Positions 1-64,000 of a DNA stretch of 64,000 nucleotides are shown here, piece after piece; within the stretch, counting starts at the first letter, position 1, and every line of letters starts with the position of its first letter. A model generated the notes under the pieces. It was given only the letters and a program-made list of their open reading frames with translations, searched no databases and had not been told where the DNA came from. The stretch covers positions 248,001-312,000 of the forward strand of contig JAIYAN010000021.1 in assembly GCA_027489035.1 (NCBI GenBank), given 5' to 3'. Origin of the DNA: Chitinophagaceae bacterium (GTDB lineage Bacteria; Bacteroidota; Bacteroidia; Chitinophagales; Chitinophagaceae). Position numbers and translations under genes: made by a program.

Positions 1-234
1 ACCTATTTTTCTTTGCGTTTCTGTTGGTTGATTTTGCACTGAAATGCCACAAACCTCAATTGAACCTTTGTCTGGCTTTAAATAACCAGTTATCATTTTC
101 ATAGTAGTGGATTTTCCTGCCCCATTGGGTCCCAAAAATCCAACAATTTCATTTTTGCCAATATTAAATGAAATATCGTTCACCGCTTTTTGTGCTCCAA
201 AATTTTTCGAAAGATGGGTAACTGATATTGACAA
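1..234 (-). CDS. gldA: GldA-like ABC transporter ATP-binding protein (N-terminal part, cut by window edge)
   Basis: Only the first 78 codons lie in the window; the gene continues past base 1. The reading frame shows a nucleotide-binding domain start with Walker A at GPNGAGKST and the preceding GAQKAVNDISF pattern typical of GldA, the ATPase of the gliding-motility-associated ABC exporter GldAFG in Bacteroidota. The only plausible start is TTG at 234, because an in-frame stop lies two codons upstream and the first ATG is downstream of Walker A. The signature and Walker B motifs are outside the window, so assignment to GldA rather than another ABC-2 exporter ATPase rests on N-terminal resemblance and on the type IX secretion genes elsewhere in the window. 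Confidence 0.65.
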   Translation of the reverse strand, partial: MSISVTHLSKNFGAQKAVNDISFNIGKNEIVGFLGPNGAGKSTTMKMITGYLKPDKGSIEVCGISVQNQPTETQRKIG

Positions 235-288
235 TGGTTAATTTTTATCTAATTAAGTTTAATTTATATTGCGCGCTTTCCTATTCAC

Positions 289-1683
289 TTATTTATTTCC
301 AGCATCTGGCTTTGACCCCTGTCCTTGTTGATTTCTTGGTCCATTATTATTTGGCCTATTTCCTTGATTTCCTTTGTTGTTTGGATTTCCTGTGTTTTGA
401 GGACCTCTATTTTGACCAGAATTTTGTTGAGGGCCTCTTTGTGGTCCTCTATTGGGTTGATTTGGTCTTGCTTGATTCTGTTGCCCTTTAGGATTTCCTT
501 GATTTGGATTGCCTTGGTTTTGTGGACCACGATTTTGAGAACCTGATTGTTGCTGACTACGCTCTTTATCTCTGCGTTTTCTTGTTGTTTTTTCCAAACT
601 CTTCAAACTAATTTGTCCAACTAAATCCGCATATTCTGGTTCAACTTCTTTTGGTTTTGAAGTAATTACTTCAGCCGTTTCCAATTCTTCGGGACGAATC
701 CCTTGCTTATTTTGCGCTTTAATTCGTTTTACAGTTTCAATGGTTAATGGGTAATGTTTGTTGCTGTCAGACATTGTATACCACATCAAGTTTTTGAAGA
801 TATCTTTTTTAATAAGAAATGCACGTCCTTTTGCCAATTCAAGCATATCTGCATCATTTGGGAAAAACTGCAACGCATCCATGTACGTATCTAATTCAAA
901 ATTCAAACAACATTTTAAACGGCCGCATTGTCCACTTAGTTTGGTTTGATTGATACTTAAATTTTGGTAACGAGCGGCATTTGTGTTCACACTTTTAAAA
1001 TCAGTTAGCCAAGTGCTACAACATAATTCTCTTCCACAACTTCCAATACCACCCACTTTACCTGCTTCTTGTCTTGCCCCAATTTGCCTCATTTCTACTT
1101 TCACTTTAAACTCAGCAGCATAAAGTTTTATTAGTTCTCTAAAATCCACACGATCATCCGCTATATAAAAGAAAGTCGCTTTTTTAGCATCGGCTTGTAT
1201 TTCAACCTCAGCCATTTTCAATTCCAATCTTAAATATCGTGCAATTGCTCTGCTTCTGATAAGCATATTCGCCTCTTTCGCCTTTGTTTCAACCATTTTT
1301 TGAATGTCCTGCTCTGTAGCTCTTCTTAATACTTTTTTTATTTCAGGACTTTTTTCGTCAATGTTATTTTTCTTCAATTGCAAACGAACCAATTCTCCAG
1401 TAAGATTTACCATCCCTACATCAAAACCATTAACGCCTTCAACAGCTACCATTTCACCTTTTCCGTAATAATGTAAGGTTGTATTTTTAAAATAATCTTT
1501 TCTGCTGCCATTGTTAAAACTAATCTCTACCACTCTGCAATTGCTTTCAGGATCACTAAAAGGCAAATTGGCAAGCCAATCATGTACATTCATTCGATTA
1601 CAACCACCACTTGAGCAATTGCCATGACTTTGACAACCACTTGGTGCTCCATCTTTGCTTGTTCCGCAACTTCCACAACCCAT
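289..1683 (-). CDS. ricT: PSP1/RicT family protein with Cys-rich N-terminus and Gln/Asn-rich tail
   Basis: This 464-residue protein carries the PSP1 domain of RicT (YaaT), including the cysteine-rich signatures CGRELCCSTW and CGRLKCCLNF. In Bacillus, RicT works with RicA and RicF in a complex carrying Fe-S clusters that influences RNase Y-dependent mRNA maturation. Here the N-terminus adds a cysteine cluster (C3, C6, C17, C23, C28). The last 100 residues or so are a low-complexity Gln/Asn/Pro/Gly tail built on repeats such as NRGPQNQGNPNQG, probably disordered. It lies just downstream of holB, the same order as in Firmicutes. Its role in Bacteroidota is not established; the family assignment is firm. 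Confidence 0.85.
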   Translation of the reverse strand: MGCGSCGTSKDGAPSGCQSHGNCSSGGCNRMNVHDWLANLPFSDPESNCRVVEISFNNGSRKDYFKNTTLHYYGKGEMVAVEGVNGFDVGMVNLTGELVRLQLKKNNIDEKSPEIKKVLRRATEQDIQKMVETKAKEANMLIRSRAIARYLRLELKMAEVEIQADAKKATFFYIADDRVDFRELIKLYAAEFKVKVEMRQIGARQEAGKVGGIGSCGRELCCSTWLTDFKSVNTNAARYQNLSINQTKLSGQCGRLKCCLNFELDTYMDALQFFPNDADMLELAKGRAFLIKKDIFKNLMWYTMSDSNKHYPLTIETVKRIKAQNKQGIRPEELETAEVITSKPKEVEPEYADLVGQISLKSLEKTTRKRRDKERSQQQSGSQNRGPQNQGNPNQGNPKGQQNQARPNQPNRGPQRGPQQNSGQNRGPQNTGNPNNKGNQGNRPNNNGPRNQQGQGSKPDAGNK

Positions 1684-1755
1684 ATATGTATAATTTTACA
1701 ATTATTAAATTTTGTACCTACGCTTAAAATACTGCAAATCGAAAATAATTTGCAA

Positions 1756-3000
1756 TTATGCAACCAAAATTACTGATTTGTTGCTAATAATATGATATAA
1801 CTTAATGGTTAATGCATGAAATAGAATTTTGGCATTTGCATTTCGTTCGATGTGATAGATTGAATGATCCAATTCTTGGATGATTGCTTCTAACTGTGCA
1901 ATGTTACACAATCGGTTAAAACGGCTTGCAAAATCCATTTCTGCAGATACTTTTTCTGTAACTTCTAACTGACTCAAAGCTTGATTTCCTCGAACCCTCA
2001 ACGTTAATGCTTGTTCCAGTAAATAAATGAAATATTGAAGGAACTGCTTTTGTTTTTCTCTGCCAATTTTAGAGATTTCTTCCACCCATTTCATTTGAGC
2101 CATCGGACCCGTTTTTACAATGGTATTTAACCAGTCTCGCAATGTAACTTCCCAATCATCTTCAACATGATTAAGCTGGTGCAAAGCTTCTCTGAAATTA
2201 CCTTTAGCTAAATAAGCAAACAAGCTCGATTTATTTGAATCTACATTGAATTTTAACTCCAACGCATGTTTAATTTCTTCAGTTTGCAACATCGGAAATT
2301 TAATCAATTGGGTTCTTGAAAGAATAGTAGGCAAAATAAGCTGTTCGTTTTCAGCTACAAAAATAAAAATGGTATTTGGTGGTGGCTCTTCAATTAATTT
2401 CAATAGCTTATTTCCTTCTTTACCCAGTAACTCCGTCATCCACATAATCAGAAACTTGTACTCTGATTCAAAACTTTTTAAACTTAAGATTCGATGAATT
2501 TCCTCGCACTCCGCAGCTGTAATATTGGCTTGTTTGTTTTCTGCTTCAATAAACTGCAGCCAATCATACGTATTCCCGTAAGGATTTTCTAAAATAAATG
2601 TGCGCCATTTTACAATTAAATCATTGGAAATGGTTTGTCGATCTGTTCTTAACCCACTTATCGTTGGTATTGAAAAATGAATGTCGGGATGCACCAATTT
2701 TGATGCTTTCAAGCAAGAAGGACAAATACCACAAGAATCTGACAAATCAAATTGTTGATTTTCATTTTCTGAAATTTCTACATCATCGCCAAATAATGAA
2801 ACTTCTTTTTGGGGTGGAGGCGGCATTTTTCCATTTACCCGATCACAACAAATGTATTGTGCAAAGGCCATTGCAGCCGATAATGCGCCGTTGCCTTCTT
2901 TTCCAAGAAACAACAAGGCATGACTGAGCCTATTTTGATTATACATCTCAATAAGACGTTGCTTAACCTGATTTTGTCCTATAATATCTTTAAACTGCAC
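1756..3000 (-). CDS. holB: DNA polymerase III subunit delta'
   Basis: A 414-residue clamp-loader protein, homologous to the delta' subunit that helps load the beta clamp at the replication fork. The N-terminal P-loop position reads GKEGNGALSA and lacks the Lys of a true Walker A, as expected for the non-hydrolysing delta' subunit. A zinc-type CGICPSC motif follows, then RTQLIKFP near the sensor region. It is longer than the usual roughly 330 residues because of an insert ahead of the CGICPSC motif. GTG at 3000 is the start; no in-frame ATG lies upstream. It precedes ricT with a 72-bp gap and probably shares its transcript. Confidence 0.88.
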   Translation of the reverse strand: MQFKDIIGQNQVKQRLIEMYNQNRLSHALLFLGKEGNGALSAAMAFAQYICCDRVNGKMPPPPQKEVSLFGDDVEISENENQQFDLSDSCGICPSCLKASKLVHPDIHFSIPTISGLRTDRQTISNDLIVKWRTFILENPYGNTYDWLQFIEAENKQANITAAECEEIHRILSLKSFESEYKFLIMWMTELLGKEGNKLLKLIEEPPPNTIFIFVAENEQLILPTILSRTQLIKFPMLQTEEIKHALELKFNVDSNKSSLFAYLAKGNFREALHQLNHVEDDWEVTLRDWLNTIVKTGPMAQMKWVEEISKIGREKQKQFLQYFIYLLEQALTLRVRGNQALSQLEVTEKVSAEMDFASRFNRLCNIAQLEAIIQELDHSIYHIERNANAKILFHALTIKLYHIISNKSVILVA

Positions 3001-3067
3001 AATGCAATTTAAAATAAAATAATTCAGTAAAGGGAAAAGTTATCGACGCTTTTGAGAAATAATTATT

Positions 3068-3640
3068 TTATAGCTTGTCTGTAATATCCTTGCTTAAAGG
3101 AGTTGTGCTGCTTTCAAACTTAGAAATGATGATTCCATTTTCGTCCAATAAAAACTTATTGAAATTCCATTTTATTGAGGCATCAAGCACACCATTTTTT
3201 TCTTTTTGTGTGAGCCATTGATAAATCGGAGCGATACTTTCTCCTTTTACAGAAACTTTTGCTGCCATTGGAAAACTTACACCATAATTTTTTGAACAAA
3301 AAGCTTTGATTTCATCATTAGTGCCAGGTTCTTGTCCGCCAAAATCATTTGAAGGAAAACCAACTATAACCAACTTGTCTTTGAATTGATTATACAATGC
3401 TTCTAAATCTTTATACTGAGGGGTGTAACCACATTCTGAAGCAGTATTTACGATTAATATTTTCTTTCCTTTAAACGTTGAGAAATCAATTTCTCCACCA
3501 TCCAAGGCTGTTACTTTAAATGGATGGATACTTTTTGGAGATTCGATTTTCATGTTTTCTGTATTTTCCATTTTAATATTTTTATTTGAAGTTGAACCAC
3601 AAGCTGTTAACATCAAAGCGATCAAAGTAATTTTAAACAT
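3068..3640 (-). CDS. Glutathione peroxidase family lipoprotein
   Basis: This 190-residue thioredoxin-fold peroxidase keeps the Gpx catalytic tetrad: peroxidatic Cys70 in NTASECGYTPQY, Gln103 in NDFGGQEP, and Trp158-Asn159 in IKWNFNKF. It probably reduces hydroperoxides, with thioredoxin rather than glutathione as electron donor, as inferred for most non-vertebrate members. The N-terminus is a lipoprotein signal with lipobox LTAC (Cys14), so the enzyme is likely membrane-anchored outside the cytoplasm, unlike cytoplasmic BtuE-type enzymes. It stands alone between holB and a beta-helix lipoprotein gene, both on the same strand. Confidence 0.88.
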   Translation of the reverse strand: MFKITLIALMLTACGSTSNKNIKMENTENMKIESPKSIHPFKVTALDGGEIDFSTFKGKKILIVNTASECGYTPQYKDLEALYNQFKDKLVIVGFPSNDFGGQEPGTNDEIKAFCSKNYGVSFPMAAKVSVKGESIAPIYQWLTQKEKNGVLDASIKWNFNKFLLDENGIIISKFESSTTPLSKDITDKL

Positions 3641-3693
3641 AATTTTTTTATTTCTAACAACGATTAAATTAAAAAGTTCAACAGCAAAAAAAG

Positions 3694-5106
3694 TTATTGC
3701 TTTTCATAGCAACCAATATCTATTGATGTCCCTATTAATCTTGTTTGATTATCTAGATCATATAAATAAGATGTGTTTAATCCTTGATCCAATCCTGGTG
3801 CAAATGGATTGTTATTTACTCTGAAATCGTAATATTTATTTTGAACATCTATGCTATCAAAAATGGGGTCTTGATTTTTTATTGATGAAATAAAATTAAC
3901 GACTGATGGGTCTACATCAACTTTATATAAAGAATGATCAAACGTTACATCAAAAAAGGTGTTGCCCAGTTTGTCAATGTAAATCTCATCCGTGTTTGTA
4001 CCTCCTTCTCCCCAAAAAATGCAATTTGTAAATCGTGCAGACAAATCCGAAGAAATGGTATTCCCATTTTGAAAGGTATAATTACTTACGTTCAATGTTG
4101 GATTGTTATGGCTTAAAAAATCATTTGAATAGCCGGCTGCTGTACAATTTACAAATTGATAATTTCCACCATTAACGATTTTAATTCCCGTTCCACAATT
4201 GCTGATTAAAGAATTTTCAACAACTATGTCGGAATGATTGCTAAAAATACCGGCGTCATAAGCATTATTAATAATGCATTGATGTATAGAAAGTTTAGGT
4301 ATTGTATTTACCGTTGGGTCTATGGCAACAATAGCTTGATATGCATTTTTTATTACGGTAAAATTCAGCACGCTATTTTTACTTGAAGTTCTAAAAATAA
4401 TGCCCGGCCAACTCGCAGGTAAATTGCTGTAATCCGAATCCAATCGATCTCCTGTAAAAATCACTTCATTGTTTTTAAGGCCTTGTGTTATGAGTGTTCC
4501 ATCAACCAAGATTGGTGCATTCGCATGTACAAATATTTTCGTTCCTGATTCAACAGTTAATACTGCAGATTCATTTATGTTTAAACTGCCAAGAATTACA
4601 TACGGCAAATCATTTTGCCAACTTACATTTCCAATAATGTTTTCATTGTTTAAAAAATGTGCGTTTTGTCCGTATGCTTGTAATTGAACAAATTTATCGT
4701 TGCTATTATAATTTATCTTGATACTGTCGCTTATAATAAAAGGGAGATTTTGTTGGGTAGGATTAATCGTAATTGCTACAAAAACATAAATACTGTCGTT
4801 GGCATCAATTTCAATATTATTTAGTTTAGTTACAAATGAGCCGTTAATATTTATTCTATAAGCAGATTGTGGCCCGCCCATTAATTTTATTTCAGATAAA
4901 AGCAGCTTCTGATTGATTTGATTTATTATTTTAAACGATTTTGTAATGGAACCAATTGATGTGAAAACCGTATCGAATTTAATGCTGTCGGATGAAACAA
5001 ATAAACTTGCGTCAGAAGAGGTAATAAAATTTTCTTTATTGCAAGATGCTGCAAAGAAAATGAAGCAAAATCCAAGTGGAAACAATAAAAAAAATATTCG
5101 TTTCAT
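3694..5106 (-). CDS. Putative beta-helix lipoprotein
   Basis: A 470-residue secreted protein of unknown function. The N-terminus has a hydrophobic signal ending in lipobox FAASC, so it is probably a lipoprotein. Residues about 30-150 resemble an immunoglobulin-like domain (DTVFTSIGSITKSFKIIN pattern). From about residue 165 onward, short repeating strands such as NAPILVDGTLITQG, NSVLNFTVIKNAYQAI and SDIVVENSLISNCGTGI suggest a right-handed parallel beta-helix. The family occurs widely in Bacteroidota as hypothetical surface lipoproteins. No catalytic residues are recognised. It may bind polysaccharide, but that is inference from the fold only. Confidence 0.6.
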   Translation of the reverse strand: MKRIFFLLFPLGFCFIFFAASCNKENFITSSDASLFVSSDSIKFDTVFTSIGSITKSFKIINQINQKLLLSEIKLMGGPQSAYRININGSFVTKLNNIEIDANDSIYVFVAITINPTQQNLPFIISDSIKINYNSNDKFVQLQAYGQNAHFLNNENIIGNVSWQNDLPYVILGSLNINESAVLTVESGTKIFVHANAPILVDGTLITQGLKNNEVIFTGDRLDSDYSNLPASWPGIIFRTSSKNSVLNFTVIKNAYQAIVAIDPTVNTIPKLSIHQCIINNAYDAGIFSNHSDIVVENSLISNCGTGIKIVNGGNYQFVNCTAAGYSNDFLSHNNPTLNVSNYTFQNGNTISSDLSARFTNCIFWGEGGTNTDEIYIDKLGNTFFDVTFDHSLYKVDVDPSVVNFISSIKNQDPIFDSIDVQNKYYDFRVNNNPFAPGLDQGLNTSYLYDLDNQTRLIGTSIDIGCYEKQ

Positions 5107-5280
5107 GTGTAATTTATTAAGTCAAAATTAAAAAATAAAAAAAGCCCAAATTGTTGAATCGAAGGTTTTAAAATTTTTATCCACCACAAGAGGAAGTTTT
5201 TTACTTCTTACATTTTACTTCCCACATCCGACAATTATTAATTGTAGAACACAAATATAGTTTTTATGCTAAAAGAATCC

Positions 5281-5982
5281 TCAATTGCTTGCGTGCGCTA
5301 AAACAGCAATGCTTACCGAAGTATTTTCAATAGATAAAATGGCATTGCTACAAGCTTCCAAAGTAGCACCAGTTGTAATCACATCATCAACCAACAAAAT
5401 GTTTTTGCCATTAATACTTGATTGGTTTTGAATTACAAATGTTCCATCTACATTCGTCCATCTTTCTACACGTTGTTTGTTTGTTTGTGTGGTTGTGGTT
5501 TTTGAACGAACAACTAGGTCATTTAAAACTGGGACATTTATTTTTTGAGATATACCATTTGCTAAAATTTCAGCTTGGTTATACCCTCTTTTTCTTTGTT
5601 TATCTGGATGCATTGGCAATGGAATGATTGTATCAATATTTTTAAATCGTCCACTATTTAAAAGTTGATCTCCAATTAATTTTCCAAGATAAATTCCAAT
5701 TTCCTGATTGCCTTTATATTTTAATTGATGAATCAGTTGCTGTATAATTTGTCCTTTTGAGAAATAAAAAATGCTACAGGCTGATTGTATTTTTACCCTT
5801 CCATAAAATATATGTTCGATTTGATTATCAGGTATTTTGGCAAAATCTGTATGGGGCAATTGTTGCATACAATTAAAACAAATCAATTGAAGTTTTCCAT
5901 GTAAATCATCTCCGCAACCAGCACAAACATGCGGATAAAAAAGCTGTAACGCATCTTCTAAAATATTTGATAGGGGTTTCAT
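5281..5982 (-). CDS. comF: ComF family phosphoribosyltransferase-like protein
   Basis: A 233-residue ComF/GntX family protein. The N-terminus has a four-cysteine zinc-ribbon pattern (CAGCG then CFNCM). The C-terminal half is a type I phosphoribosyltransferase domain with the PRPP-binding loop ILLVDDVITTGAT. Family members are linked to DNA uptake during natural transformation, although the enzymatic substrate is unknown. The gene is followed downstream by a beta-helix lipoprotein gene and preceded by radA, whose product also acts in transformation-type recombination in other bacteria; that pairing may be coincidental. Confidence 0.85.
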   Translation of the reverse strand: MKPLSNILEDALQLFYPHVCAGCGDDLHGKLQLICFNCMQQLPHTDFAKIPDNQIEHIFYGRVKIQSACSIFYFSKGQIIQQLIHQLKYKGNQEIGIYLGKLIGDQLLNSGRFKNIDTIIPLPMHPDKQRKRGYNQAEILANGISQKINVPVLNDLVVRSKTTTTQTNKQRVERWTNVDGTFVIQNQSSINGKNILLVDDVITTGATLEACSNAILSIENTSVSIAVLAHASN

Positions 5983-6102
5983 AGGGGTTTATTAAGTTAA
6001 AAGTCAAAATTTAAAAATCAAAAATGTTGATTTGTTTTTTTTAGTCCATCAATGCGCAATGATTTTTTACTTTTTACTTTTTAATTTTTAATTTTCATAA
6101 AA

Positions 6103-7476
6103 CTAAAACAACAATTGATACAATTCTTCAACTTTTCCAAGCGCGATAATTTCTATTTTAGATTTTAGTTTATCGAGTGATTTTGCATTGTATTTACTAA
6201 CCACTATTTTCTCAAATCCTAATTTCTCCGCTTCGGCAATTCTTTGCTCTACTCTATTTACTGCTCTGATTTCTCCACTAAGTCCTACTTCGCCAGCAAA
6301 GCAAATATGTTGGGGTAAAGCCACATCTTCATAACTACTCAACAAGGCGGAGATAATCGCCAAATCAATGGAAGGATCTTCTGCTTTAATACCGCCTGCA
6401 ATATTTATAAAAACATCTTTAACCCCGAAATGAAAACCGCCTCTTTTTTCTAAAACAGCCAATAACAATTGAAGTCTTCTCAAATCAAAACCGCTTACTG
6501 TTCTTTGAGGAGTACCATAAACACTTTGAGTAACTAGTGCTTGAGCTTCTATTAACATTGGGCGCATACCTTCAATAGTTGCAGCAATGGCAATACCACT
6601 TAATTGATCTTCTTTGTTGGTGATTAAAATTTCACTTGGGTTGCTTACTGCACGCATGCCTTGGCCGGTCATTTCATAAATACCCAATTCGGCGGTAGAA
6701 CCAAATCTATTTTTTAAGGTTCTAAGAATTCGATACGCATAATGTCGATCTCCTTCAAATTGAAGAACGGTATCTACCATGTGTTCTAATATTTTCGGAC
6801 CAGCAATATTCCCATCCTTTGTGATGTGTCCGATTAAAAAAACAGGCGTATTGGTTTCTTTGGCAAAGCGTTGAAATTCGGCAGCACATTCTCTAATCTG
6901 GCTAATGCTTCCTGGTGATGATTCTACAAATGGAGATTGTAATGTTTGTATGGAATCAACTATAATTAGTTGCGGCTTTAATTTTTTAATCTCTTTGAAA
7001 ATACTTTGCGTATCGGTTTCTGTCAACAAATAAAATTGATCATTAGAAATACCAACACGATCTGCGCGCATTTTAATTTGTTGCTCACTTTCCTCACCAC
7101 TAATATATAGCGTAGTTATATTTTTTATCTGCAAACCATTTTGCAAAAACAACGTTGACTTACCAATTCCAGGTTCGCCGGCAACCAATACGATGCTGCC
7201 CAAGACAATACCTCCACCAAGCACACGATTTAATTCTGGATCAGATGTTATGATTCTTTTTTCTTCTGCACTCACTACATCATTAATGGCAATCGTTTTC
7301 AATTTTGAAATGCCATTATATTCTTTCCATTCGTCTTTATTATTTTTTTCTGTTCCCTTAACAATTACTTCTTCAACAAAAGTATTCCATTGTGTACATG
7401 ATGGACATTTGCCCAACCATTTTGCACTTTCATAACCACATTGCTGACAAAAAAAAGATGATTTAGTTTTACTCAT
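6103..7476 (-). CDS. radA: DNA repair protein RadA
   Basis: Full-length RadA/Sms (457 residues), a RecA-related branch-migration helicase acting in recombinational repair. Visible in order: N-terminal C4 zinc finger (CQQCGYE then CPSC), Walker A GEPGIGKST at about residue 95-103, the family-specific KNRFG motif (LKNRFGSTAELG), and a C-terminal Lon-protease-like domain. The sequence TACATTTA, one mismatch from the Bacteroidota -7 consensus, lies four bases upstream of the ATG, hinting at a leaderless message. An orphan intrinsic terminator lies about 90 bp further upstream on the same strand. Confidence 0.95.
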   Translation of the reverse strand: MSKTKSSFFCQQCGYESAKWLGKCPSCTQWNTFVEEVIVKGTEKNNKDEWKEYNGISKLKTIAINDVVSAEEKRIITSDPELNRVLGGGIVLGSIVLVAGEPGIGKSTLFLQNGLQIKNITTLYISGEESEQQIKMRADRVGISNDQFYLLTETDTQSIFKEIKKLKPQLIIVDSIQTLQSPFVESSPGSISQIRECAAEFQRFAKETNTPVFLIGHITKDGNIAGPKILEHMVDTVLQFEGDRHYAYRILRTLKNRFGSTAELGIYEMTGQGMRAVSNPSEILITNKEDQLSGIAIAATIEGMRPMLIEAQALVTQSVYGTPQRTVSGFDLRRLQLLLAVLEKRGGFHFGVKDVFINIAGGIKAEDPSIDLAIISALLSSYEDVALPQHICFAGEVGLSGEIRAVNRVEQRIAEAEKLGFEKIVVSKYNAKSLDKLKSKIEIIALGKVEELYQLLF

Positions 7477-8094
7477 GCAGTAAATGTAAATGCAAAATTG
7501 CTAAAGAAAAAAAACTGAATTTTATTTATGAGAAAAAAGAAAAAATACTTTGAGTGGAAATTCCATAAAAGTAAAAGGGTCAGCATTTCTGCTAACCCTT
7601 AAACTTACTAACCCATTAAATTCTGTTGCTAAATTACAAATTGCCCCTACAAAAAAAAATCTTTTTTTATAAATGTGAATAAGTTTATGAAGCACAAAAT
7701 TTCAAATGATAAAATAAAATATTGATAACTAATTATATTTCAGCAGATTAATGGCTAAATAAAAAAAATTAAACCAATTCATAAAAAATTCTTTAACATT
7801 TAGATAGAAAAATTAATTTAGTTTATATTGCAAACTAATTTACAAGTTGAATTAAAATAAAGTTTGCACAATTAATAGAATTCGACTCGTTTTATTCAAA
7901 AAACAAACCATTTTTCCAGTTTTTTAACCAAAAACAGCCCATTTTAACATCAATCGTAAAAATTTATATCATCAACACTATGAAATCGACATATGCATTT
8001 TTAAAACCATAAGTATTCTAAAATTTCAAACCGATTGAAAATGAAAAAATTGATTCTTGTAGATTAAAATTATTGAAGCATTTATTTGATAAAC
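7477..8094. other. Intergenic region between radA and the winged-helix regulator
   Basis: This 618-bp, very AT-rich stretch separates divergent genes. It contains one clear structured element, a minus-strand hairpin terminator at about 7563-7600. It also has a poly-A/poly-T run near 7650-7670 and a micro-ORF of eight codons at 8041-8067 on the plus strand (reading MKKLILVD) just ahead of the regulator. I found no tRNA-like or protein-coding signal of useful length in the rest. Confidence 0.6.
7563..7600 (-). terminator. Orphan intrinsic terminator (possible end of a small RNA or radA leader attenuator)
   Basis: Read on the minus strand, bases 7600 to 7575 form an 11-bp stem (AAGGGTTAGCA pairing with TGCTGACCCTT, one G-U pair) closed by a GAAA tetraloop, followed by TTTTACTTTTATGG. 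The plus-strand version has a C-A mismatch, so the minus strand is the better fold. No minus-strand gene lies upstream of it before 8095. It therefore ends either a small RNA of roughly 70-100 nt starting near 7640-7680 or an upstream transcript of radA. Confidence 0.6.
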
Positions 8095-8427
8095 ATGAAA
8101 CAAAAACTTGAACCATTATTACTTTCACAATCTCGACTTTCCATTATTGGTTTGTTGTATAAATCAAACGAGCTTGAATTTACTCAAATTAAAGACGCTT
8201 TAAAATTAACTGCTGGAAATTTGAGTACTCAAATTCAAAAGTTGAAGAAGGTCGGATTCTTGGAAATAGAAAAAAAATTTAAAGGAAATTATCCGCAAAC
8301 AATTTGTAGGATTACACCCAAAGGAATTATTGCGTTTGAAGATTTCGTTACAAACATGAATCAGTTTACCAATTCGGTTTTAATAACAACAAACGAAAAT
8401 GTTGAATCAACATCAAGTCAATCCTAA
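8095..8427 (+). CDS. Winged-helix transcriptional regulator of the downstream ABC exporter
   Basis: A 110-residue single-domain regulator with the winged-helix fold often found beside ABC-2 exporters (HTH_34-like, MarR/ArsR superfamily). The recognition region is LTAGNLSTQIQKLKKVGFLE, followed by a wing ending in ICRITPKGIIAFEDF. ATG at 8095 is preferred over the in-frame TTG nine bases upstream. It lies 75 bp ahead of the ATPase gene on the same strand, so it most likely controls the exporter operon; the ligand is unknown. Confidence 0.8.
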   Translation: MKQKLEPLLLSQSRLSIIGLLYKSNELEFTQIKDALKLTAGNLSTQIQKLKKVGFLEIEKKFKGNYPQTICRITPKGIIAFEDFVTNMNQFTNSVLITTNENVESTSSQS

Positions 8428-8502
8428 ATTTTTCGATTCAAATTACATTATCAAAAACCTTTTTAAATAAACTTTATTGCATTTGTGGTGTTATAACTAT
8501 TT

Positions 8503-9411
8503 ATGAATACAATTCTTGAAATAAATCATCTCTCAAAAAAATACAATGACTTTACTGCTGTGGATGATTTATCATTCTCGGTAAACAGTGGTGATGTGTA
8601 TGGTTTTTTAGGGCAAAATGGTGCCGGGAAATCTACCACCATCAGAATGATGCTTACGCTGATTGAGCCAACTTCTGGTGAGATAAATATATTTGGCAAA
8701 CCGCTTTCAAAAAACAGGTATGAAATTTTATCAAAGATTGGTGCTGTTGTAGAGCGTCCTGATCTATATAAATACCTAACCGCTTACGAAAATTTAAAGT
8801 TGTTTGCCCAAATGAGCAACATCAATGTTACGCATAAATTATTGATGGATCAACTTGATATGGTTGGGCTTGCAGATCGAAGTGACAGTAAAGTTAAAAC
8901 TTATAGCCAAGGAATGAAGCAGAGATTAGGCATTGGAATTGCATTAGTGCACAATCCTGATTTAATTATTTTGGATGAACCTACAAATGGTTTGGATCCT
9001 CAAGGCATTGCAGACATTAGAAATTTAATTTTAAAACTAAGTACCGAAATGGGAAAAACAGTTATTGTTTCTTCTCATCTTTTAAGTGAAATAGAATTGA
9101 TTGCAAACAGAATGATTGTAATTCATAAAGGGAAAAAAATAGTAGAAGGCTTTGTAAAAGATTTGCTCGACCCTTCAAAGACTTTGGTTGAAATTGAAAC
9201 AACAGATAATGAATTTGCAAAGTCTGTTTTAAAAAATTCGGCATTTGCACCAATGATTGAGGATAAAAACGACAAACTTCATTTGACCATAAATAAATCT
9301 GAAATTTCTACATTAATAAAAATTATGGTAGAATCAAATGTTCAAATTATTGCAGTTACACCAAGGCATTCGCTAGAAGATTATTTTTTGAACTTAACAA
9401 AAACAGCATAA
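8503..9411 (+). CDS. ABC-2 type exporter ATP-binding protein
   Basis: A 302-residue ABC ATPase. Motifs in order are Walker A GQNGAGKST, the signature YSQGMKQR, Walker B LIILDEPTNGLDP, and the H-loop SSHLL. A C-terminal extension of about 80 residues is typical of the CcmA/BcrA subgroup that drives drug or peptide-antibiotic export and self-resistance. One base separates its stop from the start of the permease gene, so the two are translationally coupled. Substrate cannot be told from sequence. Confidence 0.93.
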   Translation: MNTILEINHLSKKYNDFTAVDDLSFSVNSGDVYGFLGQNGAGKSTTIRMMLTLIEPTSGEINIFGKPLSKNRYEILSKIGAVVERPDLYKYLTAYENLKLFAQMSNINVTHKLLMDQLDMVGLADRSDSKVKTYSQGMKQRLGIGIALVHNPDLIILDEPTNGLDPQGIADIRNLILKLSTEMGKTVIVSSHLLSEIELIANRMIVIHKGKKIVEGFVKDLLDPSKTLVEIETTDNEFAKSVLKNSAFAPMIEDKNDKLHLTINKSEISTLIKIMVESNVQIIAVTPRHSLEDYFLNLTKTA

Positions 9412-9412
9412 T

Positions 9413-10306
9413 ATGTGGAATCTGCTTCAAATAGAATTATTTAAAATCTCCAAGCGTCCGCGTACCTATATTGCATTTGCAGCCATTGCAGCCATTGTAC
9501 TTATTTTTCAATTTGCATTTAAAGCAGATGGAGAAAGTTATATGAATTTAATGATGCAAAATATTCAGGATAATTTTGAGTTAGATAAATCAAAAGCAAT
9601 CAATGGATATTTCATGTGTTATATTATATTAAACACATTGCTCATTCAAGTTCCAATATTGGTCACATTAATTGCAGGCGATGCTATATCTGGAGAAGCG
9701 AACATGGGCACATTGAGGTTATTACTAACCAAACCCATTAGTCGCACACAATTGTTGTTGGTTAAATTTTTCGCCTCATTTATTTTTACGGTGGTGCTGT
9801 TAATTTGGATGGCGATGATTGCACTTTTTTTGAGTATGGCCATTTTCGGCGTGGATGATATGCTTATTTTCAGGGCAAAGGGTGAAGAATCTCAAATTTT
9901 ACAAATCACCAAAGACGATATATTATGGAGATATTTTGCCGCTTTTGGTTATGCCGCCATTGCACTTACCGTAATTGCAGCGCTTTCTATTTTACTTTCT
10001 GTTTTCGCAGAAAATTCTATCGGACCAATTGTTGCCACCGTTTGTATCGTTATTTTTTTTACTATAGTTTCTAATTTAAATGTGCCCATAATTGATAAAA
10101 ATGTAAAGCCCTTTTTATTTACTTCTTATTTAGTAGGATGGAAAGGATTTTTTTACATTGGAATTAGTGATGATGGACAACCCATAAAAGGCAGCATTGA
10201 AAATTGGGGCGCTATCAGAAATAGCTTAAGTATTTTATTGGCACATATTGCTTTGTTTTTAGGCATTGCCATTGTTTCATTTAGAAAAAAAGACATTTTA
10301 TCTTAA
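9413..10306 (+). CDS. ABC-2 type permease
   Basis: A 297-residue integral membrane protein with about six hydrophobic segments, a large extracytoplasmic loop after the first, and the ABC-2 membrane pattern LIAGDAISGEANMGTLRLLL followed by KPISRTQLLLVKF. It is the membrane partner of the ATPase ending one base upstream. A single NBD gene and single permease gene suggest a homodimeric transporter of NosY/BcrB type. The following LolA-like gene begins ten bases after its stop. Confidence 0.9.
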   Translation: MWNLLQIELFKISKRPRTYIAFAAIAAIVLIFQFAFKADGESYMNLMMQNIQDNFELDKSKAINGYFMCYIILNTLLIQVPILVTLIAGDAISGEANMGTLRLLLTKPISRTQLLLVKFFASFIFTVVLLIWMAMIALFLSMAIFGVDDMLIFRAKGEESQILQITKDDILWRYFAAFGYAAIALTVIAALSILLSVFAENSIGPIVATVCIVIFFTIVSNLNVPIIDKNVKPFLFTSYLVGWKGFFYIGISDDGQPIKGSIENWGAIRNSLSILLAHIALFLGIAIVSFRKKDILS

Positions 10307-10316
10307 AAAATCACTG

Positions 10317-11015
10317 ATGATTAAAACATTAATTTCAACTTTTTTACTCACAATAACAATTCCTGTTTGTGTTGCTGCTCAAGATATTAAGCAAATTGTA
10401 TCTCAAGTAAAAAAGAAAATCGAAATGGTATCAGATTATGAAGCATCTGGAAAAATGAAAACAAATGTTGCGTTTCTTAAAATTCCGATTGCCAATGTAA
10501 AAATGTATTTTAAGCGTCCAAATAAACTCAAATTAAAAAGTGAGAAAGGTGTTTCATTTGTTCCAAAAGGTGCAATGAGTTTAAATATGAATAATTTATT
10601 TGCAGAAAATAATTATACCATTATAGATGCGGGCACTGAAAAAATGGGAAACAATACAGTAAGAGTAGCAAGGCTGCTTCCCAACGATGACAATAGCGAC
10701 ATTGTTCTTTCTACGCTTTATATCGACCCCATTAATTTGGTTATTGTAAAAAGTAAAACCACCACAAGAGAAAGTGGAACTTATGAATTGGAAATGGTGT
10801 ACAAAAATTATTTAAAATACGGATTGCCAGACAGAATTCTTTTCTCTTTTAATACCAAAGATTACAAATTGCCTAAAGGAATTACGTTTGATTTTGATGA
10901 TGGAGCAGAAACTAAAAAAGTATCAACTGATATGAAAAACAAAAAAGGACAAGCTGAAATTACCATCACGAATTACATTATCAACAAAGGAATTTCAGAT
11001 GTTTTGTTTAATTAA
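10317..11015 (+). CDS. LolA-like secreted protein
   Basis: A 232-residue exported protein. ATG at 10317 gives a clean Sec signal peptide (LISTFLLTITIPVCVAA then QDIK), whereas the longer frame would run into the permease gene. The mature part, with VKKKIEMVSDYEASGKMKT, FKRPNKLKLKS and a concluding FDFDD segment, resembles the LolA/LolB-like half-barrel used for carrying lipids or lipoproteins. Co-transcription with an ABC exporter suggests a periplasmic lipid- or lipopeptide-handling partner, but that role is inferred. It converges with pdxA, 12 bp away. Confidence 0.7.
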   Translation: MIKTLISTFLLTITIPVCVAAQDIKQIVSQVKKKIEMVSDYEASGKMKTNVAFLKIPIANVKMYFKRPNKLKLKSEKGVSFVPKGAMSLNMNNLFAENNYTIIDAGTEKMGNNTVRVARLLPNDDNSDIVLSTLYIDPINLVIVKSKTTTRESGTYELEMVYKNYLKYGLPDRILFSFNTKDYKLPKGITFDFDDGAETKKVSTDMKNKKGQAEITITNYIINKGISDVLFN

Positions 11016-11027
11016 AAAACACTGTAA

Positions 11028-12122
11028 TTAATCTTCTAAAATTTTTTCGTCCACTGCATTTGCCAAAACATTCTTACTCAATTTTCTTAACGGATTAGCA
11101 CGTTGTGTATCGTATTCTCTTCTACTGTGAATGATGTCGATGCAACTAAATAATGCTTGGCGCATAGATGTTTCGTCTGCGATACCTTTACCAGCAATAT
11201 CGAAAGCAGTCCCATGATCCGGAGATGTTCTTACACCAGTTAAGCCAGCCGTAAAGTTTACGCCTTCACCTAATGAAAGTGATTTAAATGGAATCAATCC
11301 TTGATCGTGATAAAGTGCAAGTACTGCATCAAATTTTTCATATTGACCTCTTGCAAAAAATGCATCTGCGCTATAAGGGCCAAAGCAGAAAATATCTTTG
11401 GCTTTAGCCGCTTGAATAGCTGGCTTTATAATTTCAATTTCTTCTTTACCGATTAATCCTTCATCGCCTGCATGTGGATTTAGACCCAATATGGCAATTT
11501 TAGGTTTTACAATATTGAAATCTCTTTTTAACGATTGATTGATCAGATTAAGTTTGCTGAGGATTTTTTCTTTTGTAATTACCTGAGCTACATCTTTTAC
11601 GGGCAGATGTTCTGTAAGCAAACCAATCTTCATATTTTCTGCAACCATCAACATCACTACATCTTGAACGCCAAATAGTTTTTGTAAATAAGGTGTATGC
11701 CCAGTGTAATTGAAAGTATCTGACTGAATATTTTTTTTATGAATAGGTGCTGTAACCAACCCGTGAATTTTTCCAGCTTTCAATGCTTCTGCTGCAACTG
11801 AAAGACTTAAAATCGCATACTTACCACCGGTATCATTCATTTCTCCAGGTGTAATGGTAACATCTTCTTCCCAAACATGAAACACATTAACCTGCTTAGG
11901 ATTTATTTTTGTAGAATCTTTGATGATCGAAAAGTTGATATTTACATCAGCTAATGATTTTCTATAAAAGTTAATGGCTTTGTTATTGCCAAAAATTACC
12001 GGTGTACAAATGTCAAGTATCCGATTATCGTTTAATACTTTAATGATTAATTCGATTCCAATTCCGTTGATATCACCACAACTGAATCCAATAATTGGCT
12101 TTTGATCTGCTATTACACTCAT
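11028..12122 (-). CDS. pdxA: 4-hydroxythreonine-4-phosphate dehydrogenase
   Basis: PdxA oxidises 4-phosphohydroxy-L-threonine in the DXP-dependent branch of pyridoxal phosphate synthesis. The 364-residue protein keeps the three metal-binding histidines in TAPIHKK, ALYHDQGLIPFK and RTSPDHGTAFD, and ILGLNPHAGD. ATG at 12122 (MSVIADQKPIIGFSCGDING) fits the family N-terminus. The frame stays open for another 68 codons upstream, but those codons are the translation of an 18-bp tandem repeat (LNQRSD units) and are unlikely to be part of the enzyme. Confidence 0.93.
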   Translation of the reverse strand: MSVIADQKPIIGFSCGDINGIGIELIIKVLNDNRILDICTPVIFGNNKAINFYRKSLADVNINFSIIKDSTKINPKQVNVFHVWEEDVTITPGEMNDTGGKYAILSLSVAAEALKAGKIHGLVTAPIHKKNIQSDTFNYTGHTPYLQKLFGVQDVVMLMVAENMKIGLLTEHLPVKDVAQVITKEKILSKLNLINQSLKRDFNIVKPKIAILGLNPHAGDEGLIGKEEIEIIKPAIQAAKAKDIFCFGPYSADAFFARGQYEKFDAVLALYHDQGLIPFKSLSLGEGVNFTAGLTGVRTSPDHGTAFDIAGKGIADETSMRQALFSCIDIIHSRREYDTQRANPLRKLSKNVLANAVDEKILED

Positions 12123-12178
12123 GCGCTTTATAAATTGAGCGGTAAAAATACGAAAAAAGGAGTTTAAATTGGTAAGAA

Positions 12179-12286
12179 GGTTTAAGTCACTTCGTTGGTT
12201 TAAGTCGCTACGCTGGTTTAAGACACTTCGTTGGTTTAATTCACTTTGTTGGTTTAATTCGCTTCGCGGGTTTAAGTCACTTCGTT
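12179..12286. repeat. Six tandem 18-bp units, consensus GGTTTAAGTCACTTCGTT
   Basis: Six units of exactly 18 bp begin at 12179, 12197, 12215, 12233, 12251 and 12269; first and sixth are identical and the others differ by a few bases. A seventh, degenerate unit follows at 12287. Because the period is a multiple of three, both strands stay open across it, producing FKSLRW repeats on the plus and LNQRSD repeats on the minus strand. There are no unique spacers, so this is not a CRISPR array. Inverted relatives lie at 12375-12487. Confidence 0.9.
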
Positions 12287-12374
12287 GGTTTAAGGGTTTA
12301 AAAGTTGACAGGATTTCCCCATTCAAAGTAGTAAGTTTTAAAAATCAAAAATACTTCCAACCATTAAACCCTTG

Positions 12375-12487
12375 AACCAGCGGAGCGTTTTAAACATTTA
12401 AAACCTCGAATACTTCCAACCTTTAAACCATTAAACATTAAACCAGCGAAGCGTTTTATACCTTTAAACCAGCGTAGCGACTTAAAC
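12375..12487. repeat. Inverted, degenerate copies of the 18-bp repeat
   Basis: The stretch contains three copies in the opposite orientation to the 12179 cluster (AACCAGCGGAGCG, AACCAGCGAAGCG, AACCAGCGTAGCG). Bases 12464-12487 are an exact 24-bp reverse complement of 12198-12221, so the pdxA-rsmA spacer is flanked by an inverted repeat. The last copy ends 12 bp before the predicted -7 element of rsmA. Confidence 0.8.
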
Positions 12488-12499
12488 ATCTTATCCCCT

Positions 12500-12507
12500 T
12501 ACCTTTG
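12500..12507 (+). promoter_or_regulatory. Predicted -7 element (TACCTTTG) of rsmA
   Basis: TACCTTTG matches the Bacteroidota -7 consensus TAnnTTTG. It ends five bases before the rsmA ATG, so transcription would start at or beside the start codon, giving a leaderless mRNA. No convincing TTTG -33 element is present; the upstream region is the 18-bp repeat cluster. Confidence 0.5.
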
Positions 12508-12512
12508 CTTAC

Positions 12513-13268
12513 ATGTACACTATAAAAAAATCACTGGGACAACATTTTCTAAAAGACACGCCTACATTAGAAAAAATAATGGACGCATTGGCTATGCATC
12601 CTTTTACAAATTTATTGGAGGTTGGTCCGGGAGCGGGTGCATTAACGCAGTATTTAATTAAATTGGAGGGCATCAATTTCAAAGCGGTTGAATTGGATGA
12701 CGAAAAAATAGCTTACTTAAAAAATAAATACCCTGTTTTATCTGATAAAATTATTGCTGCTGATTTTTTGGAAACGGCAATACCATTTGAAGAACCATTC
12801 ACTGTTATCGGAAACTTCCCGTATAATATCTCTACGCAAATTTTATTCAAAATCATCGATTGGAAAGATCAAGTTCCTGTTGTGATTGGCATGTTTCAAA
12901 AAGAAGTGGCCCAAAGAGCAGCATCAGCGCCTGGCTCGAAAGTTTATGGGGTTTTGAGTGCATTAATTCAGGCGTTTTATGATGTAGAATATTTATTTGA
13001 TGTGCCGCCCGATTGTTTTAATCCTCCTCCAAAAGTGATGAGTGGTGTAATTAGATTAACCAGAAGAAAAACGCCACTTGACGTAAAATCCGATCGAGCA
13101 TATAAAGTATTGGTGAAAGCTGCTTTTAATCAACGCAGAAAAACATTGAGAAATGCCTTAAAAGCGCAGTTTTCTACTGAAGTTTTACAAGATGAAATTT
13201 TTAATAAAAGAGCGGAATCGTTATCTATTGAGGAATTCGCTGCACTTACTTTTCGCATGACCTCATAA
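12513..13268 (+). CDS. rsmA: 16S rRNA (adenine1518/1519-N6)-dimethyltransferase
   Basis: RsmA/KsgA dimethylates two adjacent adenines in the 3'-terminal hairpin of 16S rRNA late in small-subunit assembly. The 251-residue protein shows the N-terminal KSLGQHFLKD, SAM-binding motif I EVGPGAGALTQYL, catalytic motif IV NFPYNIST, and the C-terminal FNQRRKTLRNALK segment. Length matches the family. It lies divergent from pdxA; in enterobacteria pdxA and ksgA are adjacent in one operon, so the neighbourhood is partly conserved although the orientation is different. Confidence 0.95.
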   Translation: MYTIKKSLGQHFLKDTPTLEKIMDALAMHPFTNLLEVGPGAGALTQYLIKLEGINFKAVELDDEKIAYLKNKYPVLSDKIIAADFLETAIPFEEPFTVIGNFPYNISTQILFKIIDWKDQVPVVIGMFQKEVAQRAASAPGSKVYGVLSALIQAFYDVEYLFDVPPDCFNPPPKVMSGVIRLTRRKTPLDVKSDRAYKVLVKAAFNQRRKTLRNALKAQFSTEVLQDEIFNKRAESLSIEEFAALTFRMTS

Positions 13269-13286
13269 ATGCGTTTTTTTAATTTT

Positions 13287-13312
13287 TTTGCACCTTTTTA
13301 TCTGTAATTTTG
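13287..13312 (+). promoter_or_regulatory. Predicted promoter of icmF
   Basis: TTTG at 13287-13290 and TAATTTTG at 13305-13312 match the Bacteroidota -33 and -7 elements, though the 14-bp spacing is shorter than the usual 19 or so. The predicted start would leave an untranslated leader of about 85 bases before the ATG at 13402. Confidence 0.45.
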
Positions 13313-13401
13313 CCCCCGTTATAATTTAGAGGCAATTACAACCCGATAATTTAATATTATCTAAAAAAATGTTGTTTAAAAATTAAAAAAACATAACCGC
13401 T

Positions 13402-16400
13402 ATGAGTTTTTCTACCAAACATAAAATTCGAATTGTAACCGCAGCTTCTTTATTTGATGGCCATGATGCGGCAATTAATATCATGAGGCGCATTCTTCAA
13501 AGTAAGGGTGCGGAAATTATACATCTCGGACATAACAGAAGTGTGGCAGAAATTGTAGAGTGTGCAATAGAAGAAGACGTTCAAGGTATAGCCATTACCA
13601 GTTATCAAGGTGGGCACGTTGAGTTTTTCAAGTACATGAAAGATTTATTGGAAGAAAACGGATGTGGGCATATAAAGATATTTGGCGGTGGTGGTGGTAC
13701 CATTTTACCAGATGAAATAAATGAATTGCATGAGTATGGCATTACTAGAATTTATTCGCCAGATGATGGTAGAACGATGGGGTTAGAAGGCATGATTGAA
13801 GATTTATTAAATCATTGCGATTTTGGCGTAACGCATGATGCTGATTATAAAAACCCAATGACATTGGGCGAATTAATAGATGTCAGATTTGTGGCAAGAA
13901 AAATAACACAAGCTGAAAATGATTGTTTTGCTGGTGTAGATCAAAATCTAATTGAAAAATCCACTACCCCAGTTTTAGGTATTACCGGAACCGGTGGTGC
14001 TGGAAAATCTTCTGTTACAGATGAAATTGTACGACGTTTTTTACAGAATTATACAGACAAAACAATTGCCGTTATTTCGGTAGATCCATCAAAGAAAAAA
14101 ACAGGAGGTGCATTATTGGGCGATCGTATTCGTATGAATTCAATCTCTTCTCCAAGAGTGTACATGCGCAGTTTGGCTACAAGGGAAAGCGATAAAGCAT
14201 TGAGCAAATACGTTCAAGATGCCACTGACATTTGCAAAGAAGCCGGGTACGATTTTATTATTTTAGAGTCTGCTGGTGTTGGACAAAGTGATGCATCCAT
14301 TTTGGACTATTGTAAAGTAAGCATGTATGTGATGACGCCGGAATATGGTGCGCCATCTCAATTGGAAAAAATAAACATGCTTGATTATGCTGATGTAGTA
14401 TGTGTAAATAAGTTTGATAAAGCTGGTGCTTTGGATGCACTACATGATGTGCGTAAACAGTTCAAACGTAACCACGGACTATGGAATGCAAAAGATGAAG
14501 AGCTTCCTATTGTTGGCTCCATAGCGGCACAATTTAATGATGCAGGCGTAAACGAATTGTTTACCTTGTTGATGCAAAAAATTACTGAAAAAACAGGAAT
14601 TGATTTTAGTACTTCACATGCAGGAATAATAAAAATTGAATCCAATATTCCCTCTACTGTAATACCGGCAAGTAGGGTTAGATATCTTTCAGAAATTGCG
14701 GAAACCATTTATGCATATGATGCTCAAACAAAAGCACAGAGTGAACTAGCGAGCAAATGGTATCAAATTTCCGGAACGCTTGAAACTTTAAAAACAGAAC
14801 TAACACAAGAAGCAAAATTGGCTTTAGAAAAAGCCCTGCAAGAGATTGAATCTAAAATTACAGCTGAAAATAAAAAGCTAATAACGAATTGGCATTCAGT
14901 ATGCGAGCGATATAAAAAACCCAACTATGAGTTTCAGGTAAGGGATAAAATTATTAAGCAACCGTTGGTGTATGAAAGTTTATCTGGCTCTAAAATATCT
15001 AAAGTTTATTTGCCTACTTATAAAGATTGGGGTGATATTTTGCAATGGCAACTTCAAGAAAATGTACCAGGAGAATTTCCATATACCGCTGGTGTGTTTC
15101 CATTAAAAAGAGATGGTGAAGATCCTACCAGAATGTTTGCTGGAGAAGGTGGACCGGAGCGTACAAATAGAAGATTTCACTATGTAAGTGTTGGACAGCC
15201 TGCAAAGCGCTTGAGTACTGCATTTGATAGCGTTACTTTATATGGCGAAGACCCAACATTAAGACCTGATATTTATGGAAAGATTGGAAATAGTGGTGTA
15301 AGTATTGCAACGATTGATGATGCAAAAAAATTGTACAGCGGTTTTGATTTATGCGACCCAAAAACATCGGTGAGCATGACCATTAATGGACCTGCGCCGA
15401 TTTTGCTTGCATTTTTTATGAACGCTGCAATCGACCAACAATGTGAAAAATACATTATTGAAAATAATTTAAAAGACGAGGTGAATAAAATCATCGAAGC
15501 TAAATTTAAATTAAATAATTTGCCGAAATATATTGGTACCGATGGAAATGAAGTAACGCCATTAAAAGGAGAAATGGCTGGAGCATTGCCAACCGGGAAC
15601 AATGGACTAGGCTTACGTTTGCTGGGATTGAGCGGAGAGGATGTATTGCCAAAAGAGGTTTATGAAAAATTAAAAGCAAAAGCACTTTCAACCGTAAGAG
15701 GCACCGTTCAAGCCGATATTTTAAAAGAGGATCAAGCTCAAAATACCTGTATATTTTCTACAGAGTTTGCACTAAAATTGATGGGCGATGTGCAGCAGTA
15801 TTTTATTCAACATCAGGTTGAAAATTTTTATAGCGTAAGTATAAGTGGATACCATATCGCTGAAGCTGGCGCAAATCCTATAACACAGCTGGCATTTACT
15901 TTAGCAAACGGATTTACCTATGTTGAATATTATTTGAGTAGAGGAATGCATATCGACGACTTCGCTCCGAATTTGTCTTTCTTCTTTAGCAATGGAATGG
16001 ATCCCGAATACAGCGTTATCGGACGTGTTGCTCGTCGCATTTGGGCTAAAGCCATGAAAAATAAATACAACGCCAATAGCCGTAGCCAGAAATTGAAATA
16101 CCATATTCAAACCAGTGGAAGAAGTTTGCATGCACAGGAAATCGATTTCAACGACATCCGTACTACATTACAAGCGTTGTATGCGATTTATGACAATTGC
16201 AATTCCTTACACACCAATGCTTATGATGAAGCCATTACAACACCAACAGAAGAAAGTGTAAGAAGGGCAATGGCCATTCAATTAATCATCAACAGAGAAT
16301 TAGGAACGGCAAAAAACGAAAATCCAAATCAAGGTTCTTTCCTCATTGAAGAAATGACTGAACTTGTTGAACAGGCTGTAATGACTGAGTTTAACAGAAT

Positions 16401-16797
16401 CACAGAAAGAGGTGGCGTTTTGGGAGCGATGGAAAGAATGTATCAACGTAATAAGATTCAGGAAGAAAGTTTGCACTATGAAACTTTAAAACATACAGGC
16501 GAGTATCCTATTGTTGGGGTAAACACATTCTTAAGTAAAAAAGGTTCTCCAACCATTTTGCCAACTGAAGTTATTCGATCTACAACTGCAGAAAAAGAAT
16601 TCCAAATAGCAACCTTAGAGGCATTTAAACAGAGACATCAAAGTAAATCTGCTGAAATGCTTAACACACTTCAGCAAGTTGCCATACAAAATGGAAACCT
16701 ATTCGAAACATTAATGGAAACAGTTAAATATTGTAGTTTGGGACAAATAACACAGGCGCTATATCAAGTAGGTGGGCAATATAGACGGAATATGTAA
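13402..16797 (+). CDS. icmF: Fused isobutyryl-CoA mutase (IcmF)
   Basis: This 1131-residue coenzyme-B12 enzyme interconverts isobutyryl-CoA and butyryl-CoA. Domains in order: B12-binding domain (about 1-145) with the base-off cobalamin ligand H21 in DGHDAAIN; a MeaB-like G-protein chaperone (about 190-420) with P-loop GTGGAGKSS and NKFDK; a linker; and the mutase barrel (about 550-1131). F566 in GVFPLKR and Q780 in [10 protein letters not shown] stand where methylmalonyl-CoA mutases have Tyr and Arg, indicating isobutyryl-CoA specificity. Relative to methylmalonyl-CoA mutase about 95 extra residues lie between these two sites (roughly 670-760). It is monocistronic, with a terminator after it. 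Confidence 0.93.
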
Positions 16798-16919
16798 TCA
16801 AAAAGCACGGAAAAGCTCATTTTATGCACGAATATAAAATAACGGTGTCATAGAAAGGCTTTATGAATTTATCCGTATACTTTTACATCGGTTTTTCATA
16901 GGATATTGGATTTTAAAGC

Positions 16920-16950
16920 GGGGCTAGATATTTATCTTGGCCCTTTTTTT
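16920..16950 (+). terminator. Intrinsic terminator of icmF
   Basis: An 11-bp imperfect stem (GGGGCTAGATA with TATCTTGGCCC, nine pairs formed) is followed by seven T residues on the plus strand. It overlaps the stop codon of the convergent flippase gene. Confidence 0.7.
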
Positions 16951-18487
16951 ATGCTTTTTCAGTATCCAAACCAGTTTTTTTATACCATTTTCCGATGATT
17001 GGAAATCGAGATAATTCTTTTGATTCAATTTTTCCAACAAACCCAGCAAACAAGAGCAGTAAAATAATTCCAGTAGAAATAGAAAACCAAAGCGTGTCTT
17101 TCATCAACATGTTTAATCCTAGATGAGTCAGATAAATCAAAACAACCAAAACGATATACGCGGTTAATTTCTTCACCGCATAAGGCACTGGATAATATTT
17201 TTGTCCGAGTTTATAACTGCAAATCATCATAAACAAATAGCAAGAGAAAGTGGCCAATGCTGCACCGGTGTAATGCAATATAGGAATCAGTAAAATGTTT
17301 AACCCGATGGTGATAATGGCACCAATTATTGTTATGATTGCACCAAAACCATTTTTATCGGTTAATTTATACCAGACACTCAAATTGTAATAAATACCTA
17401 AGAAAATATTTCCAAGTGCCAATAAGGGTACTACCTCAAGTCCTTCGGTCCAATTGGGATTGGCGAATGTTAGAAAAACCCATTTAAACACATCTAAAAA
17501 CAAGCCAATAAACAAAAACATAAAGCAGCAAGCGATTACAAAAAACTTCATCACACGTGCATAGGTTTTTTGTGCATTTTCACTTTTGCTTTGATTGAAG
17601 AAAAAAGGTTCGGCTGCCATTCTAAAAGCCTGAATCATAATGGTAATCAAAAGTGCCAATCGGAAAACATTGGCAAATATGCCCAACTCATGATCGGCCT
17701 GAACAGGTGGTAAATCCACTACATGTCGGTAAATCAATCTACTCATTACATCATTAACCATTCCGCCTAAACCCACAATAATCAATGGTGCACTGTATTT
17801 CATCACTTCACGCCATAAACCAAAACTGAATTTTAATTTTATCGTGATGATTTCTTTAAATAAAATGATTAACGTAACGAAGCTTCCAATTAAATTTCCA
17901 AACAAATAATAACCTATGCCTAAATTGGGATCATAAAAGTTGACTAAAAAAGAATTGGGATTATTTTTAATGATAGATGGCACAATACCCATAAAAAAAA
18001 TCACTACAAAAACATTCGTAAATATTCCGGTTACTCGCGCAAATGCATATTTTTTGGGGCGATTTTCTTGACGAAGTTTAGCAAATGGCAAAGTGTTTAA
18101 ATTGTCAACCGCAATAATGCCAATCATCCATAAAATATATTCGGGGTGCTTATTTAAATCCACCAAACCTGCAATTGAATGTTGTTGTGTGTATAAAATT
18201 GCACTAAAAAAAATAGTGCTAAAAAGCAACGAAATGGAAAGCGTGCTATATAATTTGGCTTTATCGTGTGTTTGAGAAAATCTGAAATAAGCCGTTTCCA
18301 TACCATAAGCATACAACACATTTAAAAAAGGAATCAAAGTATATACTTGCACCAAGTCGGCTGTTTTCTCGGGCAAATCAATAAAAAACGGCAAAGCCAT
18401 ATTCATCAAATATCCCAAAAACCTACTGGCTATTGTTGGTAGCCCATACCATAATGTTTGTCCGGCCAATTTTTTTATTCCGCTCAA
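16949..18487 (-). CDS. Polysaccharide flippase-like membrane protein
   Basis: A 512-residue membrane protein with about 14 hydrophobic segments, related to the polysaccharide transporter (Wzx/PST) branch of the MOP superfamily. The opening SGIKKLAGQTLWYGLPTIASRFLGYLMN is characteristic. It should move lipid-linked sugar repeat units across the inner membrane. It starts with TTG at 18487; no ATG lies upstream in frame. It is the only flippase in the window and lies about 15 kb from the capsule locus, which lacks one, so it could serve that pathway; that link is inference. Confidence 0.82.
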   Translation of the reverse strand: MSGIKKLAGQTLWYGLPTIASRFLGYLMNMALPFFIDLPEKTADLVQVYTLIPFLNVLYAYGMETAYFRFSQTHDKAKLYSTLSISLLFSTIFFSAILYTQQHSIAGLVDLNKHPEYILWMIGIIAVDNLNTLPFAKLRQENRPKKYAFARVTGIFTNVFVVIFFMGIVPSIIKNNPNSFLVNFYDPNLGIGYYLFGNLIGSFVTLIILFKEIITIKLKFSFGLWREVMKYSAPLIIVGLGGMVNDVMSRLIYRHVVDLPPVQADHELGIFANVFRLALLITIMIQAFRMAAEPFFFNQSKSENAQKTYARVMKFFVIACCFMFLFIGLFLDVFKWVFLTFANPNWTEGLEVVPLLALGNIFLGIYYNLSVWYKLTDKNGFGAIITIIGAIITIGLNILLIPILHYTGAALATFSCYLFMMICSYKLGQKYYPVPYAVKKLTAYIVLVVLIYLTHLGLNMLMKDTLWFSISTGIILLLLFAGFVGKIESKELSRFPIIGKWYKKTGLDTEKA

Positions 18488-18538
18488 GTCTTTTTGTTTT
18501 AATTGTAATTTACTTGTATAATTTTTAAGTTCTTGTTT

Positions 18539-19600
18539 TTAGTGATGTGGATTTTTTATTTCAGGAATAAAATCAGGTGCAAATCTTGGATTTTTTATAA
18601 AGCTACTATCTGTTAAGGTGTACAAGAAATATATCAGCTCTGATTTTTCTTTGTTCGATATATTTATTTTTTTTCTGAGAGCAGGATCTAATAATTTCTG
18701 TGTGGTGTCAATGCCATTGATATAATGATCCATTACTTTATGCAAAGAGAAAAAATGTCCATCGTGCATGTATGGCAAACTAACTTGAACATTACGCAAA
18801 GTGGGCACTTTGAATTTCAATGAATCTTCTTTAACGCCAGTAACCGCATACCTTCCGAAATCTTTTTTCTTATTTAAAGGCATGCCGTTGTTTCTAAAAC
18901 TGTTGTCGGTAAACAAGGGTTCTTTATGACAAGAAGCACAATGTATTTTAAAGGTGTTGTATCCCCTTAATTCGTATCCTTTGAAAGTATCCTCTCCACG
19001 CATTACTCTATCGTATTTACTATTTGAAGAAACCATTGAACCCACAAATTGCGTGATGGCTTTCAACATGCGTTGGCTATTGATCATGGGATCGCCAAAT
19101 GCAGCTTTAAACATCCTGATATAACTCGTATCTTTTTGAATTTTCAATAATACAGAATCCAAGTTTTCCGCCATCTCATTTGGGTTTGTTAGTGGTGCAA
19201 GCGGTTGCACTTCTAGATGATTAATGGCACCATCCCAATGCAATAAGTTCGACCATGCCATGTTTGCTAATGATGGTGCATTTCTAGAACTGAATGTGTT
19301 ATTTACACCATGACTAAAATCGTGATCGTAATTAGAAAAAGCGGCAAATGGTTGATGACAGCTGCCACAACTTACTTGACCATCTTTACTGAGATTACCA
19401 TCATAAAATAATTTTCTACCCAGTTGAAAACCTTCTTCTGTCAATTTGTTTTTAGCGAAAATAATTTTTGTAGGTTTTGGCCAACCTTTTGGAATATCAA
19501 ATTTTAATGGGGTTGGTTTCTTTTGATCATACATAGCACTAAGTACAACAATGAAAACAAAGCTGAGTAATATGTATGCTATGGTGATATTTTTTTTCAA
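18539..19600 (-). CDS. Di-heme cytochrome c peroxidase family protein
   Basis: A 353-residue member of the CcpA/MauG family. Two c-type heme sites are visible: C78-G-S-C81-H82 and C221-A-S-C224-H225, with a hydrophobic N-terminal signal or anchor at residues 5-23. Such enzymes reduce hydrogen peroxide in the periplasm, or in MauG-like members oxidise a protein partner; sequence alone does not decide. The gene begins six bases after the arfB stop, so the two are probably co-transcribed, with the flippase 52 bp downstream. Confidence 0.88.
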   Translation of the reverse strand: MKKNITIAYILLSFVFIVVLSAMYDQKKPTPLKFDIPKGWPKPTKIIFAKNKLTEEGFQLGRKLFYDGNLSKDGQVSCGSCHQPFAAFSNYDHDFSHGVNNTFSSRNAPSLANMAWSNLLHWDGAINHLEVQPLAPLTNPNEMAENLDSVLLKIQKDTSYIRMFKAAFGDPMINSQRMLKAITQFVGSMVSSNSKYDRVMRGEDTFKGYELRGYNTFKIHCASCHKEPLFTDNSFRNNGMPLNKKKDFGRYAVTGVKEDSLKFKVPTLRNVQVSLPYMHDGHFFSLHKVMDHYINGIDTTQKLLDPALRKKINISNKEKSELIYFLYTLTDSSFIKNPRFAPDFIPEIKNPHH

Positions 19601-19605
19601 ATGAA

Positions 19606-20007
19606 TTAGAAATCGTTATTGATTTTTTTTCTGACTTGTTTTTTTTCTGATGTAATTTTTTTGGATTCAAGTCTGTTTAATTGCGATGCTTTTGTAGGTT
19701 TGGTAGCCTTGCGTTTTTTGGGTACAATTAACGCTTTATTTACCAATGTGTTTATTTTAGAAATCACGTCTTGCTTATTGGCCAATTGACTGCGTTCGTT
19801 TTGACTTTTCACCCATAAGAATCCGTCCTCGCTGATGTGGTTTTTTAATTTTAATTCAACCCTGATTTTTTGTTCATCATCCAACAAAACAGAATTTTGC
19901 ACATGCCAATACCCTGCAACCATGGTTTCTACCTTGTTTACATTTTGTCCCCCTTTTCCGCCACTTCGAGCTGTTTTAAATTTGAGCTCTTTTGATATGT
20001 CAATCAT
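19606..20007 (-). CDS. arfB: Alternative ribosome-rescue peptidyl-tRNA hydrolase ArfB
   Basis: A 133-residue class I release-factor-like protein with the catalytic GGQ in ARSGGKGGQNVNKVET, and a Lys/Arg-rich C-terminal tail (KKRKATKPTKASQLNRLESKK) that in ArfB/YaeJ enters the empty mRNA channel of stalled ribosomes. There is no codon-recognition domain, which separates it from RF1 and RF2. It releases nascent chains from non-stop ribosomes independently of tmRNA. First gene of a minus-strand group with the peroxidase and flippase. Confidence 0.9.
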   Translation of the reverse strand: MIDISKELKFKTARSGGKGGQNVNKVETMVAGYWHVQNSVLLDDEQKIRVELKLKNHISEDGFLWVKSQNERSQLANKQDVISKINTLVNKALIVPKKRKATKPTKASQLNRLESKKITSEKKQVRKKINNDF

Positions 20008-20205
20008 TATTTTATAAAGTTATACTCTTGAATTGCTTTTTATTTTTTAATTATGTTGATGAACATGAAATATTACATTTATTTCAATGCTCAAATTTCA
20101 AAATTCTTACCAAAAATAATATATATCCATACCAATAAACAGATTTTATCATTTACAAACGTTTATTATTTCGGTTTACGCAAAAAAAGATACATTTTTG
20201 CAGAA

Positions 20206-20946
20206 ATGAATAAAGGAATTTATCAGTCTTTATTAGACAGGAAATCAAATCATAAAAAATCATTTGCCGTATTGGTTGATCCCGATAAGGTGAATGATAA
20301 GCAAGTACTTCAATTAACTGAATTGTGCAACGATGCTCAGGTGGATTACCTACTTGTTGGTGGTAGTTTAGTGGTTTCTGATTATTTAGACCAATGCATT
20401 CAAATCATAAAAGCAAATTCAAATATTCCAGTTATTTTATTTCCTGGAAGTCCATCACAAATTAGCAAACATGCAGATGCGCTACTTTATTTATCACTAA
20501 TAAGCGGACGAAATCCTGAGTTGCTCATTGGCCAGCATGTGGTATCTGCACCATTTGTAAAGAAGAGCGGATTGGAAATCATGTCAACAGGTTATATGGT
20601 TATTGATGGCGGTGCGCCTACAACAGTTTCTTATATCAGCAATGCAAGTCCATTACCTTCCAATAAAAATGAGATTGCAATGTGTACCGCAATGGCAGGT
20701 GAAATGTTGGGGATGAAATTGATTTATATGGATGCAGGAAGTGGTGCCCAAAAGCCAATTTCTACCTCAATGATTCAACAAGTTTCTTCTTGTATAGAAG
20801 TTCCTTTGATTGTGGGTGGAGGAATTACAACACCTGAAAAGGCAAAACAAAATTGTGATGCTGGTGCTGATATTATTGTAGTGGGAAATGCAATTGAGAA
20901 AGACTTCAACCTTATAAAAGAAATCTCTGCTGCAATTAGAAACTAA
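20206..20946 (+). CDS. Geranylgeranylglyceryl phosphate synthase family protein
   Basis: A 246-residue PcrB/GGGPS family TIM-barrel prenyltransferase, which joins a polyprenyl diphosphate to glycerol-1-phosphate. Diagnostic segments are FAVLVDPDKVN, LLVGGSLV, ILFPGSPSQIS, YMDAGSGAQKPIS and the phosphate-binding VGGGITTPEKA / VVGNAIEKD. ATG at 20206 (MNKGIYQSLLDRK) fits the family; the upstream in-frame extension is AT-rich and lacks homology features. A TACATTTTTG sequence five bases before this ATG resembles a -7 element with two extra Ts. Bacteroidota homologues belong to the group II enzymes; the fate of the ether lipid in bacteria is unclear. Confidence 0.9.
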   Translation: MNKGIYQSLLDRKSNHKKSFAVLVDPDKVNDKQVLQLTELCNDAQVDYLLVGGSLVVSDYLDQCIQIIKANSNIPVILFPGSPSQISKHADALLYLSLISGRNPELLIGQHVVSAPFVKKSGLEIMSTGYMVIDGGAPTTVSYISNASPLPSNKNEIAMCTAMAGEMLGMKLIYMDAGSGAQKPISTSMIQQVSSCIEVPLIVGGGITTPEKAKQNCDAGADIIVVGNAIEKDFNLIKEISAAIRN

Positions 20947-20952
20947 GAAATC

Positions 20953-21516
20953 TTAAACGATTTGATGAACAAACTCGTTGGTTTTGAACTGTTTTTTCAC
21001 ATCGTTCAAATCTCTTAAAATACTAGCGTCAGCAAGTGTTCCATCCATTTCCAAAGTAAATCCACCAATTAATTCTTCTTTAACGGCTGTTTCTAGTTCT
21101 ATTTTTTGGAAAGAAGTAGTTGCCTTGATTTTTTCAATAATCGATGATTTTAACTCCTCGCTGATTGGAACAGCAGTAGTTATTTTTATTGGATGAATAT
21201 TGTTTAACTTATTGTATTGTTGAATGAAGGCAATAACAATTTCTGGTAAGTTGTATTCTCTAGCCTTATTAACCAAAAGACGTAAAAAAGAACTGGTTAA
21301 AACGTTTAATTTTTCAGCAGCAACCGAATCAATAATCTTCGCTTTTATATCAGATTTTATGATTGGGCTTTTAAGCATTGCCACAAAATCAGGGTTTGAT
21401 ACGCAAACAGCGTTTAGCCATTTAATATCCGCATAAATAACTTCGAGATTATTTTGTTCAATTGCCAAGTCAAGCAAACTCTTTGCATATCTTCCGGCTA
21501 ATCTTGGATTTGTCAT
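20953..21516 (-). CDS. atpH: ATP synthase subunit delta
   Basis: A 187-residue F1 delta (OSCP-type) subunit that ties the stator b subunits to the top of F1. The opening NPRLAGRYAKSLLDLAIEQN and the C-terminal LIGGFTLEMDGTLADASILRDL are typical. It is the last gene of a four-gene block atpB-atpE-atpF-atpH. The usual next genes, atpA and atpG, are absent: the next gene is the convergent GGGP synthase, seven bases away. Confidence 0.95.
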   Translation of the reverse strand: MTNPRLAGRYAKSLLDLAIEQNNLEVIYADIKWLNAVCVSNPDFVAMLKSPIIKSDIKAKIIDSVAAEKLNVLTSSFLRLLVNKAREYNLPEIVIAFIQQYNKLNNIHPIKITTAVPISEELKSSIIEKIKATTSFQKIELETAVKEELIGGFTLEMDGTLADASILRDLNDVKKQFKTNEFVHQIV

Positions 21517-21530
21517 AATGAAAAATTTGC

Positions 21531-22025
21531 TTAGTTCAATTTGATTTCTTCAGCCAATTTGCTGATATAAATTTCTTGTTGTGCTTTATCAGAAAGTTCT
21601 CTTCTTAATATTTTTTCGCTTACTTCAACCACCATTTTGCCTACTTGGTTTTTGATATCAGTAAGCGCAGCCATTTTTTGTTGTTGAATAGCGGCATTAG
21701 CGTCATTGATGATTTTTGCAGCCTGAGCTTTTGCCTCATCTTTTGCATCGTTAATCATTTTGTCTTTGATTTCTTTTGCTTCTTTAAGCATGTTTGATCT
21801 TTCTTCTCTTGCCGATTGCAACAAAGACTCATTATCAGATTTTAATTGCGCCATTTCTGCTTTTACTTTTTCTGCAGAAGCTATTGAATTGGCAATATTA
21901 GATTCACGTTCGTTAAGACCGTCGATGATTTGTTTCCAAGCAAATTTCTTAAGGATAAAAAACACAATAAGAAACGACAACAACGTCCAAAAAATAAGTC
22001 CTAAATGTGGTAATAATAAATCCAT
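21531..22025 (-). CDS. atpF: ATP synthase subunit b
   Basis: A 164-residue stator subunit: one N-terminal membrane helix (LGLIFWTLLSFLIVFFILKKFAW) followed by a long charged alpha-helix rich in Ala, Lys and Glu, which dimerises and reaches the delta subunit. Length and layout match bacterial b subunits. It lies 14 bp before atpH and 87 bp after atpE. Confidence 0.95.
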   Translation of the reverse strand: MDLLLPHLGLIFWTLLSFLIVFFILKKFAWKQIIDGLNERESNIANSIASAEKVKAEMAQLKSDNESLLQSAREERSNMLKEAKEIKDKMINDAKDEAKAQAAKIINDANAAIQQQKMAALTDIKNQVGKMVVEVSEKILRRELSDKAQQEIYISKLAEEIKLN

Positions 22026-22112
22026 TGTAAAAAATATTATGGTTGATTAATGTTTTAAAAAATTACTGCATTCGCCGCCCTGTGCTTTAAATGCAGTAAT
22101 GTGTTTTGCAAA

Positions 22113-23526
<1,414 letters not shown>

Positions 23527-23546
23527 AATCTTTCTTAATTTTGGCG

Positions 23547-23554
23547 CAAAGATA
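23547..23554 (-). promoter_or_regulatory. Predicted -7 element (TATCTTTG) of the atpBEFH block
   Basis: Read on the minus strand, TATCTTTG matches TAnnTTTG and ends 20 bases before the atpB ATG. No clear TTTG -33 element lies at the expected distance. A repeat and 32-bp palindrome begin about 40 bp upstream. Confidence 0.5.
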
Positions 23555-23592
23555 AGGCCATAGGGTTTAAATGTGAAAAATAGGAAGAAAAA

Positions 23593-23661
23593 GTTTTTGA
23601 GGTTTTTGAGGTTTTTGAGGTTTTTGAGGTTGTAAGGGTTGAAAATTTTCAACCCTTACAA
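23593..23661. repeat. Four 9-bp GTTTTTGAG units followed by a 32-bp perfect palindrome
   Basis: Bases 23593-23628 are four exact tandem copies of GTTTTTGAG. Bases 23630-23661 form a perfect 32-bp palindrome built on the half-site GTAAGGGTTGAAAA. Related half-sites occur near 59904-59951 and 60783-60800, and the 9-mer recurs at 60792-60822, so this is a dispersed element. As RNA it would form a strong hairpin on either strand. Confidence 0.9.
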
Positions 23662-23856
23662 AAAGGTAGAGGTTTTTCGTCTGCCGATGTTGGCGTTTTC
23701 ACCAATCATCACAGGATGGGAGGTTTAAAACTTTAGGTGTTTTGGTATTTGATGTTGAACGCATTTTCCAATTATTAGCAGTTTTATTTAAAAATAACTT
23801 CGTGTCAAAAAAATCGTGCCTTTGCTCTCTTGCACCCTATACATGAAATCAAAATA

Positions 23857-23896
23857 TTCTAATTGACCACCGGTTGCAAACCGGCGCCAATTAGAA
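23857..23896. repeat. Two-tier hairpin in the atpB-msbA spacer
   Basis: An outer 9-bp stem (TTCTAATTG with CAATTAGAA) encloses a small internal loop and an inner 6-bp stem (CCGGTT with AACCGG) around a GCA loop. The fold is equally possible on both strands. No T-tract follows on either strand, so it is not an obvious terminator. The rest of the 23662-23914 spacer shows no coding signal. Confidence 0.6.
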
Positions 23897-23914
23897 GAAA
23901 ATGTACATATTTGA

Positions 23915-24031
23915 AAATGCTTCCAACCTTTTGAACCCATTGAACCTTTTAAACTCATTGAACATCCGAAACCTCTCAAACCTCACAAACCTCAAAAACC
24001 TCTCAAACTTCATAAAACCTCTCAAACCTCC
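23915..24031. repeat. Degenerate CTCAAAAAC / TTGAACC repeats at the 3' end of the MsbA-like gene
   Basis: This stretch consists of short runs such as CTCAAACCTCACAAACC and TTTTGAACCCATTGAACC. It is the inverted counterpart of the GTTTTTGAG block at 23593. Together the two blocks bound the atpB-msbA spacer. The repeat runs right up to, and slightly into, the last codons of the exporter gene. Confidence 0.7.
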
Positions 24032-25836
24032 CCAACCTTTAATTTCGCTTTCTCTATCAACTCAAAATACGCCCCTCTTTTACCCAGCAACTCTTGATGG
24101 CTGCCCATTTCCTTTATTTCGCCTTTATCGATAACCATGATGTAATCTGCTTTTCGAATGGTACTTAATCGATGTGCAATGATAATTGAAGTTCTGCCGG
24201 TTATGATTTTATCAATAGTATGCTGAATTAATTGCTCGGTTTCAGTATCTACAGACGCAGTGGCTTCGTCTAAAATTAATATGGATGGATTATATAAAAT
24301 CGCCCTTACAAAAGAAAGCAGTTGCCGCTGACCTACAGATAATGTTGAGCCTCGTTCCATGATATTGAATGCATATCCACCAGGAAGCTTCATGATAAAA
24401 TCGTGCAAATCAATCATTTTAGCCGCACGCTCCACTTCAGAAACCGTAATGTCGGGATTCATCAAAGTGATGTTGTCTAATATGGAACTGCTGAATAAAA
24501 AAACGTCTTGCAATACCACCGCGATTTGCTTTCTTAGATTCTCAAGATTGATTTTTTCTATTTCAATGCCGTCTATTTTTATACTTCCTCGATTAATGTG
24601 ATACAATCGATTTATCAAACTCACAATTGAAGTCTTTCCACTTCCTGTATGTCCAACAATAGCAAGGGTTTTTCCTGCAGGCAATTTGAAGCTTATGTCT
24701 TTCAGCACGTATTGGTCATCGTTATACGCAAACCAAACCTTTTCGAATTCAACTTCTCCCTTAAATTTTGCTTTTGATAATTGCGAATCTGTTTCATCAA
24801 CTTTTAAGTAATCTTCATTATCAATCACTTTAAACACTCTTTCGCTGGCAATTATACCCATTTGTAAAACATTGAATTTATCTGCAATCATGCGTAATGG
24901 ACGAAATAATAAATTCAAACACAAAATAAATGAGGTTACAATTCCGGCTGTTTTTTGAGATTGTTCAATATCAAGGTGAAGCGATTTTTGTGCTGCCCAC
25001 CAAACCAGCAATCCGATGCTAACTGCTGAAATTAATTCTACAAAAGGAAAAAAAACAGAATACGCGAAAATGGCTTTTATGTTTGCGTTTCTATGTGTTG
25101 CATTGATTTTATTGAATTTCTTTTTTTCTATTTCTTCTGCTGCAAATGCTTGTATTACAGACATTCCAGAGATATGTTCTTGTACAAAAGAATTTAATTG
25201 CGCTACCGAATTTCTAACTATTATAAATGATTTATTTACCGATTCTTTAAAATAATAGGTAGCAACAATCATTAAAAAAAATGGCGCCAAACAAATCAAT
25301 GTTATTTGCCAATCGGTATAAAACATGTACGACAAAACCGCAATTATAGAAAGCATATCTGCAATTATTGGAATCAGTCCATCGCTGAATATTTCATTTA
25401 CAGCTTCGATGTCATTTACCGTTCTTGTGGTTAATGTACCGATTGGCGTTTTATCAAATTGAGACAAATTGAAGTTGATGATTTTTGAATAGGTTGTCAT
25501 GCGTAAATCTTTAACTACATGCTGACCAATTTTTGCGCTGGTGTATGTAAAATAATATCGAAGTGCGGATTCAAATAATAAAATCACAATTTGAATAATG
25601 GTAATTTCTACAATAAAAGCGCCGGGACCAGAAAGAAAAAATGCATCATTGCCAGATTTAATTCCTTTATTTAATGTAAGCTGAATAAGCATTGGGCGAA
25701 CTGGAGCTACAATTGCAAGCACAATAGACATACCCATTGTTGCAAATAATATCCGCTTATACGGCATTGCAAAACCAAGCACCCTTTTAAGTTGTTCTAT
25801 GTTGAAATTCTTTTTGGGAGAGGGTTTGTTATCCAT
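24022..25836 (-). CDS. MsbA-like ABC transporter (fused permease and ATPase)
   Basis: A 604-residue half-transporter with six membrane helices (about 25-330) and a C-terminal ATPase with Walker A GHTGSGKTS, signature LSVGQRQLLSF, Walker B ILILDEATASVD and H-loop AHRLS. It should act as a homodimer exporting a lipid or amphipathic compound; in a Gram-negative cell the lipid A flippase MsbA is one candidate, drug exporters another. A TAACTTTG promoter element lies four bases before its ATG. The last codons border on a dispersed repeat. Confidence 0.92.
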   Translation of the reverse strand: MDNKPSPKKNFNIEQLKRVLGFAMPYKRILFATMGMSIVLAIVAPVRPMLIQLTLNKGIKSGNDAFFLSGPGAFIVEITIIQIVILLFESALRYYFTYTSAKIGQHVVKDLRMTTYSKIINFNLSQFDKTPIGTLTTRTVNDIEAVNEIFSDGLIPIIADMLSIIAVLSYMFYTDWQITLICLAPFFLMIVATYYFKESVNKSFIIVRNSVAQLNSFVQEHISGMSVIQAFAAEEIEKKKFNKINATHRNANIKAIFAYSVFFPFVELISAVSIGLLVWWAAQKSLHLDIEQSQKTAGIVTSFILCLNLLFRPLRMIADKFNVLQMGIIASERVFKVIDNEDYLKVDETDSQLSKAKFKGEVEFEKVWFAYNDDQYVLKDISFKLPAGKTLAIVGHTGSGKTSIVSLINRLYHINRGSIKIDGIEIEKINLENLRKQIAVVLQDVFLFSSSILDNITLMNPDITVSEVERAAKMIDLHDFIMKLPGGYAFNIMERGSTLSVGQRQLLSFVRAILYNPSILILDEATASVDTETEQLIQHTIDKIITGRTSIIIAHRLSTIRKADYIMVIDKGEIKEMGSHQELLGKRGAYFELIEKAKLKVGEV

Positions 25837-25840
25837 TTTT

Positions 25841-25848
25841 CAAAGTTA
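25841..25848 (-). promoter_or_regulatory. Predicted -7 element (TAACTTTG) of the MsbA-like gene
   Basis: On the minus strand TAACTTTG matches TAnnTTTG and ends four bases before the ATG at 25836, so the message would be leaderless or nearly so. Confidence 0.5.
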
Positions 25849-25883
25849 AACAGAAGTAGAATTAATTCAGAAATTAATCCAGA

Positions 25884-28127
25884 TTAATAGCTTTCCATTT
25901 TTTTATTGTACGCTTTTATGAAAATGGCGCCGAGGTTTTTGTATGGCGGGATATAGCTTTCCCAGCTTTCTCGAATGGCTTTATTTTTATCCTGATTAAA
26001 CGTAGTAGATAATGAACGCCACATGTCTTTCCAAACAATTTTATCACTATTCAATAATGATTGATTTAAGTAGTTCATGATTGGCCTATTGATATCTCCA
26101 GCTCCAATTTCTTTTGTAGAAATGATATGTGCATCTGGTGAAGTTTCTAATATCTTTTTTAAATTTTTATAGCCTCCGCAAGAACCCAAAAGCACGATTT
26201 TTGCATTAAGTGGCATTCTGGCAATTGTTCCAGGCAGCCAATAACTATGTCCGCGGTGAATAACAATATTGGGATAGATTTCATTTTCTTCGAGATATTG
26301 ATTCAAATGTACTTGCGCACTATCATCTAGATTTGCATCATAATCCAAAGGTAAATTCGCAAACACCCACACATTTCCTTTTATTGATTTTATTTCCACC
26401 CATTCTTTTTTCTTGATTATTTTCCAATCTTTTAAAGGAAAAGAATTGAGGAATGGCGGAAAAAAAGTTTTTCCATCTTCATCGCCATAAAAGAAAACCT
26501 GTTGTACAATTCGGGCGCTATCATCTTGTAGATTGGAATTTTTTAATTCGTAAATAGAAGGAATATTTGCAATTTCTGAGAGATTAACATTATTGGCTGT
26601 ATCTTCTGACAAAAAAATATTTTTAAGTAGGTAATAAATTAAAGCTCCATTTTCATTGTTATCGTTTATACATTCTGTTTCATTATCTGCTATATTTTCT
26701 AAAATGGTTTTTCGTAATGCGATGTTGTTTATACTACTATATGAATCAGCCACATCAGTAGCATCTTCCAAACTTCCCGATTTATCTAAATTAGAAACGA
26801 ATGCTTTCATGAGTGATGCAGAACTTTGGTTTGGCATACATTTCAAAAAAGTATCTAGTCGGTTAAAGTTTGCAATTATTTTTATGAATTTTTTAAAATA
26901 ATCAAATTTTACAGAAAGCAACAAAGAATCACATCTAGGTGTTGAACCTATGCGCTGCAACATTCTAGAAAAACTATGTTTAAAACTAGATGTATAAATA
27001 TCATTTTCACCCATTACAACCATATAGTAAATGTCTGCTGCATTTAACGAATCAATGGCTTTCATTCTTACATTTAAATTAGACTGTTCGTGAAGGGTAT
27101 TTATAGGTGTGATAAAATGTCTAATTGCTCTGTCTTTTAAAACTTCTCTCAGTCCGTTTGGACCAAACATGGCAATGGGTGTATCTTTCGCAGGAGATGA
27201 CATTCTTTTAAAGTATTCTATTTCAGTTTTTACCAATAATTTATAATAGCCCACACTATCGAAATTATTTTCTCCATCACCAATATATTTTTGAATGTCT
27301 GCTGTAGATTTTTTTTCAGAAAGTAAATCATCTAAAAAAGGGAAATACATTAATGCGTTAGGTGTTTGGCTCAAAGTAGCAACCATTTTAACCAACTTAC
27401 TTTTATTTCGATGAATCAGTATTCCCTCGGGTGTATTTAACGACTGCGCATATGTGTATAATTGAGCGGGGCTGTATGCACAAGCTATGTTTATCAAACT
27501 GTCTGCAAATGGCTCATTAACATAGGGCAGAATGGTTGTAAGGATAATTTCAGGATGTAGATTGCAATATTTAAAGTACAAAATTTTTTGTGCTTCCTTG
27601 TAAGACTTGTTATCAGAAAAAACATTGGCATTTATTTTTACTATGCTGTATGGCATATCTTTCAAATGCAGTGGCAAACTGTTTTCCGTTTCAGCAGATT
27701 TGATGATTTTTGTAAAGTTTTCAATTAGTTTTGGTAATTCACCAGACGTAATTTCTTTTTTTGCCCAAGCTAATCTGAAAGATTTAAGCACTGATTCGAT
27801 ATAACCTAAATAACGAATTTTGTCGTTGTTTTTTTCAATGGCATTATTTTGTTCAACCCAGTTTTGTAGTTCATCAACCTTCCGAAACAACACATCAGAT
27901 ATTCTAAGATTCACTTCTTCATTGTTTCCGACCCTGAACATATTGTCTAGTATTCCATCAACTCGATCACATTGTTTTTGTTCGTTATTTATTTTATCGT
28001 GAAAATATTGACGATAAACGGGAACATTCGTAGTATCCGCAATTGCAAATGAAGCAAAAGATGCCAATGTAAACAAAACCAAGAAAGATAGATTTTTAAA
28101 AATCATAATTCTAAACAATTGATGCAA
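25884..28127 (-). CDS. Large secreted protein with possible His/Cys (clan CD-like) C-terminal domain
   Basis: A 747-residue protein that I do not recognise as a named family. A Sec signal (LSFLVLFTLASFASFAIA) leads into about 550 mostly helical residues without clear motifs. The C-terminal 180 residues look like an alpha/beta domain: a predicted strand IVIHRGHSYW with H624 and H627, then strand KIVLLGSCGGY with C650. Strand-His-Gly and strand-Cys pairs of this kind occur in clan CD peptidases (caspases, gingipains, CHAT). If correct it would be an exported cysteine peptidase or an inactive relative. It lies 48 bp upstream of the MsbA-like gene on the same strand. Confidence 0.5.
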   Translation of the reverse strand: MHQLFRIMIFKNLSFLVLFTLASFASFAIADTTNVPVYRQYFHDKINNEQKQCDRVDGILDNMFRVGNNEEVNLRISDVLFRKVDELQNWVEQNNAIEKNNDKIRYLGYIESVLKSFRLAWAKKEITSGELPKLIENFTKIIKSAETENSLPLHLKDMPYSIVKINANVFSDNKSYKEAQKILYFKYCNLHPEIILTTILPYVNEPFADSLINIACAYSPAQLYTYAQSLNTPEGILIHRNKSKLVKMVATLSQTPNALMYFPFLDDLLSEKKSTADIQKYIGDGENNFDSVGYYKLLVKTEIEYFKRMSSPAKDTPIAMFGPNGLREVLKDRAIRHFITPINTLHEQSNLNVRMKAIDSLNAADIYYMVVMGENDIYTSSFKHSFSRMLQRIGSTPRCDSLLLSVKFDYFKKFIKIIANFNRLDTFLKCMPNQSSASLMKAFVSNLDKSGSLEDATDVADSYSSINNIALRKTILENIADNETECINDNNENGALIYYLLKNIFLSEDTANNVNLSEIANIPSIYELKNSNLQDDSARIVQQVFFYGDEDGKTFFPPFLNSFPLKDWKIIKKKEWVEIKSIKGNVWVFANLPLDYDANLDDSAQVHLNQYLEENEIYPNIVIHRGHSYWLPGTIARMPLNAKIVLLGSCGGYKNLKKILETSPDAHIISTKEIGAGDINRPIMNYLNQSLLNSDKIVWKDMWRSLSTTFNQDKNKAIRESWESYIPPYKNLGAIFIKAYNKKMESY

Positions 28128-28241
28128 TTTACTTCTTCATCTTCATTATTCACAAGCATAATATTAATAAAAATAAATTGCATTAACAATTTGATAATAC
28201 CTTTATCCTGATTAAAATTTACTATGGTGAAGTCATTGTGT

Positions 28242-28249
28242 TAAATTTG
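28242..28249 (+). promoter_or_regulatory. Predicted -7 element (TAAATTTG) of the two-component operon
   Basis: TAAATTTG matches TAnnTTTG and lies 70 bases before the response-regulator ATG; a TTTA at 28218-28221 is near the expected -33 position. Confidence 0.45.
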
Positions 28250-28318
28250 CCAATATAAAAAGTGAAATTAGCCGTTTAAGAAAGAGACATCCTAAAACTA
28301 ATAATCGCAAAAATTAAC

Positions 28319-28984
28319 ATGAAAAAAGTTTTAATTGCTGATGATGAACAGGATATTCTTGATATTCTAAAATTCAATTTAGAAGCCGAAGGATATATGG
28401 TTGAAACCGCTAACAATGGCGTTGTAGCAATCGAAAAAGCAAAATCATTTTTGCCAGATTTAATTATTTTGGATGTGATGATGCCAGGAAAAACGGGCAT
28501 TGAAGTTTGTGGTGTGTTACGTATGTTGCCAGCATTTAAATCTACACTAATTATTTTCTTGACTGCCATGAGTGATGATACTGCTGAAGTGAAGGGTTTA
28601 GAAATTGGAGCAGATGATTATCTAAAAAAACCCATTCGTCCGAAAGTATTAATGAGTAAAGTAAATTCTTTATTTAGAAGGGTTTCAAAGGAAATAGACC
28701 ACAACATTAATCTTGGAGAACTTATTATTAACAGAGAAAATTTCAGCGTTCGTTATAAAAATGAAGATATAAGTCTTGCCAGAAAAGAATTTGAATTGTT
28801 GTCGTTATTGGCTTCTAAGCCAAGCAAAGTATTCCTAAGAAACGAGATATTAAATCAAATATGGGGAACTGAGGTAATTGTTGGTGACAGAACGATAGAT
28901 GTTCACATCAGAAAAATTCGTCAAAAGCTTAATTTAGACTGTATTAAAACAGTAAAGGGAGTTGGTTATAAATTTGAACTTTAA
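28319..28984 (+). CDS. PhoB/OmpR-type response regulator
   Basis: A 221-residue transcription factor: receiver domain (1-120) with acidic pocket ADDEQD, phospho-acceptor D52 in LIILDVMMPG and the conserved Lys in LKKPI, then an OmpR-type winged helix (about 125-221) with DRTIDVHIRKIRQKL and VKGVGYKF. It is followed 79 bp later by a PhoR-type histidine kinase, its probable partner. The signal is unknown; no phosphate-transport genes are nearby to support a phosphate role. Confidence 0.92.
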   Translation: MKKVLIADDEQDILDILKFNLEAEGYMVETANNGVVAIEKAKSFLPDLIILDVMMPGKTGIEVCGVLRMLPAFKSTLIIFLTAMSDDTAEVKGLEIGADDYLKKPIRPKVLMSKVNSLFRRVSKEIDHNINLGELIINRENFSVRYKNEDISLARKEFELLSLLASKPSKVFLRNEILNQIWGTEVIVGDRTIDVHIRKIRQKLNLDCIKTVKGVGYKFEL

Positions 28985-29063
28985 TTATTTCGTTTTAGTC
29001 TTTTATATGTTTGTATTTTTAATGCAAATTATAAAGCAAGCGACTTAAATTAAAAGAAAATTG

Positions 29064-30122
29064 ATGATGACTCCTCAAAAAAATATCACTCCAAATAATT
29101 TGGCTGCAATTTGCAGTGCGGCCATTTCTTTACCCATCTCAGGATTCATTTTCTTCTTAAAGCCAATTTGGTGGGTGTTTGTTGTTGCACTGATTTCAAT
29201 ATTTATTTTTTGTTTTTTATTAATTAGATATATTGTAAAGCTATTTATCTATCGACAAATCAAACTGATTTACAAATTAATTTCACAAACAAAAGCTTCG
29301 AAAAGAGAAGAGTTTTATTATAAAAATCTTCTCCCTCAAAAAAGTATAGAAGAGGTAAGAATTGATGTTCAAAAATGGGCGGAACAACGAAAAAATGAAA
29401 TTGAAAAACTGCATGAAAACGAAGCATTTAGAAGAGAGTTTTTACAAAATCTAAGCCACGAATTAAAAACACCAATTTTTTCAATACAAGGGTATGTAGA
29501 AACCTTATTAAGCGGTGCAATTAGCAACCCTGATGTTAATGTGAAATTTTTAGAAAACACCTCTAAAAACATCGATCGTTTAGTGAATTTAGTAGACGAT
29601 TTGGATGAGATATCAAAATTAGAAAGTGGCGAACTCAAATTGTCTTTAGAGAATTTTACCATACAAAACTTAATTAAAGAAGTATATGATTCCCTTTATT
29701 TGAAGGCTTCAGACAAACAAATTTCATTAACAATAAAAAGAGGTTGCGAATTGCCATTGAATGTTCATGCGGATAAAGAAAAGATCAGGCAAGTACTGAT
29801 TAATTTGGTTGACAATGCTATAAAATACGGAAAATCAAATGGGGTTATAGAAGCAGGCTTTTATATAGTGGAAGGCAAAAAAATATTAATTGAAATAACA
29901 GATGATGGTTATGGTATAGCAGAAGAACATCGTTCGAGAATTTTCGAAAGATTTTATCGTACAGATTCTGCCCGCACCAGAAAAGTGGGCGGAAGTGGAC
30001 TAGGGCTTTCTATTTGCAAACATATCATTGAGGCGCATAACCAATCGATACATGTTAGAAGTACTGTTGATGTTGGTTCTACTTTTGTTTTTGAATTGCC
30101 GATATCGGTAAGATTGGGTTAG
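29064..30122 (+). CDS. PhoR-type sensor histidine kinase
   Basis: A 352-residue kinase with two membrane helices close together at residues about 17-60, almost no periplasmic loop, and a short linker. The phospho-acceptor His is in LSHELKTPIFSIQGY; the ATPase domain shows N-box LVDNAIKYG, and GYGIAEEHRSRIFERFYR then GSGLGLSICKHII. The lack of a sizeable outside domain suggests sensing within the membrane or through a partner. ATG at 29064 is preferred over the TTG just before it. It closes the two-gene operon and is followed by a dispersed repeat. Confidence 0.9.
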   Translation: MMTPQKNITPNNLAAICSAAISLPISGFIFFLKPIWWVFVVALISIFIFCFLLIRYIVKLFIYRQIKLIYKLISQTKASKREEFYYKNLLPQKSIEEVRIDVQKWAEQRKNEIEKLHENEAFRREFLQNLSHELKTPIFSIQGYVETLLSGAISNPDVNVKFLENTSKNIDRLVNLVDDLDEISKLESGELKLSLENFTIQNLIKEVYDSLYLKASDKQISLTIKRGCELPLNVHADKEKIRQVLINLVDNAIKYGKSNGVIEAGFYIVEGKKILIEITDDGYGIAEEHRSRIFERFYRTDSARTRKVGGSGLGLSICKHIIEAHNQSIHVRSTVDVGSTFVFELPISVRLG

Positions 30123-30380
30123 AGAGGTTTGTGAGGTTTAATGGTTTAAGACGTTTAATGGTTTAATATTTCGTTTCGTTTGGCAATACGGTATTAAACT
30201 AAAATCGCTTTCAACTATTAAACCAATAAACTTTAAAACTTCAAAGCGATTTAATGTTAGTTTCTAGTTTTTCAAATGAAAGGACTCAAAAGTTCAATAG
30301 CACACAGGTAAAATAATCCCAACTTTTAAACCATTAAACTTTAAACCTAGTAAAGCGATTTAAACCTTTTACCTTCTAGC
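30123..30380. repeat. Degenerate 18-bp-family repeat cluster after the histidine kinase
   Basis: The spacer is built of degenerate units such as GGTTTAATGGTTTAAGACG and, inverted, AAAGCGATTTAAACC, related to the 12179 cluster. The end (ACCTTCTAGCATC at about 30371-30383) closely matches GTCTTCTAGCATC at about 63274-63286, so the homology between the two loci extends beyond the tandem unit. No coding signal was seen in it. Confidence 0.75.
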
Positions 30381-30383
30381 ATC

Positions 30384-30417
30384 AAAAAAAAGCATCCAAT
30401 TTCTTGAATGCCTTTTT
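30384..30417 (-). terminator. Intrinsic terminator of the PorP/OmpA genes
   Basis: On the minus strand an 8-bp stem (GCATTCAA with TTGGATGC, one G-U pair) closed by a GAAA loop is followed by eight T residues. It lies about 25 bases after the OmpA-like stop codon. A run of five Ts on the plus strand means it might also stop plus-strand transcripts from the kinase. Confidence 0.75.
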
Positions 30418-30443
30418 ATATTTATCGAAATAAATTTAAGTTT

Positions 30444-32066
30444 TTACTTTTCGAGTATTTTAAATTCTACTCTTCTATTTTTTTGACGCCCTTCTTCAGT
30501 ATTGTTTGATGCAATAGGATTCTTCTTTCCAAAGCCTTTAGCTGTAATTCTATTCCCTTCAATATTTTTAGACATTAAATACTGTTTTACTGAAGCAGCT
30601 CTATCTTCTGATACCTCTTGGTTTCTTGTTTCACTTCCAATGGCATCTGTATATGCCGACAATTCTATTTTCATATTCGGATTTGCGCGCATCATCCTAA
30701 CAATTTTATCCATTTCAACATATGATTCTTCGCGTAAGACTGATTTCCCGAAATCAAATAGAATGTTGTTGGTTACCAATATTTCTCCTGGTTTTAAATC
30801 AGTTAAATTTTCATCAATATTGATTCTTTTACGTTCCACAATATTGCCATCTTGATCAAGTTTTAAAGTGTCGTTATAATCATTGATAACAACCTCTGGT
30901 ACCAAATAAAAATCACGATTTACTGTCTTATTTAAATCCGCTAACATTAAATCTAATGTGTCTTTAACTTCATAATAATTATCCGCATTTGATTTGATTA
31001 CGTACTTTTTACCATAAGGTAATGAAATACTATAGCTGCCATTTGTAACAGGAACTTTTTCTGTTTTAACCCCTTCATCAGAAATTACATCGTAAGTTAA
31101 ATTAGCATCAACATTATTATTTGTTTTAGCATTTATAATTTTGCCATTTAATTCTACAAAAGTTTTTGCTTGCTGCCATTTATTAAGTTTCACTTTCGCA
31201 ATATCAGTTTCACCTATTGAATTTTTGCTTGTTGAAAGATATCCGTACTCTCCTGCTGCATCAGTAGAAAAATAAGCTTCCCATTTCTCAGAATTTACAG
31301 AGTCCCCTAAATTTATTGGCTCACTCCATTTTAACCATGATTCATCCAATCTTTTTGTCATCCAAATATCATGTCCGCCACGACCTCCTGGTCGATTACT
31401 GGAAAAATATAAAGTGGTATTATCTGCTGCAACAAATGGTGAAATTTCGTCGTAATCATCATTGCTCAACATGGTTACTTTTACGGGTACTGACCAGTTA
31501 TCCCCTTCTATATTTTTACTAACATAGATATCGTTGTTGTCGTTATTTTTTTCTTCAGAAAAATAAAGGAATAAAACTTTTCCATCGCTACTCATTGATG
31601 CACCAGAATAAATATCAATTGACATCCCTGCATAACCTGAAATGTTTAATTTTTTAGGTTCGCCCCAAACATCATTTGTTTTTGTGCATAACGAAAATCC
31701 TTTGCCTGATAACTTGCCATTTTTATAGGCACCTCTTATTAGAACGGTGTTTCCATCTGGCGAAATCCAAAAAACAGCATTTTCTAATTGCCCGTTTATA
31801 GGTGCTGTACATTTTACAGCCTTACCCCAATTTTTTTTAGCATCTAATTCAGAATACCAAACACTTTGACCAAATTTCTTTGTTTTAGATTCATCTATGA
31901 TAGTCCCTTCTACAATATAATAGAGTTTTTTACCGTCAAAAGATATAGTTGGTCTTAATTCAGCAGATGCAGAATTAATATTAGCTCCAAGTATTTCTAC
32001 ATTTGATTGTGCATATACATTAGCACCTGCCAAAGCAATTGTAAAAAAGAAAATTAATTTTTTCAT
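30444..32066 (-). CDS. OmpA family protein with WD40-like (PD40) repeats
   Basis: A 540-residue envelope protein: Sec signal ending in NVYAQ; PD40/TolB-like propeller repeats in the first 290 residues (for example LYFSSNRPGGRGGHDIW); a middle carboxypeptidase-regulatory-like segment (about 300-390); and a C-terminal OmpA peptidoglycan-binding domain with LSAYTDAIGSETRNQ and SEDRAASVKQYL, ending EEGRQKNRRVEF. Such proteins are commonly encoded beside PorP/SprF in Bacteroidota and are connected with type IX secretion or gliding (PorE-like). It lies 50 bp downstream of the porP-like gene. Confidence 0.88.
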   Translation of the reverse strand: MKKLIFFFTIALAGANVYAQSNVEILGANINSASAELRPTISFDGKKLYYIVEGTIIDESKTKKFGQSVWYSELDAKKNWGKAVKCTAPINGQLENAVFWISPDGNTVLIRGAYKNGKLSGKGFSLCTKTNDVWGEPKKLNISGYAGMSIDIYSGASMSSDGKVLFLYFSEEKNNDNNDIYVSKNIEGDNWSVPVKVTMLSNDDYDEISPFVAADNTTLYFSSNRPGGRGGHDIWMTKRLDESWLKWSEPINLGDSVNSEKWEAYFSTDAAGEYGYLSTSKNSIGETDIAKVKLNKWQQAKTFVELNGKIINAKTNNNVDANLTYDVISDEGVKTEKVPVTNGSYSISLPYGKKYVIKSNADNYYEVKDTLDLMLADLNKTVNRDFYLVPEVVINDYNDTLKLDQDGNIVERKRINIDENLTDLKPGEILVTNNILFDFGKSVLREESYVEMDKIVRMMRANPNMKIELSAYTDAIGSETRNQEVSEDRAASVKQYLMSKNIEGNRITAKGFGKKNPIASNNTEEGRQKNRRVEFKILEK

Positions 32067-32116
32067 GATAAATTTATTTGAGTACGATGTATTTTTTTAT
32101 TTTAAAACCTATTCTA

Positions 32117-33286
32117 TTACCAGAAGTTCAATTTTTTATAAAATCTTGTTCCTGGGTTTGTTTGACGACCTGCTGTAACAATCAATGACACTTCATTTCT
32201 TTTTGCACTATATGCCGGGAATCTAATCGAATTGATTGGGTGCTCATAAGAATATCTTATGTTGATAATTCTTCCGCATGTTAAATTCAAATAAGGCATC
32301 ATCGTTTGGAAATTACGCGTATAAAAACCAAAATTAGGGTTGATCTTACCTTTTGGATCAGTTCTATACAATTCTAAACCTGCCCAAAAAGCGGTAATTT
32401 CTAAGTTGTCGTCGGTATTTCTACTGCGGAGATATAAACCCTCTTTCCAGAACATATTTTTTTGAACCAATCCCCACTGGTCATTAAATCGAACACGTAA
32501 TAATGAATGTGCAGTTATTCTATGTCTTAATGATGGATTATCATCATCTTCTACATCACTTGCATCATATTTTGGATAAAACAAATGATGCATCGCTCCT
32601 CCTAATTCAAACATCACTGATTCTGTAACTCTTCCATAATATGCTCCTATGTTCACATCTGTATACGTTTGAGATCCTGATCTATCTCCAGCTGCATTTC
32701 CATATTTATATGGATAACGGAATGCGCCTCCAGTAATTTCTTTGTTAAATGCTTTTCCTTTGCTTTCATCAAGTACACCATTTGCATTGGTAAACTGCAC
32801 TCCAAACCCAAATAATCTATTTGATTTTGTATAAAAATGACGTGCAAGAGACAAAGAATAAAACTTAGCCGTTATAGGCGAAGTTTCATGACTGTATGTA
32901 TAATAATTAAAACCCGTTCCCCAATATCCAGTCACTTTTTTCTTGTTACCAGATTTATCTTTCCCAGCTTCTACATTTTCATTATCATTATCCATCTGAT
33001 TTTGAGGATTTTCATCACCACTACTTCTGTATTTTCCAAGTTTAATGTCAATACTCACATTTTGATGATTCATGTAAACGGTTTTTTTGGATACAGAAGA
33101 ATCTTGTGCAATTGCGTTTTGCCAGCTTGATAAAACAGAAGCGCGAACACGTCCATCAAACCTACCGGTTAGTGCTGGATTAAACTGAATTGGTGCAGAC
33201 CAAATTTGCGAGAATCTTGCATTTTGTCCAATTGCATTAAATGAGATCAGGAAAAGAACCACGATCAGAATTTTCTGACTTTTCAT
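32117..33286 (-). CDS. PorP/SprF family type IX secretion-associated membrane protein
   Basis: A 389-residue outer-membrane barrel protein of the PorP/SprF family: signal peptide ending in NAIGQ, then the classic ARFSQIWSAPIQFNPALTG start and C-terminal IINIRYSYEHPIN with an aromatic last residue (NFW). PorP is part of the type IX secretion machinery and SprF helps export of partner adhesins. Multiple paralogues are usual in one genome, so this need not be the core PorP. It pairs with the OmpA/PD40 gene just downstream. Confidence 0.88.
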   Translation of the reverse strand: MKSQKILIVVLFLISFNAIGQNARFSQIWSAPIQFNPALTGRFDGRVRASVLSSWQNAIAQDSSVSKKTVYMNHQNVSIDIKLGKYRSSGDENPQNQMDNDNENVEAGKDKSGNKKKVTGYWGTGFNYYTYSHETSPITAKFYSLSLARHFYTKSNRLFGFGVQFTNANGVLDESKGKAFNKEITGGAFRYPYKYGNAAGDRSGSQTYTDVNIGAYYGRVTESVMFELGGAMHHLFYPKYDASDVEDDDNPSLRHRITAHSLLRVRFNDQWGLVQKNMFWKEGLYLRSRNTDDNLEITAFWAGLELYRTDPKGKINPNFGFYTRNFQTMMPYLNLTCGRIINIRYSYEHPINSIRFPAYSAKRNEVSLIVTAGRQTNPGTRFYKKLNFW

Positions 33287-33301
33287 AATTTTTATTTTTC
33301 T

Positions 33302-35218
33302 TTAGTTTTGAAGATTGTATTGATTTATTTTATTGCCTGCTATGTAATTTTCGATTTGAACGTTGCCTTTAACTGATTGAAATTCTGGTAAAAGCATTTT
33401 TATTAAATCTCTATATAATTCTGGTTCGTAAAACCCTTCTAATGATTTTAATTTTTCAATGATAATATCAGCATCAGATTGATCTACTTTATTTTCGGTA
33501 CTTATCATGATTTTTTCATGATGGGTTTCTTTCATTTTTTCATCTTTTGCAAATACCTCTTCGTACAACTTTTCTCCTGGTCTTTGTCCAATAAAATTAA
33601 TCTTAATATCTTGATCGGGAATAAATCCAGCTAAACGAATCATGTTTTTTGCCAAATCTACAATTTTAACTGGTTCGCCCATATCAAATACAAATACCTC
33701 TCCTCCATCAGCCATTACAGATGCCTCCAAAACCAATTGACACGCTTCGGCAATGGTCATGAAATATCTTATCATTTCTGGATGCGTAACTGTAACTGGG
33801 CCTCCCGCCTGTATTTGTTTTTTAAACAATGGAACTACGGATCCGTTTGACCCCAATACATTTCCAAATCTGGTTACTACAAAAGACGTATTGTTATTTC
33901 CACCTTCTGCTGCTTGAACAATTATTTCAGCTAGTCGCTTAGTTGCACCCATTACACTTGTTGGGTTTACCGCTTTATCAGAAGAAATGAAAACAAATTT
34001 TTCTGCTTTATATAAAATAGATTTCTTAACAATACTTTGTGTTCCAAATACATTTGTTTGTACCGCTTCCCAAGGAAACGCCTCCATCAGTGGAACGTGC
34101 TTATACGCTGCTGCATGATAAACAAAATTAGGTCTGTACTGATCGAAAATCCTATCCATTAATTCTTCATTTCGAATGTCTGTTAGAATAAATCTATATT
34201 GAACCAATGGATGTTTGCGCTTTAACTCTTGTTCAAGATCGTACAAAGCACTTTCAGAAAAATCTACACAAATAATCAATGTGGCGTCATGCTCTGAAAG
34301 TTTACGAACTATTTCGCTGCCTATTGAACCAGCAGCACCTGTAACTAAGATTGTTTTGGTTTTTAAACTATCTGCAACATGTGCATCATACAATTCTATT
34401 TGTTTTCTGTTCATCAAATCACCAATTTCAATTGATGCCAATCTTTCAAATTTAAAGCCATTGTCTAATAATGATTGAACAGACGACAATTCCTTTAACT
34501 TCAAATTATAGGGTAAAATATCTTCGAGAAACTTAGCTTTTCTTGCTGGCAAAATTGAATTATTAGCAATAACAACATCTGTAACATTATATTTATCAAT
34601 GGTAGTGCCTAATTCAGTAGACGCATCATAAACACGTATTCCTCCAATAAAACGACCGATTTTATTCTTGTCATCATCTAAAAACCCAATAATACTAAAT
34701 TCATCTTGATATAAACTATTGATTGATTTTTTTAGAAAAACCCCCATTTCGCCAGCACCATAAATCAGCAACCTTTTGGGTTGATTTACCGATTTTGTTC
34801 TGCGGTAATGAAAATAGAGGTAGCTTATGATTAAACGAGTACCAATAATATAGCAAGTTGTAATAAAAAAGCTGATAACAAAAATCTCAGGTTTTAATTG
34901 ATTTTTTTCTGAAAAGAAAATGCCTATTGTTATGCTAAAAACATGGATTAAAAAAATAATGAACGTTAGTGTTAGAAAATCTTTACTGCTAAAAAAGCGA
35001 ATAACTTTTTTGTAAATACCAAAACTTACCCAGGCAAAAACACCAAAAGCAAGATGAAAAAACAATCGATAAACAATCGTGTGAATAGGGAATTCATTTA
35101 TAGACAAAATACGGTAATTGGCCAAAACTGCCGACAATAAACCAAGCATAACCAACAACTGGTCTCCTATAAGTACCAATTGTGAAGGTCTAATAATATT
35201 TTTTCTTGATTCTTGCAT
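33302..35218 (-). CDS. PglF/CapD-type nucleotide-sugar 4,6-dehydratase
   Basis: A 638-residue inner-membrane enzyme: four or five N-terminal helices (about 10-125), a CoA-binding-like Rossmann region with GAGEMGVFL, and a C-terminal SDR domain with NAD motif GAAGSIGSEI. The catalytic site reads SSDKAVNPTSVMGATKR, with Met in place of the usual Tyr, as in PglF/FlaA1 enzymes. It should convert UDP-GlcNAc to the 4-keto-6-deoxy sugar. The next gene upstream in the same transcript is the aminotransferase expected to use this product. Last gene of the capsule locus. Confidence 0.88.
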   Translation of the reverse strand: MQESRKNIIRPSQLVLIGDQLLVMLGLLSAVLANYRILSINEFPIHTIVYRLFFHLAFGVFAWVSFGIYKKVIRFFSSKDFLTLTFIIFLIHVFSITIGIFFSEKNQLKPEIFVISFFITTCYIIGTRLIISYLYFHYRRTKSVNQPKRLLIYGAGEMGVFLKKSINSLYQDEFSIIGFLDDDKNKIGRFIGGIRVYDASTELGTTIDKYNVTDVVIANNSILPARKAKFLEDILPYNLKLKELSSVQSLLDNGFKFERLASIEIGDLMNRKQIELYDAHVADSLKTKTILVTGAAGSIGSEIVRKLSEHDATLIICVDFSESALYDLEQELKRKHPLVQYRFILTDIRNEELMDRIFDQYRPNFVYHAAAYKHVPLMEAFPWEAVQTNVFGTQSIVKKSILYKAEKFVFISSDKAVNPTSVMGATKRLAEIIVQAAEGGNNNTSFVVTRFGNVLGSNGSVVPLFKKQIQAGGPVTVTHPEMIRYFMTIAEACQLVLEASVMADGGEVFVFDMGEPVKIVDLAKNMIRLAGFIPDQDIKINFIGQRPGEKLYEEVFAKDEKMKETHHEKIMISTENKVDQSDADIIIEKLKSLEGFYEPELYRDLIKMLLPEFQSVKGNVQIENYIAGNKINQYNLQN

Positions 35219-35225
35219 TTAATTT

Positions 35226-36356
35226 TTATATCTCTAAATGTTTTTTTATTTCATTAATCACATTTTCAATTACTGATTCAGATAAGTTTGAGCCGCTTGG
35301 CAAGCAAAGTCCGGTATCAAACAACCTATCTGAAATTCCATTGTTATATGATTTACAATCTGCGAAAACCGGTTGTTGATGCAATGGTTTCCACAGTGGT
35401 CTTGTTTCTATGTTTAGCGTTTCAAGGTATTGTCGTAATGTTTCTATTGTACCCAATTTGAAATATTTTTCATCAAAAACAATGGTAGTTAACCACCTGT
35501 TAGAAAAAAATCCATTAGGCTCTTCTAAAAAAGATATTCCTTCAACTCCCGACAATCCAGTTCTATATTGTTCAAATATTGCTCGTCTTTTTTTAATTCT
35601 CTCTGGCAATACTTCCATTTGACCTCTTCCTATTCCTGCGCATATGTTGCTTAATCTATAATTATACCCAATTTGGGTATGTAAGTAATAAGGTGCTGGA
35701 TCTTTTGCTTGAGCAGAAACATGTCTTGTTTTGGCAATTAACGTTTCATCATTACTCAATAAAGCACCACCGCCACTAGTTGTTATGATTTTATTTCCAT
35801 TAAAACTTAAAATTCCTGCTTTTCCAAAACTGCCACAAGCTTTATTATTGTAGTTGCTCCCCAATGCTTCGGCGGCATCTTCAATAATTGGAATCCCATA
35901 TTTTTCAGAAATCGACAACAACTCGTTCATTTTGGCCGGCATTCCATACAAGTGAACAACAACTATGGCCGCAATTTTTTTCCCAGTTTGTAATTGATCC
36001 TCAATAGCTTTTTCTAACAATTGTGGATCTATGTTCCAAGTATCCGCTTCGCTATCTATAAAAACAGGTTCCGCACCACAATATTTTATCGGAAATGCAG
36101 ATGCTGCAAATGTGAAACTCTGACACAATACTACATCTCCTTGATTAACTTCCAATAAAGAAAGCGCCAGATGCAATGCCGCGGTGCCTGAATTTAGAGA
36201 TACGGCTGCATTTACCCCAACATATTCAGTTAATTGCTTTTCAAAAAAATCAACATTAGGTCCTAAAGGCGCAACCCAGTTGGTAGAAAATGCTTCCTCT
36301 ACATATTTTTTTTCATGCTCACCCATATGAGGTGATGACAACCAAATTCTTGACAC
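35226..36356 (-). CDS. DegT/DnrJ family sugar aminotransferase (PglE-like)
   Basis: A 376-residue PLP-dependent aminotransferase that acts on 4-keto-6-deoxy nucleotide sugars. The PLP lysine is in LSFNGNKIITTSGGG, with SLNSGTAALHLAL and the family opening IWLSSPHMGEHEKKYV, which is characteristic of the PglE subgroup. GTG at 36356 is the start. Together with the PglF-like dehydratase seven bases downstream it should make UDP-4-amino-4,6-dideoxy-GlcNAc. A matching PglD-type N-acetyltransferase is not present in the locus. Confidence 0.87.
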   Translation of the reverse strand: MSRIWLSSPHMGEHEKKYVEEAFSTNWVAPLGPNVDFFEKQLTEYVGVNAAVSLNSGTAALHLALSLLEVNQGDVVLCQSFTFAASAFPIKYCGAEPVFIDSEADTWNIDPQLLEKAIEDQLQTGKKIAAIVVVHLYGMPAKMNELLSISEKYGIPIIEDAAEALGSNYNNKACGSFGKAGILSFNGNKIITTSGGGALLSNDETLIAKTRHVSAQAKDPAPYYLHTQIGYNYRLSNICAGIGRGQMEVLPERIKKRRAIFEQYRTGLSGVEGISFLEEPNGFFSNRWLTTIVFDEKYFKLGTIETLRQYLETLNIETRPLWKPLHQQPVFADCKSYNNGISDRLFDTGLCLPSGSNLSESVIENVINEIKKHLEI

Positions 36357-36555
36357 GCTTTACAGTATTTTTTACCCTAATTTTAACAAATTCGAAACGC
36401 TACGAAGGTAATTATAAATTTTAAATAAACAGATTAAACAAAAGAATTAATTGAATGATAACTTATGTTTCTTAGATAAGTTCAAGTTATGCTCAGGAAA
36501 AATGACTTGTCAAATTAAAAACTGATTTAATAAGGCTTGAAAAAATAATAATAAT

Positions 36556-37191
36556 TTAATTTTTCCCATTAAAAGCTTCTACCGTTGCTTGCCCATTTTG
36601 ATTAATCCCTTCTGATACAAAGATTTTTTTTATGGTCATGAAGATTATTTTAAAATCTAAAAGGAAGTTTATGTTGTTAATATACCAAACATCGAGTTCA
36701 AATTTCTTATTCCAGCTGATGGCATTTCTTCCATTTACTTGAGCCCAACCTGTAATACCAGGCCGTACCCAATGACGCTTTTTTTGTTCATCTGAATACA
36801 ATTCTAAATATTCTGTCAATAAAGGCCTTGGACCAATGATACTCATATCCCCTTTTAGCACATTAAACAATTGTGGAAGTTCGTCTAAAGAAGTTTTGCG
36901 CATCCATTTTCCAAAATTGGTTAATCTAATTTCGTCAGACAATAAATTCCCCTTTCCGTCTTTCGCTTCGGTCATGCTTCTAAATTTTACTAAATAAAAA
37001 AGCTTTTCTTTATAACCAACCCTTTGCTGTACAAAAAAGAATTTCCTATGGCCTGTAATTAAAAGTAATAGAATCAATAAAAACATGACCGGCATCAATA
37101 ATATTAATGCAATTAATGCAACAATAAAATCCATTCCTCTTTTGAATATTTTGGAATAAATGCCATTTGATTTTTGAGGTGAATTATACAT
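36556..37191 (-). CDS. Undecaprenyl-phosphate sugar phosphotransferase (PglC-like)
   Basis: A 211-residue monotopic initiating transferase. A single N-terminal hydrophobic re-entrant helix ([21 protein letters not shown]) precedes the catalytic core with [23 protein letters not shown] and GPRPLL, then [13 protein letters not shown]. The short PglC-like length (not the WbaP/WcaJ type with an N-terminal membrane domain) fits with the diNAcBac-type pathway genes downstream. It transfers a sugar phosphate to undecaprenyl phosphate to begin repeat-unit assembly. Overlaps the preceding glycosyltransferase by eight bases. Confidence 0.9.
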
Positions 37192-38338
37192 TTTTCAAAC
37201 GTGTTTCGTACTCTTTCAGCAAAATTTGCCAAAGTGTTTTTTGATTATAGTTATCTATTATTTTCTGTTGTATATTTTTTGAAAATTCGTTTGTTTTCTC
37301 AGGATTCAACCTCGATTCCATCATGGCTTTTAGCAATTGAGTGCTGTCCTTTGTTGGAACGAGTTTTCCATCAATTCCGTTTTCTACGATTTCGTTGCAA
37401 CCATTAATATCACTGAGTAAAAGCATGCATCCCATTGCGCCAGCTTGTAATGGCACATTGGGGAACCCTTCTCTATAACTGGGAAATGTCAAAACTTTTG
37501 CTGCTGCTAAATATGGCCTTATATCTTGCTGAAAACCCCAACATTTAATTTGCGGATGATTGTTCAACATTGACTGATGTTTCTCTTCCAACGGATCTAA
37601 ATCTGGTTCTGGAGCGCCAACCATCCAAAGTTGATCTTCTGGAAAATGCAGACTAAGTTCAGTAAACGCATCTAGTAGTTCAGCAATCCCTTTATCTTTT
37701 ACAATTCTACCCACAAAAATCCATACCCATCCTGTTGACGAAAGTTTTGTTTGATTTTTTAAATGTAAAGCTACTTGTAGAATGCTATCGTTTATTGAAA
37801 AATGATCAGTGTTAATTCCATTGCTTGATCCTTTCCCCAAAACTTTCATTTTACCATTTGCAATGTTAAGCGACTCCATGAATTTTTTTTGTATAAATGA
37901 ATTGGGGAAAATCTCATGAGCTGCAAATGCAGTAAGTTTTTCTACAAAAATTAATACTTTCCGCATAATTCCTGAAGATTCAACCCAAGGCAATCCTGCA
38001 ATAGTGTGTAATCTAATGGGCACACCTGCTAACTTCGCAGCCCACATGCCTATCAATCCTGCTTTTGGGGTATGTGTGTGTACAATATCTGGTTTGATTT
38101 TTTTTAAAATTCGAGTGAGTTGAATTAAACTTTTTAAATCTTGAATTGGTGTTATTTTTCGGGTAAGCATCACCGGTATATGCGCACATTTTTCTTGTTC
38201 CAATAATTTAGGCACTTCTTCTCCAGGGCTACTAATCATGGTTACTTCAAATCCATGTTCACTCATGTATTTCATTTGCCCTTTTAACAAAACCAACAAC
38301 GAAACGGGAACTGTGGTGATTCGAACTAATTTTGGCAT
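37184..38338 (-). CDS. Glycosyltransferase family 4 (PglA-like)
   Basis: A 384-residue GT-B glycosyltransferase. The N-terminal [21 protein letters not shown] and [20 protein letters not shown] resemble PglA-type enzymes that add the second sugar to the undecaprenyl-linked first residue; the C-terminal donor site shows [19 protein letters not shown]. The overlap with the initiating transferase gene supports consecutive action. Donor sugar cannot be read from sequence. Confidence 0.85.
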
Positions 38339-38367
38339 TGAGATGTTTATTTTTAGGAAATAGGATT

Positions 38368-39351
38368 TTATACAGCTAGAATTCTGTTCGTTGTTTCTTC
38401 CATGGTTAAACTTTCCATTCCATATTTACTTTTAAGTTGATGGAAATGATTTGCGATTTGTTGTAACTCGTGCATACATTCATTTGGATGAGTCCCAAAG
38501 TTTTCGGGGTGCCACCATAAATGATAATAGGCGTTATTTTTTGCCGCCATTGTCATTTCGTTTAATATTCTATTGAGTTTAAGTTTATTTTGAAATTTAA
38601 AACTTCCACTCCAGGGTCTGTATAATCTAGCAGCAGGCAATTGCAAAGGGTTTTGGTTTTTATCTATATCCTTCAACATTACCATTTTAATGGGTTGAAA
38701 TTTTAAATATGCATCCCCTGTTCTAAATATCTTTTTAATCAAACTAGAATCAGCAGCATAAGACCAATACCATATTGCTGGATTCGTTCTTACAGATGTA
38801 ATCCCAAATTCCTTACAGATGGATAGGTAGTCTTTGTTGAATTGATTTCTTGGAAAAACGAGTGATTTGATTTCTATTCCTTTTTCAGAGGCTACTTTGC
38901 AAGCCATTTTAATATCTTCTCTAAATTGATCTTTATTTTGACCTTCTTCTAAACAGAAATAATGGGCAAAAGTGTGGGTACCAATTTCCTGATAAGGCGT
39001 ATTTTTTATTAAATCAATTAACTCCGGAGCAAAATGTTCCAAATCGTTTTCTGATGAAAATCCATTTTTCTTAACCCATTCGTATGCTGACACTTCAGGA
39101 TTTTTAAACGTAGGAATTTGATTTGGTAAATTGTTTTTCCAAGCATTAGCGTTTTGCAAATACAACATTCCTACAGTAGCCCAAGTAACATGCAGTTCAT
39201 TTTTTTCAAATAATGACAGCATTTCAGGGATTACTTTTCTAGTATTTGAAAAATAACGTTGATTTTTTTCATGAATAGTTTTCATCGTTTCGAAACTGCC
39301 CCAATGGAGTTCGAAATCTAATGAAATTGAAAAAATACCGCTATTGTGCAT
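38368..39351 (-). CDS. Polysaccharide deacetylase family protein
   Basis: A 327-residue NodB-fold (carbohydrate esterase 4-like) protein without signal peptide. SISLDFELHWGSF supplies the metal-binding Asp region, IGTHTFAHYFC the metal-binding His residues, and the C-terminal YHLWWHPENFGTHP a further His-containing site. It may remove acetyl groups from a sugar precursor or lipid-linked intermediate in the cytoplasm. It belongs to a subgroup found inside polysaccharide loci and lies between the polymerase-like gene and the GT4 gene. Confidence 0.82.
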   Translation of the reverse strand: MHNSGIFSISLDFELHWGSFETMKTIHEKNQRYFSNTRKVIPEMLSLFEKNELHVTWATVGMLYLQNANAWKNNLPNQIPTFKNPEVSAYEWVKKNGFSSENDLEHFAPELIDLIKNTPYQEIGTHTFAHYFCLEEGQNKDQFREDIKMACKVASEKGIEIKSLVFPRNQFNKDYLSICKEFGITSVRTNPAIWYWSYAADSSLIKKIFRTGDAYLKFQPIKMVMLKDIDKNQNPLQLPAARLYRPWSGSFKFQNKLKLNRILNEMTMAAKNNAYYHLWWHPENFGTHPNECMHELQQIANHFHQLKSKYGMESLTMEETTNRILAV

Positions 39352-39366
39352 ATCATTTTTTTTGTT

Positions 39367-40509
39367 CTACAACTTACTAATTTTTTTGTTATTGGGATTA
39401 AGCGAAAGCGCTTTGCAATATAAAATAAAAAAGAAAGGCATTAATTGTGCTTTTTGACGTAATGCTATGCCCAAATTACCGGTAACCTGTGCCAAAATTA
39501 CTGATCCCAATAAAAAAGCAAATAAAGAAATTTTAAAATAACCATTCCATCCAGACCAACTTTTAACAAGACATTTAATAATCTGAAATGCCATTATCAA
39601 GCAAAACAAATTTTCAAAAGAGGCCAAAAATCCAAGCACCCCTAAACCATCAAAAAATAATGGTCGAAACCAAAACGTAAAAACTTTATAAAAGAGATTA
39701 TATTTACTAATATCAATACCCGACGAAGCTTTTGAAAGTTCAGAGGTACGATGACTTAGTGTAGTGGAGGAGCTAATATCTAGTGTATCGGTATCGGTAA
39801 ATTTTAATACACTCCCACTCAAATTAATAAATAAAAATACAGACACGATTATAATCGACCATTTGAAAAATGGCTTTAACCCACCGCTGGTTACAAACAA
39901 ACCTATTATTGAGCCCAAAACAATAGCGAGTAAAATATGTGGACGAACCATGAAGATTAAAAAAGCACCAATTGCAGTAGGAACAAATCGTCGATTAATT
40001 CTACTTAAACCAAAGGCAAACAATCCAATTGCAAATGTAATAACACTCCCTTTACCCAAGGATGATGTCCAGAAATGTAGGCTTGGTAATAAAAAGACCA
40101 ATTCTAACGGTGTATAGCTACCCCAAATTGGTTTTAGTTGGATATTTTCAACAGCTACTAAGTAAAAAAATACAGAAGCAAAATAACCGAAGTAAGAAAA
40201 GATAAGCATTACGGAATAATATCCTAGCCCAAGTGTTTGGGTTAAAGGCCATGCTAAAAAACCAATGAATTTAGTTCCGGATTTAAAAAACGAAAACCAA
40301 TCATCATTATACAACGTTTTATTGAAATAATTGAACGAATCACTTCTTGATGATGATGCATAAAGGATATAAGCGATGGTTAAAATAAAATGTACTGTAA
40401 ATAATAACCAAAGATACCCTTCGGATTTAACCTTAAAATTACTGCTCAATACCTTTACGAAAAAAGCATTAACCAGTAAAATGAGCAATATAATGAGCAC
40501 TACTTCCAT
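39367..40509 (-). CDS. Polysaccharide polymerase-like membrane protein (Wzy/EpsG-like)
   Basis: A 380-residue protein with about ten hydrophobic segments and few motifs. The pattern SLGKGSVITFAIGLFAFGL followed by IFMVRPHILLAI is seen in EpsG/Wzy-like polymerases. Placed in the middle of a capsule locus between a deacetylase and an acetyltransferase gene, it is the best candidate for the repeat-unit polymerase. Polymerases of this type share little sequence, so the assignment rests on topology and context. Confidence 0.6.
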   Translation of the reverse strand: MEVVLIILLILLVNAFFVKVLSSNFKVKSEGYLWLLFTVHFILTIAYILYASSSRSDSFNYFNKTLYNDDWFSFFKSGTKFIGFLAWPLTQTLGLGYYSVMLIFSYFGYFASVFFYLVAVENIQLKPIWGSYTPLELVFLLPSLHFWTSSLGKGSVITFAIGLFAFGLSRINRRFVPTAIGAFLIFMVRPHILLAIVLGSIIGLFVTSGGLKPFFKWSIIIVSVFLFINLSGSVLKFTDTDTLDISSSTTLSHRTSELSKASSGIDISKYNLFYKVFTFWFRPLFFDGLGVLGFLASFENLFCLIMAFQIIKCLVKSWSGWNGYFKISLFAFLLGSVILAQVTGNLGIALRQKAQLMPFFFILYCKALSLNPNNKKISKL

Positions 40510-40513
40510 TTAG

Positions 40514-41473
40514 CTAAAATAGTTCTATTGAACCCATTGAAGGATTCCATTGTTTAAATTGATTAAACGAATTTAATTGTTTACTCGCCAATGTTTTCAA
40601 CGTTATGGTTGGGCCTTTTTTAAACGGACCAAAAAATCCCAATGGATTATTTTTTATATGATGAAACAATGGTGAAATACCGCATGTTACAACAGCTGGA
40701 CGAATTTTTCGAATTAATTTTTTGTACGCTTGTTTTGCTTGTTTTTCCCCAATATTTTTTTCGGTCCACAATTCACAAATACGAAGCTCAATAAATCTGT
40801 TTACTTTTTTCAATCTAAAAACAATACCGAAAACCCCCGGTTCAATCACCGCTCCGTAGTTGGCGACAGGACAATCTTGATATCTCCATTTCAAAAAAGC
40901 TTTATTGATGGCTGTATGAAAATGTGTACTTGAATTTTGTATAGCCCAACCCGAATCAAGTTGATCTAAAGATGCTTTGATATCATAGATTGAAAGTAAT
41001 ACACCAGCTGATTTTTCATTATAAATTCGAGGCAACAAACTACCTGCATTTATATAAATAGGCATCTTCCCATTTTCGTACCAACCCATTTTCAAATAGC
41101 CAATGATGCTAATTTTGTTCGGTGAATTAAAAACAAATTCAACACCCTCTTTGGTACATTCTTCTACTGCTTGAAGGGTTAATTTTTTAAATATCCCCTT
41201 CCCTTGATGAGATGGCAATGTTGATGTATCCACGGCTCTTACCGTTTTGATATTTTCCGCTCCACAAACCCAATTCCAGTACATAAAAGCCCTAACCCCA
41301 ATGATTTGATTGTTTTCTTTTGCCAATAAAATCTTTGATTCGCCAAATGGATTTTCAATATGCTTCCAAATGAAATATTCAGCAGATTTTGGCAGCAAAC
41401 CTTCGCCCAAACTTGATTTTAAAACCGTTATAATTTCTGGTATATCTGACAATGTAGCTTTTACAACCTGCAT
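40514..41473 (-). CDS. GNAT family acyltransferase in the capsule locus
   Basis: A 319-residue protein whose N-terminal half is a GNAT domain: IIGVRAFMYWNWVCG, RAVDTSTLPSHQGKGIFKKLT (acyl-CoA-binding loop) and FNSPNKISIIGYLKMGW. The C-terminal 150 residues appear to be a second, degenerate domain. Similar proteins occur in surface-polysaccharide loci and may acylate an amino sugar. Four bases separate it from the polymerase-like gene and two from the glycosyltransferase upstream, so it is firmly inside the operon. Confidence 0.75.
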   Translation of the reverse strand: MQVVKATLSDIPEIITVLKSSLGEGLLPKSAEYFIWKHIENPFGESKILLAKENNQIIGVRAFMYWNWVCGAENIKTVRAVDTSTLPSHQGKGIFKKLTLQAVEECTKEGVEFVFNSPNKISIIGYLKMGWYENGKMPIYINAGSLLPRIYNEKSAGVLLSIYDIKASLDQLDSGWAIQNSSTHFHTAINKAFLKWRYQDCPVANYGAVIEPGVFGIVFRLKKVNRFIELRICELWTEKNIGEKQAKQAYKKLIRKIRPAVVTCGISPLFHHIKNNPLGFFGPFKKGPTITLKTLASKQLNSFNQFKQWNPSMGSIELF

Positions 41474-41475
41474 GA

Positions 41476-42591
41476 CTAATTTTTTAAAATTTCGTAATAG
41501 GCCGCTTCAGTTTCTTTAACCATTTTCTTTAAGCTAAATGATTCTTGTACACGAAGTCTGGATTGGCTTGAATACTTCTGTAAAGCTGATTTATCTTTTA
41601 TCAAATATTCGAGATGATTTTCGAGTTGATTCCATTCAGCAATAGGAGAAGTAAATCCATCAACACCAGATCTAATAACTTCTTTTATACCACCTGCATC
41701 TGTAGATACAATGGCACATTCCATACTCATTGCTTCCAACAAAGCAATCGGCAATCCTTCAAATGATGAAGTCATCATAAAAATATCAAATGCCGAAATC
41801 CAAGGCTTTACATTGGGTTGCAATCCCGGAAAAATAATATCGTTTTCCATGCCCATATCTTTTAAATGAGCCATGATTTCATCTTTTAAAATCCCATCAC
41901 CTACAATACAGCCTTTTACATTTGGATGCTTTTCGCGAATTGACTTAAATAACTCAATCCATTCTTTTAATCTTTTTTGAAATCTAAAAACGGCAATTAC
42001 GCCTATAAAAATATCGTCTTCTTTCAATCCTAGTTCATTTCTTTTTTCCATTCTATCTGATGCATTTCTAACAAATGTTTGAGTGTTTACGCCATTTAAA
42101 ATAATTTGAACTGGAATTTTTGGATGTATTGATTTTTGAATAGAGTCCGCCACATCATTAGAAACGGCTATCACTTTTGTTTGCCAATTGAACGTGATTT
42201 TATTTAAAAACTTAGTTATAAAATGATAGCGGTCTTGAATATTATGCTCGGTATACATAACCGGGACATTATGCAATTTGTAAATTAATCGGCCAGCAAA
42301 ACCTGCCCAAGGAAGATGGCAGTGCACCAATTTAATTTCATGCTTTTTTATGTAGTCGATGATTTTAGGTACTTGAGTAATGATGCGGATATTATTCGTA
42401 GCTGGAAATATTTTCACAATGCCTCCATTGGCTTCGATACCAGCAACCATTTGATTTTTCCATGGCAAAAAATAAATGAAATGAAACTCAAAAACATTTA
42501 AATCATGCTCTTGTAATACTTCTTGCAAGAGCATTTCGGCTCCACCCCTGCCTAATGATTTAACAATATGTAAAACTTTTATTTTAGGCAT
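41476..42591 (-). CDS. Glycosyltransferase family 4
   Basis: A 371-residue GT-B enzyme. N-terminal VLHIVKSLGRGGAEMLLQE is the usual acceptor-side glycine-rich motif; GVIAVFRFQKRLKEWIELF and SSFEGLPIALLEAMSMECAIVSTDAGG mark the nucleotide-sugar site with the EX7E-type glutamates. It probably adds one sugar of the repeat unit on the cytoplasmic side. Donor and linkage are unknown. Confidence 0.87.
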   Translation of the reverse strand: MPKIKVLHIVKSLGRGGAEMLLQEVLQEHDLNVFEFHFIYFLPWKNQMVAGIEANGGIVKIFPATNNIRIITQVPKIIDYIKKHEIKLVHCHLPWAGFAGRLIYKLHNVPVMYTEHNIQDRYHFITKFLNKITFNWQTKVIAVSNDVADSIQKSIHPKIPVQIILNGVNTQTFVRNASDRMEKRNELGLKEDDIFIGVIAVFRFQKRLKEWIELFKSIREKHPNVKGCIVGDGILKDEIMAHLKDMGMENDIIFPGLQPNVKPWISAFDIFMMTSSFEGLPIALLEAMSMECAIVSTDAGGIKEVIRSGVDGFTSPIAEWNQLENHLEYLIKDKSALQKYSSQSRLRVQESFSLKKMVKETEAAYYEILKN

Positions 42592-42637
42592 TTTTTATTT
42601 TTATTAAAAACAATATCCGTTTAAAAAAGACAAAATT

Positions 42638-43597
42638 CTAAAGACTAGTTAGCCATTCTTTAAACTTAATAACGCCATCTTTTAAAGATGTTGTTGGTGA
42701 ATAATTTATTAATTCTTTTGCTTTGCCGATGTTTGAAAACGTAATCGGAACATCACCGGGCTGCTCGGGTAATTTATTGATTATTGCTTTTTTATCTAAA
42801 ACAACTTCTAACGTATTTACCAATTCGGCAAGCGATACGGCATGACTATTTCCCAAATTAATAATCTCATAATTGGTTTTATCATAGTTTAAAGCCCCAA
42901 TTATTCCTGTTACAATATCATCTACATATGTATAATCTCGTTGTGTATTTCCATCTCCAAAAAAAGGAATCGTTTCGTTATTTAATATTTTTTTACAAAA
43001 CGCATGTATGGCCAAATCTGGGCGTTGGCGTGGTCCAAAAACCGTAAAAAAACGCAGTCCAATAAAACGAATGCCATACAAATGACTATAAACATGCCCT
43101 AATAATTCGCCAGAAATTTTTGTGCTGGCATAAGGGCTAATCGGATTCAATAATCCATCTGATTCAACCCATGGAATGTTTTTATTAATCCCATAAACAC
43201 TGCTTGATGATGCAAATACAAATTGTTGAATTGATTTTTTTCGAGCGAATTCCAATAAGTTTTGTGTGCCTGTAACATTGGTGCGTTGATAAGCAATTGG
43301 ATTTTCTATTGAAGGCCTAACACCCGCCTTGGCGGCCAAATGTATAATAGCCTGATATGATTCTGTTAAATGTAAATCTATTGCATTGGCGTCGGCAATA
43401 TCCAATTCGTGAAAAATCAAATTGGGATGACTCACAACAGCGGATAAGTTTTTTTGCTTTGTTTCTTTTGGATAAAACGAGTCATAATTATCAACAACAG
43501 TAACCAGATAATCATTTTTCAGTAGATATTCTACCACATGACTTCCTATAAAACCAGCACCTCCGGTAACGATAATATGTTTATTTATGCTCTGCAT
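42638..43597 (-). CDS. NAD-dependent nucleotide-sugar epimerase (UDP-glucuronate 4-epimerase-like)
   Basis: A 319-residue SDR enzyme with NAD motif TGGAGFIGSH, catalytic SSSSVYG and YASTK, and the sugar-binding segment LRFFTVFGPRQRPDLA. This last pattern resembles UDP-glucuronate/galacturonate 4-epimerases, although GlcNAc and other 4-epimerases are possible. It follows wzc by 38 bp and supplies a precursor to the polysaccharide. Confidence 0.82.
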   Translation of the reverse strand: MQSINKHIIVTGGAGFIGSHVVEYLLKNDYLVTVVDNYDSFYPKETKQKNLSAVVSHPNLIFHELDIADANAIDLHLTESYQAIIHLAAKAGVRPSIENPIAYQRTNVTGTQNLLEFARKKSIQQFVFASSSSVYGINKNIPWVESDGLLNPISPYASTKISGELLGHVYSHLYGIRFIGLRFFTVFGPRQRPDLAIHAFCKKILNNETIPFFGDGNTQRDYTYVDDIVTGIIGALNYDKTNYEIINLGNSHAVSLAELVNTLEVVLDKKAIINKLPEQPGDVPITFSNIGKAKELINYSPTTSLKDGVIKFKEWLTSL

Positions 43598-43635
43598 TTG
43601 ATGTTATTATGCTAAATAATAGAAAAATAAGCGGA

Positions 43636-46035
43636 CTAACTATTTGAATCTGGCTTTTTTTCTTTCTTATCGCTGTTACTGATATAACTTGAATAGTAGC
43701 CATAACCATATTTACGTTTGTAGTAATAATAGCCATATTTATACCCGAAATATCCGCTATTTTTTACGCCATTAAACAAGATAGAAACGTTCTTAAAAAT
43801 ACCAGTTTCGCGCCATTCATTGATCTCTAATACCTGCTCTTTTATGGTTTGATTAAAACGAGTAACGATTAACGTTAGATCTGCCCATTTGCCCAAAATT
43901 TGAGCATCCGCAACGATTCCATAAGGTGGTGAATCCACAACTACAACATCATAATTGTCATCAAGATATTTTTTAAAATCCACCATGTATTTTGTTGAAA
44001 TTAATTCTTGTGGATTTGGTGGAACAGATCCTGATGGGAAAAGGTCAAGCGTTTCTTTTTCATCATCAATAACTTTTACCCTAATTTCCTCTACTGTTTT
44101 TCGACCGGTGAGCATTGTTGTAATTCCAACTTTATTTTCTGCAATACCCAATGCTTTTGAAATTTTTGGCCTTCTTAAATCGAACTCCAAAAGGGCAACT
44201 TTTTTTCCTTGAAGTGAATAGCTTTTGGCAATATTCATTGAAAGGAATGATTTACCCTCACCACTGACATTTGAAGTAAGTAGAATATAGCTGGTTCTAT
44301 TTTCATTTATTAAATAAAAATCCATATTCGTTCGCAATGTTCGAATTTGCTCACCAAACATCGAACGATTGTTTCCACCAATTACAAAAGGTGTTGACTC
44401 GTCATATTGTACCAACTCTAGTTCTGCAATAACCGGAATGGTGGTTAGGTTTTGAAGTTGTTTTTTGGAAATGATTTTTTTGTTTGTTATTTCTTTGATA
44501 ATGGCAAATAAAATCGGCAATAACAACCCAACCAAAATGAAAGAAAACAAAATGGTTATTTTAGAAGGCTTAATCGTTGCTTTATTTTTTAGTGGCGGAT
44601 AAATTACTTTTGAATTAACGGTAATTGAGGCTTTCGCAATAAGTGCTTCTTCACGCTTTTGGAGGAGCGTTAAATACAGCGCTTCTTTGATGTTTTGAAA
44701 TCGGGTTTTATCCATCAATTCTTTTTCTGCTAAAGGAATTTGGCTCAACATCTGATTGGCCATTCTCATTTTTTCTTCATACGTATTTTTTGCTATTTGC
44801 AAATTGCTTTTATAATTAAGCAATTGATTTTCCATATTGCTTTTTATTTCAGCTAAATTTTTATCAACCAACTCAAGTGCAGGATTGGTTAATTGAGCAG
44901 TCATGGCTAGTTTTTCGCGTTGCATACGCATTTGTTGAAATTGAGAAAGCAAGTTTTGCAAACCTGGACTTTCAATTCCTACAAAAGACAAATCGGCTTC
45001 TTTTATTTTGGGGTTGTTGATGTAAGCTTCTACAGCTTTAATGGTATTTTCTAAAATACTAATTCTAATAAGCTCGTTATCATAATTCTGAGCGTTTTTC
45101 AAATATATATCTCCATTTGTAGTACTTCCAATCATTCCCCTTTCCACTTTAAAGTAAGCAAGGGAATTTTCAATTGAATCCAATTCATTTCTTAAAGGAT
45201 CAATTCTATTTTCTATAAAATTTATGGCTTGTAAAAAACCGAGCGACTTATCTTTTGTCATTGCCTCACTATGCAATTTGGTCAACCCGTTTAGGATATC
45301 TATGGCGCGTTCAGCAGATATATCAGAATAATTAACCGTTAACACATTGCTTTCTTTTGATGTACCAACAACAAGTGAAGAGCTTAATTCAAATGCAACG
45401 ATAAGTTTATTGGTATTATAGCAATATATAGGGGTGAAGCTGTTAAACTCTTTTAACTTGTGAATTACAATTTTGTGGTTATTCAATACAAAAGGAATTT
45501 CCCAAAGTCCATCGCCTTCAACTTTACCAGATACGAAATGGAAGCCATTTTTTTTGGGTAAAATTGAAAAACTAATTTCTGGCGGATCTTGGTTTGCTAG
45601 GTCTAATATCTCCCATTTAATTATGCCATAAAAATCTTTGTTTTTAAACCTTCCTTGAGAAACAGATTTATATTGCAACCCTAATTCTTCAACCAATTCA
45701 GCTGCTAATGACGGTGATTTAAAATATTCAATTCGATCATTAAATGGATCTCTTGACGAACCCAAAAAAGCTTGCCCTAATGAGATTTCTGATTTGTCTT
45801 CAATGCTAATACTTGTTGATAAGGTATATATAGGTGTGATATATCTTAAATAAATACTTCCTAATGCAAAACCCAACATTCCAAATAAGAGAATGAATGG
45901 CCACAAAGCCAAAATTCTTCTAAAATCAATATCAAAAGAAGATCCAGTAGTTGCAGACGCATTGTTTTTTACATAATATTCAGGTTCCGAAACATTGGCT
46001 TTATTTCCTTCCCAAATGTTTTTATCTTCTTTCAT
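43636..46035 (-). CDS. wzc: Wzc-type polysaccharide co-polymerase with tyrosine kinase domain
   Basis: A 799-residue inner-membrane protein that sets chain length and couples synthesis to export. An N-terminal Wzz domain lies between two membrane helices (about 37-57 and 490-512) with long coiled-coil stretches; the C-terminal BY-kinase (about 560-760) has Walker A SGEGKSF, A' LLEFDLRRP and B VVVDSPPYGIVAD. The tail is a tyrosine cluster of twelve Tyr within about 30 residues, the autophosphorylation region. No cognate low-molecular-weight tyrosine phosphatase gene is seen in the window. Confidence 0.93.
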   Translation of the reverse strand: MKEDKNIWEGNKANVSEPEYYVKNNASATTGSSFDIDFRRILALWPFILLFGMLGFALGSIYLRYITPIYTLSTSISIEDKSEISLGQAFLGSSRDPFNDRIEYFKSPSLAAELVEELGLQYKSVSQGRFKNKDFYGIIKWEILDLANQDPPEISFSILPKKNGFHFVSGKVEGDGLWEIPFVLNNHKIVIHKLKEFNSFTPIYCYNTNKLIVAFELSSSLVVGTSKESNVLTVNYSDISAERAIDILNGLTKLHSEAMTKDKSLGFLQAINFIENRIDPLRNELDSIENSLAYFKVERGMIGSTTNGDIYLKNAQNYDNELIRISILENTIKAVEAYINNPKIKEADLSFVGIESPGLQNLLSQFQQMRMQREKLAMTAQLTNPALELVDKNLAEIKSNMENQLLNYKSNLQIAKNTYEEKMRMANQMLSQIPLAEKELMDKTRFQNIKEALYLTLLQKREEALIAKASITVNSKVIYPPLKNKATIKPSKITILFSFILVGLLLPILFAIIKEITNKKIISKKQLQNLTTIPVIAELELVQYDESTPFVIGGNNRSMFGEQIRTLRTNMDFYLINENRTSYILLTSNVSGEGKSFLSMNIAKSYSLQGKKVALLEFDLRRPKISKALGIAENKVGITTMLTGRKTVEEIRVKVIDDEKETLDLFPSGSVPPNPQELISTKYMVDFKKYLDDNYDVVVVDSPPYGIVADAQILGKWADLTLIVTRFNQTIKEQVLEINEWRETGIFKNVSILFNGVKNSGYFGYKYGYYYYKRKYGYGYYSSYISNSDKKEKKPDSNS

Positions 46036-46228
46036 GTTTTTATATTTATGTCAAGATGTAAAATTAAAAAGTCAAAATTGTTGATTTTCTTTTAAACTTT
46101 TGACTTTGAAAACCACATATTATCATTCCCGTCATTTTTGTCATTTAATTCAACTAATGCAATCCACTGACAAATATTATTTCTTTACCAATAAATTTAG
46201 AAGTGTCCAATTAGAGAACCCTAAATAG

Positions 46229-46993
46229 TTATATAATCAACCTTGTAATTAATATAATCAAACCTGCTATAGAAATAAAAAGCGTAAACGTTAATCTAAC
46301 AGGACTTGTTGGGCTAACCAACCAATTGTATTTACTAGGCATTATGTAAATAAAATCATTGCTCCTAAGAAAAAAATAGGGAGATTCAAATATTTTTTTG
46401 CTGGTTAAATCAAGTTTTGAAAAATATCTTTTTCCGCTATCTTCTCTAATTATCCATACATCTGATTTATCATTAGCTTCAGACTTGGACAAGTTTTGAG
46501 TCATCGCTTCTAGAATGGTAAGTCTTTCGTTAGTAATGTTAATTGTGGTTCCCTCATTGCCATTTATAATATAAACCTTGCCCATCAAACTTACATTCAC
46601 AAATAAATCTTTGTAATAAAAAGCCAATTTAGATTTTATAATATTTTCAATTTCTTTGGTGGTAAGACCATTCACTTGAATCTTACCTAAAAGTGGAAAA
46701 TCTATATTCCCATCTAAATCTACTAAAAATCCAACAAGGCCACTATTGTTGTTCCCTGCATTATTACCAAAAGGATTTAAAAATGACGTTAATGAAGGTT
46801 CTGTAGAAGTTATCGTAATATTGATTCGATCGGATTTTTGAACTCTTTGAATCGCAAAATCCTTTATACTATCTAATTGTTGAACAGACACTTGTTGATC
46901 TTTGAAAAGAATCTTGCCTTTTGTTAAGCCGCATGAACACAAATTAATCATCATTAATAACAAGACGGGCCAAAACAAACTATACTTTGCCAT
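46229..46993 (-). CDS. Wza-like polysaccharide export lipoprotein
   Basis: A 254-residue export protein with lipobox LCSC after a hydrophobic signal. The poly-export domain is visible in RVQKSDRINITITS and VDLDGNIDFPLLGKIQVNGLTTKEIENIIKSKL, followed by one SLBB-type segment (VYIINGNEGTTINI). A C-terminal hydrophobic helix (LTFTLFISIAGLIILITRLII) ends the protein. It is shorter than E. coli Wza, as is common in Bacteroidota. First gene of the capsule transcript, 193 bp before wzc. Confidence 0.88.
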   Translation of the reverse strand: MAKYSLFWPVLLLMMINLCSCGLTKGKILFKDQQVSVQQLDSIKDFAIQRVQKSDRINITITSTEPSLTSFLNPFGNNAGNNNSGLVGFLVDLDGNIDFPLLGKIQVNGLTTKEIENIIKSKLAFYYKDLFVNVSLMGKVYIINGNEGTTINITNERLTILEAMTQNLSKSEANDKSDVWIIREDSGKRYFSKLDLTSKKIFESPYFFLRSNDFIYIMPSKYNWLVSPTSPVRLTFTLFISIAGLIILITRLII

Positions 46994-47293
46994 AAATTCA
47001 AAACATTATAGAATTTTAAAATTCAATTCGACTTTTTTTAAATGAAGCAAAGATAAATATATTGAGGTAGACTATATAAAAAAACAAATGAACGAATAAC
47101 ACAATAAATTACTATCTGTACTTATTTTTTAAAATTTAAATTGACTTAATAATAAAACAAGAAGGAATCTGCGAATATTAATAAATTATTAAATTGAAGT
47201 TGACACTTGAAAGCGTCGATTAAAAATGTGGGTTAGTACTTAGTAATTGAATTTAATACGCTCTTTTTACTGTTTAATTTTTACTTATTTCTA
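46994..47293. other. Intergenic region upstream of the capsule operon
   Basis: A 300-bp AT-rich spacer between the first capsule gene and birA. It contains the predicted capsule promoter at 47048-47055. No repeat of the dispersed family, RNA gene or further ORF was recognised. Confidence 0.55.
47048..47055 (-). promoter_or_regulatory. Predicted -7 element (TATCTTTG) of the capsule operon
   Basis: On the minus strand TATCTTTG matches TAnnTTTG and ends 54 bases before the ATG of the Wza-like gene. A TTTG lies 29 bases further upstream, too far for the usual -33 spacing, so promoter strength or an activator requirement is uncertain. Confidence 0.45.
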
Positions 47294-48037
47294 TTAAAGT
47301 ATCCATTCTATTTCACCAGAATGATGCATGATTTCTTTTCCATTTTGAGTTAACACCAATAATCCATTATTATTTACTAGGTTAATTGTTGCATCGGTTT
47401 CGATGCCTTTTATTTTAAATCTACAATGTTCACCTTTTTTATAAAGATGTTGATTATATCTTTCCCAAACACTGGTTTCATTTATAGAAATTGTCGTTTC
47501 AAACGAATAGATTAAATCCTGATGAAGCAATTTAGCTAGTGTTAAGGGGTCATAATTTATATTGGTTTCCTTTTTCAATGAAGTAGCCGATTTTAATTGT
47601 TCTGGAAATTCAACCTGATTTACGTTAATTCCAATGCCTACAATTGCCCATTTCCAATTTTCCCCGCTAAATCTATTTTCAATTAAAATGCCTCCTGCCT
47701 TTTTGTCATTTATAAACAAATCGTTGGGCCATTTTATTTTTACATCTATTTTAAGTTGTTGGGATAAAAAATCTCTGCAAACTAAAGCGATGAATGCGTT
47801 AAAAAAGAAGGGATTTTTTTGTAAACTATGCTGAGGGCGAATTACAACAGAGCATGTAATATTTTCACCAGGGTTCGATTGCCAATTTTTTGACCGCTGC
47901 CCTTTTCCATCTGTTTGTTCAATGGCAAACCAAGCTTCCATATGATTAGCCAATCCTTCAGAAACCTTTTCCATGGCATATTTATTGGTACTATCGACCT
48001 GTTGAATGACATGAAAATTAATTTGGTTTAAATCCAT
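47294..48037 (-). CDS. birA: Biotin--[acetyl-CoA-carboxylase] ligase
   Basis: A 247-residue biotin protein ligase that attaches biotin to the carboxyl-carrier protein. The adenylation loop is TDGKGQRSKNWQS and the substrate-binding KWPNDLFINDKKAGGIL follows. There is no N-terminal DNA-binding domain, so it is the monofunctional type and not the biotin-operon repressor. Divergent from rsfS across a 112-bp spacer. Confidence 0.93.
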   Translation of the reverse strand: MDLNQINFHVIQQVDSTNKYAMEKVSEGLANHMEAWFAIEQTDGKGQRSKNWQSNPGENITCSVVIRPQHSLQKNPFFFNAFIALVCRDFLSQQLKIDVKIKWPNDLFINDKKAGGILIENRFSGENWKWAIVGIGINVNQVEFPEQLKSATSLKKETNINYDPLTLAKLLHQDLIYSFETTISINETSVWERYNQHLYKKGEHCRFKIKGIETDATINLVNNNGLLVLTQNGKEIMHHSGEIEWIL

Positions 48038-48149
48038 ACGCTTTCAAATGATAAAGAAATACTACTTTTGAATATAATTGCAAGCTAATTGATTTATTTT
48101 TTCATTAAAAATATCATTTGCAATTCATTAAATTAAATCATAAACTATT

Positions 48150-48551
48150 TTGAACAATTTGAACTTATTGAACGACAGAAAAAAACCAGCTGCCAAATTA
48201 ACGAGAAGCAGTAAAATTATTAAAAGCATCATTCAGGCCATTCAGGATAAAAAAGGAGAACAAATTGTAAGTTTGGACCTGAGAAAAATCCCAGAAGCGG
48301 TTGCTGACTTTTTTATTATTTGTGAAGCATCCAACAACAACCAGCTTAGAGCAATCGCAGACAATATAGAAAAAGAAGTAAAAGAAAAATGTGACGATAC
48401 GCCTTACAAACATGAAGGTCGCCAGGCAGAACAATGGATATTGATTGATTATGTTAATGTTGTTGTTCATATTATGCTTCCAGAACCTCGAAAATTTTAT
48501 AATCTTGAAGAGCTTTGGAGCGATGCCCCATCAATGTCTCATCACGAATAA
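48150..48551 (+). CDS. rsfS: Ribosome silencing factor
   Basis: A 133-residue RsfS (DUF143/Iojap) protein, which binds L14 on the 50S subunit and blocks subunit joining in starvation. Core motifs are VSLDLRKIPEAVADFFIICEASNNNQ and KHEGRQAEQWILIDYVNVVVHIM, ending FYNLEELWSDA. No ATG is available: TTG at 48150 is the first start after an in-frame stop, with further TTGs at 48159 and 48168, so the exact start is uncertain. It precedes ftsH by 38 bp. Confidence 0.9.
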   Translation: MNNLNLLNDRKKPAAKLTRSSKIIKSIIQAIQDKKGEQIVSLDLRKIPEAVADFFIICEASNNNQLRAIADNIEKEVKEKCDDTPYKHEGRQAEQWILIDYVNVVVHIMLPEPRKFYNLEELWSDAPSMSHHE

Positions 48552-48589
48552 CTTAACCCAACCCATCATTTTAACGGCAATATATATTT

Positions 48590-50659
48590 ATGAATCAACA
48601 GAATCAGCAATCAACACCTCCTGAAAAAAAGACTCCATTTGGAGAAGATCCCAAAAAGAAAAGCAAATTCAATATATACTGGATTTACGGAATCATTCTT
48701 GTGATTTTAATTTCTTATAATTTATTAAGAAGTGTTGACGTAGGCGGCATTGTAATTACAAATCCCGGTCAATTTGAAGAAATGTTATCCAAAGGGGATA
48801 TCAACACCATTAAAATAATTCGCAATAAAAAAATTGTTCGCGTTTTTATTACCCCAGATAGTTTAAAACTTAAAGCTGGGTATTATAAAACAATCATTGG
48901 TGCTAAAGATGAAAGAAGATTCAAAGCAGTTGCGAAATCAACTGAGCCTCAATTTTATTTTTCTGTAAGTGATTTAAATAGCTTTGAACTTGGACTAAGC
49001 AATTATTACAGTAAAAACCCAACCGTTCGCCCTGTTAATAAAATAGCAGAAGATGAAGGTGAAGTTTTTAGTCAATTGATCAGTACATTATTGCCCATTT
49101 TATTATTGGGTTTTGTTTTCATCATGATGATGCGCAAAGTTGGACCAGGTGGCGGCGGTGGCGGTGGTGGAATTTTCAACATCGGAAAATCTAAAGCAAC
49201 CTTGTTTGAAAAAGGTACTAAAGTAAACATCAATTTCGGTGATGTAGCTGGTTTGGATGAAGCAAAAGTGGAAGTAATGGAAATTGTTGACTTTTTAAAA
49301 AACCCAAAAAAATATACTGCACTAGGTGGTAAAATTCCAAAAGGGGCATTGTTAGTAGGCCCTCCAGGAACCGGAAAGACATTATTGGCAAAAGCTGTGG
49401 CTGGTGAGGCACAAGTACCTTTCTTCAGTTTAAGTGGAAGTGATTTCGTAGAAATGTTTGTGGGCGTTGGGGCTAGCAGGGTTAGAGATTTATTTAAACA
49501 AGCTAGAGAAAAAGCGCCTTGTATCATATTTATTGATGAAATTGATGCAATTGGTAGAGCGAGAGGGAAAAACGTAATGATGAGCAATGATGAAAGAGAG
49601 AATACACTGAATCAACTTTTGGTGGAAATGGATGGTTTTGGAACAGATTTAGGCATCATCATTCTTGCAGCAACAAACAGACCGGATGTATTGGATAGTG
49701 CGTTATTAAGACCAGGTCGTTTCGACAGACAAATTGGTATCGACAGACCTGATTTGGTTGGCCGTGAAGCGATTTTCAAAGTGCATCTTAAACCAATTAA
49801 AACTTCAGAGAAATTAGACATTCATAAACTTGCAGAACAAACACCAGGTTTTGCGGGTGCTGACATTGCGAACGTTTGTAATGAAGCTGCTTTGATTGCT
49901 GCTCGAAAAAATAAAGAATCTGTTGACATGAATGATTTTCAAGATGCTATTGATCGTGTAATTGGCGGACTTGAAAAGAAAAATAAAATCATTTCTCCAG
50001 ATGAAAAAGAAATCATTGCATATCATGAAGCTGGACATGCTATATGTGGCTGGTATTTAGAACATGCATATCCACTTTTAAAAGTTACAATTGTACCAAG
50101 AGGAACTGCAGCATTAGGTTACGCACAATACACACCAAAAGAGCAATATTTATACAACACTGATCAATTGATAGATCAAATATGTATGACTTTAGGTGGA
50201 CGTGCGAGCGAAGAAATATTCTTTGGGAAAATAAGTACCGGTGCTAGTAATGATTTGCAGCAGATCACAAAAATTGCCTACAGTATGGTAACTGTATATG
50301 GTATGAATGATAAAATAGGAAACATCAGTTATTATGATCCTTCTCAGGAAAATTATTTTACAAAACCTTACAGTGAGGAAACAGGTAAAATGATTGATAC
50401 AGAAGTTCGTAAATTAATAGACGAAGCATATACTAAAACAAAAAATCTTTTAATAGAGAAGAAATCAGACGTTGAGAAGTTAGCAAAAGAATTGCTTGTT
50501 AAGGAAGTTTTATTTAAAAGCGATTTGGAAACATTAATTGGAAAACGTCCTTTTGAAGAAAAGAAAATTTTGGATGTAGCCAATGAAGAACCAATTGTTC
50601 CAAATGCAACACCTGAAGAAAAAACAGAACCTTCAACTGACAACAATACACCATCATAA
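48590..50659 (+). CDS. ftsH: ATP-dependent zinc metalloprotease FtsH
   Basis: A 689-residue membrane-anchored AAA protease that degrades unstable membrane and regulatory proteins. Two membrane helices (about 28-45 and 165-183) bracket a periplasmic domain; a Gly-rich linker ([10 protein letters not shown]) leads to the AAA module with Walker A GPPGTGKT and second region of homology RPGRFDRQI; the peptidase site is H479-E-A-G-H483. The C-terminal tail is Pro/Glu/Thr-rich. It is flanked by rsfS and a LUD-domain gene. Confidence 0.97.
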
Positions 50660-50671
50660 ATATTTTTTGAA

Positions 50672-51301
50672 ATGGACGTTAGATCTCCAAAGGAAAATAT
50701 TTTAAAGAAAATAAGACAGGCATTGGTAAACCCAGTGCCTTTGCCTTTTCCAGAAAGTGATGGAAATCAAGCTGTATTTCACAAATCTGAAGAAGACTTA
50801 TCCATTTTATTTGCCCATCAATTCACTAATTTACAAGGCAAGTTTAAATTTGTAAATAATCAACTTGAACTGATTGAACAATTCCAACAACTTTTACAAC
50901 ATAAAGGATGGGGGAAAATATATTGTAAGGAGGCTAAGTTATTGCCATTATTGAGCGCGCTAAATATCACCCCTTTTGATGATTTAGCTGATTGTGATGT
51001 ATCAATAACAAATTGCAGAAATCTAGTTGCCCGTACAGGCAGTATTGTGTTGAGTAGTGAGCAAGCATTTGGAAGAACTTCAAGTGTATATGCGCCAATA
51101 CATATTTGCATTGCATTCACCAATCAAATTGTTTTTGATTTACAAGATGTTTTTAGTTCAATAAAATCAAATCCCAATAGTCAATTGCCATCATTAATAA
51201 CTTTTGCAAGTGGCCCAAGTAGAACAGCTGATATAGAAAAAACCTTGGTGACAGGTGTGCATGGCCCTAAAGAAGTATATTGCTTTTTAGTGGAAGAATA
51301 A
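50672..51301 (+). CDS. LUD domain protein (LutC/YkgG family)
   Basis: A 209-residue single-domain LUD protein. The core includes NCRNLVARTGSIVLSSEQAFGRTSSVYAP and the terminal TFASGPSRTADIEKTLVTGVHGPKEV, characteristic of LutC. In Bacillus LutC is part of lactate oxidation with LutA and LutB, but neither partner is here. Homologues beside ftsH are common in Bacteroidota; function there is unknown. Confidence 0.85.
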   Translation: MDVRSPKENILKKIRQALVNPVPLPFPESDGNQAVFHKSEEDLSILFAHQFTNLQGKFKFVNNQLELIEQFQQLLQHKGWGKIYCKEAKLLPLLSALNITPFDDLADCDVSITNCRNLVARTGSIVLSSEQAFGRTSSVYAPIHICIAFTNQIVFDLQDVFSSIKSNPNSQLPSLITFASGPSRTADIEKTLVTGVHGPKEVYCFLVEE

Positions 51302-51318
51302 TTAACTTGAATTTTAAA

Positions 51319-51759
51319 ATGGAAAATAACAATACAGATATTCAACGGCTTTTTGTGTATGGCTCGCTAAGAAGTGGATTTCGAAATCCCGCATATCAAT
51401 ACATTTCAGATTTTTTTGAATTGCAAGGTGATGCTTTGGTACATGGTAAATTTTTTGATAAAGGGCCCTACCCCGTTGCGGCTCCAACAGATGAAGAAGT
51501 TTTTATTCAAGGGGAATTATATAATGTAAAAGACAATAAAGATTTTGAATGGGTTATTGCGCAGCTTGATGATTATGAAGGACTTAATGTAGAACCCAAC
51601 GAAACGCCCAGTTACAGAAGAGACCGTGTTGAAGTTTTACTAAACGGCAATAAATTTACCGCTTGGATTTATTGGTATAATGGAAGCACGAATGACATGG
51701 AAGAAATCATTACCGGTGATATATTAAAATACCTTCAGGAAAAAATTAAAAAGAATTAA
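51319..51759 (+). CDS. Gamma-glutamylcyclotransferase family protein
   Basis: A 146-residue GGCT/AIG2-like protein with the substrate-binding loop VYGSLRSG and the general acid Glu in LDDYEG; the fold is a small beta-barrel. Related enzymes release 5-oxoproline from gamma-glutamyl peptides, though substrate is unproven for this subgroup. ATG at 51319 is chosen because the longer frame overlaps the LUD gene. It is two bases before the lpxH start. Confidence 0.82.
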   Translation: MENNNTDIQRLFVYGSLRSGFRNPAYQYISDFFELQGDALVHGKFFDKGPYPVAAPTDEEVFIQGELYNVKDNKDFEWVIAQLDDYEGLNVEPNETPSYRRDRVEVLLNGNKFTAWIYWYNGSTNDMEEIITGDILKYLQEKIKKN

Positions 51760-51761
51760 AA

Positions 51762-52514
51762 TTGTTGTTGTCCAAAAAAATATATTTTCTATCTGATTTT
51801 CATTTGGGTGCCCCTAATGATGCCACTAGCTTGATACGTGAAAAAAAAATCATTCAGTTTTTAGATGAAATAAAACACAATGCACTTGAAATTTTTGTGC
51901 TTGGCGATTTATTTGATTTCTGGTTTGAATACAAAAAGGTTGTCCCAAAAGGATTTGTACGTATCCTTGGAAAGCTTGCAGAATTAACCGATATGGGTAT
52001 TCCTGTTTATTTTTTTGTGGGCAATCATGATATGTGGATGAAAGATTATTTTCAAAAAGAATTGAACATTCCAGTATTCTTCGAACCTAAAGCATTTGAC
52101 TTATTGGGCAAACAATTTCTAATCGGACATGGCGATGGATTAGGACCTGGTGACCATGGATATAAGTTTATTAAAAAGATATTTCGAAGCAAAATTTCTC
52201 AATTTCTATTTGGCATTTTACCGCCGATGATTGGCATAGGATTGGCCAATTATTTCAGTAGAAAAAGCAGGGCAAAAACAGGCAAAAATGATGAAATATT
52301 TGAAGGTGAAGAAAAAGAATGGCTGGTAATCTATTGCAAAGAAACACTAAAAAAACACCCCTACAACTACTTTATATTTGGCCATCGTCATCTTCCACTA
52401 GATATAAAATTGAGTAACGAAAGCAGGTACATTAATTTAGGCGATTGGATTACATACTTTACCTATGCTGAATTTGATGGCAATACACTTGAATTAAAAT
52501 ACTATAAAAAATAA
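51762..52514 (+). CDS. lpxH: UDP-2,3-diacylglucosamine diphosphatase (LpxH-like)
   Basis: A 250-residue calcineurin-type phosphoesterase for the LpxH step of lipid A synthesis. Metal-site motifs are present: LSDFHLG, GDLFDFWFEY, GNHDMW, GHGDGLGPGDHGYKF and FGHRHLP. The start is one of three consecutive TTG codons beginning at 51762. The long GHGDGLGPGD insert suits Bacteroidota LpxH-type enzymes. Sits inside a plus-strand run from rsfS to the MscS gene. Confidence 0.87.
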   Translation: MLLSKKIYFLSDFHLGAPNDATSLIREKKIIQFLDEIKHNALEIFVLGDLFDFWFEYKKVVPKGFVRILGKLAELTDMGIPVYFFVGNHDMWMKDYFQKELNIPVFFEPKAFDLLGKQFLIGHGDGLGPGDHGYKFIKKIFRSKISQFLFGILPPMIGIGLANYFSRKSRAKTGKNDEIFEGEEKEWLVIYCKETLKKHPYNYFIFGHRHLPLDIKLSNESRYINLGDWITYFTYAEFDGNTLELKYYKK

Positions 52515-52518
52515 TCAG

Positions 52519-53358
52519 GTGGCAAGATTTTTAACCTCATTTATTATTGTTATTCTCTTTTTTTGCAATCAAGGTTTTACGCAATTTTTACAAAATGACA
52601 GTGCGGTTTTCCAACAAAAATTTAAACTAGAACAATCTATAGAAGGAAGTTTCAATTTGTTTAATGTTGATGCAATTGGCAATATTTACTTGATAACACC
52701 AACAGATCAATTGAAAAAAATAAAGCCTGATGGTACATTGGTTGCAGTTTATAATGATGTAAAGCGGTTTGGGAAAATAAGTGCCATTGACGTGCAAAAT
52801 CCGCTGAAATTATTGATCTACTACAAAAACTATTCTGCCATTATAATGCTTGATAAGTTACTTTCTTTTCGAAATCAAATAGAGCTAAAACCATTACAAT
52901 TCTTTGATGTAAATGCAGTTGCTAACACTTATGATAACAATATTTGGATTTATGATGAACAGAATTTTAAGATAAAAAAATTAGATGATAAAGGCTTGTT
53001 ATTGCTGGAATTCGCCGATCTTAGAACGCTTTTTGACATAGGTCCTACAGCAGAAAAATTAATAGACGAAGACAATCATTTGTATCTAATCGATAAAGAA
53101 CAAGGTGTATTTATTTTTGATTATTATGGAGCGTTTAGTCGCCTCATCCCAATTAAAGAGTTAAGCAATATTGCTATTGAAAAAAATTACTTAATTGGAT
53201 TTAGAGATTCAATTATGGAGGTAGTTCAAATGAAATATTTAACCTCAACAAAATACGCACTTCCGGTTTTATCAGAAAAAATAAAATCATTGAAATTCAT
53301 CAACAACAAACTTTATATTTTAACAAAAACGGGCTTAAATATTTATCGTTTAGATTAA
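52519..53358 (+). CDS. Exported protein of unknown function, propeller-like
   Basis: A 279-residue secreted protein starting with GTG at 52519, with a signal peptide (FLTSFIIVILFFCNQGFTQ). The mature part alternates short beta-strand motifs with Asp/Asn-rich turns (VDAIGNIYLITPTDQLKKIKPDG, LIDEDNHLYLIDKEQGVFIFD), as expected for a six- or seven-bladed propeller. No active site is visible. It starts four bases after lpxH. Homologues seem restricted to Bacteroidota, but I cannot check this here. Confidence 0.55.
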   Translation: MARFLTSFIIVILFFCNQGFTQFLQNDSAVFQQKFKLEQSIEGSFNLFNVDAIGNIYLITPTDQLKKIKPDGTLVAVYNDVKRFGKISAIDVQNPLKLLIYYKNYSAIIMLDKLLSFRNQIELKPLQFFDVNAVANTYDNNIWIYDEQNFKIKKLDDKGLLLLEFADLRTLFDIGPTAEKLIDEDNHLYLIDKEQGVFIFDYYGAFSRLIPIKELSNIAIEKNYLIGFRDSIMEVVQMKYLTSTKYALPVLSEKIKSLKFINNKLYILTKTGLNIYRLD

Positions 53359-53371
53359 CTAATTTTATTTT

Positions 53372-54508
53372 ATGGATTTTTTAGACAATATAATTTTTGA
53401 AAACACTGTTGGAAGTTTGCTAACAGTATTGCTCATTATATCAGCAGGGTTGATTTGCAAAAAATGGCTTTCCAGAAATCTTGCTTCACTAATGTTTGTA
53501 ATAATCAAACAGAAATGGATATCAGTAGAGAAAAATATTTTTGTAGATCTTGTTTTTAAACCGCTTGGCACCTTTTTAAGTGTATTTATTTCATTTATGG
53601 CTTTGATGTATTTGAAATTCCCGGAAGCGTTAAAATTCAACATCAACAGTTTTTCTTTTCATGAAATTTTAATCAAAATTTCCAAAAGCATCATTATTGT
53701 TTATTTTATAATTTTTATAAGAAGCTTTATAAATTTTATTTCTTTTGTTTTGGATGTAAAAGCCAAACAAAACAATGAAAAAAGTGATGATCAATTAATT
53801 GTATTTTTCAGGGATTTTGCCAAAGCAGTTGTGTCTATTTTTGGCATTTTAATGATTTTGAAATTTGGATTTAAAGTTGATGTTGGTGCTGTATTAACAG
53901 GCTTAAGTATTATTGGAGCTGCTTTAGCTTTAGCTGCAAAAGAAAGTATCGAAAATTTGATTGCATCATTTATAATCTTTTTTGACAAGCCTTTTTTTAT
54001 TGGAGATTTTGTGAAGGTGAACAATCAAACCAATACCACGGGAACTATTGAGGAAATAGGTTTAAGAAGTACAAGAATAAGAACGGTAGAGCATACATTA
54101 ATTACAGTACCCAATAAGCTAATGGTGGATAGTGTGGTTGACAATTGGAGTATGCGTAACGCAAGAAGAGCAGAAATCAAAATTGAATTGAGTCATAATA
54201 ATGAAATAAAAAGCATAAATGAATTCATACAATTGCTTGAAAATTATTTGAAAAACAAAAGTGAATTTATCACCAAAAGCTCAGTGTATATAACTGATTA
54301 TACAAAAGCTGGAACTATAATTACTGTAGAATATTTTACTTCAGATATTCTAATTGAAGATTATTTTGTTTTGAAACAATCTCTGATCCTGTACATAAAA
54401 GAAACAATAGATGCAATGTTATTAAAAATAGCCAATGCTGGTGGAGATATTAATATTTTCAATACAGATGGTGGTGGAAACGTGGTGAATAACACCTCAA
54501 TTATTTAA
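53372..54508 (+). CDS. Mechanosensitive ion channel family protein (MscS-like)
   Basis: A 378-residue channel protein. Four to five hydrophobic helices precede the pore-lining TM3 with DVGAVLTGLSIIGAALALAAKESIENLIASF, followed by the beta-domain GDFVKVNNQTNTTGTIEEIGLRSTRIRT and VPNKLMVDSVVDNWS. It should open on membrane tension to release solutes during osmotic downshock. Its last eight bases overlap the end of the convergent thioredoxin-like gene. Confidence 0.92.
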   Translation: MDFLDNIIFENTVGSLLTVLLIISAGLICKKWLSRNLASLMFVIIKQKWISVEKNIFVDLVFKPLGTFLSVFISFMALMYLKFPEALKFNINSFSFHEILIKISKSIIIVYFIIFIRSFINFISFVLDVKAKQNNEKSDDQLIVFFRDFAKAVVSIFGILMILKFGFKVDVGAVLTGLSIIGAALALAAKESIENLIASFIIFFDKPFFIGDFVKVNNQTNTTGTIEEIGLRSTRIRTVEHTLITVPNKLMVDSVVDNWSMRNARRAEIKIELSHNNEIKSINEFIQLLENYLKNKSEFITKSSVYITDYTKAGTIITVEYFTSDILIEDYFVLKQSLILYIKETIDAMLLKIANAGGDINIFNTDGGGNVVNNTSII

Positions 54509-55013
54509 TCAATTCAAGTATTTCTTTATCCCACTCTCCAGATTTTCCGTACTCAACTACCCTGCCAATTTCCTTACCTGATTTCATTACAATAATGGTG
54601 GGCACATTTGTAATATTAAATGCTGCTGCTACATTTTCAATTGTTTTCTTTTCTCTATTTACCCCAAAAAAACTTATGCAAGAATCTGGCATCCCACTCA
54701 ACTGTTGAAGTTTGAAAAATTTAGGTAAAATAAATTGAGTGTCATCGCACCAAGTGCCGCCAAAAACCACAAAATGAACTTTAGATTTTGCAGCTTCAAA
54801 ACCATTTAATAATTCTGTAGAAGGCTTATAATTTTTTTGATTGTCATTATACCAAGTAAAACTTGCTTCATTGATTAAGGTATACTTATTAATCAAACCT
54901 GTGTAGATTAAACCGCCAGGATTTTTTTCATCTTTTACTATTGTATAAGGCGTTTGTGCGTTCATAGTTTGCATAAAAAAAATGAATGCTATTGTTGTTA
55001 ATAATTTCATCAA
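54501..55013 (-). CDS. Exported thioredoxin-like protein with a single active-site cysteine
   Basis: A 170-residue thioredoxin-fold protein with a signal peptide (LLTTIAFIFFMQTMNAQ). The active-site loop reads GGTWCDDTQ, so the second Cys of CxxC is replaced by Asp/Thr; VPTIIVMKSGKEIGRVVEYG supplies the cis-Pro and the last strands. Without the resolving Cys it is unlikely to be a normal disulfide reductase and may instead bind or isomerise thiols. Overlaps the convergent MscS gene. Confidence 0.78.
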   Translation of the reverse strand: MMKLLTTIAFIFFMQTMNAQTPYTIVKDEKNPGGLIYTGLINKYTLINEASFTWYNDNQKNYKPSTELLNGFEAAKSKVHFVVFGGTWCDDTQFILPKFFKLQQLSGMPDSCISFFGVNREKKTIENVAAAFNITNVPTIIVMKSGKEIGRVVEYGKSGEWDKEILELIK

Positions 55014-55020
55014 ATTTGAT

Positions 55021-55659
55021 TTATAATCCAGCTTTTATTTCATGTAAAAATGATTTCAAACTTTTCAATGTTTCAATCATTTCGAATTTTTTTTCTGCAG
55101 ATTTACTTTTTTTCAAAAATTCTTTGGCACCTTCAATCGTGTATTTTCTTTCTCTTAAAAGATGATAAATTAACTTCAAATTTTTTACATCTTCAGGTCT
55201 AAATAATCGATCACCTTTTCCGTTTTTCTTTGGCTTTAAAATGTCAAATTCATTTTCCCAAAATCGGATTAAAGAGTGATTTACTTTAAACATATCAGAT
55301 ACCAATCCAATGCTATAATATCTTTTAGAAAACAATACATCATCCTCTGGAATATCTATTAAATCAACTGTTGCAGACATCTCACTTATTTTCATTCTGC
55401 CCCTGGTGGATTTTTTCTTTTCTACTTTCTCATTCTTTTTTTCAAATATTGGCGTAAAATCTATTGCAACGGGTTCTTCTTCTACAAATGGAATTGAATT
55501 ATGATCAGTCAATTGATTTGATTCAATTTTTTCAACTGTTGCGGAAATTGTTTCTGCTTCAATTTTTGTATCTACCTCTGAAACTTTTTCGGGTTCCGAT
55601 TCCGGAAAATCAAAATTGAATGATGTTTGTTTCAACTGTATTGGTGTATTTTTTTTCAT
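55021..55659 (-). CDS. MerR family transcriptional regulator
   Basis: A 212-residue protein with an acidic, disordered N-terminal half (about 1-100) and a C-terminal MerR-type helix-turn-helix: YYSIGLVSDMFKVNHSLIRFWENEFD and GDRLFRPEDVKNLKLIYHLL. There is no effector-binding domain after it. Regulators of this layout are well conserved in Bacteroidota and sit next to M23 peptidase genes, as here (18 bp downstream of the peptidase). Confidence 0.85.
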   Translation of the reverse strand: MKKNTPIQLKQTSFNFDFPESEPEKVSEVDTKIEAETISATVEKIESNQLTDHNSIPFVEEEPVAIDFTPIFEKKNEKVEKKKSTRGRMKISEMSATVDLIDIPEDDVLFSKRYYSIGLVSDMFKVNHSLIRFWENEFDILKPKKNGKGDRLFRPEDVKNLKLIYHLLRERKYTIEGAKEFLKKSKSAEKKFEMIETLKSLKSFLHEIKAGL

Positions 55660-55676
55660 TTTACTAGAAATTGAAA

Positions 55677-56651
55677 TTAATCAAAGCTTTTTGCACTTCC
55701 GCTTGCTGCTAATTTGAGTAATCGATCATATTGTTCCGGATTCAAATCGCTATAAAAAAAATAAACTGGATCGACTTCATTTCCGTTAATATGTACTTCG
55801 TAATGACAGTGCGGTCCGGTACTTTTACCTGTGCTTCCAACCCATCCAATAACTTCTCCGCGTTTTATTTTTTGGCCTGCACGTACTTTAATTTTCACCA
55901 TATGGCCATATAAAGTTTCGTACCCATAACCATGATTTATAACTACATGATTGCCGTAACCGCCTGTTGATGCGCCGGCAACTTTTACCACTCCATTTCC
56001 GGTTGAATAAATTGGCGTTCCTTGTGGAGCTGTAAAATCCAATCCCTTATGCATTTTTGGCGTTCCATAAACCGGATCGATACGCATGCCATATCCACTG
56101 GCAATTCGATTCAATTGCTTATTGCTTACCGGCTGTATAGCAGGAATGCTAGCAAGTTTTGTATCCTGGCCTTTTATCAATGAAGAAATATTATTATAAC
56201 TGTTGAATTGGAAAGCAATGCGTGCACTAATATTGTTTAATTGATTGGCTACATCTTTTCCCAATTCATTATCATCCATTTCTTTTAACTTGTCAATTTC
56301 TTTTTGTTGTTCGATGAGTTTTGCACGTGCACTGTCAGGTAAAGGATTGGCTTCAAATATAGAGCGATAAACTTCATTATCACGTTTTTCCAAATCTGCC
56401 ATTTGTTGTTGTAACAACTTCACTTTATCATTAATTTGCTTATAGTTCTCCTTTAAAATTTCATACTTCCTATTGGCTTCAATTTCTTTTGGTTTTGGAA
56501 AGAATTTCAAATACACATAAATAACTACTGTAGATGCAACCAATAGTCCAGAAAGAAAGCCAAATATGCGCAACAATTTAACCCGTAATGGTGTAATTAG
56601 CTTTTCATATCGAAGCGTATGTGTGTTATAAAAGTATTTTATTTTCTTCAT
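55677..56651 (-). CDS. M23 family metallopeptidase (LytM domain)
   Basis: A 324-residue murein peptidase-like protein. An N-terminal membrane anchor (about 28-52) and a coiled-coil stretch (about 80-130) precede the LytM domain with zinc ligands in MHKGLDFTAPQG and GPHCHYEV (HxH), plus YGMRIDPVYG. All zinc ligands appear intact, so it is likely an active endopeptidase that cuts peptidoglycan crosslinks. It begins 142 bp from alaS, divergent. Confidence 0.9.
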   Translation of the reverse strand: MKKIKYFYNTHTLRYEKLITPLRVKLLRIFGFLSGLLVASTVVIYVYLKFFPKPKEIEANRKYEILKENYKQINDKVKLLQQQMADLEKRDNEVYRSIFEANPLPDSARAKLIEQQKEIDKLKEMDDNELGKDVANQLNNISARIAFQFNSYNNISSLIKGQDTKLASIPAIQPVSNKQLNRIASGYGMRIDPVYGTPKMHKGLDFTAPQGTPIYSTGNGVVKVAGASTGGYGNHVVINHGYGYETLYGHMVKIKVRAGQKIKRGEVIGWVGSTGKSTGPHCHYEVHINGNEVDPVYFFYSDLNPEQYDRLLKLAASGSAKSFD

Positions 56652-56702
56652 TGGATATAAATCCCTTTCTTATGGTTTTAATTACTCAACCTTAATCATT
56701 AA

Positions 56703-56733
56703 ATTGCAACCCACAATCGGTGGATTACATTTG
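56703..56733 (+). promoter_or_regulatory. Predicted promoter of alaS
   Basis: ATTG at 56703-56706 and TACATTTG at 56726-56733 are separated by 19 bases, the usual spacing for Bacteroidota promoters. The predicted start leaves a leader of about 55 bases before the ATG at 56793. Confidence 0.55.
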
Positions 56734-56792
56734 TGTCTATTTACAAATATAACCCCAAATTGTATTTTACAACCCACATAATCAATTCAAAT

Positions 56793-59420
56793 ATGATGAC
56801 GGCATCTGAAATTAGGCAACATTTTCTGGATTTCTTTCAATCAAAAGAACATAAAATTGTTCCATCAGCACCTATTGTTGTTAAAAACGATCCTACACTT
56901 TTGTTCACCAATGCTGGGATGAATCAGTTCAAAGACTATTTTCTTGGAAATAAAACAGCACCTTATTTACGCATTGCAGATACGCAGAAATGTTTGCGTG
57001 TGAGTGGAAAACACAACGATTTAGAAGAAGTTGGTGTGGATACCTATCACCATACCATGTTTGAAATGTTGGGCAATTGGAGCTTTGGCGATTATTTTAA
57101 ACCAGAAGCAATTGCTTGGAGTTGGGAGCTATTAACTGAAGTATACAAATTAGATAAAGACAGATTATACGTTACGGTTTTTGAAGGAGATCCTAAAGAG
57201 AACATTCCTTCATCCTCAATTGCATTGGAAGAATGGAAAAAACTAGTACCTGAAGACAGAATCATTTACGGAAATAAAAAAGATAATTTTTGGGAAATGG
57301 GCGACACTGGCCCTTGTGGACCATGTACTGAAATTCATGTGGACTGCAGATCAGAAGAAGAAAGAATGAAAATACCTGGAAGAACATTGGTGAATAAAGA
57401 TCATCCTCAGGTAATTGAAATATGGAACAACGTATTCATACAATATAACCGCAAAAAAGATGGCACATTAGAACCTTTAAGTTCTAAGCATGTAGATACC
57501 GGAATGGGATTTGAAAGATTGGTTAGAGTAATTCAAAACAAACAAAGCAATTACGATACAGATGTATTTAGCGGCACAATAAAAGCAACTGAAAACATTA
57601 CAGGCAAGACATATCAAGCAAAAGATGATAAAGAAAGTATTGCATTTCGTGTACTTGCAGACCATATTAGAGCAATATCTTTTACAATAGCCGATGGGCA
57701 GCTTCCTTCGAATACGGGTGCTGGTTATGTAATTCGTAGAATTTTAAGAAGGGCTGTTCGTTATTATTATTCTTATTTGGATTACAAACAACCATTATTA
57801 TTTCAACTGCTTCCAATGATTGCAACTCAATTCGAAAATGTGTTTCCAGAATTGAAAAAGCAAGAAGAATTTGTTGGAAAAGTAATCAAAGAAGAAGAAG
57901 AAGCATTTTTAAGAACACTTGAAAAAGGATTGAAAAAAATGGACACCGTTATAATTCAATCTGCATCTACAAAAACCATTAGCGGTGCTGATGCTTTTGA
58001 ATTATTGGACACTTATGGATTTCCAATTGACTTAACGATTTTAATCGCTCAAGAAAACAACATGCAAGTTGATGAGCAAGGATTTGAAAGTGAAATGAAA
58101 ATTCAAAAAGACAGAAGTCGCGCTGCAACTGCATTAGATACTGAAGATTGGCAAATCATCAACGAAGGAAATAGCGAAGGATTTGTCGGATATGACACAC
58201 TTGAAACAACAACAAAAATTTTAAGAACAAGAAAAGTATCTGGAAAAGGAAAAGAACAGTTTCAAATTGTGTTGGCAAAAACGCCATTTTATGCCGAAAG
58301 TGGCGGACAAGTTGGTGATACCGGTTCTTTATCAGTGAGTGGACAAGTGATTGATATTGTTGACACTAAAAAAGAAAACGATTTAATCATTCATTTTACA
58401 GAACAAATTCCTGCTGAATTAAATGGTGAGGTTAATGCAAAAGTAGATGCTTCAAGAAGAAAGAACATTTCAATCCATCATAGCGTAACACACCTTATGC
58501 ACGCAGCTTTGCAACAAGTTCTTGGCAATCATGTGGCGCAAAAAGGGAGTTTGGTAAATGATCAACAATTGCGTTTTGATTTTTCGCATTTTGCAAAAGT
58601 TACCGATGAAGAATTACAAAAAGTGGAGAAAATTGTAAACGAGAAAATTAGAGAAAATGTAGCCGTTGTAATAAAATCAATGCATAAAGACGAAGCGATT
58701 GCTTTGGGCGCGATGGCATTGTTTGGTGAGAAATATGGCGATACTGTTCGTGTAGTAATTATGGACCCTGCATACTCTATTGAATTGTGTGGAGGAACGC
58801 ATGTTGGCTTTACAGGTGAAATTGGATATTTTAAAATCAAAACCGAAACAGCAGTTGCCGCAGGTGTTAGAAGAATAGAAGCTGTTTCTGGTTCAGCTGC
58901 TGAGCAAATTATTCAAGACCAATCCAATGAGTTGAGCTTGATAAAGGAAATTTTAAAAAATCCAAAAGACATACAAAAAGCAATTGAAGGTTTGCTTGCT
59001 GAAAACAGTACGCTTTCAAAAAGAATCGAATCACTTGAAGCGCGTCAGTTGGTTGGCATCAGAAATGAATTATTGCAAAAAGATGTTATCATAAACAATG
59101 TAAGTTTTATTGGTGAAATTGTAGAAGTGCCTAGCGCAGATGCTTTAAAAAAATTATGTGCAGATGTAAAACACCATTTACATGATCATTTTATTGTGCT
59201 TTGTAGCAACATCGGTGGGAAAGCTAATGTTGCAGTTGGTATCAGTGAAACTGTAATTGCAGCCAAAAATCTAGATGCAAATAAAATAATCAAAGAAATC
59301 GTAGGTCCAATGATTGTAGGCGGTGGAGGCGGACAAAAAACATTGGCAGCAGCTGGCGGACAAGACGTGTCTAAATTTGCTGATATAATAGAAACGCTAA
59401 AACAAAAACTAAACAGCTAA
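56793..59420 (+). CDS. alaS: Alanyl-tRNA synthetase
   Basis: An 875-residue AlaRS: class II catalytic domain (DPTLLFTNAGMNQFKDYFLG, then GDTGPCGPCTEI), tRNA-recognition helices, the editing domain with zinc/editing ligands HHSVTHLMHAAL and CGGTHV, and the C-terminal oligomerisation domain ending with IVGGGGGGQKTLAAAGGQD. ATG at 56793 or 56796 is the start; the 20 codons before it lie across the predicted promoter. Followed by a strong terminator. Confidence 0.97.
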   Translation: MMTASEIRQHFLDFFQSKEHKIVPSAPIVVKNDPTLLFTNAGMNQFKDYFLGNKTAPYLRIADTQKCLRVSGKHNDLEEVGVDTYHHTMFEMLGNWSFGDYFKPEAIAWSWELLTEVYKLDKDRLYVTVFEGDPKENIPSSSIALEEWKKLVPEDRIIYGNKKDNFWEMGDTGPCGPCTEIHVDCRSEEERMKIPGRTLVNKDHPQVIEIWNNVFIQYNRKKDGTLEPLSSKHVDTGMGFERLVRVIQNKQSNYDTDVFSGTIKATENITGKTYQAKDDKESIAFRVLADHIRAISFTIADGQLPSNTGAGYVIRRILRRAVRYYYSYLDYKQPLLFQLLPMIATQFENVFPELKKQEEFVGKVIKEEEEAFLRTLEKGLKKMDTVIIQSASTKTISGADAFELLDTYGFPIDLTILIAQENNMQVDEQGFESEMKIQKDRSRAATALDTEDWQIINEGNSEGFVGYDTLETTTKILRTRKVSGKGKEQFQIVLAKTPFYAESGGQVGDTGSLSVSGQVIDIVDTKKENDLIIHFTEQIPAELNGEVNAKVDASRRKNISIHHSVTHLMHAALQQVLGNHVAQKGSLVNDQQLRFDFSHFAKVTDEELQKVEKIVNEKIRENVAVVIKSMHKDEAIALGAMALFGEKYGDTVRVVIMDPAYSIELCGGTHVGFTGEIGYFKIKTETAVAAGVRRIEAVSGSAAEQIIQDQSNELSLIKEILKNPKDIQKAIEGLLAENSTLSKRIESLEARQLVGIRNELLQKDVIINNVSFIGEIVEVPSADALKKLCADVKHHLHDHFIVLCSNIGGKANVAVGISETVIAAKNLDANKIIKEIVGPMIVGGGGGQKTLAAAGGQDVSKFADIIETLKQKLNS

Positions 59421-59444
59421 TTCAAAATATTGTTTTTTAAAACA

Positions 59445-59480
59445 AAAATCCGATTAGAAATTCTAATCGGATTTTTTTTA
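59445..59480 (+). terminator. Intrinsic terminator of alaS
   Basis: A perfect 13-bp inverted repeat (AATCCGATTAGAA and its complement, one central base) is followed by a T-run; AAAAA precedes it. It lies about 25 bases after the alaS stop codon and could work in both directions. Confidence 0.85.
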
Positions 59481-59535
59481 TGGCTTCAGTTGAATACTTA
59501 AATATCGATTTTGTTTTTTAGGATATTGAAGCCAT

Positions 59536-59673
59536 GGTTTTTTTCATTGGATTGGATGTTTTGGTTTTCTTAGGATAATCTTGGTTTTTTCATTGGTTTG
59601 GACATGTTGGTTTTCTTAGGATAAATTGGTTTTTTTCATTGGTTTGGATGATTTTGGTTTTTTTAAGGCTATT
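59536..59673. repeat. Three tandem 45-47-bp repeats downstream of alaS
   Basis: Units begin at 59536, 59583 and 59628, each a G/T-rich block with CATTGG and TTTTGGTTTTC. On the minus strand each unit holds a micro-ORF starting ATGAAAAAA and ending TCCTAA (peptides MKKTNLS, MKKPRLS and MKKTMASIS). These are different from the 18-bp family. The rest of the 59421-59957 spacer is terminator, poly-AT sequence and the mixed repeat at 59815; no gene is supported. Confidence 0.75.
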
Positions 59674-59814
59674 GGATTTTGTTGTTTTGGATATCTGATA
59701 CAAACATAACACCCTTATGATTGTCATCATAGATATTTACAAAACCGTTTTAAAAATCAAGTATTTTATGGAGAATTACATACGTAGGTATACTTAGCCC
59801 ACGCTCAAGAAGCA

Positions 59815-59957
59815 AATGTTTGGGGTTTGTGGTTTGGAGTTTGGAGTTTGGCAGCCCCCTCAATCCCCCAAGGGGGAAGCTGTCCAACCTTTTGAACATT
59901 TTGTAAGGGTTGAATATGCCAAAGTAAGGGTTAAATATATTCAACCCCTACGACCTC
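59815..59957. repeat. Mixed dispersed-repeat block (GTTTGGAGTTTGG, G5/C5 hairpin, AAGGGTTGAA half-sites)
   Basis: The block begins with G/T-rich GTTTGGAGTTTGG units. A C-run/G-run hairpin follows at 59864-59877 (TCCCCC AA GGGGGA). Then come two AAGGGTTGAA-like half-sites and an inverted TTCAACCCCTAC at about 59939-59951, echoing the palindrome at 23630. It lies just after the end of the convergent HMCES-like gene. Confidence 0.7.
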
Positions 59958-60677
59958 TTAAACTTCTTCCAACTCCGGATATTTACACATTTCCAAAACC
60001 TCTGGTACATTACTATTGTCAACCCTGGAAGTTATAAGCTTACTGATGGTATGATATGCCATTTCTGAATCAGAAAAAGGTTTAAAAAACTGTTGGATAT
60101 CCTTAGGCATAAGATTATTATCTAGCCAATGGTCGTAAGTATTCGAAGATATTATTACAGGCATTCGTTTCTTTGAATTATGAATCTTTTCCATCATTGG
60201 ATTTGCATCCGTTGTAAGTATTGAGAAGGTTTGAATCAACTCGCCGGTAAATCGATCTGTCCAGTTTGCATATATCCCACCAAAACAAAACATTTCTTTG
60301 TTTTTCATGAAAATAAAATGCGGATATTTTTTCTTGTCAAATTCTCGCCATTCAAAAAAACCATCAGCAGGAATCAAGCATCTATTGTATTTTATGCCCG
60401 ACCTGAATGAAGGTTTCTCAAATGCTGTTTCGGAGCGTGCATTTAATGTTTGTGCTTTTAATTTATCTGCATCTACTTTTGATTTCACCCAAGAAGGAAT
60501 TAAACCCCAATTGAACAATTGCACATATTTCGGATCAGCTTGTGTAATCACGGGCATTTGCAAAAAACTAAACCCTGAAGCATGATAAACAGGTTGCCAT
60601 TCTTGGCCTTCCCAATGCACACGAAGATTATCTTCGATTGTAGCCATTTTTTGTGTAATAGAATAATGAAAGCACAT
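59958..60677 (-). CDS. SOS response-associated peptidase (YedK/HMCES family)
   Basis: A 239-residue SRAP domain protein. The catalytic Cys2 is exposed after Met removal (MCFHYSITQ), with further conserved NARSETAFEKPSFR, CLIPADGFFEW and KKRMPVII motifs. It forms a thiazolidine crosslink to abasic sites in single-stranded DNA, shielding them during replication. A TACTTTTG promoter element ends four bases before the ATG, predicting a leaderless mRNA. It is flanked on both sides by dispersed repeats. Confidence 0.92.
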   Translation of the reverse strand: MCFHYSITQKMATIEDNLRVHWEGQEWQPVYHASGFSFLQMPVITQADPKYVQLFNWGLIPSWVKSKVDADKLKAQTLNARSETAFEKPSFRSGIKYNRCLIPADGFFEWREFDKKKYPHFIFMKNKEMFCFGGIYANWTDRFTGELIQTFSILTTDANPMMEKIHNSKKRMPVIISSNTYDHWLDNNLMPKDIQQFFKPFSDSEMAYHTISKLITSRVDNSNVPEVLEMCKYPELEEV

Positions 60678-60681
60678 GGTG

Positions 60682-60689
60682 CAAAAGTA
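60682..60689 (-). promoter_or_regulatory. Predicted -7 element (TACTTTTG) of the HMCES-like gene
   Basis: On the minus strand TACTTTTG matches TAnnTTTG and ends four bases before the ATG at 60677, so a leaderless transcript is expected. Confidence 0.45.
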
Positions 60690-60727
60690 AATATTTAAAG
60701 AAAGTAAAACGAATAAGATGTTGGGCG

Positions 60728-60905
60728 AAAAGATGTTTTTGAGGTTTTTGAAGTTTTAGATGTTTATGAAGTTGGGTTTAAAGATTTTCAACCCTTACAA
60801 GAGGTTTTTGAGGTTTTTGAGGTTTGTTCCAACACCAAACACCAAACGACAAACTGTAAACTCCAAACACCAAACGCCAAACTATAAACAACAAACCACA
60901 AACAT
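60728..60905. repeat. Dispersed repeat block with GTTTTTGAG and CCAAAC units
   Basis: The left half contains GTTTTTGAG units (60734-60750 and 60794-60822) and an AAGATTTTCAACCCTTAC half-site at 60781-60798, the same components as the element upstream of atpB. The right half has CACCAAACACCAAACG-type units, the inverse of the GTTTGG units at 59820. No gene is supported in this spacer. Confidence 0.75.
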
Positions 60906-60943
60906 CTATTTTTTTATCTACTTTTACACGTACAAATTCTACA

Positions 60944-62389
60944 ATGGAAAATATCATATCGGCTATAAAATCACTTTGGCTACAATTTAATTCTGAAGCA
61001 ATATCTCGTATCGAAAATATCCCACAAAGTGGAAGCGATAGAAGCTATTTTAGAATATACTGCGAAAGCGATAAAACATATATTGCTACATGTAGCAACA
61101 ATACCAAAGAAAACGATACCTTCATTTATTTTAGCAAACATTTCAAAAATACTGGTGCGCCTGTACCAGAGATATTAATCATAAACGAAGATAAAACCAT
61201 TTACATTCAAGAAGATTTTGGTGATTTAAATTTGCTGAATGTTTTAGAAGAAAAAGGATATACACAAGAAGTATATAATCTTTTTAAAAAATCGCTGAAA
61301 GCGCTGTCAAATCTGCAAATTAATGGAGATAAAAATCTAGATTACAGCAAATGCATTACCAGCAAAGTGTTTGGGCAACAAGCCATTTTTAGTGATCTTT
61401 TGTATTTTAAATACTATTTCCTCGACACCTTAAAAATTCCATACGATAAAGAGAAATTAATTGACGATTTTGAAGCCATCAGCAATTATTTGGCACATGC
61501 TGATTATTCGCATTTCATGTTTCGCGATTTTCAAAGCAGAAACATTATGGTAAAAAATAGCGAAGTTTATTTCATCGATTTCCAAGGTGGAATGAAGGGC
61601 GCGCTACAATATGATGTAGCTTCTTTGTTGTGGCAAGCAAAAGCCAATTTGAGTGATGAATGGAAAGATAGCTTGTTGCAATATTATATGGATTGTGTAG
61701 ATGAACAATTTGAAACTTCATTGGATAGAACATCTTTTGTAAATCAATACAATGGTTATGTGTTGATACGACTGTTGCAGGTATTGGGCGCTTATGGGTT
61801 TAGGGGATTGTTTGAACGCAAAGCCCATTTTTTAACCAGTATTCCATTTGCCTTACAAAATTTAAAACACTTTTTACAGCACAAAAAAATAGGCATTCAT
61901 TTTCCAGAGTTTGAGCAATTACTCGAAAAAATAGTAAGTGATAAAATCATTCAACAATTTGAAAATATCAAAGCAAATAAGGAAACTCCTTTGACTGTAA
62001 AAGTTCAAAGCTTTTCTTATTTAAAAAATGGATATCCAAAAGATGAAACTAAAAATGGTGGTGGATATGTATTCGATTGCAGAGGCATTTTAAATCCAGG
62101 TAGAATAGATGAATATAAAAAGCAATCAGGACAAGATAAGCCAGTAAAAGATTATTTGGAACAACAAACGTTGATGCCAAAATTTTTAAATAGCATTTAC
62201 GATATAATAGACATAACCGTTGAAGACTATATCAAACGCGGTTTTGAAAGTTTAGAAATAAATTTTGGATGCACGGGTGGACAACACAGAAGCGTATACG
62301 CTGCAGAAGCTGTGGTAAGACATTTGAAAAATAAATTTGGCGTAAAGACAACACTACAACATTTGAATAACGAAAACTGGGTAAAATGA
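60944..62389 (+). CDS. AmgK-like sugar kinase fused to a RapZ C-terminal domain
   Basis: A 481-residue two-domain protein. Residues 1-335 are an aminoglycoside-phosphotransferase-fold kinase with catalytic D195 and N200 in FRDFQSRNIMV and metal Asp D212 in FIDFQGG, resembling AmgK, the anomeric MurNAc/GlcNAc kinase. Residues about 349-475 match the C-terminal domain of RapZ, with VFDCRGILNPGR, SGQDKPVKDYL and the signature CTGGQHRS at 443-450; in E. coli this domain binds glucosamine-6-phosphate. The RapZ N-terminal P-loop domain is absent. The gene overlaps the MurU-like gene by four bases, so the pair probably runs a sensor-linked cell-wall sugar salvage route; the regulatory part is inference. 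Confidence 0.85.
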   Translation: MENIISAIKSLWLQFNSEAISRIENIPQSGSDRSYFRIYCESDKTYIATCSNNTKENDTFIYFSKHFKNTGAPVPEILIINEDKTIYIQEDFGDLNLLNVLEEKGYTQEVYNLFKKSLKALSNLQINGDKNLDYSKCITSKVFGQQAIFSDLLYFKYYFLDTLKIPYDKEKLIDDFEAISNYLAHADYSHFMFRDFQSRNIMVKNSEVYFIDFQGGMKGALQYDVASLLWQAKANLSDEWKDSLLQYYMDCVDEQFETSLDRTSFVNQYNGYVLIRLLQVLGAYGFRGLFERKAHFLTSIPFALQNLKHFLQHKKIGIHFPEFEQLLEKIVSDKIIQQFENIKANKETPLTVKVQSFSYLKNGYPKDETKNGGGYVFDCRGILNPGRIDEYKKQSGQDKPVKDYLEQQTLMPKFLNSIYDIIDITVEDYIKRGFESLEINFGCTGGQHRSVYAAEAVVRHLKNKFGVKTTLQHLNNENWVK

Positions 62390-63105
62390 AAGCAATGATT
62401 TTCGCTGCCGGATTAGGCACTAGATTCAAACCTTGGACAGATTCAAATCCTAAAGCGCTTGCTATCATAAATGGAAAATCTTTGTTGCAAAGGAATATAG
62501 AATACCTCCAAAAATATGGCATTACAGATGTGGTGGTTAATGTTCATCATTTTGCAGATAAAATCATAGATACCATATTAGCAAACAATGGCTGGGGAAG
62601 CAATATAACCATCAGCGATGAACGAAATGAAGTTTTGGAAACTGGTGGAGGACTTTTAAAAGCCCAGTCATTTCTTCAAAATGAAGATCCCTTCATTACA
62701 TTAAATGCAGATATTTTAACCGACTTTCCAATAGATGAACTTGTGCATTTTCATCAACAAAAAGAGGCGTTGATTTCTTTTGGTGTTTCAAACAGAAAAA
62801 CAACAAGAAATTTTTTATTTGATTCAAACAATCAACTTTGTGGCTGGGAAAACAATGCTACAGGTGAACAAATCATATCTATTCAAAATAGAGTATTGCA
62901 TCCATTAGCATATAGTTGTGTAGCGATTTTCGAACCCACTGTTTTTGAGAAAATACCACAACGAGGAAAATTTTCATTAACAGAAACTTATTTAAGTATA
63001 GCCGAAAAAAATCTTATTGTAGGATTTGAACATAACAAAAACCGATGGATTGATGTAGGAAAACCGGAAAGTGTGGAGGTAGCCGAAGAAATGTTTGGAG
63101 AGTAA
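62386..63105 (+). CDS. MurU-like sugar-1-phosphate nucleotidyltransferase
   Basis: A 239-residue nucleotidyltransferase with the N-terminal signature FAAGLGTRFKPWTDSNPKAL, NADIL at the metal-binding Asp, and the final WIDVGKPES. Size and sequence best fit MurU, which makes UDP-MurNAc from MurNAc-1-phosphate, bypassing de novo UDP-MurNAc synthesis and MurA. The ATGA overlap with the kinase gene implies translational coupling and a shared pathway. GlcNAc-1-phosphate or mannose-1-phosphate as substrate cannot be excluded. Confidence 0.83.
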   Translation: MKAMIFAAGLGTRFKPWTDSNPKALAIINGKSLLQRNIEYLQKYGITDVVVNVHHFADKIIDTILANNGWGSNITISDERNEVLETGGGLLKAQSFLQNEDPFITLNADILTDFPIDELVHFHQQKEALISFGVSNRKTTRNFLFDSNNQLCGWENNATGEQIISIQNRVLHPLAYSCVAIFEPTVFEKIPQRGKFSLTETYLSIAEKNLIVGFEHNKNRWIDVGKPESVEVAEEMFGE

Positions 63106-63107
63106 TA

Positions 63108-63124
63108 CTTCCCCCAGGGGGAAG
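63108..63124. repeat. GC-rich 17-bp palindrome after the MurU-like gene
   Basis: CTTCCCCC and GGGGGAAG flank a single A three bases after the stop codon. No T-run follows, so it is not a normal terminator; it resembles the CCCCC/GGGGG hairpin at 59864. Confidence 0.75.
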
Positions 63125-63126
63125 AT

Positions 63127-63187
63127 TTGACACTAAGGCACGAAGTTTTTTGACACGAAGGCACAAAGGCACAAAGACACGAAGTAT
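63127..63187. repeat. GACACGAAGGCACAAAG short direct repeats
   Basis: Several degenerate copies of GGCACAAAG and GACACGAAG follow each other in this spacer. They are a different motif from the 18-bp and 9-bp families. No coding signal is present. Confidence 0.7.
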
Positions 63188-63215
63188 TTTTGAAATAAAT
63201 GATGCTAATAAATGG

Positions 63216-63286
63216 AAAATTCTTCCAACCTTAAACCCTTAAACTATTAAACCAGCGAAGTGAATTAAACCTAATGTCTTCTAGCA
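63216..63286. repeat. 18-bp-family repeat copy near the right edge
   Basis: TTCCAACCTTAAACCCTTAAAC and AACCAGCGAAGTGAATTAAACC are inverted members of the 12179 family, and the run ends in TCTTCTAGCATC, as does the 30123 block. It abuts the 3' end of the outer-membrane protein gene. Confidence 0.75.
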
Positions 63287-63287
63287 T

Positions 63288-64000
63288 CTACTCCTTCGCT
63301 TCCGACGGTGCTTCAAAACCATTCTTCTTTTCTTCTTTCGGTTTTAATCCAAAATTGTATCTAAACGTAATGCCGATTTTTCGAGTGTCGTTTATACGCT
63401 TACCATTTATATTTTGATTGTTTCTATCAAATTGAAATACTACACGATTAGTTTGTAATACATCGTTTATAGAAAGAATAAGGTTCGCTTTTCTTTTTAG
63501 CATTGATTTATTTGCAGACACAACCATCCCTCCAAAAGTATTCAACTCATAAAAATTTTGCAACCCTTTTGAACGTAAAAAACCTTGCAAATTGCAGGTA
63601 AATGATTTTGTGAATTTATATTCATGGAATGTAAAAAATGTAAAACTGCCACGATTGTAATTAAATATTTGATTTTGAAAGAAACCGCGATACTCGTTAT
63701 AATTATATAAGCCACCAATGTAAAAAAAGTATTTTCCTCCCGGAGGAATTCCACCAACCAATCTACAATACATCTCTTTATTCTTTCCTAAATTATCAAA
63801 TGTTCGAAATGCAATTTTTGTTGACTCATCTTGATAAATCACACTTGAAAAAATATCTTTTGTGTAATTAACGCCAACAGAAGCTACAGGCATATCATTA
63901 AATGTGACATTGAATTCGTAGTTGGTTGTAAACTGTGGTTTTAGTGAAGGGTTTCCAGCTTCGTATAAATATTGATCTATGAATTTTGGATAAGGATTCA
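63288..64000 (-). CDS. TonB-receptor-type outer membrane beta-barrel protein (C-terminal part)
   Basis: The frame is open to the window edge, so the N-terminal part of the gene lies beyond base 64000. The visible 236 residues show the hallmark EAGNPSLKPQFTTNYEFNV of Bacteroidota outer-membrane beta-barrel family proteins, followed by alternating strands and a GITFRYNFG near the end. The protein then has an unusual charged tail (GLKPKEEKKNGFEAPSEAKE) after the last strand. Substrate unknown. The ATG at 63893 is internal, not the true start. Confidence 0.8.
   Translation of the reverse strand, partial: NPYPKFIDQYLYEAGNPSLKPQFTTNYEFNVTFNDMPVASVGVNYTKDIFSSVIYQDESTKIAFRTFDNLGKNKEMYCRLVGGIPPGGKYFFYIGGLYNYNEYRGFFQNQIFNYNRGSFTFFTFHEYKFTKSFTCNLQGFLRSKGLQNFYELNTFGGMVVSANKSMLKRKANLILSINDVLQTNRVVFQFDRNNQNINGKRINDTRKIGITFRYNFGLKPKEEKKNGFEAPSEAKE

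Follow-up and report, generated by a model that had tools for sequence, protein, structure and literature searches.

The RapZ C-terminal domain fused to an AmgK-like kinase in Bacteroidota may be a missing phosphatase of cell wall recycling

Gene and domain structure of the locus

The window analysed here, a 64,000-nucleotide stretch from a Chitinophagaceae bacterium (contig JAIYAN010000021.1), carries an ORF in which an AmgK-like sugar kinase is joined to the C-terminal domain of RapZ (RapZ_C), and this fusion runs into an ORF for a MurU-like nucleotidyltransferase (Table 1). The tetranucleotide ATGA is common to both ORFs. Pfam assigned residues 25-248 of the fusion to APH (PF01636, 41.1 bits for a cut-off of 23.2) and residues 350-474 to the RapZ C-terminal domain (PF22740, 108.4 bits for a cut-off of 27). 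An AlphaFold2 model of the entire fusion was obtained with a mean pLDDT of 91.4 and a pTM of 0.80. An earlier note on this DNA had described a phosphotransferase-fold kinase with D195, N200 and D212, a RapZ C-terminal domain with a CTGGQHRS signature and a four-base overlap with a MurU-like gene, and had proposed structure prediction of the full protein; these descriptions all held.

Table 1. Features of the fusion locus, in window positions
Feature	Position	Strand	Basis or conservation
Fusion ORF, AmgK-like kinase and RapZ_C, 481 aa, ATG start	60944..62389	+	ORF call, Pfam, AlphaFold2 model
Sugar kinase part of APH/choline-kinase fold, about aa 1-341	60944..61966	+	
Kinase catalytic segment D195, N200, D212	61526..61579	+	Identical in 52/52 aligned relatives
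RapZ_C domain, aa 346-481	61979..62386	+	
Remodelled pocket segment, aa 371-386: GGG insertion, FDCR, NPG; Gly386 replaces E. coli His190	62054..62101	+	
C443-T-G-G-Q-H-R449-S450 = C-X5-R-S phosphate loop, aa 443-450	62270..62293	+	C, R, S in 47/47
MurU-like nucleotidyltransferase ORF, 239 aa	62386..63105	+	NF045761 score, PDB relatives

The kinase part has the APH fold with its catalytic D, N and D present. Its best-scoring kinase equivalog was the NCBIfam AmgK model NF045759, although the cut-off of 550 was not reached (53.3 bits). Similarly, the MurU-like ORF scored 138.6 bits against NF045761, below a cut-off of 250 that none of the 198 phylum genomes of sample 1 (see below) passed. Its two best solved relatives were 4y7t (1.5e-22), deposited as 'Nucleotidyl transferase' and which we take to be MurU, and 8hhd (6.4e-21), named N-acetylmuramate alpha-1-phosphate uridylyltransferase. 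Since both equivalog cut-offs were missed, 'AmgK-like' and 'MurU-like', the terms of the earlier note, are the right wording. An anomeric MurNAc/GlcNAc kinase activity is predicted for the AmgK-like part. The arrangement resembles another AmgK-MurU pair of Bacteroidota, that of Tannerella forsythia, which in the available part of PMC13041923 serves in E. coli as a positive control for MurNAc-probe labelling; activity is thus demonstrated for Bacteroidota enzymes.

Among 80 named loci, 77 had more than 300 bases downstream, and in 43 of these 77 a MurU-like ORF lay directly 3′ to the fusion: the adjacency, whose consistency the earlier note had proposed to survey, is common and not universal. 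Leaving aside ORFs that run antisense to the fusion, found at 30 loci, the MurU cluster (46 of the 80 loci) was the sole neighbour cluster present in more than 10 of them. For this phylum the kinase-MurU half is nothing unusual; the interest lies in the RapZ_C half.

Several neighbours were observed in addition. In the window, A/C-rich and T/G-rich short tandem repeats occupy positions 60831-60904 and 60735-60825, immediately 5′ to the fusion, with a 28-base unit (AACACCAAACACCAAACGACAAACTATA) in 2.6 copies. The upstream genes, named by eye, are alanyl-tRNA synthetase-like (56733-59420, + strand) and SRAP/HMCES-type peptidase-like (59958-60677, - strand), both outside the pathway. Elsewhere, in a group of loci without adjacent murU (L060, L062, L063, L065, L067, L068, L070, L073, L090 and L092), a SixA-like ORF lies directly 5′ to the fusion and is preceded in 9 of the 10 by an LpxH-like ORF (names by eye).

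Distribution of fused and separate RapZ_C

All of the 8000 candidates scored were homologous, so that the fusion has at least 8000 homologues, and both Pfam domains were found in all 120 homologues among the matches listed. The same architecture was present in 80/80 named loci, which had been chosen as fusion relatives. The absence of the fusion from all close relatives, which the earlier note had envisaged as a sign of misassembly, therefore did not occur. Among the named records are Ferruginibacter, Cnuella takakiae, Labilibaculum filiforme, Carboxylicivirga and Mariniphaga, and further ones are by title from Calditrichia, Delongbacteria, Melioribacter and Neomarinimicrobiota. Because some record titles look wrong, a phylum read from a MAG title calls for caution. 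MAGs entitled 'Williamsia' and 'Comamonas' (L031, L051) disagree with the Chitinophagaceae-like fusions inside them, 60-63% identical to that of the window. The RapZ_C stretches of L005 and of the 'Ignavibacteria' MAG L097 are identical, and hence one bin may be mislabelled.

Two genome samples were compared, sample 1 with 198 genomes of the phylum and sample 2 with 230 genomes of the class of genome G019. They overlap (sample 1 already includes 10 of the 72 genomes with RapZ_C in sample 2), and no row was dropped before counting. RapZ_C was found in 24/198 genomes of sample 1, fused in 20 (frames of 478-524 aa) and separate in 4 (134-149 aa). The gene order kinase, RapZ_C ORF, murU was seen in G012, G095 and G031, and also at locus L137, with overlaps of 1 base between kinase and RapZ_C and of 4 bases between RapZ_C and murU. 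Sample 2 contained RapZ_C in 72/230 genomes (26 fused, 46 as an own ORF) and the kinase in 74, including G333 despite a match of only 21.8 bits; 70 carried both. Among the 46 separate RapZ_C, 11 adjoin the kinase, 33 have it elsewhere and 2 (G327, G343) are without a kinase match. For 31 of the 33 unlinked cases the kinase is on another contig, many assemblies being fragmented, while it lies 0.55 Mb away in G204 and 1.18 Mb away in the one-contig G285. RapZ_C is a separable unit, which occurs fused, beside the kinase or unlinked, yet follows the kinase.

Of 9 loci examined in which a standalone RapZ_C is unlinked to the kinase, 7 have an MFS transporter gene next to it (L130-L133, L135, L136, L142; families f39 and f44). 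The transporter was MFS_1 by Pfam in the four scanned. Neither an NCBIfam match (three scanned) nor a solved relative (two scanned) was obtained, so it cannot be called AmpG; it could be a muropeptide or amino-sugar importer. RapZ_C-related sequences were also observed on plasmids. A very divergent standalone RapZ_C of 128 aa with a CSGGRHR loop is located on the Streptomyces plasmid NZ_CP134607.1 (L152, 2995-3381), with a transfer gene nearby, and similar divergent matches occur on further Streptomyces plasmids. On a Desulfosarcina ovata plasmid (L153, 2567-3171), two short adjacent CDS named RNase adapter RapZ, beside a PTS IIA gene, are probably a broken rapZ.

The name RapZ is itself probably misleading here. 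On the Bacteroides finegoldii plasmid record NZ_OY725912.1 (L151, 2990-4420), a fusion that ends 9 bases before a nucleotidyltransferase gene is annotated 'RNase adapter RapZ', and some standalone RapZ_C ORFs are named likewise or 'RNase adaptor protein for sRNA GlmZ degradation'. Such names on proteins without the RapZ N-domain are a probable widespread misannotation.

The phosphate loop and the sugar pocket of RapZ_C

Cys-phosphatases carry a loop of C-X5-R(-S) spacing located between a strand and a helix (the PTP/LMW-PTP loop). The C-X5-R-S loop of the fusion has the same spacing and placement, flanked in the AlphaFold2 model by strand 436-443 and helix 449-465. Unlike in these enzymes, the fold of RapZ_C is RapZ/PFK-like, and no PTP-family fold was among the fold matches listed for it. 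Cys, Arg and Ser were retained in 47/47 RapZ_C domains that had been found by HMM and positioned via a different motif. The two samples together comprise 86 different RapZ_C genomes; this set takes in 47 of them, namely every one of the 24 from sample 1 and, from sample 2, the 23 that scored best among those not already included. We relied on it because our alignments A3 and A4 were built from a contig scan with the loop motif as search pattern, and the conservation of C443 in them is therefore partly built in.

In E. coli RapZ, the same loop binds sulfate/malonate via H190, H252, R253 and the backbone of T248 and G249 (available text of PMC5737377). The fusion domain retains all pocket residues (T248, G249, H252, R253, with C247 near) but H190. 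This position is Gly in 24/24 cases and, in the HMM-found set, in 45/47, the remaining two rows having V, while the eight full-length RapZ homologues read gave His seven times and Tyr once. The GGG insertion preceding FDCR is a second difference from RapZ. Replacement of His190 by Gly together with this insertion would be expected to alter what fits the pocket. Given the loss of His190, the ligand may well be a sugar phosphate other than GlcN6P, and the change may suit MurNAc-6P, which is bulkier.

The fusion shares with RapZ/YvcJ the fold of the C-terminal domain but not the rest of the protein. APH and the RapZ C-terminal domain (PapZ_C) were the only Pfam matches above cut-off, and the N-terminal P-loop domain of RapZ is absent; the NF003828 match is confined to residues 333-470, and the RNase adaptor RapZ score is 98.4 where 244 is needed. 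By inspection, the basic RNA-binding tail (consensus given in the consulted part of PMC7525490) is not present either, the chain finishing with HLNNENWVK soon after the last strand. Without N-domain and basic tail an RNA role is improbable, in agreement with the suggestion of the earlier note that perhaps no RNA is involved. A 61-row tree grouped the 52 RapZ_C, fused as well as separate, in one clade distinct from full-length RapZ (support 100/99), with 4 changes of the fused state.

Certain observations on RapZ-like proteins concern the cysteine and phosphatase activity. In the part of PMC9841335 available, C247A and C247S each abolish RapZ activity, and the authors call the serine result 'unexpected'. 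B. subtilis YvcJ is said to possess phosphatase activity (PMC7525490, in part), as is Xanthomonas HpaP according to a title in the reference list of PMC7073468.

Co-occurrence with AnmK and MurQ and the proposed role of RapZ_C

AnmK produces MurNAc-6P, and the etherase MurQ converts this to GlcNAc-6P. Where MurQ is missing, the anabolic route depends on a phosphatase for MurNAc-6P, a step that MupP performs in Pseudomonas (PMC5371407 and PMC5371409, available parts). By the same portion of PMC5371407, MupP was discovered through its profile 'with AmgK, absent with MurQ', and E. coli K-12 deleted for murQ builds up MurNAc-6P. We examined RapZ_C in a similar manner. In sample 1, MurQ was called in 140 genomes (134 exceeded the curated cut-off, another six scored 252-300 bits, and no other genome has more than 46 bits); in sample 2, E <= 1e-30 gave 157 genomes, one of them below the cut-off.

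In sample 1, AnmK was present in 136/198 genomes, each of which carries MurQ or RapZ_C. All 8 AnmK+ MurQ- genomes (families f1, f4, f14, f32 and f39) have RapZ_C, and the genome of the window is one of them. Sample 2 gave RapZ_C in 49/57 AnmK+ MurQ- genomes versus 6/125 AnmK+ MurQ+ genomes (Fisher 4.5e-29, a value that ignores descent). Over all its 230 genomes, 149 had MurQ only, 64 RapZ_C only, 8 both (5 of f33, 2 of f43, 1 of f50) and 9 neither. The split was also found within family f15 (RapZ_C only 11, MurQ only 16, both 0, neither 1; Fisher 5.6e-7, likewise ignoring descent) and persisted inside genus g56 (G321 and G355 versus G047, G082 and G176). Since MurNAc-6P must be consumed by some other route in AnmK+ MurQ- genomes, we counted the presence of RapZ_C there for a phosphatase.

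The kinase has the same profile, so that absence of MurQ argues for the pair and does not single out RapZ_C. The specific argument for RapZ_C is the confinement of kinases without RapZ_C to AnmK- genomes, save G259 and G301 (and G333 if counted). In sample 1 there were 43 of them (42 of family f16 and G009), all without AnmK and MurQ. In sample 2, 53/56 AnmK+ kinase genomes carry RapZ_C, the exceptions being G259 (94% complete), G301 (93%) and G333, with its weak kinase match. In f16 (42 genomes with a match), the AmgK-like kinases are 22-28% identical and a MurU-like gene adjoins in the cases compared; this set, lacking RapZ_C, AnmK and MurQ, is a third, reduced form of MurNAc salvage.

The genome comparison suggests that RapZ_C may be the missing wall-recycling phosphatase, and neither an RNA regulator nor simply a sensor. 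We put the probability that it dephosphorylates MurNAc-6P to supply AmgK and MurU at roughly 0.45, and the locus is, at nearly even odds, the anabolic MurNAc-recycling route of the window organism. Besides the distribution, this reading leans on RapZ_C occurring as a unit of its own, on its C-X5-R-S loop together with the phosphatase activity ascribed to YvcJ and HpaP, and on its separate clade with an altered pocket. Catalysis, substrate and order of steps are what we infer. AnmK, encoded elsewhere in the genome, would make MurNAc-6P; RapZ_C would remove the 6-phosphate, with Cys443 as nucleophile and the C-X5-R-S loop holding the phosphate; the AmgK-like kinase would phosphorylate C1 with ATP, and MurU would then produce UDP-MurNAc. 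The fusion would thus be a phosphatase-kinase that spends ATP to shift phosphate from C6 to C1. Extended to Bacteroidota and relatives, RapZ_C is tentatively a Cys-dependent MurNAc-6-phosphate phosphatase, an unrecognised counterpart of MupP, the fusion being bifunctional.

The locus resembles the Pseudomonas AnmK-MupP-AmgK-MurU pathway in its AnmK+ MurQ- genome, in the AmgK-like kinase followed by a MurU-like enzyme and in the MurQ-complementary distribution. It differs in that kinase and MurU are far under the equivalog cut-offs and that RapZ_C occupies the place expected for MupP, a HAD phosphatase whose role it would fill; by Pfam and fold RapZ_C is not HAD-family, and it would be a functional analogue at most. 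Against a phosphatase stand the lack of a phosphatase fold among the matches listed and the RapZ_C genomes without AnmK, which are 17/72 in sample 2 (including 11/11 of f15) and 7/24 in sample 1. RapZ_C genomes with MurQ number 10/24 and 8/72 in samples 1 and 2, and six AnmK+ genomes of sample 2 miss MurQ, kinase and RapZ_C altogether. No paper on a kinase-RapZ_C fusion or on a phosphatase role for RapZ_C was found among the open-licence papers that our searches listed.

BadF/MurK was considered as a substitute source of MurNAc-6P in AnmK- genomes. A BadF-family kinase occurs in the AnmK- RapZ_C genomes of both samples. It was present in 7/7 such genomes versus 1/8 tested of the 43 kinase genomes without RapZ_C, but the base rate among genomes tested in the class is 53/55 (sample 2) and we gave this association almost no weight. 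On the map, AnmK is 8-16 kb from the standalone RapZ_C on the same contig in 6/9 AnmK+ RapZ_C genomes of f44 (G204, G210, G222, G265, G276, G279), and 11 kb from the fusion in G005. These distances are too large for an operon call, and the proximity in f44 may reflect shared descent only.

The main rival is the sensor of the earlier note, in which RapZ_C would bind the phosphate of an amino sugar, either GlcN6P or MurNAc-6P, and tune the kinase allosterically without catalysis; we regard it as rather unlikely. His190 is replaced by Gly, an invariant Cys and Arg exceed the needs of a binding pocket, and the separate, often unlinked RapZ_C of 46/72 genomes would require regulation in trans; a domain that is separate yet follows the kinase is no less compatible with an enzyme in its own right than with an allosteric appendage. 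It is improbable that RapZ_C is a non-catalytic partner, serving to hold or channel MurNAc-6P, MurNAc or the complex of kinase and MurU, with another phosphatase (HAD or other) removing the phosphate. MupP is indeed a HAD enzyme (PMC5371407, same portion) and a SixA-type phosphatase ORF (family named by eye) lies 5′ to the fusion in 10/80 named loci, but this adjacency occurs in a single group of loci, inspection of the 28 largest neighbour clusters by eye revealed no HAD ORF, and the invariant Cys would be unexplained. That RapZ_C is a genuine RNase adaptor with a small RNA as its target, as the database names of some fusions and standalone ORFs have it, is very unlikely and not favoured, given the missing N-domain and basic tail, the low score and an RNA-binding region restricted to Enterobacteriaceae according to the part of PMC7073468 available. 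Misassembly or chance fusion in a single genome, with nothing found in its favour, is ruled out for practical purposes by recurrence of the architecture in the 120 homologues listed, 20/24 RapZ_C genomes of sample 1 and 80/80 named loci.

The standalone RapZ_C of locus L137 (6182-6577), as small as 131 aa, makes the phosphatase and the sensor reading directly testable. If the sensor reading were true, the locus would offer a compact example of feedback control over wall-sugar salvage. If RapZ_C is a phosphatase, a missing step of peptidoglycan recycling would be filled in a large bacterial group, and the name 'RNase adapter RapZ' would be corrected on proteins without the RapZ N-domain. The cysteine that is, puzzlingly, essential in E. 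coli RapZ would then receive a testable origin, in a metabolic enzyme domain later reused as an RNA-binding regulator.
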